Shown here: in pieces, positions 1 to 32,771 of the stretch
Layout: every line of letters starts with the position of its first letter
Position numbering within the stretch: position 1 is the stretch's first letter
Assembly (NCBI RefSeq): GCF_018598585.1
Contig: NZ_JAHESD010000063.1
Location: 1 to 32,771 of the forward strand
Direction of reading: 5' to 3'
Length of the DNA stretch: 32,771 bases
Origin: Chryseosolibacter indicum
GTDB taxonomy: Bacteria; Bacteroidota; Bacteroidia; Cytophagales; Cyclobacteriaceae
The notes under the pieces: generated by a model
Databases searched by the model: none
What the model was told of the DNA's origin: nothing
The model's input: the letters and a program-made list of their open reading frames with translations, nothing else
Program-made: the position numbers and the translations under genes

Positions 1-1
1 G

Positions 2-415
2 CTTAACTTCAGGGAGGCTTCTGGATATGCAAAGCATATCTTAAAAGACCCGCAAAAGAAAGCTTACTATCAGCAAAAGGCTAAAAAGTTAAAGCTTCCC
101 AACGCATACACTGCAGCACTAACGGAGTTTCTGAGGAAGGGAGAAATTAAGGAAATACAGCTTCATAAAAATAAAAACGCGAAGGGTAATACTGTACGTG
201 TTAGAGCAAGCAAGAAAGACTTTTCAGTCAGGAAAATATGGATATCCATTTACGACGCGAAGGGCACGCCTGTTCTATCTGGTGAAGCTATAAGAAAAGA
301 CAATACAGATTTTGTTTTTCATGTCGATGACCTTTCGTTTGATGGACCCATTCGAATAAAAGCATGCATAAACGACGTGTCAGTACATAAAGTTGAAAAG
401 GAAATTTGCCTGTAA
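2..415 (+). CDS. C-terminal part of an unrecognised protein, cut by the window edge
   Basis: An open frame enters from the left edge and runs 137 codons to TAA at 413-415, with ordinary codon use, so it is probably the 3' part of a real gene. The first half is Lys- and Ala-rich and probably helical (FREASGYAKHILKDPQKKAYY, then KLKLPNAYTAALTEFL). The second half alternates charged and hydrophobic residues in a way that suggests a small beta-sandwich (KDFSVRKIWISIYDAKGTPV). It faintly recalls short uncharacterised Bacteroidota proteins with a helical N-terminus and an Ig-like tail, but I cannot name a family. GTAAAAGC at 412-419 is repeated inverted at 452-459; this could form a weak hairpin after the gene. 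The start and the N-terminus lie outside the window. Confidence 0.6.
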   Translation, partial: LNFREASGYAKHILKDPQKKAYYQQKAKKLKLPNAYTAALTEFLRKGEIKEIQLHKNKNAKGNTVRVRASKKDFSVRKIWISIYDAKGTPVLSGEAIRKDNTDFVFHVDDLSFDGPIRIKACINDVSVHKVEKEICL

Positions 416-485
416 AAGCTTAAATATTGATAAGATAATGGAACATGTGAGGCTTTTACTATTTTAGCGAGCCAATCTTAACAAC

Positions 486-1493
486 ATGAAAAAACTACTA
501 ACTTTTGTCATTATTGTAACATCAACAATTTCGTGTAAAGTGACAAGTGAAGTAAAAACAACAGGCTCAATAGAAAGATTAGATCCTTCTCTTGATGCGT
601 TAGTAAGCCCTGATGCAAAAATTGAAATACTTGCAGAGGGGTATGAATGGAGCGAAGGCCCGGTGTGGGTAGAGTCTCAAAACATGCTATTGTTTTCAGA
701 TGTGCCAAAGAATACCATTTATAAATGGACTGAAAAGGAAGGTGCACAGGTTTATCTTACGCCCTCAGGATACACTGGCTCAGAACCATCGCAGAGAAAA
801 GAGCCAGGGTCGAACGGTCTTACGCTTGATCCTTCCGGCCGCCTCGTACTATGCCAACATGGCGACAGACGTGTAGCAAGAATGGATGCTTCGCTTGATG
901 CACCAAAACCAATATTTGTTACGTTAGCTGATAATTTTGAAGGAAAGAAATTAAGTAGCCCCAACGATGTAGTGTTTAAAAAGAATGGTGAGATCTTCTT
1001 TACTGATCCTCCATACGGCTTGCCTACACAAGGAGATAACGATCCTGCTAAAGAGACTCCCTTTAACGGTGTTTACAGAGTAACAACCGGCGGCGAAGTA
1101 AAACTTCTGGTAGATTCATTAACACGGCCAAATGGTATTGCTTTCACTCCTGATGAGAAAACTTTTATTGTTGCTAACTCTGACCCTGAGAAGGCAACCT
1201 GGTATGCTTTCGACCTCGAAGGAGACTCAGTAGTAAACCAACGAATTTTCTTTGATGCTACACCAGCATCTAAAGCTGGTGAGCAAGGTTTGCCAGACGG
1301 TTTTCGTATTGACAAAGAAGGAAATATGTTTGCAACCGGCCCTGGCGGTATGTGGATCTTTAACAGAGAAGGCAAAGTTATCGGTAAAATAAAATTACCT
1401 CAGCCTACTTCTAACTGTGCTTTTTCTGCTGATGAAAAAACACTGTATATAACTTCAGACATGTACTTACTTCGCATAAAACTGCGGAAGTAA
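486..1493 (+). CDS. SMP-30/gluconolactonase family lipoprotein
   Basis: A 335-residue six-bladed propeller of the SMP-30/gluconolaconase/LRE-like family, which hydrolyses sugar lactones or related esters using one divalent metal. The N-terminus is a lipoprotein signal with lipobox TISC and Cys17 as the acylated residue, so the protein is probably anchored in the periplasm or outer membrane. Likely metal and active-site residues are Glu57 (WSEGPVW), Asn160 (SSPNDVVF), Asn216 (RPNGIAF) and Asp271 (LPDGFRID). These match the Glu/Asn/Asn/Asp pattern of the family. PNDVVFKKNGEIFFTDPPYG is a typical family segment. The ATG at 486 places the signal peptide at the very N-terminus. The gene seems to stand alone, with an inverted repeat after it. 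The family is clear; the substrate is not, and lactonase activity is inferred. Confidence 0.9.
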   Translation: MKKLLTFVIIVTSTISCKVTSEVKTTGSIERLDPSLDALVSPDAKIEILAEGYEWSEGPVWVESQNMLLFSDVPKNTIYKWTEKEGAQVYLTPSGYTGSEPSQRKEPGSNGLTLDPSGRLVLCQHGDRRVARMDASLDAPKPIFVTLADNFEGKKLSSPNDVVFKKNGEIFFTDPPYGLPTQGDNDPAKETPFNGVYRVTTGGEVKLLVDSLTRPNGIAFTPDEKTFIVANSDPEKATWYAFDLEGDSVVNQRIFFDATPASKAGEQGLPDGFRIDKEGNMFATGPGGMWIFNREGKVIGKIKLPQPTSNCAFSADEKTLYITSDMYLLRIKLRK

Positions 1494-1505
1494 AAACTGA
1501 AACAT

Positions 1506-1562
1506 AAAAGCTGAAAGTAAATTAGACCATTCCATAGAAGGCCACCTTTACTTTCAGCTTTT
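1506..1562. terminator. Perfect 16-bp inverted repeat, possible terminator
   Basis: AAAAGCTGAAAGTAAA at 1506-1521 is exactly complementary to TTTACTTTCAGCTTTT at 1547-1562, across a 25-nt loop. The right arm ends in a T-run continuing TTGCTTTTC, and the left arm begins with A-rich DNA, so it could end transcription from either side. The long loop is unusual for an intrinsic terminator. ACTGAAAC just upstream echoes the arm, which fits a degenerate intergenic repeat that has formed a palindrome. Confidence 0.5.
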
Positions 1563-1600
1563 GCTTTTCTGCATTGTGCTTTCTGCTTCTTCCATCGTTT

Positions 1601-1855
1601 ATGAAAAACTTTATTGAAATTATTGGGTGGATCGGCTCCTTAGAAGTGCTCGTTGCATATGCACTTAACAGCTACCAGAAGATCAGGTCTGACTCGCCCT
1701 GGTTTTACTTTCTGAACCTTACCGGGGGCATTTGCCTGGTTATTTACACGCTTTGGAAAGAAGCATTTGCAAGTGCTTTTGTTAACATTATCTGGGTGTT
1801 AATAGCTGCTATTGCAATAGGCAAACTTTTTATTACCCAATCAGAGAAAAGATAG
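1601..1855 (+). CDS. Small membrane protein (CBU_0592-like)
   Basis: An 84-residue protein from ATG 1601 with about three hydrophobic helices (near residues 5-22, 35-52 and 58-76) separated by short polar turns (NSYQKIRSDSPWFYFLN). The pattern GWIGSLEVLVAYALNSYQKI followed by NLTGGICLVIY resembles the small uncharacterised CBU_0592-type membrane family, whose function is unknown. An in-frame TTG at 1574 would add nine residues inside the right arm of the upstream hairpin, so I prefer the ATG. The stop codon lies two bases before the start of the CDF transporter, so the two are probably co-transcribed and translationally coupled. A helper role in metal export would be guesswork. Confidence 0.75.
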   Translation: MKNFIEIIGWIGSLEVLVAYALNSYQKIRSDSPWFYFLNLTGGICLVIYTLWKEAFASAFVNIIWVLIAAIAIGKLFITQSEKR

Positions 1856-1857
1856 AG

Positions 1858-2856
1858 GTGATTGAATTGAACGCGCACGTACAAAATATTAAAATTCAGC
1901 GATGGGTTTTAGTACTATCTGTATCACTGTTATTCGCAAAGCTTGTCGCTTATTACCTTACGCATTCTGTTGCTATTCTTACTGACGCTCTGGAGGCTAT
2001 TGTTAATGTTGTAGCAGGCATTTTAGGGTTGTATAGTTTAAGATTATCAGCTAAACCAAAAGATACTGACCATCCATATGGGCATGGAAAAGTTGAGTTT
2101 CTGTCGGCTGCAACTGAAGGTTTAATGATTATTGTTGCCGGCGTATTAATCATTATCGAAGCTGTTGCGCAGTTGATTAATCCTGAGCCCTTACACAAGC
2201 TGGATATTGGTATGGCATTGATCGCCATTACAGCGATAGCCAATTATATAATGGGTACTGTTTCCATAAACACCGGGAAGAAGAACAGCTCAATGGCGCT
2301 AATTGCGAGCGGCACTCACTTGCGTACAGATACGTATTCCACCATCGGCCTATTGGCAGGCTTACTGCTCATTTACATCACCAACATTCTCTGGCTGGAT
2401 AGTGTTGTTGCCATTTTATTCAGTTTCTTTATTCTGTACACCGGATTAAGAATTATCAGAAGCTCTGTTGCCGGTATTATGGATGAAACTGATAAAGTAC
2501 TTCTTGAACAACTTGTAACCAAACTCAATGAAACAAGAAGCAAGAACTGGATTGACCTTCATAACCTGAGAATTATAAAGTATGGTAGCACATTGCACTT
2601 AGATTGTCACCTTACAGTGCCCTGGTATCTGAATGTACACGAAGCACATGACGAGGTTGAGAAGCTTGGAGATATTGTGCGTAAAAAATTTGATCATTCC
2701 ATAGAATTGTTTGTCCATTCCGATGGATGCCTGCCTACCTCCTGCCCTATTTGCATAAAGGATGATTGCCCTGTGCGATATCACAAGCATCAGCGTAGGA
2801 TTGAATGGACTGTCGAGAATATCCAGACTGATAAAAAACATCAGGTGGATACCTAA
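1858..2856 (+). CDS. Cation diffusion facilitator (CDF) family metal exporter
   Basis: A 332-residue inner-membrane CDF transporter, expected to export divalent metal (Zn, Fe, Mn or similar) in exchange for protons. It has six hydrophobic helices in roughly the first 210 residues. The family hallmark HPYGHGK occurs after TM2 (residues 72-78), TM5 carries H154xxxD158, and a cytoplasmic ferredoxin-like domain follows from about residue 212. In TM2 the usual H/D-xxx-D metal pair reads E46xxxN50 (LTDALEAIVN). The tail contains Cys291, Cys296, Cys299 and Cys304, a possible extra metal site. The start is GTG at 1858, two bases after the preceding stop and with an AGAGG-like sequence before it. Family assignment is firm; metal specificity cannot be read. 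Confidence 0.92.
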   Translation: MIELNAHVQNIKIQRWVLVLSVSLLFAKLVAYYLTHSVAILTDALEAIVNVVAGILGLYSLRLSAKPKDTDHPYGHGKVEFLSAATEGLMIIVAGVLIIIEAVAQLINPEPLHKLDIGMALIAITAIANYIMGTVSINTGKKNSSMALIASGTHLRTDTYSTIGLLAGLLLIYITNILWLDSVVAILFSFFILYTGLRIIRSSVAGIMDETDKVLLEQLVTKLNETRSKNWIDLHNLRIIKYGSTLHLDCHLTVPWYLNVHEAHDEVEKLGDIVRKKFDHSIELFVHSDGCLPTSCPICIKDDCPVRYHKHQRRIEWTVENIQTDKKHQVDT

Positions 2857-2873
2857 AAGAATAAAAAAGAGAA

Positions 2874-2891
2874 AGGAGGAACTTCCCTCCT
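2874..2891 (-). terminator. Short GC-rich hairpin between convergent genes
   Basis: AGGAGG (2874-2879) and CCTCCT (2886-2891) form a six-base stem with a six-base loop. On the minus strand it is followed by a T-rich tract (TTCTCTTTTTTATTC), so it can serve as the intrinsic terminator of the minus-strand reductase gene, whose stop codon lies in the stem. There is no T-run on the plus strand. Confidence 0.6.
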
Positions 2892-4014
2892 AACCTATCT
2901 CAATAACAACATCATCTGTAAGCGGATGGCCCACACAAGTAAGTACGTAACCTTCTGCCCTTTCAGATGCGGATAGTCCGTCTTCTTCATCAAGCTTAAC
3001 TTGCCCTGATAGAGCTTTACCCCTGCATGCAGTGCATAGCCCGCTCTGGCAAGAATAAGGAAGATCGATACCTTGATCTAATGCAGTTTCAAGTATTGAT
3101 TTGTTAGGCGGAACAAGTACTTTATATTCCTCGCCATCATAACGAATGGTAACTTCCCTTTCTTTTAAAGGACCACCCGCTACTATAGGTTCTTCTTTTT
3201 TATCTATTGTTCCCTGTACAAAGCTTTCTTTGAATATCTTATCTTTAGGAATATGACGAAGCTCAAGTAATGATTCTACATTCTTCATCATCCCTTCGGG
3301 CCCACACATCAGGTAAGTTGTATTTGCAATGCCCCAATCAGGAACACGCTCAAACAACCTGGTAAGCATCTCGTGGTTCAGAAGTCCTGAGTAGCCTTGC
3401 CAGTTCATAGGCGCTGTATCAAGGGCATGGATCACATGAAGCCTTCCTTCATATTTTGTTTCCCACTTATCGAGCTCATTCTTAAAAATGATACTATCTA
3501 TATCGCGGTTGCAATACATAAGAGAGACAATGCTTTCCGGCTCCTGCGAAAGGATACTCTTGATTATCGACATCATGGGAGTAATACCAGAGCCACCTGC
3601 GAACATAATGATATGGCGCTTACGGTCTTTGTTGTACTCGGTGGTAAACTGGCCCATTGGCTCCATGATCTTCACCTTATTTCCCTTCTTCAGGTTATCA
3701 GGCAACCAGTTAGACATCAACCCTTTTTCAACACGCTTAACTGTAACAGCCAGGTCAGCATCAGTAAACGGCGAGGTGCAAAGCGAATAGGCTCTTCTTA
3801 CTTCCTTTCCGCCTACATTGATGATAAGCGTTAAAAACTGGCCAGGCTTATAATTTATCTTAGAACCAGCTGGTTGTTCAAATACAATGGTAATAGCATC
3901 TTTGGTTTCCTGGATTACGTCTTTAACCGTCAGGTCGTAATATTTAGGTCCGCTACTGTGCGATTCTTCCTTTTTTTCTTTTTTCTCCGATTTCTTAAAG
4001 AAGCCAAAAGCCAT
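2890..4014 (-). CDS. Flavin and 2Fe-2S oxidoreductase, PaaE-like electron transfer reductase
   Basis: A 374-residue ferredoxin-NADP reductase-type protein with a C-terminal plant-type ferredoxin domain. An FAD-binding barrel (about residues 25-125) contains the flavin motif RAYSLC (74-79). The NAD(P)-binding domain follows, with GGSGITP (140-146) and CGPEGM (237-242). The ferredoxin domain (about 285-374) has Cys322, Cys327, Cys330 and Cys360 in C-x4-C-x2-C-x29-C spacing. This is the domain order of PaaE, the reductase of phenylacetyl-CoA epoxidase, and of related oxygenase reductases. No oxygenase or paa genes are nearby, so the partner is unknown and the gene should not be named paaE. The first 20 residues are a Lys/Glu-rich soluble extension. 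It appears to be a single-gene unit transcribed away from purB. Confidence 0.9.
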   Translation of the reverse strand: MAFGFFKKSEKKEKKEESHSSGPKYYDLTVKDVIQETKDAITIVFEQPAGSKINYKPGQFLTLIINVGGKEVRRAYSLCTSPFTDADLAVTVKRVEKGLMSNWLPDNLKKGNKVKIMEPMGQFTTEYNKDRKRHIIMFAGGSGITPMMSIIKSILSQEPESIVSLMYCNRDIDSIIFKNELDKWETKYEGRLHVIHALDTAPMNWQGYSGLLNHEMLTRLFERVPDWGIANTTYLMCGPEGMMKNVESLLELRHIPKDKIFKESFVQGTIDKKEEPIVAGGPLKEREVTIRYDGEEYKVLVPPNKSILETALDQGIDLPYSCQSGLCTACRGKALSGQVKLDEEDGLSASERAEGYVLTCVGHPLTDDVVIEIG

Positions 4015-4033
4015 ATCTGATTATTTATCTTTT

Positions 4034-4074
4034 CAAAGTTCAAGTTTAAAGCGTAAACGCTAAAGTTCAAAGTT
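4034..4074. repeat. Degenerate intergenic repeat of CAAAGTT/AAAGTTCAA units
   Basis: CAAAGTTCAA (4034-4043) and AAAGTTCAAAGTT (4062-4074) flank a short palindrome AGCGTAAACGCT (4050-4061). The stretch lies just upstream of the minus-strand reductase gene, in the roughly 220-bp divergent region before purB. It belongs to a class of short-period low-complexity repeat seen in several gaps of this window. No clear promoter match is visible here. Confidence 0.45.
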
Positions 4075-4234
4075 AATTAGCCAAAGCAGGCTTTTACCAT
4101 TATTTCTTACGCTTTATCTATCTAAACAAGGTTTTCCCAAATTAAATGACTGTAGCTTAGGATCTTTCAAGGAAGAGATAAAAGTTTGGTCAATGTCAGG
4201 AATGCCATTAATTTTACACTTTAACATCTGAGCT

Positions 4235-5572
4235 GTGCAATTAAATACGCTGAATGCAATATCGCCTGTAGATGGCCGGTATTTTGAATCTGTAAAACAT
4301 CTTTCTCACTATTTCTCAGAATTCGGGCTTATTCGCTATAGAGTTCAGGTAGAAGTTGAGTACATCTTGTCTTTATCAGCCGTTTTACCGGAGCTTACTG
4401 ATTTTCCTGCCCATCAGATTGGTGAGGTTAGAAAGATATACAAGCAATTTTCTGAAAACGACGCAAGAGAGGTTAAAGAGATTGAAAAGACCACTAACCA
4501 CGATGTAAAGGCCGTTGAATACTTCCTAAAGAAAAGATTTGAAGCCATGAACATGGGCTTTCTTAAAGAATTTATTCATTTCGGTCTTACTTCTCAGGAT
4601 ATCAACAATACTGCAATTCCTTTATCCATTAAGGACTTTGTTCAGAAAGAATATCTCAGCACGGTTGAAGAGCTTATTAAGGCAATGAACCTTTATTCGA
4701 AGGAATGGAAAGATGTTACCATGCTTGCACGTACACATGGGCAACCTGCGTCTCCTACCAAGCTCGGCAAAGAAATCGCTGTTTTTTCAGCGCGGCTCGA
4801 AAAGCAACTGAACTTACTGAAAACAATTCCTTACTCAGCTAAATTTGGTGGAGCAACAGGAAACTTTAATGCACATCATGTTGCCTATCCGGAAGTAGAC
4901 TGGCATAAATTCGGAGATGAATTCTGCCAGCACCTCGGGTTGTCTCGCAGCTTTCCTACAACACAAATAGAACATTACGATAACCTGGCTGCCCTGTTCG
5001 ACAACCTGAAGCGCATCAATACTATATTGGTAGACTTCAGTCGCGATGTTTGGCAATACATTGCCATGAATTACTTTAAACAACGAATTAAGGAAGGAGA
5101 AGTTGGTTCATCCGCAATGCCACACAAAGTAAATCCGATTGACTTTGAAAATGCTGAAGGAAACCTGGGATATGCTAACGCGATATTTGAACACCTCTCG
5201 TCTAAATTACCTGTATCCCGTCTGCAACGCGATCTTACAGATTCTACAGTACTAAGAAATATCGGTGTGCCATTAGCTCATACAATTATTTCATTTAAAT
5301 CTTTATCACGAGGGCTCAGTAAAATTGAATTAAACAAAGCAGCCATTGATACAGACCTTGAAGATAACTGGGCAGTGGTAGCAGAAGCCATTCAAACGAT
5401 TTTAAGAAAAGAAGGATATCCAAATCCTTATGAGGCTTTAAAGGCACTCACGCGGAAGAATGAGAAAATTACCCAGCAAACAATTAGTGAATTTATAGAT
5501 ACATTGAATGTAAAGGATAACCTGAAGAAACGTTTAAAAGAAATTACTCCTTTCAATTACGCAGGGGTATAA
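4235..5572 (+). CDS. purB: Adenylosuccinate lyase
   Basis: A 445-residue enzyme of the fumarase/aspartase superfamily. It cleaves SAICAR to AICAR plus fumarate and adenylosuccinate to AMP plus fumarate in purine synthesis. The N-terminal ISPVDGRY (9-16) and the length match the E. coli-type PurB. Visible active-site segments are TTNHDVKAVEY (around His89), TSQD (119-122), RTHGQPASPTK with His168, and the signature GSSAMPHKVNP (291-301) with the catalytic-loop serine. The start is GTG at 4235; an in-frame TGA lies two codons upstream, so no earlier start is possible. A small membrane-protein gene follows after six bases and may be co-transcribed. Nothing is truncated or missing. Confidence 0.97.
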   Translation: MQLNTLNAISPVDGRYFESVKHLSHYFSEFGLIRYRVQVEVEYILSLSAVLPELTDFPAHQIGEVRKIYKQFSENDAREVKEIEKTTNHDVKAVEYFLKKRFEAMNMGFLKEFIHFGLTSQDINNTAIPLSIKDFVQKEYLSTVEELIKAMNLYSKEWKDVTMLARTHGQPASPTKLGKEIAVFSARLEKQLNLLKTIPYSAKFGGATGNFNAHHVAYPEVDWHKFGDEFCQHLGLSRSFPTTQIEHYDNLAALFDNLKRINTILVDFSRDVWQYIAMNYFKQRIKEGEVGSSAMPHKVNPIDFENAEGNLGYANAIFEHLSSKLPVSRLQRDLTDSTVLRNIGVPLAHTIISFKSLSRGLSKIELNKAAIDTDLEDNWAVVAEAIQTILRKEGYPNPYEALKALTRKNEKITQQTISEFIDTLNVKDNLKKRLKEITPFNYAGV

Positions 5573-5578
5573 CATTTT

Positions 5579-5836
5579 ATGATCTTTCTCCAAAATCAAT
5601 TATCGGGTTTAATGGTATCAGGTCTTATTGCAGGTTCGGTAGGTGCAGTCGGCACTTTTATATTTTTACATCTGTACATGACCAAAACAAGATTTTATCT
5701 TGAAGTATACAGGAATTTTATACCGGTAAAGAAATTCCTGTATTACGTCTTTTTCTTCTCTGTAAGTCTATTTCTTGCTTTCCTGGCTTTCTACCTCATT
5801 GCTTCTGTATTTGGCCTTATTGATGGAAGATTTTAA
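5579..5836 (+). CDS. Small two-helix membrane protein of unknown function
   Basis: An 85-residue protein with hydrophobic helices at about residues 10-33 (Gly/Ala-rich, GLIAGSVGAVGTFIFLHLY) and 53-80 (Phe/Leu-rich), joined by a basic and aromatic stretch (MTKTRFYLEVYRNFIPVKKF). I do not recognise a family. It begins six bases after the purB stop and is probably read through from purB. It ends three bases before the stop of the convergent beta-lactamase gene, which leaves no room for a terminator between them. The frame is open from ATG to stop with typical codon use, so it is probably real. Confidence 0.65.
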   Translation: MIFLQNQLSGLMVSGLIAGSVGAVGTFIFLHLYMTKTRFYLEVYRNFIPVKKFLYYVFFFSVSLFLAFLAFYLIASVFGLIDGRF

Positions 5837-5839
5837 TTA

Positions 5840-6739
5840 TTATTCCTGATTCTTCCGGGTGAAATAATCATAAGCAGCTTTAGATATCCGTGCTATAGTT
5901 CGCTCGTTCACCTCGGGCTCTTCGGTAGAGTCTTTTATTAAAACAGCAATTATTAACTGGCTATTATCAGGAAGCATAATAACTCCAATGTCATTGGTTG
6001 CAGCGGTCTTCCCTTCTTCATCGCGCCCTGATGTTCCTGTTCGATGAGCAACAACTGTATTACGAGGCAACAAACCTTTTATTCGCTTGGCGCCAGTAAC
6101 CGATCCGGTCATTGCCTTCCAGAGAAAGTCTCTGCTCTCTTTAGAGAGAACAGGTGTGTTAAAACACTTATGCAACAACTCCACGAGAGCGCCTGGGGTA
6201 CTCCAGTTCTTATATTGTATTTCAGGGTCCTGGTGCATCTCTGCTTCCGTTGCTACAATGGATACATCATATACTCCCAGTAGTTTGATATACTCTTCAA
6301 CAACCTTTGGTCCACCTACCAATTTGAACAAGATGTCACACCCATTATTATCACTCTGTGAGATGGTATAAGCAAGTAACTCTGCTATTGTTAATGAGAC
6401 ACCTCCATTGGGATACTTCTTTGCCATGGGGCTCCATGTATCTGGTATATAATCATCTTTACTGATCTGCACCTTCTGCTTTAATGACAATTTCTTTTGG
6501 TCTACCTGCCTTAGTACCGTCATTGCCAGGTGAAACTTAAACACACTCTGCATGGGGTAGCGGTCTCCCGGATGAATGCGCAAAACTTCATTCGCTTTAA
6601 CATGTGATATAGCAACTCCTACCCTGGCATCAAGCGTATCGAGCATTTCGTTTATTTCTTTCTCAAGGTTGTATACCTGTGCATGAACCTGCAATGAAAA
6701 AAGGAGAAGAACCAGGGAGAGAAGTTTTGATGTAGTCAT
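5840..6739 (-). CDS. Class A beta-lactamase, subclass A2 (PER/CfxA-like)
   Basis: A 299-residue serine beta-lactamase expected to hydrolyse beta-lactams in the periplasm. A signal peptide covers about residues 1-20 (cleavage near VHA-QVY). Catalytic motifs are S65-V-F-K68 (S70xxK73 in standard numbering), S129-D-N131 (S130DN), an omega-loop region TEAEMH (164-169) with Glu165 as the probable Glu166 equivalent, and H232-R-T-G235 in place of the usual KTG. The omega-loop pattern EAEMHxDxxxQYxNW and the stretch TAATNDxGVIMLPD match PER-type enzymes, the Bacteroidota-associated A2 branch. No mobile element, resistance cassette or regulator is adjacent, so it looks like a resident chromosomal enzyme. 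Spectrum and expression cannot be judged. The HRTG motif is discussed separately. Confidence 0.92.
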   Translation of the reverse strand: MTTSKLLSLVLLLFSLQVHAQVYNLEKEINEMLDTLDARVGVAISHVKANEVLRIHPGDRYPMQSVFKFHLAMTVLRQVDQKKLSLKQKVQISKDDYIPDTWSPMAKKYPNGGVSLTIAELLAYTISQSDNNGCDILFKLVGGPKVVEEYIKLLGVYDVSIVATEAEMHQDPEIQYKNWSTPGALVELLHKCFNTPVLSKESRDFLWKAMTGSVTGAKRIKGLLPRNTVVAHRTGTSGRDEEGKTAATNDIGVIMLPDNSQLIIAVLIKDSTEEPEVNERTIARISKAAYDYFTRKNQE

Positions 6740-6765
6740 TACTAAAATGTGTTTGATGAATATAA

Positions 6766-6798
6766 ATAAAAATGCCGGCGTATTATTACACCGGCATT
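6766..6798 (-). terminator. Intrinsic terminator of the secreted-protein gene
   Basis: AATGCCGG (6771-6778) and CCGGCATT (6791-6798) form an eight-base stem with a 12-base loop. On the minus strand it runs straight into TTTTTATTTATA, the expected U-tract. It lies 24 bases past the stop of the minus-strand gene at 6823-7998 and separates the sigma-factor operon from the beta-lactamase. Confidence 0.75.
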
Positions 6799-6822
6799 CG
6801 GAATATCTTACTCTTTACTGAT

Positions 6823-7998
6823 TTATTGATTAGCGCCTTTCTTTACGCTAAACTTATTAAGGGCGCTTCCCTTCTCAATCTTTCCTGCTCCAAAGTCTTT
6901 CAATACACTGCTCTTTACAGAAACTTCAAGTGTTGAAGGAATGCCGCATCCCTTGCATTTGGTGAGCGTAACATTAAACACTACGAGTTCATCATCTTTA
7001 AGGCTTTTAATTGTTCGACCATACTCGAGAATATTCTCTTTAAGCTCCTGCTCAAACTTTGGATATACTTCTGTTATCTTCTTGTCGCGCGTTGCCTGAT
7101 CAACATCATTAAGAGCAACAGTGGGCATGCTGAAGCGGTTTCTGTCATTGCGGTACGCGCTGTAAACCTGCATATAGTAAACGACGCCGTAGTCTTTAAG
7201 AACTTCGTAGTAGATATCGTTTTCAGTAAAATATGTCTTTGAAAGATCAGGGCTATATAACCTGTTTATAATGCTGGTTAATAATTCAAGATCGGGTTGT
7301 TTTGTATTTACTGACTCTGTGTTCACTACAGTAATTTTTGACAACGCCTGTTCACGTGAGATCTTACCTTGTTTGAAAGCCTGTATATCAGACTTTGAAC
7401 CTTCAACTGACAGATGCGTGCGTTTACTGTTACTCAGATACCACCCACGATTATGATCACCTCTATTGGTGACTACGATCTTTTCGTTTGCACCAAGCTG
7501 GCTGATAAAATCGCCATAGTCAATAATAAAATCTTTCGCAGCTTTAATCAGTTTCTGATTATACTCACTTTTTACGCTATCTGCATTAAGTTGCTTTTTT
7601 TCTTTGGTCTTGTTCTTCAGTTTATAAGCGCTCTCATCATCCGATTGGTTATCTTCATCATCGCCATCATCTCTTGTTGTTACAGTATACGAGTAACCAT
7701 CTCTTCTATCCCAGTTGAAGGCAGTCTCAGCTTCACCGATAGAAATTACAAAGGGGGCAGCAAAGTCCGGAGGTAATTTAAATGTTACACCATAACCAGG
7801 CAGGTACGATCCTTTGATATCCATACCAAAAAAGCCTCGTTGTTGATTTACCTCCTGTTTTATTAATGTCTGAAGAACATTTTCAGCTACTTCAATATCA
7901 CGCTTCATGCGCTCCTCATCAATTTTCTGAGCAAAAGTGTTTGTTACCTGCATTACTGCCATTAAGCAAACACCAATCAAAGTCCTTATCGTTTTCAT
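6823..7998 (-). CDS. Secreted protein of unknown function in the first ECF operon
   Basis: A 391-residue protein with a Sec signal peptide (residues 1-23, ending NTFAQ), so it is exported to the periplasm. I do not recognise a named domain. The middle contains an acidic, Lys-rich low-complexity stretch (about residues 108-140, DDGDDEDNQSDDES) that could be a flexible linker. The C-terminal part has a single CxxC pair (Cys348, Cys351 in KCKGCGIP), either a redox pair or a small metal site. It lies 80 bp downstream of the anti-sigma-like gene on the same strand and ends at an intrinsic terminator, so it is probably the last gene of that operon and an output of its ECF sigma factor. That role is inferred from position only. 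Confidence 0.75.
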   Translation of the reverse strand: MKTIRTLIGVCLMAVMQVTNTFAQKIDEERMKRDIEVAENVLQTLIKQEVNQQRGFFGMDIKGSYLPGYGVTFKLPPDFAAPFVISIGEAETAFNWDRRDGYSYTVTTRDDGDDEDNQSDDESAYKLKNKTKEKKQLNADSVKSEYNQKLIKAAKDFIIDYGDFISQLGANEKIVVTNRGDHNRGWYLSNSKRTHLSVEGSKSDIQAFKQGKISREQALSKITVVNTESVNTKQPDLELLTSIINRLYSPDLSKTYFTENDIYYEVLKDYGVVYYMQVYSAYRNDRNRFSMPTVALNDVDQATRDKKITEVYPKFEQELKENILEYGRTIKSLKDDELVVFNVTLTKCKGCGIPSTLEVSVKSSVLKDFGAGKIEKGSALNKFSVKKGANQ

Positions 7999-8078
7999 AT
8001 TCTTTTGTCTCTTTATTTTACAATCATTCTGAAACGCTTACCAGCTTACTGCAGTCTCGCCTATTGCGTTTATTGTTA

Positions 8079-8927
8079 TTAGTTTTTGTTTTCTCTTTTT
8101 GTAGTTCCTACACTGGATATAATACTGGTTAGTATCTGTTCAGTCTCCTGCTGGAAGATATTTGTATTCTGTTCTAGACTTCTTAACCTGGTATCCACCA
8201 ATTGCAGATCGTTGTTACGTTGTTGCTGAAGATACTGTGAGAAGTCTACCAGCAAACCTTCTATATATTTCTTCTGGTCTGTTGATGTAAGCTGAAAATA
8301 ATCTTTTACCATTCTCATGTTTTCTGACTGCATAGAGGCTACGAAATCTCTTATATCCCGTTGTGAAACCGAAGAAGCATCTTTTACCAGTTGATCAATT
8401 CTATTCGAATTGGTTTCAAGATTCTTCTTTATGCTTGCAGTCAGCTTTTCTTCGTTCTTCTTCCAGGTCTCTTCAATTGCCAGGTTATTATTTTGCAGAG
8501 AAGCATTAATCATATCCCGGACCTGTTCTTTAGTAAGACTATTATCGTTACTTACTGGGCTTTCATTCTTAACTTCAACAGGCTGTCCGAAAGTCAATTT
8601 AAATTCATTGTCAGTCACGCGCATGCTAATGCCTGCCATTCTTCCGACAAGAATAACTATGATAAGGGAAGCTGCTATACTTAAAATAGTTTTAACATAG
8701 GGAGTATCCCAGAATTGTTGTTTATTATCGCCTAATACCAGTGGTGGAGCAATCACCTCCTTGTCATCAACATGAGAAATCAGGTTGCGCAATTGCTGAT
8801 ATTTCAACAATTCGTTTTGAGCTTCTATGTTTGTTTGAAGATATTGTTCAAACCTGTCTTTTTCTTCTCCCTCCAGCTCGCCGTAGAGATAAGCCATCCA
8901 ATCTCTTTCATCGGGTTTATAGCTCAT
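8079..8927 (-). CDS. Membrane-bound anti-sigma-like protein with a coiled-coil periplasmic part
   Basis: A 282-residue protein. The N-terminal 60 residues (DERDWMAYLYGELEGEEKDRFEQYL) look like the cytoplasmic anti-sigma domain common in ECF operons, but I see no HxxxCxxC zinc motif. One transmembrane helix follows at about residues 80-98 (TILSIAASLIIVILVGRMAG). From about 140 to 275 the sequence is Gln/Asn/Glu-rich with heptad character, a probable periplasmic coiled coil. Its start overlaps the end of the sigma gene by 11 bases, a translational coupling typical of sigma/anti-sigma pairs. It should hold the sigma factor at the membrane until an envelope signal releases it. Function is inferred from domain order and context; no stimulus can be named. 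Confidence 0.75.
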   Translation of the reverse strand: MSYKPDERDWMAYLYGELEGEEKDRFEQYLQTNIEAQNELLKYQQLRNLISHVDDKEVIAPPLVLGDNKQQFWDTPYVKTILSIAASLIIVILVGRMAGISMRVTDNEFKLTFGQPVEVKNESPVSNDNSLTKEQVRDMINASLQNNNLAIEETWKKNEEKLTASIKKNLETNSNRIDQLVKDASSVSQRDIRDFVASMQSENMRMVKDYFQLTSTDQKKYIEGLLVDFSQYLQQQRNNDLQLVDTRLRSLEQNTNIFQQETEQILTSIISSVGTTKRENKN

Positions 8928-9555
8928 ATCCTATTGTATCTTTATTAATGTTCTTTTTAACTAATATCTTTCTTAAGCTTTCAAGTCCGTAATACATTCT
9001 GGACTTTACTGTATTCTCGGAGATGTTTAACACATCTGCTATTTCTCTGAATTTTAATCCTTCATACTCCTTCATTATTACTACTTCTCTTTGTTCTTCA
9101 TTGAGTTGCAACAGTGCTTCCTGAAGAATATCAGAAAGTTCAATCTGCTCCAACTGCTTTTCCGGGTTATCATGCCTTTGTGCTGATGATTCCCAGCGTG
9201 GTGAATCTTCTGCTTCCCGGTTCCATACTACGTCAAAAGAAAGTGATCTGCTCCCTTTTGTTTTTCGCGCTTCCTCGCGGCAGGAGTTTACAGCTATCTT
9301 GTACAGCCAAGACTTAAACCTGGCAGTATCCTGAAGGCCATGTAAATTCCGACACATTGAAATGAAGGTCTTCTGTGAGATTTCCATGGCCATGTCGTGG
9401 TCCAGGAAAAACTTGTATCCAAAGTTGTAGATCCGTTTATACCACAGCTGAACCAGCCGGCCCTGGGCATTCTGGTCACCTTGTTTAGCTTTAACAATCA
9501 GGGTGTCAGAATGCATCATCGCAATATCCAGTAGAGTTTCAGCATGCATAACCAC
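8917..9555 (-). CDS. ECF-family RNA polymerase sigma factor (first operon)
   Basis: A 212-residue sigma-70 family factor of the extracytoplasmic-function type. Region 2 spans about residues 30-95 (GRLVQLWYKRIYNFGYKF, then FKSWLYKIAVNSCREEARK). Region 4 spans about 145-200 (LNEEQREVVIMKEYEGLKF, then REIADVLNISENTVKSRMYY), a clear helix-turn-helix. The linker of about 40 residues is somewhat long. In-frame ATGs at codons 1, 3, 13 and 14 leave the start uncertain; a start at Met13 or Met14 would still keep region 2 complete. The stop overlaps the anti-sigma-like gene. It is transcribed divergently from the methyltransferase gene across 199 bp. It should direct polymerase to its own operon and to unknown targets. 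Confidence 0.9.
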   Translation of the reverse strand: MVMHAETLLDIAMMHSDTLIVKAKQGDQNAQGRLVQLWYKRIYNFGYKFFLDHDMAMEISQKTFISMCRNLHGLQDTARFKSWLYKIAVNSCREEARKTKGSRSLSFDVVWNREAEDSPRWESSAQRHDNPEKQLEQIELSDILQEALLQLNEEQREVVIMKEYEGLKFREIADVLNISENTVKSRMYYGLESLRKILVKKNINKDTIGYEL

Positions 9556-9739
9556 AATTTTCGCTACTCATACGCTATTTTTTAGAAGGATTTCAGCGTT
9601 TTCATTATTAGGATGTTGCTAGTTCATTAAAAGTTTTAACCAGTAGTAACTTTTTTAAGAAAGGACTTGAATTGGCCCTAATTCGAAAATTAAGGTTTAT
9701 TAAGCTTTTATTCAGGTTACCAAGCAATAAAATCCCTGC

Positions 9740-9747
9740 TATCTTTG
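9740..9747 (+). promoter_or_regulatory. Bacteroidota -7 promoter element TATCTTTG
   Basis: TATCTTTG matches the TAnnTTTG -7 consensus exactly. The methyltransferase ATG begins seven bases further on, so the transcript would have almost no leader. No TTG is present at the expected 17-23 bp upstream, so the -33 half is missing or degenerate. Confidence 0.5.
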
Positions 9748-9754
9748 CAGGCGT

Positions 9755-10522
9755 ATGAAGAAATTAATCTCTTTTGTTGTACGTAAAGTCCCAAGAAAGT
9801 ATCTGCAACGTGTAGCCGGAATAGGTGGTAAAATATTCAGTGTTCTTTACGTCGGCAATAATGTGACCTGCCCGATCTGCGAAAGGTCCTTCAGTAAGTT
9901 TCTTCCTTACGGACGTCTCAATCCAAGGCCTAATGCATTATGCCCGAACTGCTTATCCCTCGAAAGACATCGCCTGATCTGGTTATACCTTCGGGAGCAA
10001 TCAAACTTTTTCACTGAAAAGCTACAGGTATTACATATCGCACCAGAAGCGTGCTACATCAATCGGTTTGAGAAATTACATGGAGATGGTTATGTAACAG
10101 CAGATATCGAATCGCCACTTGCAAAGGTAAGAATGGACATCCACGAAATACCTTTTAATGAAAATACGTTTGATGTCGTTCTATGTAATCATGTGCTCGA
10201 ACATGTAGACGATGATATAAAAGCAATGAGGGAAATAAGAAGGGTATTGAAACCAGATGGATTTGCCATTCTTCAGATCCCGCTATTTAATCCCGTGCCT
10301 GATGTCACGTTTGAAGATAGATCCATTACCGATCCATTAGCGCGTGAAAAGGCCTTTGGGCAGGATGATCATGTTCGATTATATGGGAGAGATTACGTTA
10401 AAAGAATAGAAAGAGCCGGACTGAAAGGAATTGAAGATGACTTTGCACAAAGACTTTCTGATGAGCAGGCCTTTAGGTATGGCATTATGAAAGGTGAGGT
10501 TATCTACAAAGGCATAAAGTAA
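9755..10522 (+). CDS. SAM-dependent methyltransferase with an N-terminal zinc-ribbon-like segment
   Basis: A 255-residue class I methyltransferase of the Methyltransf_11 type. SAM-binding motif I is degenerate (LHIAPE, residues 93-98). An acidic residue in motif II (Asp117), an Asp before the next strand (DIHEIPF) and the motif IV/post-IV segment FDVVLCNHVLEHV (139-151) support the fold, and VLKPDGFAILQIP is typical of the family. Ahead of it are paired cysteines, C39PIC42 and C63PNC66, spaced like a zinc ribbon. The substrate is unknown; similar domain orders occur among glycan- or small-molecule-modifying methyltransferases. It has its own promoter-like element, no operon partners, and converges on the DUF4097 gene. 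Confidence 0.85.
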   Translation: MKKLISFVVRKVPRKYLQRVAGIGGKIFSVLYVGNNVTCPICERSFSKFLPYGRLNPRPNALCPNCLSLERHRLIWLYLREQSNFFTEKLQVLHIAPEACYINRFEKLHGDGYVTADIESPLAKVRMDIHEIPFNENTFDVVLCNHVLEHVDDDIKAMREIRRVLKPDGFAILQIPLFNPVPDVTFEDRSITDPLAREKAFGQDDHVRLYGRDYVKRIERAGLKGIEDDFAQRLSDEQAFRYGIMKGEVIYKGIK

Positions 10523-10540
10523 AATAGATCTTTATAATTA

Positions 10541-10570
10541 CTGGTTGCCGGTAATATAACCGACAACCAG
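10541..10570. terminator. Hairpin between convergent genes
   Basis: CTGGTTG (10541-10547) pairs with CAACCAG (10564-10570), and CGGT (10549-10552) with ACCG (10559-10562) inside, with one mismatch and a six-base loop. It sits between the stops of the methyltransferase and the DUF4097 gene. Neither side has a strong T-run, so it may act as a weak bidirectional terminator or as an mRNA 3'-end stabiliser. Confidence 0.5.
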
Positions 10571-10580
10571 AAAGCAAATC

Positions 10581-11414
10581 TTACTTCTTTCGGATGTAGA
10601 TGTCGCCGTTATAGTTCTTCATCGTAAACTCAGGGCCACCGCCATTTACATTAGCCCGTTTCCAATCGTCAATCGAAACTCTATACACTCCGGATCTCGC
10701 ATCTTTCTTTTGGACAGGACCTGTGCTTACCATGTTAACATCGAAGCCTGTAAAGATTTCACCTTGTTCCGTTTTCATTTTCAAAGCTGCCTTTAAGCTG
10801 GCAGGAAACGTGAGATCAATATCACCATTATAAGTTGAAAAAGACATTGGGGTGTTTTCTGTAACCTTATCAAAAGTTACTTTGATATCACCATTGTATG
10901 TAGTTGCAACGACTGAACCAGATATGCTTAATGCCTGGATTTCTCCGTTATAATTTGTCAGTTCTGTTTCTCCCTGAATATTACTTACAAACAGATCTCC
11001 GTCGTTGTAGGTGTGTACTTCCATGTCAAAACCGGAGGGAACTTCTATTTCAAGATTAATTTTTCTACTCCACGAATCTGACTGAACTTTAACAAAATTG
11101 CTATTCTCTACTGCCTCAAGATCCATACCTCCTCCTCCTATTCTTTTTAAACCGTCACTATTAGTCCCTCCCTTTCTATTGTCTCTGTCTTCATCTTCCA
11201 CCGCTGTATATTTAACGAGTACATCTTTTCGTGCCGTTCCTTTTATGGTAATGGATCCATAATTTAAGTGAGCTTTCAGCTTACCTCTTTTGGATGGATC
11301 TGTTAGCGGAACAGTAAACTCATTATTGCTTTGCGCGGATACAATTGAACTTGAAATCAAGACTAATCCAATTGTTATTAACATTACACTTGCTATCAAA
11401 ACTTCTTTCTTCAT
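10581..11414 (-). CDS. DUF4097-type repeat protein, exported (second ECF operon)
   Basis: A 277-residue exported protein with an N-terminal signal or anchor helix (about residues 4-28, ending VSAQS). It consists of short beta-helix-like repeats around a Y-N-G-D/E-I core: NYGSITI (51-57), YNDGDLFV (136-143), YNGEIQA (155-161), YNGDIKV (173-179), YNGDIDL (195-201) and YNGDIYI (268-274). The spacing in the middle block is 18-22 residues. This is the pattern of DUF4097/adhesin-like proteins, whose biochemical role is unknown. Residues 74-96 form a charged, Gly-rich insert. It is the last gene of the sigma / HEAT membrane protein / DUF4097 / DUF4097 run, 25 bp after its neighbour. It is probably a surface or periplasmic product of that regulon. 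Confidence 0.8.
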   Translation of the reverse strand: MKKEVLIASVMLITIGLVLISSSIVSAQSNNEFTVPLTDPSKRGKLKAHLNYGSITIKGTARKDVLVKYTAVEDEDRDNRKGGTNSDGLKRIGGGGMDLEAVENSNFVKVQSDSWSRKINLEIEVPSGFDMEVHTYNDGDLFVSNIQGETELTNYNGEIQALSISGSVVATTYNGDIKVTFDKVTENTPMSFSTYNGDIDLTFPASLKAALKMKTEQGEIFTGFDVNMVSTGPVQKKDARSGVYRVSIDDWKRANVNGGGPEFTMKNYNGDIYIRKK

Positions 11415-11439
11415 ATTCTATAAAATCTTAATTACTACT

Positions 11440-12330
11440 TTATTTTTCTTTCAGGTACACGTTACCATTGAAAGTCTCAAAGTCGAGGAAAACACCGCCG
11501 TTTCCTACCTTATACCTGTTGCCGTTAACTTTGTATTTAATACCATCTCCATTTCCTGTTTTTTCAACTTTTGCTGGTAAGGCTTCTATTTTATCTACAT
11601 TGGTATAGAACTCGCCATTGAAGCTTTCAAAGCTGAGGTTTGCAGCCAATCCTTTATTAAACAAAGCATTGATATCTCCGTTAAGGGAATAGAACCTGCA
11701 ATCATTTGAAGGATTTTTTTCGTAGTCAATATCAACATCGCCATTGATTGTACTAGCCTCTGCTTCCTTTACGAGGTTAGCAAGCGCGATACTTCCATTG
11801 ATATTATTCGCTTTAACAGTACCACTCACTTTTGCAACACTGATGTTTCCTTCATTAATTGTACTCGCAAATACATTGATGGTAGCAGGAACTTTGATTA
11901 CAAAATCCATTTTATAATCATATTCTGTTTTACAGTTCCCTTTGTTACAATCCCAATTGTACCCCCAACCGCCTTGTTTCCACTCACCATTTCCTCTTCT
12001 ATTGGCTTTGCCAAACGAATTGCAACCATCTTCTACGTATAGCACAAGGGTATCAGCTCTATCTATAACGCCAAGTTGCAGCTGCTGTTTTCCTTTTTCT
12101 AAGCGTGCTTCTGTTTTTGCCGAAACACTCTTAATTACTTCAACAAGTACTTTCTGACCATCGTAACCTTCAACCTTTATGCTTCCGTTGATGTTGGCAA
12201 TCACTATTGCATTTGCTGCAGACTGCTTTTCGAAGCTAAGTTCTCTGTTAATCTTTTCAGTATGTGTTTGGGCAATGCTTGCTGACTTCAGCACCATTAA
12301 CCCGATAAATACTATTAATAATAATCTCAT
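11440..12330 (-). CDS. DUF4097-type repeat protein, exported (paralogue-like neighbour)
   Basis: A 296-residue exported protein with a signal peptide at residues 1-20 (ending SIAQT). It has the same repeated core as its downstream neighbour: INGSIKV (47-53), INEGNISV (158-165), INGSIAL (177-183), INGDVDI (195-201), LNGDINA (216-222), FNGEFYT (237-243) and FNGNVYL (287-293). The central spacing is 18-21 residues, consistent with a right-handed beta-helix. An inserted loop (about 101-135) is rich in Gly, Trp and Asn and holds three cysteines (C103, C128, C133). It starts five bases after the HEAT-protein stop. The shared fold and adjacency suggest an old tandem duplication. Function is unknown; an envelope role is inferred from export and from the sigma factor upstream. 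Confidence 0.8.
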   Translation of the reverse strand: MRLLLIVFIGLMVLKSASIAQTHTEKINRELSFEKQSAANAIVIANINGSIKVEGYDGQKVLVEVIKSVSAKTEARLEKGKQQLQLGVIDRADTLVLYVEDGCNSFGKANRRGNGEWKQGGWGYNWDCNKGNCKTEYDYKMDFVIKVPATINVFASTINEGNISVAKVSGTVKANNINGSIALANLVKEAEASTINGDVDIDYEKNPSNDCRFYSLNGDINALFNKGLAANLSFESFNGEFYTNVDKIEALPAKVEKTGNGDGIKYKVNGNRYKVGNGGVFLDFETFNGNVYLKEK

Positions 12331-12334
12331 GTTG

Positions 12335-13117
12335 TTAACTTAAGATTTTGATACTTTCTTTAATTCTATTCTTCACTTCATCAGGTGTTCTTTCTGACTG
12401 AATGATTTTCTCCAATTCCTTAACGGACGACTTTTCCTGTATCTGGGCCATAAGTTCGGCCAAAGCTACCTGTACCAAAGGTGATTCTTGTTTCGCAATG
12501 GATCGTATGAGCTCCTCACGCACTGAACTCTCTTTGATATATGGAAGCAATGCTTCAAGGGCTGCAAGGCGTACATTTACATTGTCATCGCTGTTAAGCG
12601 TTTTTAGCAGGGCATTTGTGACTTTAGCACTGGCTTCACTCATTTCACTTGTAAGACTTACTGCTCTTAGTCTTTCTGTCGCCGATTCTTTTTCAAGAAG
12701 TGATAACATCATCATCTCTTTCAGATCATTTACCTGTTGGCTTAAAGCTTGTATTTCAGTACCTGGTTTTTCGTTAGGCTTTATGATATAGCCTATGCCC
12801 ATGCCTAATACTAATGCTATAGAGGCAAATGCAAGCTTTGGCGAAAGCTGATTCCAGGAAAAGAAGTTTTTCCAGGAGAAAGAAGATTTAATTTCTCTCT
12901 TCTGCAGTGCAAGCATCTGGTAGAACCTATCGTCCAGGTCTTCGGTAGGTGTGGGATAACTCAGTTCTGTGATCTTCTTATCAAGCACACCAATTGAAAG
13001 TGATTCGATATCTACCTGACCTGATTCAATTAACAACTCCAACGCTCTTTGTTCTTCAGCGGAGAGTTTCCCGTTATTAAACTTAATGATCAGGTTTTCT
13101 ATTCTTTCTCTTTCCAT
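12335..13117 (-). CDS. Membrane anti-sigma-like protein with C-terminal HEAT-like repeats
   Basis: A 260-residue protein. The N-terminus (IENLIIKFNNGKLSAEEQRA) looks like a zinc-less anti-sigma domain. A single transmembrane helix lies at about residues 94-112 (LAFASIALVLGMGIGYIIKP), followed by a short coiled coil. Residues from about 148 to the end are helical repeats of HEAT type (NVRLAALEALLPYIK; SPLVQVALAELMAQI). Proteins of this order sit after ECF sigma genes in many Bacteroidota and probably tether or inhibit the sigma factor. Its start codon lies one base after the sigma stop codon, so the two are tightly coupled. The HEAT-like region would lie in the periplasm and could sense or bind a partner. 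Anti-sigma activity is inferred. Confidence 0.75.
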   Translation of the reverse strand: MERERIENLIIKFNNGKLSAEEQRALELLIESGQVDIESLSIGVLDKKITELSYPTPTEDLDDRFYQMLALQKREIKSSFSWKNFFSWNQLSPKLAFASIALVLGMGIGYIIKPNEKPGTEIQALSQQVNDLKEMMMLSLLEKESATERLRAVSLTSEMSEASAKVTNALLKTLNSDDNVNVRLAALEALLPYIKESSVREELIRSIAKQESPLVQVALAELMAQIQEKSSVKELEKIIQSERTPDEVKNRIKESIKILS

Positions 13118-13118
13118 A

Positions 13119-13694
13119 CTATAGATGCTTTTCTAAATGCTGATATACTTCTTTTAACTCCTGCAAAGCGCGGAATACTTTCACTTTAACTGCCCCTTCG
13201 CTGCAACCCAGGATGTCGCCGATTTCCTTGTACTTCTTTTCCTGGAATTTGCTTAACAGAAGAATCTCGCGTTTATCTTCAGGCAGTCTGTCCATGGCCA
13301 TGGAGAGGAGTTGCATCTCTTCATCCTGCCTGAATTGTGTTGCTCTATCTTCCTCACTCTCGAGCCGTTCTTCCCAATTGTCTATGGATTCTTTATGCTT
13401 CCATTTCGTTTTTCGGAAGTGGTCGTGGTTTACATTTCGGGCAATGTGAAACATCCAGGTTTTGAAGTCGCCCTCTCCGCGGAAGAGGTAGCGATACTTC
13501 AGTATTCGGAAGAAAACATTCTGTACCAGATCTTCGCAGAGCTCCTGATCTTTGGTCATACCATAGAAAAAGCCATACAACGGCTTCTTATAGCGTTCGA
13601 ACAACAGACCAAGTTTATCAAGGTCTCCATCCTTCACCTTAAGCATTAAGGCATTGTCAGTCAAAGCGTCCAAATCCGGTGGTTTCGTTTTCAA
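13119..13694 (-). CDS. ECF-family RNA polymerase sigma factor (second operon)
   Basis: A 191-residue ECF sigma factor. Region 2 spans about residues 28-98 (LLFERYKKPLYGFFYGM, DLVQNVFFRILKYRYLF, then FKTWMFHIARNVNHDHFRK). Region 4 spans about 130-185 (LPEDKREILLLSKFQEKKY, then KEIGDILGCSEGAVKVKVF) and contains the DNA-binding helix-turn-helix. It heads a four-gene run with a membrane anti-sigma-like protein and two DUF4097 proteins. GTAACC occurs on the minus strand 27 bases before the start (13721-13726); similar sequences can act as ECF -35 elements, so autoregulation is possible, but no -10 could be assigned. If transcription does start there, Met17 would be the better translation start. 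Confidence 0.9.
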   Translation of the reverse strand: MKTKPPDLDALTDNALMLKVKDGDLDKLGLLFERYKKPLYGFFYGMTKDQELCEDLVQNVFFRILKYRYLFRGEGDFKTWMFHIARNVNHDHFRKTKWKHKESIDNWEERLESEEDRATQFRQDEEMQLLSMAMDRLPEDKREILLLSKFQEKKYKEIGDILGCSEGAVKVKVFRALQELKEVYQHLEKHL

Positions 13695-13764
13695 GAAGGG
13701 AAACTCAGGGTTTTAAGGAAGGTTACAGAGTTTTACTGAAATATAGTAGAAAGTGATAGAAGTA

Positions 13765-13990
13765 GCAGTAGGCAAGTTCAATAGGCAATAAGCACGGATT
13801 CCATCCAGCACCAGAATCAAGCATCCAGTAGATTCGGCTTTTACTAACCGACTTTACTGTCAATTGACAACTTTAATTGCCCTATTTTTTCATCGTGATA
13901 ATCTGATAAAACAAAAAAGGCTACTCTTCCAAGTAACCTTTTTTATCTTTTTAGCATTGACAACCTTGCCTACTGCAAATTGTCTATTGC
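13765..13990. repeat. Intergenic repeat-rich stretch (TAGGCAA and CATCCAG families)
   Basis: This is the main non-coding block between the second sigma operon and the gene at 13998. GCAGTAGGCAAG (13765-13776) recurs inverted as CTTGCCTACTGC (13965-13976). Related units ATAGGCAATAAGC (13781-13793) and TCTATTGCTTATG (13982-13994) lie beside them. In between, CATCCAG occurs twice (13803-13809 and 13821-13827), separated by CACCAGAATCAAG. No open frame or RNA gene is evident. These look like degenerate short-period intergenic repeats; whether they are transcribed or bound is unknown. Confidence 0.5.
13913..13944 (-). terminator. Intrinsic terminator, bidirectional form
   Basis: AAAAAAGG-C-TACT (13913-13925) pairs with AGTA-A-CCTTTTTT (13932-13944) around loop CTTCCA, with one mismatch. 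Poly-A before and poly-T after the stem give a U-tract in both directions. It lies 54 bases past the stop of the minus-strand gene at 13998, so it probably ends that transcript. There is no plus-strand gene upstream to use it. Confidence 0.75.
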
Positions 13991-13997
13991 TTATGTT

Positions 13998-14600
13998 TTA
14001 CAATGCGCCGAGCTCCTGTAGTTTATTTCTTTCATTCTGAAGTTCGCGAGAAAGCTTGGTTTGCTTATCCATAGCTTTACGTTTGTAATCTTCGTACTCG
14101 CTGTGGATGGAAGCTGCCAGGTCTGCTTTCTCCTTCAGGTTCTTTCTGCTCATCTTCAAAGTATACATTATCACAGCGATGGTGATACCAAGAGCAAGAA
14201 TGATGACGCCTACAAAACCTGCAAAAAATCCCTTATCGAAGTCAATACCTAAAACTTTAATATGCGTGCTAGCATATACGATATCCTGAATAGAAGCTTC
14301 TTTAGCTTTCAAAGCATCCATGTTTTCTTTAAGTTCGGCCTGAAGTTTATTGGTGCTGGCGATATTCTGTGCAATGGCAACTTCCTTTGCTTGTAGTGAA
14401 TCAACTACTATTTTCCACCATGCATCAAGTAAGTCCTCTTTTATAACTTTATAATCCTGATAGTTTTGAGACTTATTCTTCATCAAGAGGAATCGCTCGC
14501 GTAATGTTTGGTTGTCTTTGTTTAGAGCGTCAGTAGCCGATTGTGCAAAAACACCAACTACAGCGAACACACAAATCAACAAAATGGTGGTATGCTTCAT
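13998..14600 (-). CDS. Exported coiled-coil protein with one membrane helix, unknown function
   Basis: A 200-residue protein from ATG 14600. It has a signal peptide (residues 1-20, MKHTTILLICVFAVVGVFAQ), a helical Lys/Glu/Gln-rich region (about 25-105), a transmembrane helix (about 124-146, GFVGVIILALGITIAVIMYT) and a charged cytoplasmic coiled coil (about 150-197). The frame is open 13 codons further upstream to 14639, but that start would bury the signal peptide. A TATTTTTG promoter element on the minus strand (14623-14630) would also place the transcript start after 14639. No family recognised. It stands alone with its own promoter and terminator. The topology suggests a membrane-anchored scaffold or signalling accessory, but this is speculative. 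Confidence 0.7.
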   Translation of the reverse strand: MKHTTILLICVFAVVGVFAQSATDALNKDNQTLRERFLLMKNKSQNYQDYKVIKEDLLDAWWKIVVDSLQAKEVAIAQNIASTNKLQAELKENMDALKAKEASIQDIVYASTHIKVLGIDFDKGFFAGFVGVIILALGITIAVIMYTLKMSRKNLKEKADLAASIHSEYEDYKRKAMDKQTKLSRELQNERNKLQELGAL

Positions 14601-14622
14601 AGGGTAATGTTTAAATGAATCA

Positions 14623-14630
14623 CAAAAATA
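14623..14630 (-). promoter_or_regulatory. Bacteroidota -7 promoter element TATTTTTG
   Basis: Read on the minus strand, TATTTTTG fits TAnnTTTG exactly and lies 22 bases before the ATG at 14600. It decides the start choice for that gene, since the longer frame begins upstream of the predicted transcript start. No TTG is found at the -33 distance. The 14640-14894 gap beyond it holds no other recognisable feature except a near match, TAATTTTC (14863-14870), before the phosphoesterase gene. Confidence 0.45.
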
Positions 14631-14894
14631 CTTCTTCAAATATAGTAACTCCTACCTAAAATGTGTCAGCGTATTTATATCTCGATTAATGCAGATGATT
14701 GTCGACTAAACGATTTTTTTCAATTTTAAATAACAAAAGCTCACTTTGAAGTGCAGTTACATGAAGCAGCACTATACTACTTAAAAGCAGATTCTTTTCC
14801 TGCCTAAGAGGGCAATATGCAAAGACTTTCCTAGAACACATCAGTACAATGTTCTTATTCTGTAATTTTCGCGCACATTAATTGGTAGCAGCAG

Positions 14895-15404
14895 ATGAAA
14901 ATAGGTTTGATCTCAGACACACATGGCTTTCTTGATCCAAAAGTGTTTGACTACTTTAAAGATTGTGATGAAGTATGGCACGCCGGTGATATTGGAGAAG
15001 GGCCCATTCTAAAAGAGCTTGAGTCTTTCAAGCCTTTCAAGGCTGTCTTCGGAAATATTGATACGCGCAATATTCAGATCAAATATCCAGAAGATCTGTG
15101 GTTTGAATGTGAAGGTTTAACTTTCTGGATGACTCACATCGGAGGTGCCCCTCCTGCTTATAAGCCGAGAATAAAGAAGGCCTTAAAAGAAAGAATACCT
15201 GATGTTTTCATATGCGGGCATTCTCATATTCTTAGAGTAAAGAGAGACCCTGCCTATAATAATATGTTATACGTCAACCCAGGAGCAGCCGGTAATCATG
15301 GCTTTCATCAAATGAAAACAATGATACGATTCGATATCTCACGGGGAGAAATCACTAACATGGAAGTTATAGAACTTGGAAAACGTGGATTAATTAAATC
15401 CTAA
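14895..15404 (+). CDS. Metallophosphoesterase, YfcE/MJ0936 family
   Basis: A 169-residue calcineurin-like phosphoesterase of the small YfcE/MJ0936 type, a two-metal (often Mn) phosphodiesterase. All metal ligands are visible: D8-T-H10 (SDTHG), D32 (HAGDIG), N54 (FGNID), H81 (MTHIGG), and H109-S-H111 (CGHSH). The length is normal for the family. Its natural substrate is uncertain; relatives cleave simple phosphodiesters in vitro and some act on nucleotides. The stop codon overlaps the convergent dnaN stop in the four bases CTAA (15401-15404). Transcription must therefore end inside the neighbouring gene on both strands, or the 3' ends overlap. Confidence 0.92.
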   Translation: MKIGLISDTHGFLDPKVFDYFKDCDEVWHAGDIGEGPILKELESFKPFKAVFGNIDTRNIQIKYPEDLWFECEGLTFWMTHIGGAPPAYKPRIKKALKERIPDVFICGHSHILRVKRDPAYNNMLYVNPGAAGNHGFHQMKTMIRFDISRGEITNMEVIELGKRGLIKS

Positions 15405-16525
15405 ACGTACTGATTAAGCATTACTGGCATTACCAGCATGAGGATATCTTCAGCACTATCTTTTTCTGCTGGTAATATCACACCTGCTTTATTTGGTGCC
15501 GACATTGTAAGCCTGATTTGATCAGAATCGAGATTGGTTAGCATCTCGATAAGGAACTTTGCATTGAAGCCTATTTCAATATCTTCACCATCATGCTCAC
15601 AGCTTAATCTTTCGTTAGCTTCATTAGAAAAGTCTAAGTCTTCCGCAGAAATTTGAAGCTCACTTCCAGTGATTTTTAACCTTACCTGGTGTGTTGTTTT
15701 ATTAGCATAAATAGAGATACGTTTCAGAGCACCCAAAAGATCGGTGCGGCTGATTGTCATTTTGATATTATTACCAGAAGGGATAACGTTCTCATAATCA
15801 GGAAAGCGCTCATCAATAAGACGGCATATCATGCGAATGTTGCCGAATTTAAAAAAGGCGTTAGACATGTTGAAATTCAGACTAACCTCCGTGTTTTCAG
15901 TAGGAAGTGTAGCTTTTAACAAGTTTAATGCCTTACGCGGGATGATAATAGAGTTTCCATTATCTGACTTTACATCCGTTCTTCTGTAACGCACAAGACG
16001 GTGACCATCTGTAGCTACAAAAGTGGTGTTCTTATCACCAAGATTAACGTACACACCTGTCATTGCAGGGCGTAATTCATCGTTGCTGGTTGCAAAAATT
16101 GTATTGTTAACCGCACGTGCGAGTACTTCAGAAGCTATCTCAGCTGTAAAATCGTTAGAAACAGTTGGCACTTTAGGAAAATCGGTGGCGTTCTCGCCCG
16201 AAAGCTTATAACGGCCATTGTCAGAAATGATTTCTACGCTGTAAGTAGACTCATCTATAGAAAATGTAACAGGTTGTTCAGGAAGATTTTTAAGCGTATC
16301 CAAAAGAATTCGAGCAGGTACAGCAATGCTTCCTTTTTCTTTAGACTCCACCTGAAGCTCTGTTATCATGGAAGTCTGTAAATCAGAGGCTGTTACAGTT
16401 AAACTACCTTTTTCAAGTTCAAAGAGAAAATTTTCAAGGATTGGTACAACCGGGTTTGTTGTAATTACACCATTGATGTTCGAAAGTTGCTTAAGTAAAT
16501 AAGCAGAGTTAACAATAAACTTCAT
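15401..16525 (-). CDS. dnaN: DNA polymerase III beta sliding clamp
   Basis: A 374-residue beta clamp, the homodimeric ring that tethers replicative polymerase and other repair and replication proteins to DNA. The full length, the N-terminus (MKFIVNSAYLLKQLSNINGV) and the three repeated clamp domains of about 120 residues each match the family. Recognisable segments are ATDGHRLVRYRR (domain 2), RFPDYENVIP and the C-terminal LMLVMPVML. The gene is not next to dnaA or recF here; it follows the DUF4340-gldG-gldF run on the same strand but is separated by an intrinsic terminator, so it probably has its own promoter. TAACTTTA (16558-16565, minus strand) is a near match to the -7 consensus. No truncation is seen. 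Confidence 0.97.
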   Translation of the reverse strand: MKFIVNSAYLLKQLSNINGVITTNPVVPILENFLFELEKGSLTVTASDLQTSMITELQVESKEKGSIAVPARILLDTLKNLPEQPVTFSIDESTYSVEIISDNGRYKLSGENATDFPKVPTVSNDFTAEIASEVLARAVNNTIFATSNDELRPAMTGVYVNLGDKNTTFVATDGHRLVRYRRTDVKSDNGNSIIIPRKALNLLKATLPTENTEVSLNFNMSNAFFKFGNIRMICRLIDERFPDYENVIPSGNNIKMTISRTDLLGALKRISIYANKTTHQVRLKITGSELQISAEDLDFSNEANERLSCEHDGEDIEIGFNAKFLIEMLTNLDSDQIRLTMSAPNKAGVILPAEKDSAEDILMLVMPVMLNQYV

Positions 16526-16601
16526 TCCTGAAAAAGTGTTTTGTTTTTAACGGGTGGTAAAGTTAAAAAGAAAACCGGATTTTAAAACCGGGATAAGCGA
16601 T

Positions 16602-16623
16602 CAAAAAGCAGAGTTTTTCTGCT
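16602..16623 (-). terminator. Intrinsic terminator after the gld-type operon
   Basis: On the minus strand AGCAGA-AAAAC-TCTGCT (16607-16623) forms a six-base stem with a five-base loop, directly followed by TTTTTGA. The stem overlaps the stop codon of the DUF4340 gene. A second, weaker CCGG-based dyad (about 16575-16592) with a T-rich tail follows. Together they separate the gld-type operon from dnaN. Confidence 0.65.
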
Positions 16624-17551
16624 ATTTCTTCCGAAAAAATGATTTTGGTTTAAGTATGGCTGAAATCTTTTTCTTATTGAAAAGACCCGGATTTTCATTT
16701 ATTAAGCCCATAATCTGCCCCTTCCTCTCGGGAGAATACAGTTTAAGAAGGTATTTGCGCGTGGCAATATCTTCAATGGTTAGCGTCATTACAGGTTTTA
16801 ACCCTGCAAGGCTATCAGCAATGGTATTGTTACTTCGGTATTCGTCTACCGTAAGCAAAGAAACATTGTCTAAAAACGTATTAAGCTTTGCGGTATCAAC
16901 CTTTGTTTCTCCTTTGATCGTAAAGAAGTTCCGTTCGAACTCTACCTTAAAGTTATCAGCAGGGTTTGCAGGAAAGTCGGCCTCTAAACTTTTGAAGTTC
17001 TGCCAGTTAAAGTTAAAGACATACTTATCGCGATAGCCATCGCTGTTTAACTCAAATATTCCTGACACATAAACACGATAACCTGGTATATTAACAAGGT
17101 AAGCTTCGTTACCGACTTCCGTTGTAAAAAATGCCTGTGTTTTTACATTATTACCTCCCGCATAAAAGCTCTTCCTTTGCGTTTCGCCCTCATATAATAA
17201 AACGTGTACACCCTCCCCCCTTATTTTTCGAGATATTGAGTCTGCTTGCTTTGCGCTCACAGGTCTTTTAACGTTGACCTGTTGAAGCGTAGCAAAAAGA
17301 ACTTTGATCATATTTCCATCAGCAGGATACTGTTTATTCACTATCCAACGTGAATTGACATAGCTCAACTCTACCCTACCGTTTTTTGAGTCCAGTACAA
17401 CGCGATCAATCTGTTCAGTATCACTAACTTTAAAGATATTGTTATCTACAAAAGAAGTGGCTTCCTGTTGAGTTAAGTAAAACACTGATGCAGTAATAAC
17501 AGCAAGTACAACAAGGGAAATGAATAAGCGCTTATTTCTCTGTTCCTGCAT
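16622..17551 (-). CDS. DUF4340 domain protein of the gldFG operon
   Basis: A 309-residue protein with an N-terminal membrane anchor (about residues 9-26, LFISLVVLAVITASVFYLTQ) and a periplasmic DUF4340-type region. The repeat-like segments VDRVVLDSKNGRVELSY-style and KVEFERNFFTIKGETKVDTA fit the family, which occurs beside GldG-like proteins in Bacteroidota and in similar ABC-type loci elsewhere. It starts one base after the gldG stop, so it is co-transcribed with gldF and gldG. It probably works with GldG as an auxiliary periplasmic component of the ABC complex. Its molecular function is unknown. Confidence 0.8.
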   Translation of the reverse strand: MQEQRNKRLFISLVVLAVITASVFYLTQQEATSFVDNNIFKVSDTEQIDRVVLDSKNGRVELSYVNSRWIVNKQYPADGNMIKVLFATLQQVNVKRPVSAKQADSISRKIRGEGVHVLLYEGETQRKSFYAGGNNVKTQAFFTTEVGNEAYLVNIPGYRVYVSGIFELNSDGYRDKYVFNFNWQNFKSLEADFPANPADNFKVEFERNFFTIKGETKVDTAKLNTFLDNVSLLTVDEYRSNNTIADSLAGLKPVMTLTIEDIATRKYLLKLYSPERKGQIMGLINENPGLFNKKKISAILKPKSFFRKK

Positions 17552-17552
17552 A

Positions 17553-19235
17553 TTAAAATTGGGAATACTTTTTCTTTCTTAACAGTGATCTGATTATACC
17601 ATACGCTATCAATAACACTACCGGCACAACGAGGTTAATGGTCTGCCACTTTAATTTCTCATTTGCAATTTTCTCTTTATCTAAAGGACGAATTTTAACC
17701 TCTTTATTGCGTGTTCGGATGAGACCATTTTCGTCTGTCATGAAAGCGAACATGTTCATTACCAGATCTTGGTTTGCAAAAGTAATGTTTATAAAAGGAT
17801 CGAAACCCAAAGGTTGGGGTTGCTGTGTTCGAGGATTGATTTCATTTCTTACCAGATCTCCATCAGCAATTACAATTATTTTAGTAGGAACGCTCTCCGC
17901 CTCAAAGCTAGTTTTATCAACACCATTCGGGAGAAACCTGTTCTTATATAAAGATGTAAACTTACCTTCGAGCAAATAGCCTAGCGGGATGTAACTCGTC
18001 TCAAACTTTGACGGGTCTACGTTCTGCCGGAGGTCATTAATATTTACACTTACTGGTGCCGTAATTGTTCTTGCGTTCTGGGACGTAAACAATAGCGGTG
18101 TCTTCTTTACTCCTAATGCTTTAACGGTATCGATACTGCTGGCGAATTTACTGACTACAGCGTCGAGGTTACGGGTAATGGGATGATCAGCATAATGATT
18201 AACCAAAGGGAAGAACGGCCAATCGAGTAACTGCATACGCGGCTTACCACCAGTTTGACCTGTTACTACTGGATATTTACCGGAACTTCTGTCTTGGATA
18301 AGATCCATATTAATACGTACGCCGTACTTGAATAGCTGATCATCAAGCTCTTGCTGATAAGGAAAAGCCAGATAGCCAGGGCGGGAAACGCTATCCATAC
18401 TGGCCTCTAGCTTGTCGATCATAAAAATTACCCTTCCTCCTTTCATAATGTACTGATCGAGGGCATATTTATCCTGTTCAGAAAAAGGTTTTGTTGGCTT
18501 TGCCACAACCAGTACATCATACTGCGCTAGGTTGCTTTCACCAAGTACAACATCAAACACATCATACACTTCAACAAGGGCCGTGGTAAACCCGGCAAGA
18601 TCTAAGCTGTCAAGTTCGCCATGGCCTTTTACGATGCCGATCTTTTTCCTGTCGATATTTGTCAGCTTATAAATAACATTGGCTAACTCAAATTCAATTC
18701 CTTCAATAGACTGATTAATTTCTTCTTCTGGTGTTCTTGCCTTATTGCCTTTTAGCAATGTAACCCCTGTCTCTGCTCCCGCATATGAAATTACTGCACC
18801 AGGAAAGATGAGCCGTTCTATACGTTGCCCGTTGTCATTATCAATAACGTTTGTAGGCTGAACACCCTTTGATGCAAGATCTGAGATAAATTCAGTGCGT
18901 GCCTTCTGACTTATGGCCGTTGAAGGATCAATAAAGGTATATTGAACTTTGTTGCCTGAATTGATCCTGAATTCTTCAAGTGTTTCTCTTATGGCTTTCT
19001 GAAACCTTCTGAACGGTGCATTTAATTCCCCTGCCAGGTACACTTCTACATAGACTTTGTCGTCAAGATTTTTGAGCAGCTCTTTTGTTGGTTCTTTAAT
19101 TGAGTATCTCTTCTCTTCAGTAAGATCTATTCTGAAGGAATAGATTGATGCAACAAGGTTTATGAGAATGATCAATACAAGGCCGTTAGCAAGTAAGAGA
19201 AAGTCGCCCAGCTTTTTACTCTTCCAATTTACCAT
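17553..19235 (-). CDS. gldG: Gliding-motility ABC transporter-associated protein GldG
   Basis: A 560-residue protein with an N-terminal transmembrane helix (about residues 12-32, LLLANGLVLIILINLVASIY), a large periplasmic ABC-transporter auxiliary domain (about 45-500) and a C-terminal transmembrane helix (about 530-550, INLVVPVVLLIAYGIIRSLL). Opening features such as FRIDLTEEKRYSIKEPTKEL, VEVYLAGELNAPFRRFQKAI and FLPNGVD are characteristic of GldG. In Flavobacterium johnsoniae GldA, GldF and GldG form an ABC transporter required for gliding; the transported substrate is unknown. The start overlaps the gldF stop by seven bases. The ATPase GldA is not in this window and must be elsewhere. The annotation rests on sequence resemblance and the gldF pairing. 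Confidence 0.92.
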   Translation of the reverse strand: MVNWKSKKLGDFLLLANGLVLIILINLVASIYSFRIDLTEEKRYSIKEPTKELLKNLDDKVYVEVYLAGELNAPFRRFQKAIRETLEEFRINSGNKVQYTFIDPSTAISQKARTEFISDLASKGVQPTNVIDNDNGQRIERLIFPGAVISYAGAETGVTLLKGNKARTPEEEINQSIEGIEFELANVIYKLTNIDRKKIGIVKGHGELDSLDLAGFTTALVEVYDVFDVVLGESNLAQYDVLVVAKPTKPFSEQDKYALDQYIMKGGRVIFMIDKLEASMDSVSRPGYLAFPYQQELDDQLFKYGVRINMDLIQDRSSGKYPVVTGQTGGKPRMQLLDWPFFPLVNHYADHPITRNLDAVVSKFASSIDTVKALGVKKTPLLFTSQNARTITAPVSVNINDLRQNVDPSKFETSYIPLGYLLEGKFTSLYKNRFLPNGVDKTSFEAESVPTKIIVIADGDLVRNEINPRTQQPQPLGFDPFINITFANQDLVMNMFAFMTDENGLIRTRNKEVKIRPLDKEKIANEKLKWQTINLVVPVVLLIAYGIIRSLLRKKKYSQF

Positions 19236-19957
19236 GATCTCGCCCCCACTATTATTCTTGTGATTAATAACATTAAAGCGATGATACTTAGAAAATAAAC
19301 AATATCCCGGCTATCGATCAAACCTTTGCTTAATGAATCATAATGATAAAGCATGCCGAGTTGTTTGATGAACAATGCATTAGAAGACCACAGGTTTAAC
19401 GTTGATAGAGACTCGAAGCCTGTGAACATAAGAAAGCAAAGAAACGCGGCAACAATAAAAGATACTATTTGATTGGGAGTTAAGGAAGAGGCAAGTATGC
19501 CTATAGCGCAAAACACCCCGCCGAGTAATGCAAGACCTATATAAGAACCTACAATTCCAGGTGTATCTATATTGCCAACAGGATTACCGAGATTATAAAT
19601 AGAGAAGTAATAAATAATTGTAGGGATAAGGGCAATGATTACAAGGAGAAAGCAAGCGAAGTATTTGCCGATAATAATATTCCAGTCAGTCAGTGGCTTT
19701 GTAATGAGCAACTCCATGGTACCAGCCTTCTTTTCTTCGGCGAAGCTTCTCATGGTTATAGCCGGAATAAGAAAGATCAATACATAAGGCCCAAGTGAAA
19801 ACAGCGTATCCATGTCGGCATAGCCATAATCCAGTACAGATGTTTCAGGGAATACCCACATCAACAGGCCAATACCTGTAAGGAATACGCCCACTACCAT
19901 GTAGGCAATGAGGGAGTTGAGAAAGCTATTAAATTCTTTAGTGAGGACGTGAAACAT
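19229..19957 (-). CDS. gldF: Gliding-motility ABC-2 type permease GldF
   Basis: A 242-residue permease with six hydrophobic helices. The N-terminus MFHVLTKEFNSFLNSLIAYM and the cytoplasmic loop SFAEEKKAGTMELLITKPLT are hallmarks of GldF and related ABC-2 permeases. The open frame continues 30 codons upstream to 20047, but that part is unlike any permease and ATG 19957 has a purine-rich AAAGGAAAC just before it, so I place the start there. GldF pairs with GldG (seven-base overlap) and needs the ATPase GldA from another locus. Whether this strain glides cannot be told from these genes alone. Confidence 0.9.
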   Translation of the reverse strand: MFHVLTKEFNSFLNSLIAYMVVGVFLTGIGLLMWVFPETSVLDYGYADMDTLFSLGPYVLIFLIPAITMRSFAEEKKAGTMELLITKPLTDWNIIIGKYFACFLLVIIALIPTIIYYFSIYNLGNPVGNIDTPGIVGSYIGLALLGGVFCAIGILASSLTPNQIVSFIVAAFLCFLMFTGFESLSTLNLWSSNALFIKQLGMLYHYDSLSKGLIDSRDIVYFLSIIALMLLITRIIVGARSW

Positions 19958-20110
19958 GTTTCCTTTAACGCAGCAAAATAAGGAAATATGTGGTATTACA
20001 GCAATTTTTTTGACGCATTCGTCAAGAGTCATAAAGTCAACAGCCAATGGTGTGCCACTGACTATTGAACCAATGACTATTGCCTTAAATTCTTTTTAAA
20101 TGTCTGTTTC

Positions 20111-20539
20111 TTATGAATTGATATAATTTTCCAGATGGGTGATGGTTTCCTGCTGGTTAGATATTACAGCCTTAATCACATCATTAATGGAAATAATTCC
20201 TATCACACGGTCTCTGTCGAATACCGGGAGATAGCGTAAGTTGTTATCTGACATGAGTTCCATGCAACTTTCAATTGAAGTTTCGCGATTGATATGAGGA
20301 AGATCGTTACTCATGATTTCTTCAACTGGTGTTTCAGCAGAGGTCTTACCCTTTAAGATCACTTTTCGGGCGTAATCTCTTTCAGTTAGCAGGCCACAAT
20401 ATACTTGTCCGTCCATTACCATTACCGACCCAATATTTCTGATGGCCATAATTCTTAAAGCGTCAATAACAGTTGTATCAGGACTTACTGAAATGACGTT
20501 GCTTCCTTTAGCATTGAGGATGTCTGCTACTTTTTTCAT
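20111..20539 (-). CDS. Tandem CBS-domain protein
   Basis: A 142-residue cytosolic protein made of two CBS domains (about residues 9-65 and 75-133) and nothing else. Typical segments are VSPDTTVIDALRIMAIRNIG and LLTERDYARKVILKGKTSAE in the first, and CMELMSDNNLRYLPVFD and VIGIISINDVIKAV in the second. Such stand-alone CBS pairs bind adenine nucleotides and regulate partner enzymes or channels; no partner is evident. It lies on the same strand as gldF, with about 150 bp between it and the gldF start, and may be a separate unit. Confidence 0.9.
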   Translation of the reverse strand: MKKVADILNAKGSNVISVSPDTTVIDALRIMAIRNIGSVMVMDGQVYCGLLTERDYARKVILKGKTSAETPVEEIMSNDLPHINRETSIESCMELMSDNNLRYLPVFDRDRVIGIISINDVIKAVISNQQETITHLENYINS

Positions 20540-20962
20540 AGAAGGTTCTGGGTTAATAGTTTAAAGATGTAAGTAGAATGGGATAGGAATTTAGAGAAAC
20601 AAACTCAAAAACAAAACAGGTGTACCTAAAAAGTATAAAGTAACAGCAACTTAAAACCAGAAATTAAAACGTCAATCATCTTCCAAAAGATTAATACATG
20701 GTTAAACACGATTACTCAGTCTATATTCAACAGAACAAAAAATGAAAGGAATTAATGAAAGGAAGTAGGTGTAATCTGTATTGCAGACGTAGAGTAGTAG
20801 ACAAATTTCATACAAATAGTAGAATTATCATTCAAACATTTCATCTGGATCGGCTTAGGCTAATAAGCCATACGATGACCAGGAGAAGTAAGCTTGTCGT
20901 TCTTCAAATTCTTACGTATCTTCCATTGCAAGACTATGATCCATCGCATAACATCTGACGCT
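20540..20962. other. Non-coding gap between divergent genes
   Basis: About 420 bp of AT-rich DNA between the CBS gene and the membrane protein at 20963. I see no good TAnnTTTG promoter, RNA fold, repeat family or convincing short gene. Short frames here have poor codon use and no start context. The gap must hold at least the promoters of the two flanking divergent genes. Confidence 0.5.
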
Positions 20963-21343
20963 ATGAGAAACATCAGAAAATTTTTAACCTTAAGTGTTGA
21001 ATACTACATAATAGTCATAGTTTTATTAGCAGGTTTTACACCACCCTATTTTATTAACCCTGTTGCTATCGCTCTTATCGCTATACTTGTTTTGCAGCTA
21101 ATTTTTAAAAACAAAATCGGAGGCTTGATTGTCGCAATTTCATTTGCACTAATACATGTTTATCTGTTGTTTGCATTGATATCAGAATTTAATGAGGTTG
21201 CTACTACTGAAGCCAGCGGTATACCCTTAATTCTTGTTGGGCTCTCCATTATTATCGCCAATCTTTTTGCTTCGATTGTAATGATCTACAAGTACGTTGG
21301 AAATGCAGAGCATGAAAAATTTGAGGTAGAACGGGATATTTAG
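20963..21343 (+). CDS. Small four-helix membrane protein, unknown function
   Basis: A 126-residue protein from ATG 20963 (MRNIRKFLTLSVEYYIIVIVL) with hydrophobic segments at about residues 13-31, 33-50, 55-74 and 87-113. I do not recognise a family. The open frame extends back to a TTG at 20894, and another ATG lies at 20936, but those add a polar, non-membrane stretch with unusual codons, so the later start is more likely. It has no clear operon partner, and no promoter match was found. Codon use from 20963 on is like neighbouring genes. Confidence 0.6.
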   Translation: MRNIRKFLTLSVEYYIIVIVLLAGFTPPYFINPVAIALIAILVLQLIFKNKIGGLIVAISFALIHVYLLFALISEFNEVATTEASGIPLILVGLSIIIANLFASIVMIYKYVGNAEHEKFEVERDI

Positions 21344-21484
21344 TACTCTTAAGTCTTCGATCACGACTTTCGGTGATTAGAACAAATGAAATATCAATCA
21401 TAACCTTCTCAATACAGTACTACATTTAAAGACAACTAATATCTTAATATCGCGTTAGCTTGTGTATTGAAGATAAAACAAATC

Positions 21485-21997
21485 ATGTCCTATATTTTAA
21501 AAACCGAACGGCTACTATTAAGAAAGCTAACAACAGGCGATTCAGATTTTATTATACGATTGGTTAATACAGAAGGATGGATCAAATACATTGGTGACAG
21601 AAATATCAAAACACATGAACAAGCCCTGACTTATCTTAATAATGGTCCTATTAAAAGCTATCATGAAAATGGATTTGGACTATGGCTTGTTGAACTTAAA
21701 GACGACCATATACCGATTGGAATATGTGGCATTCTCAAAAGAAAAGAACTTGAACACGCTGATATAGGTTTTGCCTTTCTACCTGAGTTTACAGGAAATG
21801 GCTATGCATTAGAGATTTCGAAAGCTGTGCTGCGCTACACGCGCGAAACATTTAAGTTAGAAACGATCTCGGCTATAACACTTCCTAATAATAAAAATTC
21901 AATACGTCTTTTAGAAAAGCTGGGAATGCAATTTGTAAAAGAATTGAGCTTTCCAAACCAAGAAGACATGCTGTTGCTGTATAGCACCTTAAATTGA
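21485..21997 (+). CDS. GNAT-family N-acetyltransferase, RimJ/RimL-like
   Basis: A 170-residue GNAT acetyltransferase that should transfer an acetyl group from acetyl-CoA to an amine. The N-terminus ILKTERLLLRKLTTGDSDFI and the cofactor-binding region EFTGNGYALEISKAVLRYT (loop TGNGYA) fit the RimJ/RimL-like subgroup (Acetyltransf_3), and NNKNSIRLLEKLGMQFV is the standard C-terminal element. The substrate may be a protein N-terminus or a small molecule. ATG 21485 is preferred over an in-frame TTG at 21467, which adds only six residues. It lies alone between a small membrane protein and a secreted NTF2-like protein. Confidence 0.88.
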   Translation: MSYILKTERLLLRKLTTGDSDFIIRLVNTEGWIKYIGDRNIKTHEQALTYLNNGPIKSYHENGFGLWLVELKDDHIPIGICGILKRKELEHADIGFAFLPEFTGNGYALEISKAVLRYTRETFKLETISAITLPNNKNSIRLLEKLGMQFVKELSFPNQEDMLLLYSTLN

Positions 21998-22181
21998 TCT
22001 GCTTTAAAAAAGTTGAAAGGTGACCGCAGACGCACGTCTACGCCCGAACACGAACAGATGTATTTTCCTATAAAGCCATTAATCCATGTAAGAATGAGCT
22101 TTTCTATTTGGTTCAATTCTTGGGTAGAAGAAATACAAAATGTCTATCCCTCTAATGACTAAGAACTCTAAAGAAATCTTT

Positions 22182-22625
22182 ATGAAACATCTGCTACTTA
22201 TTGTTTGTCTTATCGCTATGTCGTTAAATGCAACGGCTCAATCTTCTGATAAAGATCTTGTGTATGCTGCAATTGAAGATTATGTAGACGCGCTATATCT
22301 GGTACAACCTGAGAGAATACAAAGATCAGTTCATCCCAACCTTTCAAAAAAAGGTTTTTCACGGCCTAAAGATAAAACAGAATATGGTCCTGAAATGACA
22401 ATGACATATCAACAGCTTTATGACCTCGCAGGTAAATGGAATGCAAAAGGAAAGTTACCTAAGGATGCACCTAAGAAAATAGAAATCTTTGATGTACAAG
22501 ACAAGACTGCAGTTGGTAAGCTAACGGCGCAGTGGGGAACAGACTATTTTCACCTTGCCAAATACGATGGAAAATGGATGATCACCAATGTTTTGTGGCA
22601 AAGTCATCCGGTACGAAATCAATAG
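22182..22625 (+). CDS. Secreted NTF2-like (lumazine-binding-like) protein
   Basis: A 147-residue exported protein. From ATG 22182 it begins with a signal peptide (MKHLLLIVCLIAMSLNATAQ) and continues as a single NTF2/SnoaL-type fold (AAIEDYVDALYLVQPERIQR, then KIEIFDVQDKTAVGKLTAQW and DYFHLAKYDGKWMITNVLWQ). This resembles the putative lumazine-binding (Lumazine_bd_2) group, common in Bacteroidota and mostly of unknown function. The frame is open back to an ATG at 22140, but that start would put 14 polar residues ahead of the signal peptide. No operon partners. It converges on the helicase gene with a palindrome between the two. Confidence 0.8.
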   Translation: MKHLLLIVCLIAMSLNATAQSSDKDLVYAAIEDYVDALYLVQPERIQRSVHPNLSKKGFSRPKDKTEYGPEMTMTYQQLYDLAGKWNAKGKLPKDAPKKIEIFDVQDKTAVGKLTAQWGTDYFHLAKYDGKWMITNVLWQSHPVRNQ

Positions 22626-22656
22626 CGATTACTTAAGTCATGCTTGTATACTAAAC

Positions 22657-22683
22657 TTCTAGTAGTATTAACTACTACTAGAA
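22657..22683. terminator. Perfect hairpin between convergent genes
   Basis: TTCTAGTAGTA (22657-22667) and TACTACTAGAA (22673-22683) form an 11-base stem with loop TTAAC. It ends one base before the stop codon of the minus-strand helicase and lies 31 bases after the NTF2-like gene. T-runs are weak on both sides, so termination efficiency is uncertain; it may protect both 3' ends. Confidence 0.55.
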
Positions 22684-25131
22684 CTACTCTGCATATTGCA
22701 CAGCCATACGCTTAATCCTATCTTCCAACTTCTCACTCGTCAGTTTCTCACGAAGGCGATCTACGATAATAGGAAAAGCAAAAGGAGTCGGTTTGTCGGG
22801 ATGAGTGATTATGATTTTTTGTTTCGCAATTCTTTCAAGCGCTCTTCTTAACCGCTGTTCTTCAAGCTGAAAGTCCATTACCTCCTCATAGGCCTGTAGA
22901 AGTAAAAGGTTATGTGAGTCATAATCGTTAAATACATTAAAGAATAATTGAGACGACGATTGCAGGTGCCTGTCTTTAACTGGTTTACCAGGATATCCTT
23001 TAAATACTAACCCTGATATTGCTGCAATATCTCTGAATTTTCTTCTTGCCATTTCAATGGAATTAATACTGGCTTGAATATCCTTCATTAGGTCATCAGT
23101 TCCCAATACATCCGTTTCGACTGCCTCTTCTATAGGGATAGGCTGGTCAGAAAGCAATTCAAAACCATAGTCGTTCATTGCAATAGAAAACGAAATAGGT
23201 TGAATCTGTGATATTCTATATGCAACTAATGCTGCAATGCCTTCGTGTACAAATCTTCCCTCGAAAGGATACATAAGTACGTGATAGCCTTCGGTACTTT
23301 TAAAATATTCAATGAGAAACTCTGCTTTACCAGGAAGATGAGAGCGCTGTATTTGAAGGTCAAATAGTGGTTTAAGAAATTTCATCTCGATATCTCGCTC
23401 TGTTCCTTCGACCACTTCATTAATTTTAAGGCGTATCATTTCACTCATTTGAGATGATAATGGCATACGGCCTCCCATCCATGAAGGAACAGCTCCCGAT
23501 TTTCGTTTCGTCTTACGCACGTGAACTTCCATGTCTTTGATGCGTACAAACTCAAGGTTTCTTCCGGCAAACCAAAACACGTCACCGGGATTAAGTCTTG
23601 CTATAAAGTATTCTTCAATCGTACCCAGGTATTTCCCTGAAACAAATTTAACATGAACAGTAGCATCACCCACAATGGTGCCTATTGAAAGACGATGCTT
23701 CATGGCCAGGGTACGACTTTCAACCTTATAAATTCCGTCACGAACTACAACTTTTCTATATTCATCATAAGCCCTCAAAGAATCGCCTCCGGTTGTAATA
23801 AAATTTAATAACCAAATCCACTCATCGTCTGTGATACTCGAAAAGCTGAACGTTCCTCTAACCTCTTCCCACGTTTTTTCTGCTTCAAACCCATTGGAAA
23901 TAGCAAGAGTGATAAGATACTGCATCAACACATCAAACGACCTGATGTAGGGAATGCGGTCTTCAACTACTTTTCTTCGTATTGCCTCCCTTATACCTGC
24001 AGCTTCCATAAGTTCTAACGAATGAGTAGGAACAAAATGAATCTTGCTAATGGCGCCAGGCTGATGACCACTTCTACCTGCCCTTTGCATAAAACGTGCT
24101 ACGCCCTTAGGTCCTCCAATTTGAATAACGGTTTCAACAGGACGAAAGTCTACGCCAAGATCCAAGCTCGACGTACATACTACGGCTTTAAGTTTGCCTT
24201 CATGCAATTGCTCCTCCACCCAGCTTCGTAACTCCTGACTAATGGAACCATGATGCATCGCCATTAGTCCCGAGAACTCAGGTGCTCTATCCAATATTTT
24301 CTGATACCAGATCTCAGCAAAAGAGCGTGTATTGGTAAAGATGAGTGTACTGTTACTTTGCTTTATAATCTCTATTACTTTATCAAGAAGCTGAATACCC
24401 AGGTGACCGGCCCATGGCATGCGTTCAAGAGAATCAGGCAGTACAGATTCTATCTCAACTTTCTTTTCAATATCAGCCCGTATTATTTTATACTTTCCTG
24501 GCAAATAAAAATCTCCAAGCAAGGCCTGAAGCGCTTCCCCCATGTTGCCGATGGTTGCGGAAATACCCCACACTTTAAGTTGTGATGAAAGTGATTTTAA
24601 TCTTGACAGTGCCAGCTCAACCTGAACGCCACGTTTAGAGCCCATAAGTTCATGCCACTCATCAGCAACTACTACTTTTAAGTCTTTAAAATATTCAGGA
24701 TAACCTTTTTGACCTAAGAGCAGGTGTAGGCTTTCTGGGGTTGTTATCAATAACTCAGGAGGCTTTGTCTTCTGTTTTTGTCTTTCTTTAAGAGAGGTAT
24801 CACCCGATCGTACACCAACTTTCCATGGCAATTTAAGCCCCTCGATCATCCTATTGGCCGATAGTTCAATTTCTTTAGAGAGCGCGCGGATCGGTGTAAT
24901 CCAAATTGCCTGAAGGCCAGAATTCTTTTTGGTCTTATAGTCAGGATTATTTCTTATAAACTCAAGGGCTATGGCAACCATTAATGAATAAGTTTTACCA
25001 CTCCCGGTAGGAGCGTTTACAAGGCCGCTAAAACCACTCAAAAAAGCTCCCCACGCTTCCGTCTGAAAATCGAAGGGCTGCCACCCCCTTTCCTTAAACC
25101 AATCTTTTCCGATCTCTAATAAATTGTACAC
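22684..25131 (-). CDS. Lhr-like ATP-dependent DEXH helicase (ligase-associated type)
   Basis: An 815-residue superfamily-2 helicase. Motif I is APTGSGKT (40-47), motif II D157EWH160, motif III SATIGN (191-196) and motif VI QRAGRSGHQPG (about 342-352). A winged-helix and Lhr-core region with the DEAD/H-associated domain follows to the C-terminus. The N-terminus (WFKERGWQPFDFQTEAW) and the length are those of the ligase-associated DNA-damage-response DEXH helicase group, thought to act in repair with an ATP-dependent ligase, an exonuclease and a phosphoesterase. Those partner genes are not in this window. The start is GTG at 25131, since a TAA lies in frame four codons upstream. It is divergent from the CarH-like gene, 87 bp away. 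Repair function is known for the family, not shown here. Confidence 0.9.
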   Translation of the reverse strand: MYNLLEIGKDWFKERGWQPFDFQTEAWGAFLSGFSGLVNAPTGSGKTYSLMVAIALEFIRNNPDYKTKKNSGLQAIWITPIRALSKEIELSANRMIEGLKLPWKVGVRSGDTSLKERQKQKTKPPELLITTPESLHLLLGQKGYPEYFKDLKVVVADEWHELMGSKRGVQVELALSRLKSLSSQLKVWGISATIGNMGEALQALLGDFYLPGKYKIIRADIEKKVEIESVLPDSLERMPWAGHLGIQLLDKVIEIIKQSNSTLIFTNTRSFAEIWYQKILDRAPEFSGLMAMHHGSISQELRSWVEEQLHEGKLKAVVCTSSLDLGVDFRPVETVIQIGGPKGVARFMQRAGRSGHQPGAISKIHFVPTHSLELMEAAGIREAIRRKVVEDRIPYIRSFDVLMQYLITLAISNGFEAEKTWEEVRGTFSFSSITDDEWIWLLNFITTGGDSLRAYDEYRKVVVRDGIYKVESRTLAMKHRLSIGTIVGDATVHVKFVSGKYLGTIEEYFIARLNPGDVFWFAGRNLEFVRIKDMEVHVRKTKRKSGAVPSWMGGRMPLSSQMSEMIRLKINEVVEGTERDIEMKFLKPLFDLQIQRSHLPGKAEFLIEYFKSTEGYHVLMYPFEGRFVHEGIAALVAYRISQIQPISFSIAMNDYGFELLSDQPIPIEEAVETDVLGTDDLMKDIQASINSIEMARRKFRDIAAISGLVFKGYPGKPVKDRHLQSSSQLFFNVFNDYDSHNLLLLQAYEEVMDFQLEEQRLRRALERIAKQKIIITHPDKPTPFAFPIIVDRLREKLTSEKLEDRIKRMAVQYAE

Positions 25132-25146
25132 GCCTAAAAATTAGTT

Positions 25147-25160
25147 GAATAATATTATTC
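25147..25160. repeat. 14-bp perfect palindrome in the helicase/carH divergent region
   Basis: GAATAATATTATTC is self-complementary over all 14 bases. It overlaps AGTTGAA (25143-25149), the reverse of the TTCAACT box further right at 25183-25189. AT-rich palindromes arise often by chance in such DNA, but the position between two divergent promoters makes a regulatory role possible. Confidence 0.35.
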
Positions 25161-25179
25161 TCCCCAATAAACATTTCTT

Positions 25180-25208
25180 TTGTTCAACTGTTAATGCTTA
25201 TAATTTTT
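25180..25208 (+). promoter_or_regulatory. Predicted promoter and operator of the CarH-like gene
   Basis: TTG at 25180-25182 and TAATTTTT at 25201-25208 (one base off TAnnTTTG) are spaced by 18 bp, inside the accepted 17-23 range. The -33 element is part of TTGTTCAAC (25180-25188), which recurs before the sigma-crt operon, and the longer block TTCAACTGTTAA (25183-25194) fills the spacer. A protein binding this block would cover the promoter, so negative autoregulation is plausible. The ATG follows ten bases after the -7 element, giving a very short leader. Confidence 0.5.
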
Positions 25209-25218
25209 TAAAATTAAG

Positions 25219-26100
25219 ATGGGTACCTATTCTATTAAGGAACTTGAGCAATTATCCGGAATTAAGGCACATACAATCAGGATATGGGAAAAAAGACATA
25301 AACTTATTGAACCTTCCAGAACAAATACCAATATTCGCTACTATTCCGATTACGATCTAAAAAAAATAATCAACGTTTCACTCCTCAACAATAACGGTTT
25401 TAAGATCTCAGCTATTGCCCGGATGAACGAAGCGGAACTCATCGAAAAAGTGATTGAGTTAAGTAACTCTGGCAAAGAAAAAAGAATATACATCGATCAG
25501 CTTGTTACCCAAATGCTGGATCTTGACGAAGAGAAATTCGAGGCTGAGCTCGATGGTATTGAAACCAAGTTTGGGTTTGAAGCGACGATAACGGAAGTAA
25601 TTTATCCATTTCTTGAAAAAATTGGGGTTCTATGGCAAACCGGGAACATCACCCCGGCCCACGAACATTTTATATCTAATCTGGTGAGGCAACGCCTTAT
25701 TGTCGGCATTGCCTCTCTGCCTGTTGCTTCCAAAGCAACAATTCGTGCGGTGTTGTTTCTTCCCGAGCACGAACTCCATGAGATTGCATTATTATTCTTC
25801 CACTATATTACCAGAAAGGCCGGGTTTAAAACATTTTACCTGGGTCAATCAGTACCTCACGAGGATCTTAAAACAGTTTGTTCAATTCATAAGCCTCATC
25901 TGTTAATAACTTCCTTAACAACAATACCAACTATAAATCAGCTAAACGCGTATCTTCAAAAGCTTTCGAGTGATTTTCCGTCTTCTAAGATCCTTGCAAC
26001 AGGTTCAATGCTGAGAAAGGCATCCTTTCATTTTCCCAGTAATTTGAAATTCTTTAAGGATGCATTTGAGCTGAAGTCAATTTTAGCCGCTATGAAATAA
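25219..26100 (+). CDS. CarH/LitR-like MerR regulator with B12-binding domain, putative light sensor
   Basis: A 293-residue regulator. A MerR winged helix occupies residues 3-72 (YSIKELEQLSGIKAHTIRIW, then RYYSDYDLKKI). A four-helix B12 cap domain follows (about 90-170), with the W139-x9-E149-H150 motif that shields adenosylcobalamin in CarH. A Rossmann B12-binding domain (about 175-293) carries E185-L-H187-E-I-A190, with His187 as the expected lower-axial cobalt ligand. Known CarH/LitR proteins repress carotenoid genes in the dark as AdoCbl-bound tetramers and release DNA in light. Next to a crt operon this role is very likely here. The ExHxxG glycine is replaced by Ala190, which is discussed as a finding. 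Its promoter carries a box shared with the crt promoter. Not named carH because activity is untested. Confidence 0.9.
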   Translation: MGTYSIKELEQLSGIKAHTIRIWEKRHKLIEPSRTNTNIRYYSDYDLKKIINVSLLNNNGFKISAIARMNEAELIEKVIELSNSGKEKRIYIDQLVTQMLDLDEEKFEAELDGIETKFGFEATITEVIYPFLEKIGVLWQTGNITPAHEHFISNLVRQRLIVGIASLPVASKATIRAVLFLPEHELHEIALLFFHYITRKAGFKTFYLGQSVPHEDLKTVCSIHKPHLLITSLTTIPTINQLNAYLQKLSSDFPSSKILATGSMLRKASFHFPSNLKFFKDAFELKSILAAMK

Positions 26101-26105
26101 CCCGT

Positions 26106-26251
26106 CTTGTTTAACCTTCTACATCAAAAATGCCTTTTTTAATGAAGTTCGGTAGAATCCGTTAAACAACGCCATAATATCTCTTCCCTTTTGTTTAAGA
26201 ACTGTTATTCAACAGTTAGACTTGTTCAACCTTAAAAAATGAACGTTGAAC
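26106..26251 (+). promoter_or_regulatory. Operator array and promoter of the sigma-crt operon
   Basis: TTGTTYAA boxes occur at 26108-26115 (TTGTTTAAC at 26108-26116 region, CTTGTTTAACCTT 26106-26118), inverted at 26161-26169 (GTTAAACAA), at 26191-26199 (TTGTTTAAG) and at 26222-26230 (TTGTTCAAC, in CTTGTTCAACCTT 26221-26233), with an inverted GTTGAAC at 26245-26251. The dyad AACTGTT-ATTC-AACAGTT (26200-26217) is perfect. A promoter can be read as TTG 26191-26193, 23-bp spacer, TAGACTTG 26217-26224; the dyad fills the spacer exactly. The block TTCAACAGTTAG (26208-26219) matches TTCAACTGTTAA at the regulator gene in 10 of 12 bases. Binding by the CarH-like protein is inferred. Confidence 0.5.
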
Positions 26252-26757
26252 ATATGAGCGTAACTGAATTGACCCAGGAAATTATAAACCTCCAACCGAC
26301 GCTTCGCGTTTTTACGCATCGTTTTACGCGCGACAGGGATGAGTCCTTGGATCTTGTTCAAGATACTTTGATGAAGGCATTAATGTATAAAGACAAATTC
26401 AAAGAGGAGACGAACCTTAAGGGTTGGTTATTCACGATCATGCGCAATACGTTCATCAACAACTACAGGAAAACTCAAAGAGCACGTACCAGTAATGATG
26501 ACACCAAGGAACTGTATCATCTAAATGTTAAAGATGATCATACATTTAACGGTCCTGATAAGAAATTTGAGTACGAAGATATTTGGAAGAATGTACACGA
26601 GCTTAAAGAGGAATTTCTCATTCCCTTCAAGATGCACACATCAGGTTATAAATATCATGAAATAGCAGAGCATTTAAACATACCAATTGGCACTGTTAAG
26701 AATCGGATTTTCCATGCACGCCAGGAAATTCAGAAGAAATTGACAGGATATTACTAA
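26239..26757 (+). CDS. ECF-family sigma factor heading the carotenoid operon
   Basis: A 172-residue ECF sigma factor. Region 2 spans about residues 20-85 (FTHRFTRDRDESLDLVQDTL, then GWLFTIMRNTFINNYRKTQ) and region 4 about 115-170 (EEFLIPFKMHTSGYKYHEIA, then HLNIPIGTVKNRIFHARQEI). Both domains are complete. The ATG at 26239 is possible, but ATG 26254 (MSVTELTQE) may be the true start, since an inverted GTTGAAC box lies between them. It ends seven bases before crtI, so it is co-transcribed with the pigment genes. No anti-sigma gene follows, unlike the two other ECF operons in this window. By analogy with LitS of Streptomyces, whose gene is controlled by LitR and which drives crt genes, this factor may switch on light-induced promoters. 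Confidence 0.9.
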   Translation: MNVEHMSVTELTQEIINLQPTLRVFTHRFTRDRDESLDLVQDTLMKALMYKDKFKEETNLKGWLFTIMRNTFINNYRKTQRARTSNDDTKELYHLNVKDDHTFNGPDKKFEYEDIWKNVHELKEEFLIPFKMHTSGYKYHEIAEHLNIPIGTVKNRIFHARQEIQKKLTGYY

Positions 26758-26764
26758 TTTAAGC

Positions 26765-28264
26765 ATGATGAATCATGTTACAGTTATCGGATCTGGCTTT
26801 GCTGGTTTATCGGCAGCAACTTTTCTTGCAAAAGAAGGATTTGATGTTTCTATCTATGAAAAGAATGAGTCGCCTGGCGGACGTGCGAGAAAATTTGAAC
26901 ACAACGGATTTGTATTTGATATGGGACCAAGCTGGTACTGGATGCCCGATGTATTTGAGAAGTATTTTAACCTTTTTGGAAAAACCACTTCAGACTACTA
27001 CCAGCTTAAGCGGTTAGATCCCTCCTACAGGGTCTACTTTGGTAAAGATGATTATACTGATATTCCCGCAGGGATAGAAGCTCTGTGCACGCTGTTTGAA
27101 TCCCTTGAGAAGGGAAGCAGTAATCACTTGCTAAAATTTCTTGATGAAGGAAAGTATAAGTATGATGTTGGCATTAATAACCTTGTATACAAACCGGGAC
27201 TTTCACTTAGCGAACTGGTAGACTTTACGTTGATTAAGGGTATGCTGAAATTACATGTGTTTCAGTCTATGTCCTGTTATGTAAGAAAGTTTTTCAAGGA
27301 TGATCGCATTATAAAGCTTCTCGAATTTCCAGTACTCTTTTTAGGAGCAGCGCCGCAAAAAACACCAGCGTTATATAGCCTGATGAATTATGCTGATATG
27401 GCCCTGGGCACGTGGTACCCGATGGGCGGCATGTATAAAATAATTGAAGGCATGGTTACACTTGCTCAGGAACTTAGGGTTAAATTTCACTTTAACAGTT
27501 CGGTTACTGGAATTGATATTAGTTCTGGTAGGGCTAAGGGGTTAAACATAGCGAATCAATATGTTGAAACTGATTATATAATAGCGGGTGCTGACTATCA
27601 TCACGTAGAACAACAACTACTTCCCAAGACCTTTAGAAAGTACGCCGATGATTACTGGCAGAAACGAGTACTGGCACCTTCCAGTTTAATCTTTTACCTG
27701 GGAATAAATAAAAAAGTAAAAAATCTTCTGCATCATAATCTTTTCTTTGATGAGGATTTTGAAAGACACGCCAGTGAAATTTATGAGAAACCACAATGGC
27801 CAACTGCTCCTCAATTCTATGTGTCATGTCCTTCTAAAACAGATTTAACAGTTGCACCTGATGGATGCGAAAATCTTTTCATATTAATTCCTGTAGCTCC
27901 TGATTTACAGGACAGGGAAGAAATACGTGAGCAATATTTTGACATTGTAATTAACCGACTTGAACGACTAACAGGTGAGTCAATAAAGGCACATATTATT
28001 TATAAGAGAACCTACGCCCACAACGACTTTATCAGCGACTACAACGCCTTTAAAGGAAATGCTTATGGATTAGCAAATACTTTATTACAAACAGCGAATT
28101 TAAAACCAAGTATTTTTAACAAAAACGTGGGCAACCTGTTTTATACAGGACAACTTACAGTACCTGGGCCGGGCGTGCCACCTTCATTAATTTCGGGACA
28201 GGTGGCGGCAAAAGCGCTCATAGATAAACATAGAAAAAAAGCAAAGCATGAAAGACCTGTTTGA
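26765..28264 (+). CDS. crtI: Phytoene desaturase
   Basis: A 499-residue FAD-dependent CrtI-type desaturase, which introduces double bases into phytoene, normally four to give lycopene. The N-terminal dinucleotide-binding motif is G9SGFAG14, with Glu32 at the end of strand 2 and SPGGRARKFEHNGFVFDMGP after it, typical of carotenoid desaturases. The C-terminal signature NLFYTGQLTVPGPGVPPSL (from residue 457) and SGQVAAKAL identify the bacterial CrtI group. The length is normal. ATG 26765 and the next codon ATG are equivalent starts. It overlaps crtB by 17 bases and follows the sigma gene by seven. The number of desaturation steps cannot be read from sequence, but a lycopene cyclase downstream implies lycopene as product. 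Confidence 0.95.
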   Translation: MMNHVTVIGSGFAGLSAATFLAKEGFDVSIYEKNESPGGRARKFEHNGFVFDMGPSWYWMPDVFEKYFNLFGKTTSDYYQLKRLDPSYRVYFGKDDYTDIPAGIEALCTLFESLEKGSSNHLLKFLDEGKYKYDVGINNLVYKPGLSLSELVDFTLIKGMLKLHVFQSMSCYVRKFFKDDRIIKLLEFPVLFLGAAPQKTPALYSLMNYADMALGTWYPMGGMYKIIEGMVTLAQELRVKFHFNSSVTGIDISSGRAKGLNIANQYVETDYIIAGADYHHVEQQLLPKTFRKYADDYWQKRVLAPSSLIFYLGINKKVKNLLHHNLFFDEDFERHASEIYEKPQWPTAPQFYVSCPSKTDLTVAPDGCENLFILIPVAPDLQDREEIREQYFDIVINRLERLTGESIKAHIIYKRTYAHNDFISDYNAFKGNAYGLANTLLQTANLKPSIFNKNVGNLFYTGQLTVPGPGVPPSLISGQVAAKALIDKHRKKAKHERPV

Positions 28265-29084
28265 TAATGTTTCTTTAAAATGTAGCCGTATTACCACAAG
28301 GGTCTACAGCACTTCCTTTTCGTTGGGCATACTTTGTCTTAGTAAAAAATTAAGAGATCCAATTTATGCCATTTACGGTTTTGTTCGCTTCGCTGATGAA
28401 ATTGTAGATTCATTTCATGATTATAACAAAGAGGTACTGCTTCAAAAATTTAAAGAAGAAACTTATCAATCTATAAAAGACGGCATAAGTCTTAACCCGA
28501 TTTTAAACAGCTTTCAGCATACAGTTCGGAAATATGAAATAGGTAACGACTTAATAGCACAATTTTTAAAGAGTATGGAAATGGACCTAGAACAAAAGTG
28601 CTATAACTCCAGCGAGTATGAGGAATACATTCTCGGCTCCGCCGAAGTTGTGGGGCTAATGTGCCTGAAGGTTTTCTGCGAAGGAGATGAAGGATTGTAC
28701 CGGCATCTTAAACCCTTTGCCATGAGTCTCGGTTCTGCATTTCAAAAAATTAATTTCCTGAGGGATCTCAATGCAGATTATATTGGATTAGGAAGAACTT
28801 ATTTTCCCGGTTTAGAGCTAAATAAATTCGATCAGAAAAGTAAGCAAGAAATAGAAGCAAGTATTGACCATGATTTTGCTGAAGGTTTTAAAGGTATTAA
28901 ACAATTGCCCCGAAGTTCACGGTTGGGAGTTTACATAGCTTATGTATATTACCGGGCATTATACAGAAAGATAAAAAATACACCATCTGAATTGGTCCTT
29001 AAAAGCAGAATCAGAATACGTAATAGGCATAAGGCTGCTCTATTGGCTTATTCTTATATTAAACATCAGTTGAATATCATTTAA
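28248..29084 (+). CDS. crtB: Phytoene synthase
   Basis: A 278-residue head-to-head prenyl synthase that condenses two GGPP molecules to phytoene, the committed step of C40 carotenoid synthesis. Both Mg-diphosphate motifs are present: D50EIVD54 (YGFVRFADEIVD) and D173LNAD177 (INFLRDLNADY). The segment YSTSFSLGILCLSKKLRDPI near the N-terminus and GLGRTYFPG after the second motif are typical of CrtB rather than of squalene synthase. Its start lies inside the crtI end (17-base overlap) and its stop directly abuts the idi start. Its substrate must come from a GGPP synthase encoded elsewhere. Confidence 0.95.
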   Translation: MKDLFDNVSLKCSRITTRVYSTSFSLGILCLSKKLRDPIYAIYGFVRFADEIVDSFHDYNKEVLLQKFKEETYQSIKDGISLNPILNSFQHTVRKYEIGNDLIAQFLKSMEMDLEQKCYNSSEYEEYILGSAEVVGLMCLKVFCEGDEGLYRHLKPFAMSLGSAFQKINFLRDLNADYIGLGRTYFPGLELNKFDQKSKQEIEASIDHDFAEGFKGIKQLPRSSRLGVYIAYVYYRALYRKIKNTPSELVLKSRIRIRNRHKAALLAYSYIKHQLNII

Positions 29085-29612
29085 ATGGACAAGGTTGTAT
29101 TAGTTGATATACAGGATAATAACATTGGTGTGATGGAAAAACTTGAAGCACACAGAAAGGGGCTTCTCCATCGTGCATTCTCAATTGTTTTATTCAACGA
29201 CAATGGTGAAGTATTGCTTCAAAAACGATCAAAAGAAAAATATCACAGCGGCGGCTTATGGACAAATACCTGCTGCAGCCATCCCATGCCGGGTGAGAAT
29301 ATTACAGAAGCTACCAGAAGACGGCTGCGTGAAGAAATGGGCATTGATGTTCAACCCACCTTTGCGTATAAGTTCATATACAAAACCAACCTTGATCAGG
29401 ATCTTATCGAGCACGAATATGACCATGTCTTTATAGGTCAATTTAATGGCTCTCCCAAAATCAACCCCAGTGAAGTTGAGGATTGGAAGTATGTAAAATT
29501 GGATTGGCTTAAACAGGACATGGAGAAGAATCCTGACAAATATACCTACTGGTTCAGGCTAATCATCAATCACCCGGACTTGAATTCTGAATTAGCTCCT
29601 CCTAATTTATAA
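29085..29612 (+). CDS. idi: Isopentenyl-diphosphate delta-isomerase, type 1
   Basis: A 175-residue Nudix-fold isomerase that interconverts IPP and DMAPP, supplying the starter unit for isoprenoid chains. The catalytic cysteine lies in TNTCCSHP (Cys64 by alignment to the NSVCGHP motif of E. coli Idi), the Nudix-like helix is REEMGI (82-87), and the metal/acid residues Glu109 and Glu111 lie in IEHEYDHVF. QKRSKEKYHSGGLWTNT is a family signature. ATG follows the crtB stop codon without a gap, so the genes are coupled. Placing it inside the crt operon ties precursor supply to pigment induction. Confidence 0.95.
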   Translation: MDKVVLVDIQDNNIGVMEKLEAHRKGLLHRAFSIVLFNDNGEVLLQKRSKEKYHSGGLWTNTCCSHPMPGENITEATRRRLREEMGIDVQPTFAYKFIYKTNLDQDLIEHEYDHVFIGQFNGSPKINPSEVEDWKYVKLDWLKQDMEKNPDKYTYWFRLIINHPDLNSELAPPNL

Positions 29613-29617
29613 AATTG

Positions 29618-30934
29618 ATGAATCTTAATAAAGCTGAAGAATTGATGGATCAAACATCTACGATTTTTTGGTTCAGAAGAGATTTACGCCTTGAGGATAA
29701 CGCGGGTTTATACCATGCGTTACGGAATGAGTCGGACGTTGTATGTCTATTTATATTCGACATTGAAATCCTCAACGATCTTGAAGATGAATTTGACAAA
29801 AGGGTAACATTTATATATGACTCGTTACAAACACTTAAAAAACAGCTGGAGGAAAAGAATACTTCACTTCTAATCCTCTATGGAAATCCCGTTGACATTT
29901 TCTCCGAGATAAATCCTAAAGCAGTTTACACCAATAGGGATTACGAGCCATACGCACGAAGACGTGATGAGTCCGTACAAAAAGTTCTTGCATTAAAAGG
30001 ATGCAACCTTCACCTGTTTAAAGACCAGGTTATTTTTGATACAAATGAAATATTAAAAGATTCAGGTGATCCGTACACAATATTTACTCCTTATAGCCGA
30101 AGATGGAAAAGCAAACTCAATAAGTTTTATGCAAAGAGTTATCCCGTAGAAAAGTACTTCAGAAATTTTAAATTAATACCTCCATTACCTATGCCATCTC
30201 TTGAAGAAGTTGGGTTTAAGAGAGCAGTAACTGATTTTCCTGAACGTATAATTAAATTAAAAATAATACAGGAATATGACAAGCAAAGAGACTTTCCTGC
30301 AATAAGAGGTACATCAAGACTAAGTATTCATTTACGTTTTGGTACTTTGAGCATAAGGAAAGTTGTTCAGATTGCGTTGAAGAAGAATGAAGTGTGGCTC
30401 AATGAATTAATATGGCGGGATTTCTATCACATGATTCTCTGGTATTTCCCCCGAGTTGAGAACAATTCCTTTAAACCAGCTTATGATAAAATAAGCTGGC
30501 GAAACAATCTTAAAGAGTTTAAAGCCTGGTGCGAGGGTAAGACTGGATATCCAATAGTAGACGCTGGAATGAGGGAACTTAACGAAACGGGTTTTATGCA
30601 TAACAGGGTTCGCATGATTACAGCAAGTTTTCTTACAAAACATCTTCTGATTGATTGGAGATGGGGTGAAGCCTATTTCGCAAAAAAATTATTAGACTAC
30701 GATATGGCTGCGAACAATGGCGGGTGGCAATGGGCAGCCGGTTGTGGTTGCGACGCTGCTCCTTACTTCAGGGTGTTTAACCCGGAATTGCAGGCTGAGA
30801 AATACGATCCCGACCATAAGTACGTAAAAGCATGGTTAAAAGAATATGGAACTGACAAATATCCCTGTCCTATAATAGAACATAAATTTGCAAGAGAGCG
30901 GGCCTTAAAAGTTTACAAAAAAGCACTTGAATAG
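29618..30934 (+). CDS. Cryptochrome/photolyase family protein, class I photolyase-like
   Basis: A 438-residue flavoprotein. The N-terminal alpha/beta antenna domain begins IFWFRRDLRLEDNAGLYHAL, and the FAD domain occupies roughly residues 190-430. Conserved FAD and DNA-contact segments are SRLSIHLRFGTLSIRK, ELIWRDFYHMILWYFP, GYPIVDAGMRELNETGFMHN, RVRMITASFLTKHLLIDW and NNGGWQWAAGCGCDAAPYF. The closest pattern is the class I CPD photolyases, which use blue light to split pyrimidine dimers; a cryptochrome role cannot be excluded from sequence. A TTG at 29615 is in frame, and ATG 29645 is an alternative start that still precedes the fold. It lies in the crt operon, five bases after idi, so repair and pigment would be induced together. 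Confidence 0.9.
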   Translation: MNLNKAEELMDQTSTIFWFRRDLRLEDNAGLYHALRNESDVVCLFIFDIEILNDLEDEFDKRVTFIYDSLQTLKKQLEEKNTSLLILYGNPVDIFSEINPKAVYTNRDYEPYARRRDESVQKVLALKGCNLHLFKDQVIFDTNEILKDSGDPYTIFTPYSRRWKSKLNKFYAKSYPVEKYFRNFKLIPPLPMPSLEEVGFKRAVTDFPERIIKLKIIQEYDKQRDFPAIRGTSRLSIHLRFGTLSIRKVVQIALKKNEVWLNELIWRDFYHMILWYFPRVENNSFKPAYDKISWRNNLKEFKAWCEGKTGYPIVDAGMRELNETGFMHNRVRMITASFLTKHLLIDWRWGEAYFAKKLLDYDMAANNGGWQWAAGCGCDAAPYFRVFNPELQAEKYDPDHKYVKAWLKEYGTDKYPCPIIEHKFARERALKVYKKALE

Positions 30935-30988
30935 CCGAGAACATAGCGTGGTACAATTGTTAAGTAATTGGCGTAAGTCATTCAGAAT

Positions 30989-31480
30989 ATGAAAATTTAT
31001 CATCTGAAACGTAAACAGTTTTTACCGATTACACTTGAGGAAGCTTGGCGCTTCTTTTCAACTCCAAGAAATCTTGCGCGCATTACACCGGCTTACATGA
31101 ATTTTAAAATATTGTACGTATCCGCAGAGGAAAAAGGAGTGTACGCAGGACAAATCATCAGGTATGTGGTAAATATCTTACCAGGAATTAATGTAGGCTG
31201 GGTTACCGAAATAACACATGTACATGCGCCGTATAGGTTTATAGATGAACAACGTTTCGGTCCTTATGCCATGTGGCATCACCAGCACCATTTTGAGGAA
31301 GTACCAGGAGGAGTTGAGATGACGGATGAAGTAAACTATGCCATACCCTTCGGCTTTATTGGCCGCATGGCAAACTGGCTATTTGTCGGCCGGAAGGTTA
31401 ATGCTATTTTTGATTACAGGTACACTGTATTGGAAAAATTATTTACTAAAAATGAACTTGTTGTAAAAAGGTCAGCGTAA
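30989..31480 (+). CDS. SRPBCC (START-like) ligand-binding protein in the carotenoid operon
   Basis: A 163-residue SRPBCC/polyketide-cyclase-like domain of the COG4276 type. The N-terminus KRKQFLPITLEEAWRFFSTP and the segment RFGPYAMWHHQHHFEEVPGG are typical, and IPFGFIGRMANWLFV forms the C-terminal helix. The fold is a hydrophobic-cavity ligand binder. Members sit beside photolyase and carotenoid genes in several Bacteroidota, but no activity is established; carrying a carotenoid or another lipid is a plausible idea. It is 54 bp after the photolyase gene, and its stop overlaps the crtZ start (TAATG). The gap holds an imperfect CAATT...AATTG dyad but no good promoter, so the operon probably reads through. 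Confidence 0.85.
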   Translation: MKIYHLKRKQFLPITLEEAWRFFSTPRNLARITPAYMNFKILYVSAEEKGVYAGQIIRYVVNILPGINVGWVTEITHVHAPYRFIDEQRFGPYAMWHHQHHFEEVPGGVEMTDEVNYAIPFGFIGRMANWLFVGRKVNAIFDYRYTVLEKLFTKNELVVKRSA

Positions 31481-31974
31481 TGGATTTGAAATTAATTTTA
31501 ATTTGTTCGGCGATAGTTGTTGGTACTTTTCTTTTTTGGGAATTCGTTGCCTGGTTCACGCATAAATACATAATGCATGGATTTCTCTGGACCTGGCATA
31601 AGTCACATCATACAGTTCATAATCATTCATTAGAAAGAAACGACTTGTTTGCAGTTGTATTTAGTATTCCCTCTATTGCATTATTTTATTACTACTCTAA
31701 AGTAGAGTACAATCCCTACATGCTTTCAGTAGCTCTCGGAATATTCTTCTACGGTTTATTTTATTTCGTCTTTCATGACATCATAGTTCATCAACGTATA
31801 AGATGGAGACCCAAGAAACGCGGCAGATATTTACAACGTATGATCAACGCGCACTATATCCATCACACAAAGCACACAAAAGAAGGCTGTGAAGCATTTG
31901 GATTTTTATATGCTCCAAAAAAATATGAACCCAATAAGTTTGTTTTTAAAAAAGAAAGAAACCAAACACAGTAA
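31480..31974 (+). CDS. crtZ: Beta-carotene hydroxylase
   Basis: A 164-residue membrane di-iron hydroxylase of the fatty-acid-hydroxylase superfamily. It adds hydroxyl groups at C3 and C3' of beta-carotene, giving beta-cryptoxanthin and then zeaxanthin. All four histidine motifs are intact: H28xxxxH33 (HKYIMH), H40xxHH44 (HKSHH), H99xxxxH104 (HDIIVH) and H125xxHH129 (HYIHH). Hydrophobic helices run at about residues 4-25, 56-72 and 80-98. ATG at 31480 overlaps the preceding stop by one base (TAATG), which implies coupled translation. The lycopene cyclase gene follows after five bases. Length and motifs match bacterial CrtZ. Confidence 0.94.
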   Translation: MDLKLILICSAIVVGTFLFWEFVAWFTHKYIMHGFLWTWHKSHHTVHNHSLERNDLFAVVFSIPSIALFYYYSKVEYNPYMLSVALGIFFYGLFYFVFHDIIVHQRIRWRPKKRGRYLQRMINAHYIHHTKHTKEGCEAFGFLYAPKKYEPNKFVFKKERNQTQ

Positions 31975-31979
31975 TTATT

Positions 31980-32693
31980 TTGAACGAAAAATATTATTAC
32001 CTCGCAATTAATATTGGCTCATTCATAATCCCATTTATAGCAAGCTTTTATCCCAAGGCTAACTTCTCAAGAAAATGGAAATTTATAATTCCCGCTATAC
32101 TTATTACAGCCTTTATCTTTATTGTATGGGATGAGTTGTTTACGAGAATGGGCGTATGGGGATTTAATGAAAGATACCTTACAGGAATATTTATTTTCAA
32201 TCTTCCTCTTGAAGAGATCCTCTTCTTCATTTGTATCCCATATTCAAGTATATTTATATACTTTTCATTAAACCACCTGATCGAAAGAGACTATTTCTTT
32301 TCTTATCATCAGGTCATCTCCAATGTTCTTATTATCATACTCCTGTTAATTGGAGTCTATTACCTAAAACATTTATATACTAGTGTAACATTTATTCTTA
32401 CATCACTCTTTCTGGCATTTCTTAACCTGAAAGTAAAGCCCGAATACATGGGCCGATTTTATTTTGCATACCTGTTTGTCCTTATCCCCTTTTTTATTGT
32501 AAACGGAATACTTACTGGTAGTTTTATTGATGAACCAATTGTTTGGTACAATAATGAAGAAAACCTTAATATACGTTTAGGGACTATTCCTGTAGAAGAT
32601 GCCTTTTACGGATTGTTACTTATTCTAAACTCAATTGTGATCGCCGAGATGCTAGAGACTAAGTATGGCAGGAAAAACGAAGAAGTAAATTAA
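31980..32693 (+). CDS. Lycopene beta-cyclase, fused CrtYc/CrtYd type
   Basis: A 237-residue multi-helix membrane protein made of two lycopene-cyclase-like halves, as in the heterodimeric CrtYc/CrtYd system fused into one chain. Each half carries the expected acidic loop: P76LEE79 (FNLPLEEILFF) and P204VED207 (GTIPVEDAFYG). The first half also has WDELFTRMGVWGFN, a segment typical of this family. It should cyclise lycopene to beta-carotene, the substrate of the CrtZ next door. Roughly seven hydrophobic helices are visible. The only suitable start is TTG at 31980; an in-frame TGA or stop precedes it and the next Met is deep in the protein. It is the last gene of the operon and is followed by a strong terminator. 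Confidence 0.9.
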   Translation: MNEKYYYLAINIGSFIIPFIASFYPKANFSRKWKFIIPAILITAFIFIVWDELFTRMGVWGFNERYLTGIFIFNLPLEEILFFICIPYSSIFIYFSLNHLIERDYFFSYHQVISNVLIIILLLIGVYYLKHLYTSVTFILTSLFLAFLNLKVKPEYMGRFYFAYLFVLIPFFIVNGILTGSFIDEPIVWYNNEENLNIRLGTIPVEDAFYGLLLILNSIVIAEMLETKYGRKNEEVN

Positions 32694-32734
32694 TTGTGAA
32701 CATCTAGCGCATAAGTGCGGTACACAAATAAAAA

Positions 32735-32762
32735 GAAGCTGCATCAAAACTGATGCAGCTTC
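32735..32762 (+). terminator. Strong intrinsic terminator of the carotenoid operon
   Basis: GAAGCTGCATCA (32735-32746) pairs perfectly with TGATGCAGCTTC (32751-32762) around loop AAAC, followed by CTTTTATTG. The A-run just before the stem would give a U-tract on the other strand as well. It lies 41 bases after the cyclase stop and marks the operon end. Confidence 0.9.
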
Positions 32763-32771
32763 CTTTTATTG

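Follow-up and report, generated by a model that had tools for sequence, protein, structure and literature searches.

In Streptomyces coelicolor, a member of a different phylum, the LitR-LitS system is known to couple a MerR repressor of the B12 type to an ECF sigma factor and to crt genes. The DNA contact known for CarH is nnnnTnnACAn, placed in tandem 11-bp direct repeats, and the operators of myxobacterial CarH are described as including degenerate repeats (PMC9304148). In the Thermus thermophilus protein, His132 becomes the upper ligand of cobalt in the light. Its H132A variant is reported to show light disassembly in one study and to remain largely tetrameric in the light in another (PMC10442372). 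Closer to the organism considered here, the account of Chryseobacterium lacus states that its authors found no car/lit operon genes, and it leaves the regulator unnamed (PMC7064467). Our search of the open-licence literature, covering titles and the openings of abstracts, found no published operator of the kind described below, nor a link between CarH and rhodopsin in Bacteroidota.

The window analyzed in our study is a stretch of 32,771 nucleotides from Chryseosolibacter indicum, in which the following genes are relevant.

25219 to 26100, plus strand: CarH-like repressor gene (carH), 293 aa, with a MerR winged helix and a cobalamin-binding region
26254 to 26757, plus strand: ECF sigma factor gene, matching Pfam PF04542 and PF08281 (searched on 26239-26754)
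26765 to 32693, plus strand: downstream genes crtI, crtB, idi (isopentenyl-diphosphate isomerase), DNA photolyase, two family-less ORFs and lycopene cyclase

The CarH-like protein matches Pfam PF13411 (55 bits, cut-off 21.6) and PF02607 above the cut-off and PF02310 below it. Its closest relatives belong to Cyclobacteriaceae and neighbouring groups, represented by MAGs and species, with Chryseolinea among the named ones. The sigma gene likely starts at the ATG at 26254 rather than at 26239, because in many relatives the start codon closely trails the right arm of the repeat described below, and the genes from 26765 to 32693 probably form a single operon, judging by their spacing and common strand. 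The two family-less ORFs (30989-31480 and 31480-31974), for which Pfam and NCBIfam give no match, co-occur with carH, photolyase and crt genes: ORFs related to the second directly precede carH in Algoriphagus and similar loci, and in some other loci ORFs related to the first lie close to photolyase, sigma or carH genes. Two further ECF sigma-like matches lie on the minus strand of the window, at 8959-9423 and 13152-13571 (23% and 30% identity). At 5119-5595 of the Chryseolinea serpens locus (L048), crtI and much of crtB are apparently absent, with only short overlapping fragments matching; this locus retains carH, the sigma gene and the repeat site.

A first-pass annotation of the window had proposed that single TTGTTYAAC boxes, shared by the carH promoter and the gap between carH and the sigma gene, are the operator of a CarH-type repressor. 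The elements found in these two regions are listed here.

25180 to 25187, plus strand: lone TTGTTCAA half-site, 39 bp ahead of the carH start
26107 to 26114, plus strand: exact half-site TTGTTTAA, directly past the carH stop codon
26162 to 26169, minus strand: exact inverted half-site, reading TTAAACAA on the plus strand, upstream of the promoter
26191 to 26198, plus strand: TTGTTTAA half-site, which together with TTAGACTT (26216-26223) makes a weak second inverted repeat
26217 to 26224, plus strand: probable -7 element, TAGACTTG, with one mismatch to TAnnTTTG, sharing bases with the left arm of the candidate operator
26222 to 26253, plus strand: candidate proximal operator, TTGTTCAA-N16-TTGAACAT, with one mismatch to TTGTTYAA-N16-TTRAACAA

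The individual boxes reported earlier are largely as described: TTGTTCAA occurs at both 25180 and 26222, TTGTTTAA at 26191, the inverted TTAAACAA at 26162-26169 and the inverted GTTGAAC at 26245-26251, and a single base separates the 13-mer at 26106-26118 from that at 26221-26233; the TTGTTTAA copy placed at 26108 is real and begins one base earlier, at 26107. The crowding of boxes was also borne out, since the 138-bp gap between carH and the sigma gene holds four exact 8-mers against about 0.09 expected (mean of 0.088 in dinucleotide shuffles, none of 2000 reaching four). What had been overlooked is that 26222-26229 and 26246-26253 are the two arms of a single inverted repeat, 16 bp apart. 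Its right arm ends immediately before the likely start codon of the sigma gene (26254), and nowhere else in the window does an inverted repeat (spacer of 16 or 17) have two mismatches or fewer. The upstream repeat at 26191-26223 is degenerate, with three mismatches and a 17-bp spacer. A further lone box lies at 25878, within the carH coding sequence. The 12-base TTGTTYAACNTT has 23 copies genome-wide against 25 for a reversed control pattern; the single box is therefore not rare in this genome, and we rejected it as the operator unit and replaced it with the inverted repeat TTGTTYAA-N16-TTRAACA(A).

The first-pass annotation had made its proposal depend on conservation in the orthologous gaps of relatives. 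We collected carH loci, 30 from the family (where 128 of 148 genomes matched) and 80 from GTDB contigs, and obtained 96 gaps after carH, 93 of them unique with the window included, among which near-duplicates and genomes common to both collections remain; the next recognized gene is a sigma gene in 91 of the 96. The last 500 bp of the unique gaps hold 179 exact boxes against 14.5 in shuffles, and an exact TTGTTYAA followed by TTRAACAA, their starts 24 bp apart, is seen 25 times, while shuffles give none. Fixing the spacer at 16 and allowing up to 0, 1 and 2 mismatches, we find the repeat in 28, 63 and 87 of the 93 gaps, where shuffles give 0.00, 0.05 and 0.72 gaps; at least two repeats with up to two mismatches are found in 41 gaps (0.00 in shuffles). 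A looser threshold (up to three mismatches, spacer 15-17) raises the count to 90 of 93, and because shuffles then reach 13.8 gaps, the stricter count is used here. In a set of 25 loci fetched later, of which two lacked the search motif and were left unscored, the repeat follows carH in 16 of 23 against 0.15 in shuffles; at least four of these 16 are letter-identical to earlier loci, and the set is therefore a partial check only. Since the aligned sites were selected by the letters of their arms, which inflates the base-by-base information content there, only flank and spacer positions were considered: T is preferred immediately ahead of the box and Y behind it, and TT is favoured two bases further inwards. 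Looping between two repeats was considered on the basis of their helical phasing (a spacing of 63 or 64 bp in 24 of 55 loci) and dropped, as the phasing is not significant when unique spacings are used (p 0.085).

These counts bear on the reading that the repeats arise by chance in AT-rich DNA or are terminators of carH. The gaps are indeed AT-rich and located after carH; nevertheless, the shuffles stay near zero, the arms are nearly devoid of G or C, and 39 of 40 sites away from the carH gap, hand-picked among the matches listed, are intergenic, so that we give this reading next to no weight. The conserved inverted repeat is probably functional, as the operator of the CarH-like repressor.

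The repeat also follows the presence of carH across genomes, with carH scored as present at E up to 1e-20. In the class sample of 295 genomes, the exact repeat occurs in 143 of 184 genomes with carH and in 11 of 111 without it (Fisher p 4e-32, kinship ignored), and in the family sample, in 100 of 126 and 2 of 20, respectively (p 3e-9, kinship ignored); the carH locus itself contributes sites to these counts, and the two samples overlap by a few genomes. Matches to the reversed control, counted by eye, were found in 8 of 146 family genomes and 14 of 295 class genomes. The exact site is absent from 41 of the 184 class genomes with carH, the window's own among them. At the level of the half-site, every arm includes TGTnnA, the complement of the CarH contact motif TnnACA, and inverted TGTnnA/TnnACA pairs at 24 bp number 105 in the 93 gaps against 1.29 in shuffles. 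The half-site therefore fits CarH and the spaced inverted layout does not: within the last 400 bp of each gap, three tandem 11-bp TnnACA repeats occur in none of the 93 (0.01 in shuffles), and the classical tandem direct-repeat operator was rejected on this count. Direct pairs at 11 bp show a minor excess (12 and 5 against 1.43 and 0.91 in shuffles), never three in a row. Pairs of TnnACA or TGTnnA on the same strand at 21 bp also exceed chance, for example 20 against 0.84. Because the repeat is conserved in the gaps and its presence follows carH, it is best read as a CarH-like operator, which keeps the regulator proposed earlier and abandons the layout of single boxes. That a different regulator binds the repeat and merely co-occurs with carH seems unlikely to us; the link is correlative, and at least one site is present in those 11 genomes without carH, but the half-site agrees with the contact motif of CarH and the repeats adjoin carH, standing also at some carH promoters.

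Another possibility is that the repeat is the -35/-10 promoter recognized by the adjoining ECF sigma factor, which would drive its own operon and other genes. The 24-bp spacing of the arms resembles that of an ECF promoter, and the sigma gene is the neighbour in nearly all gaps, as counted above. Nevertheless, the arms are mutually reverse complementary, and in many loci the right arm lies almost at the sigma start codon, so that an ECF-type transcription start would fall inside the gene. In addition, among eight genomes searched, there are two (L079 and L092) in which the ECF proteins are no more than distant relatives (28-29% identity, E of about 1e-15), but both carry the repeat before crtI (0-1 mismatches) and before carH (0 mismatches, spacer 17). 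Start-codon position, arm symmetry and these sigma-poor genomes led us to discard the ECF promoter, which we regard as very improbable.

The CarH-like protein itself was then compared with known structures and families. Its AlphaFold model has a mean pLDDT of 90, and the best PDB match is T. thermophilus CarH, 5c8d_E (Foldseek E 2.8e-15), with TM of 0.55/0.57 and an rmsd of 10.2 A overall and 3-4 A for the cobalamin domain. In the alignment of 46 sequences, the Wx9EH cap motif (W139, E149, H150) is present in all 46, the lower-ligand histidine H187 in 45 and E185 in 46. In the cobalamin motif ExHx2G..SxV/T..GG, the window protein carries A where the first Gly is expected (G in 29 of 46), keeps SxT and has G-S in place of GG, and the equivalent of His132 (residue 140, beside the cap Trp) is Gln in 34 sequences and Leu in 12, never His. 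The score against the NCBIfam CarH equivalog NF052513 is 85.9 bits, far under the cut-off of 400. Membership in the CarH/LitR superfamily is therefore sound, as the fold and Wx9EH fit, whereas strict CarH identity is weaker, since the equivalog score, the GG motif and His132 depart from it, and we leave the protein at CarH-like.

The same departures at GG and His132 would suit a protein that binds the repeat but answers to another ligand or partner instead of sensing light through B12, and a separate LOV photoreceptor is described as having a class II LitR for its effector (PMC9758184). Set against this are the invariant Wx9EH, the lower-ligand histidine, an adenosyltransferase encoded in the window's own genome and the light-related nature of many targets, and we consider such a protein rather unlikely, though the strongest of the competing explanations.

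The position of the repeat suggests how a CarH-like repressor might act. The housekeeping promoters of flavobacteria are described with a -7 box TAnnTTTG at -12 to -5 (PMC9723704). Among the 87 proximal repeats, TA stands exactly four bases ahead of TTTG in 34, with nearby offsets at 1 to 13; in the distal repeats this spacing is found in 13 of 82, and TA one base further on in 20 of 82. In loci with the TA, an upstream TTG is mostly 19 or 21 bases distant; in the window, the TTG at 26191-26193 is a possible -33 element that stands 23 bases before the -7 box, outside the 19/21 cluster. In an Algoriphagus-like group, the -7 box was found by eye within the repeat, ahead of the right arm. A protein bound to the repeat would thus be expected to cover the -7 box and the transcription start.

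We therefore propose, with good though incomplete confidence, that the boxes are half-sites for the product of the adjoining CarH-like gene, a repressor which light can release and which acts on the sigma-crt promoter. In the dark, AdoCbl-loaded repressor would occupy TTGTTYAA-N16-TTRAACA over the -7 element and the transcription start, and initiation of the sigma-crt-photolyase operon would be blocked; in the light, the cobalamin-adenosyl bond would be broken, the repressor released and the operon expressed. In relatives, the same switch would also operate on proton-pump rhodopsin, photolyase, PTPS (6-pyruvoyl-tetrahydropterin synthase) and fasciclin genes. From the sequences we infer binding, the dependence on AdoCbl and darkness, repression and the number of subunits.

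The proposal that the regulator also has its operator at its own promoter stands only in part: the box at 25180 is present, and a partner arm was sought there and is absent (best candidate with four mismatches). An inverted repeat with up to two mismatches precedes carH in 1 of 26 close relatives, the window included; in a wider set this is the case in 26 of 106 loci against 0.6 in shuffles. The case for self-control of carH through its own promoter in the window and its close relatives is thus weak.

Sites elsewhere in the genomes, which the first-pass annotation had not noticed, were also considered. Target genes were typed by protein clusters and the Pfam matches of their representatives, sigma genes by eye. 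Among the 40 exact sites introduced above (hand-picked among the matches listed), 28 stand ahead of five kinds of gene: fasciclin-domain genes (10, with one more site behind such a gene), PTPS (10), rhodopsin (4), photolyase (3) and a sigma gene (1). In eight of the ten PTPS loci (L179, L181, L194, L206, L207, L212, L213 and L215), the site separates PTPS from a divergently oriented gene, which in each case belongs to the same L,D-transpeptidase cluster. Rhodopsins were scored for a repeat with up to two mismatches in the 360 bp preceding the Pfam match; 62 of 71 listed matches in the family were fetched (nine fragments or weak matches omitted), 61 were scored and 58 typed. The repeat is present at 32 of the 61 against 0.1 in shuffles. 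We take DTE-type rhodopsins to be proton pumps and NDQ-type rhodopsins to be sodium pumps, and the repeat precedes 31 of 43 of the former, 1 of 13 of the latter and 0 of 2 others (DTE against NDQ, Fisher p 5e-5). Three loci (L232, L237 and L238) were dropped from the typed set because they were misplaced at contig ends, L237, the only one whose upstream sequence sufficed for rescoring, giving five mismatches, and L227, too short in the first scoring, has eight mismatches in the 110 bp available for typing. In 16 of the 31 DTE-type genes with a repeat, TA stands four bases before TTTG, and it stands eight bases before equally often. In the class, the repeat was found at 11 of 30 rhodopsin loci (30 of 65 listed matches had loci; this count has no shuffle control).

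In the window's own genome, a rhodopsin match was looked for and none was found, and its single fasciclin gene has a site with one mismatch 13 bp ahead of the likely ATG. Neither of its two PTPS genes has a site, and PTPS was rejected as a target in this genome. At up to two mismatches it holds 89 sites against 53 for the reversed control, so that the majority of these looser sites are due to chance; eight places have one mismatch, three of them inside ORFs. One repeat with one mismatch lies at 66424-66455 of contig C101, centred 31 bp upstream of a 495-aa ORF that is glycoside hydrolase-like by eye.

The best reading of these sites is a putative regulon broader than carotenoids, which in relatives would take in proton-pump rhodopsin, photolyase, PTPS and fasciclin genes. 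The CarH-like repressor is thus a candidate switch that may turn on rhodopsin, DNA-repair and cell-surface genes in the light. At its broadest, the proposal is a class-wide B12 light regulon of Bacteroidota, in which a CarH clade with a spaced inverted operator and a trigger without His132 would control proton-pump and exclude sodium-pump rhodopsins, CarH being the missing switch of rhodopsin phototrophy; we see this as evenly poised between true and false. The proposed repeat would predict where the B12 light repressor of Bacteroidota binds and offer a simple sequence key by which its targets can be recognized, and the new arrangement of CarH half-sites, together with a clade without the His132 ligand, would bear on the mechanism of CarH and on green-light gene switches.

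The locus can finally be placed among the known systems. Like CarH of Thermus thermophilus, Bacillus megaterium and myxobacteria, the regulator combines MerR and cobalamin domains with Wx9EH and a predicted TnnACA contact, and, as in those organisms, the putative operator lies over the promoter of carotenoid genes. Unlike the known CarH operators, which are described as often having three or four 11-bp direct repeats (PMC9304148), the one predicted here is an inverted pair with a 24-bp arm spacing, and unlike in known CarH, His132 is replaced and the GG motif of the window protein is incomplete. Inverted repeats at a crt promoter are shared with CarA of Myxococcus xanthus, which binds cooperatively (PMC9304148), but CarA is described as B12-independent and without Wx9EH (PMC8156234), whereas the window protein has Wx9EH and a predicted B12 dependence. 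The locus would also resemble the case of Chryseobacterium lacus, likewise of Bacteroidota, whose crt genes are reported to be induced by light (PMC7064467). On our best reading of the sequences, the kind of regulator is therefore known, while the layout of its operator would be new and its targets would extend beyond carotenoids.
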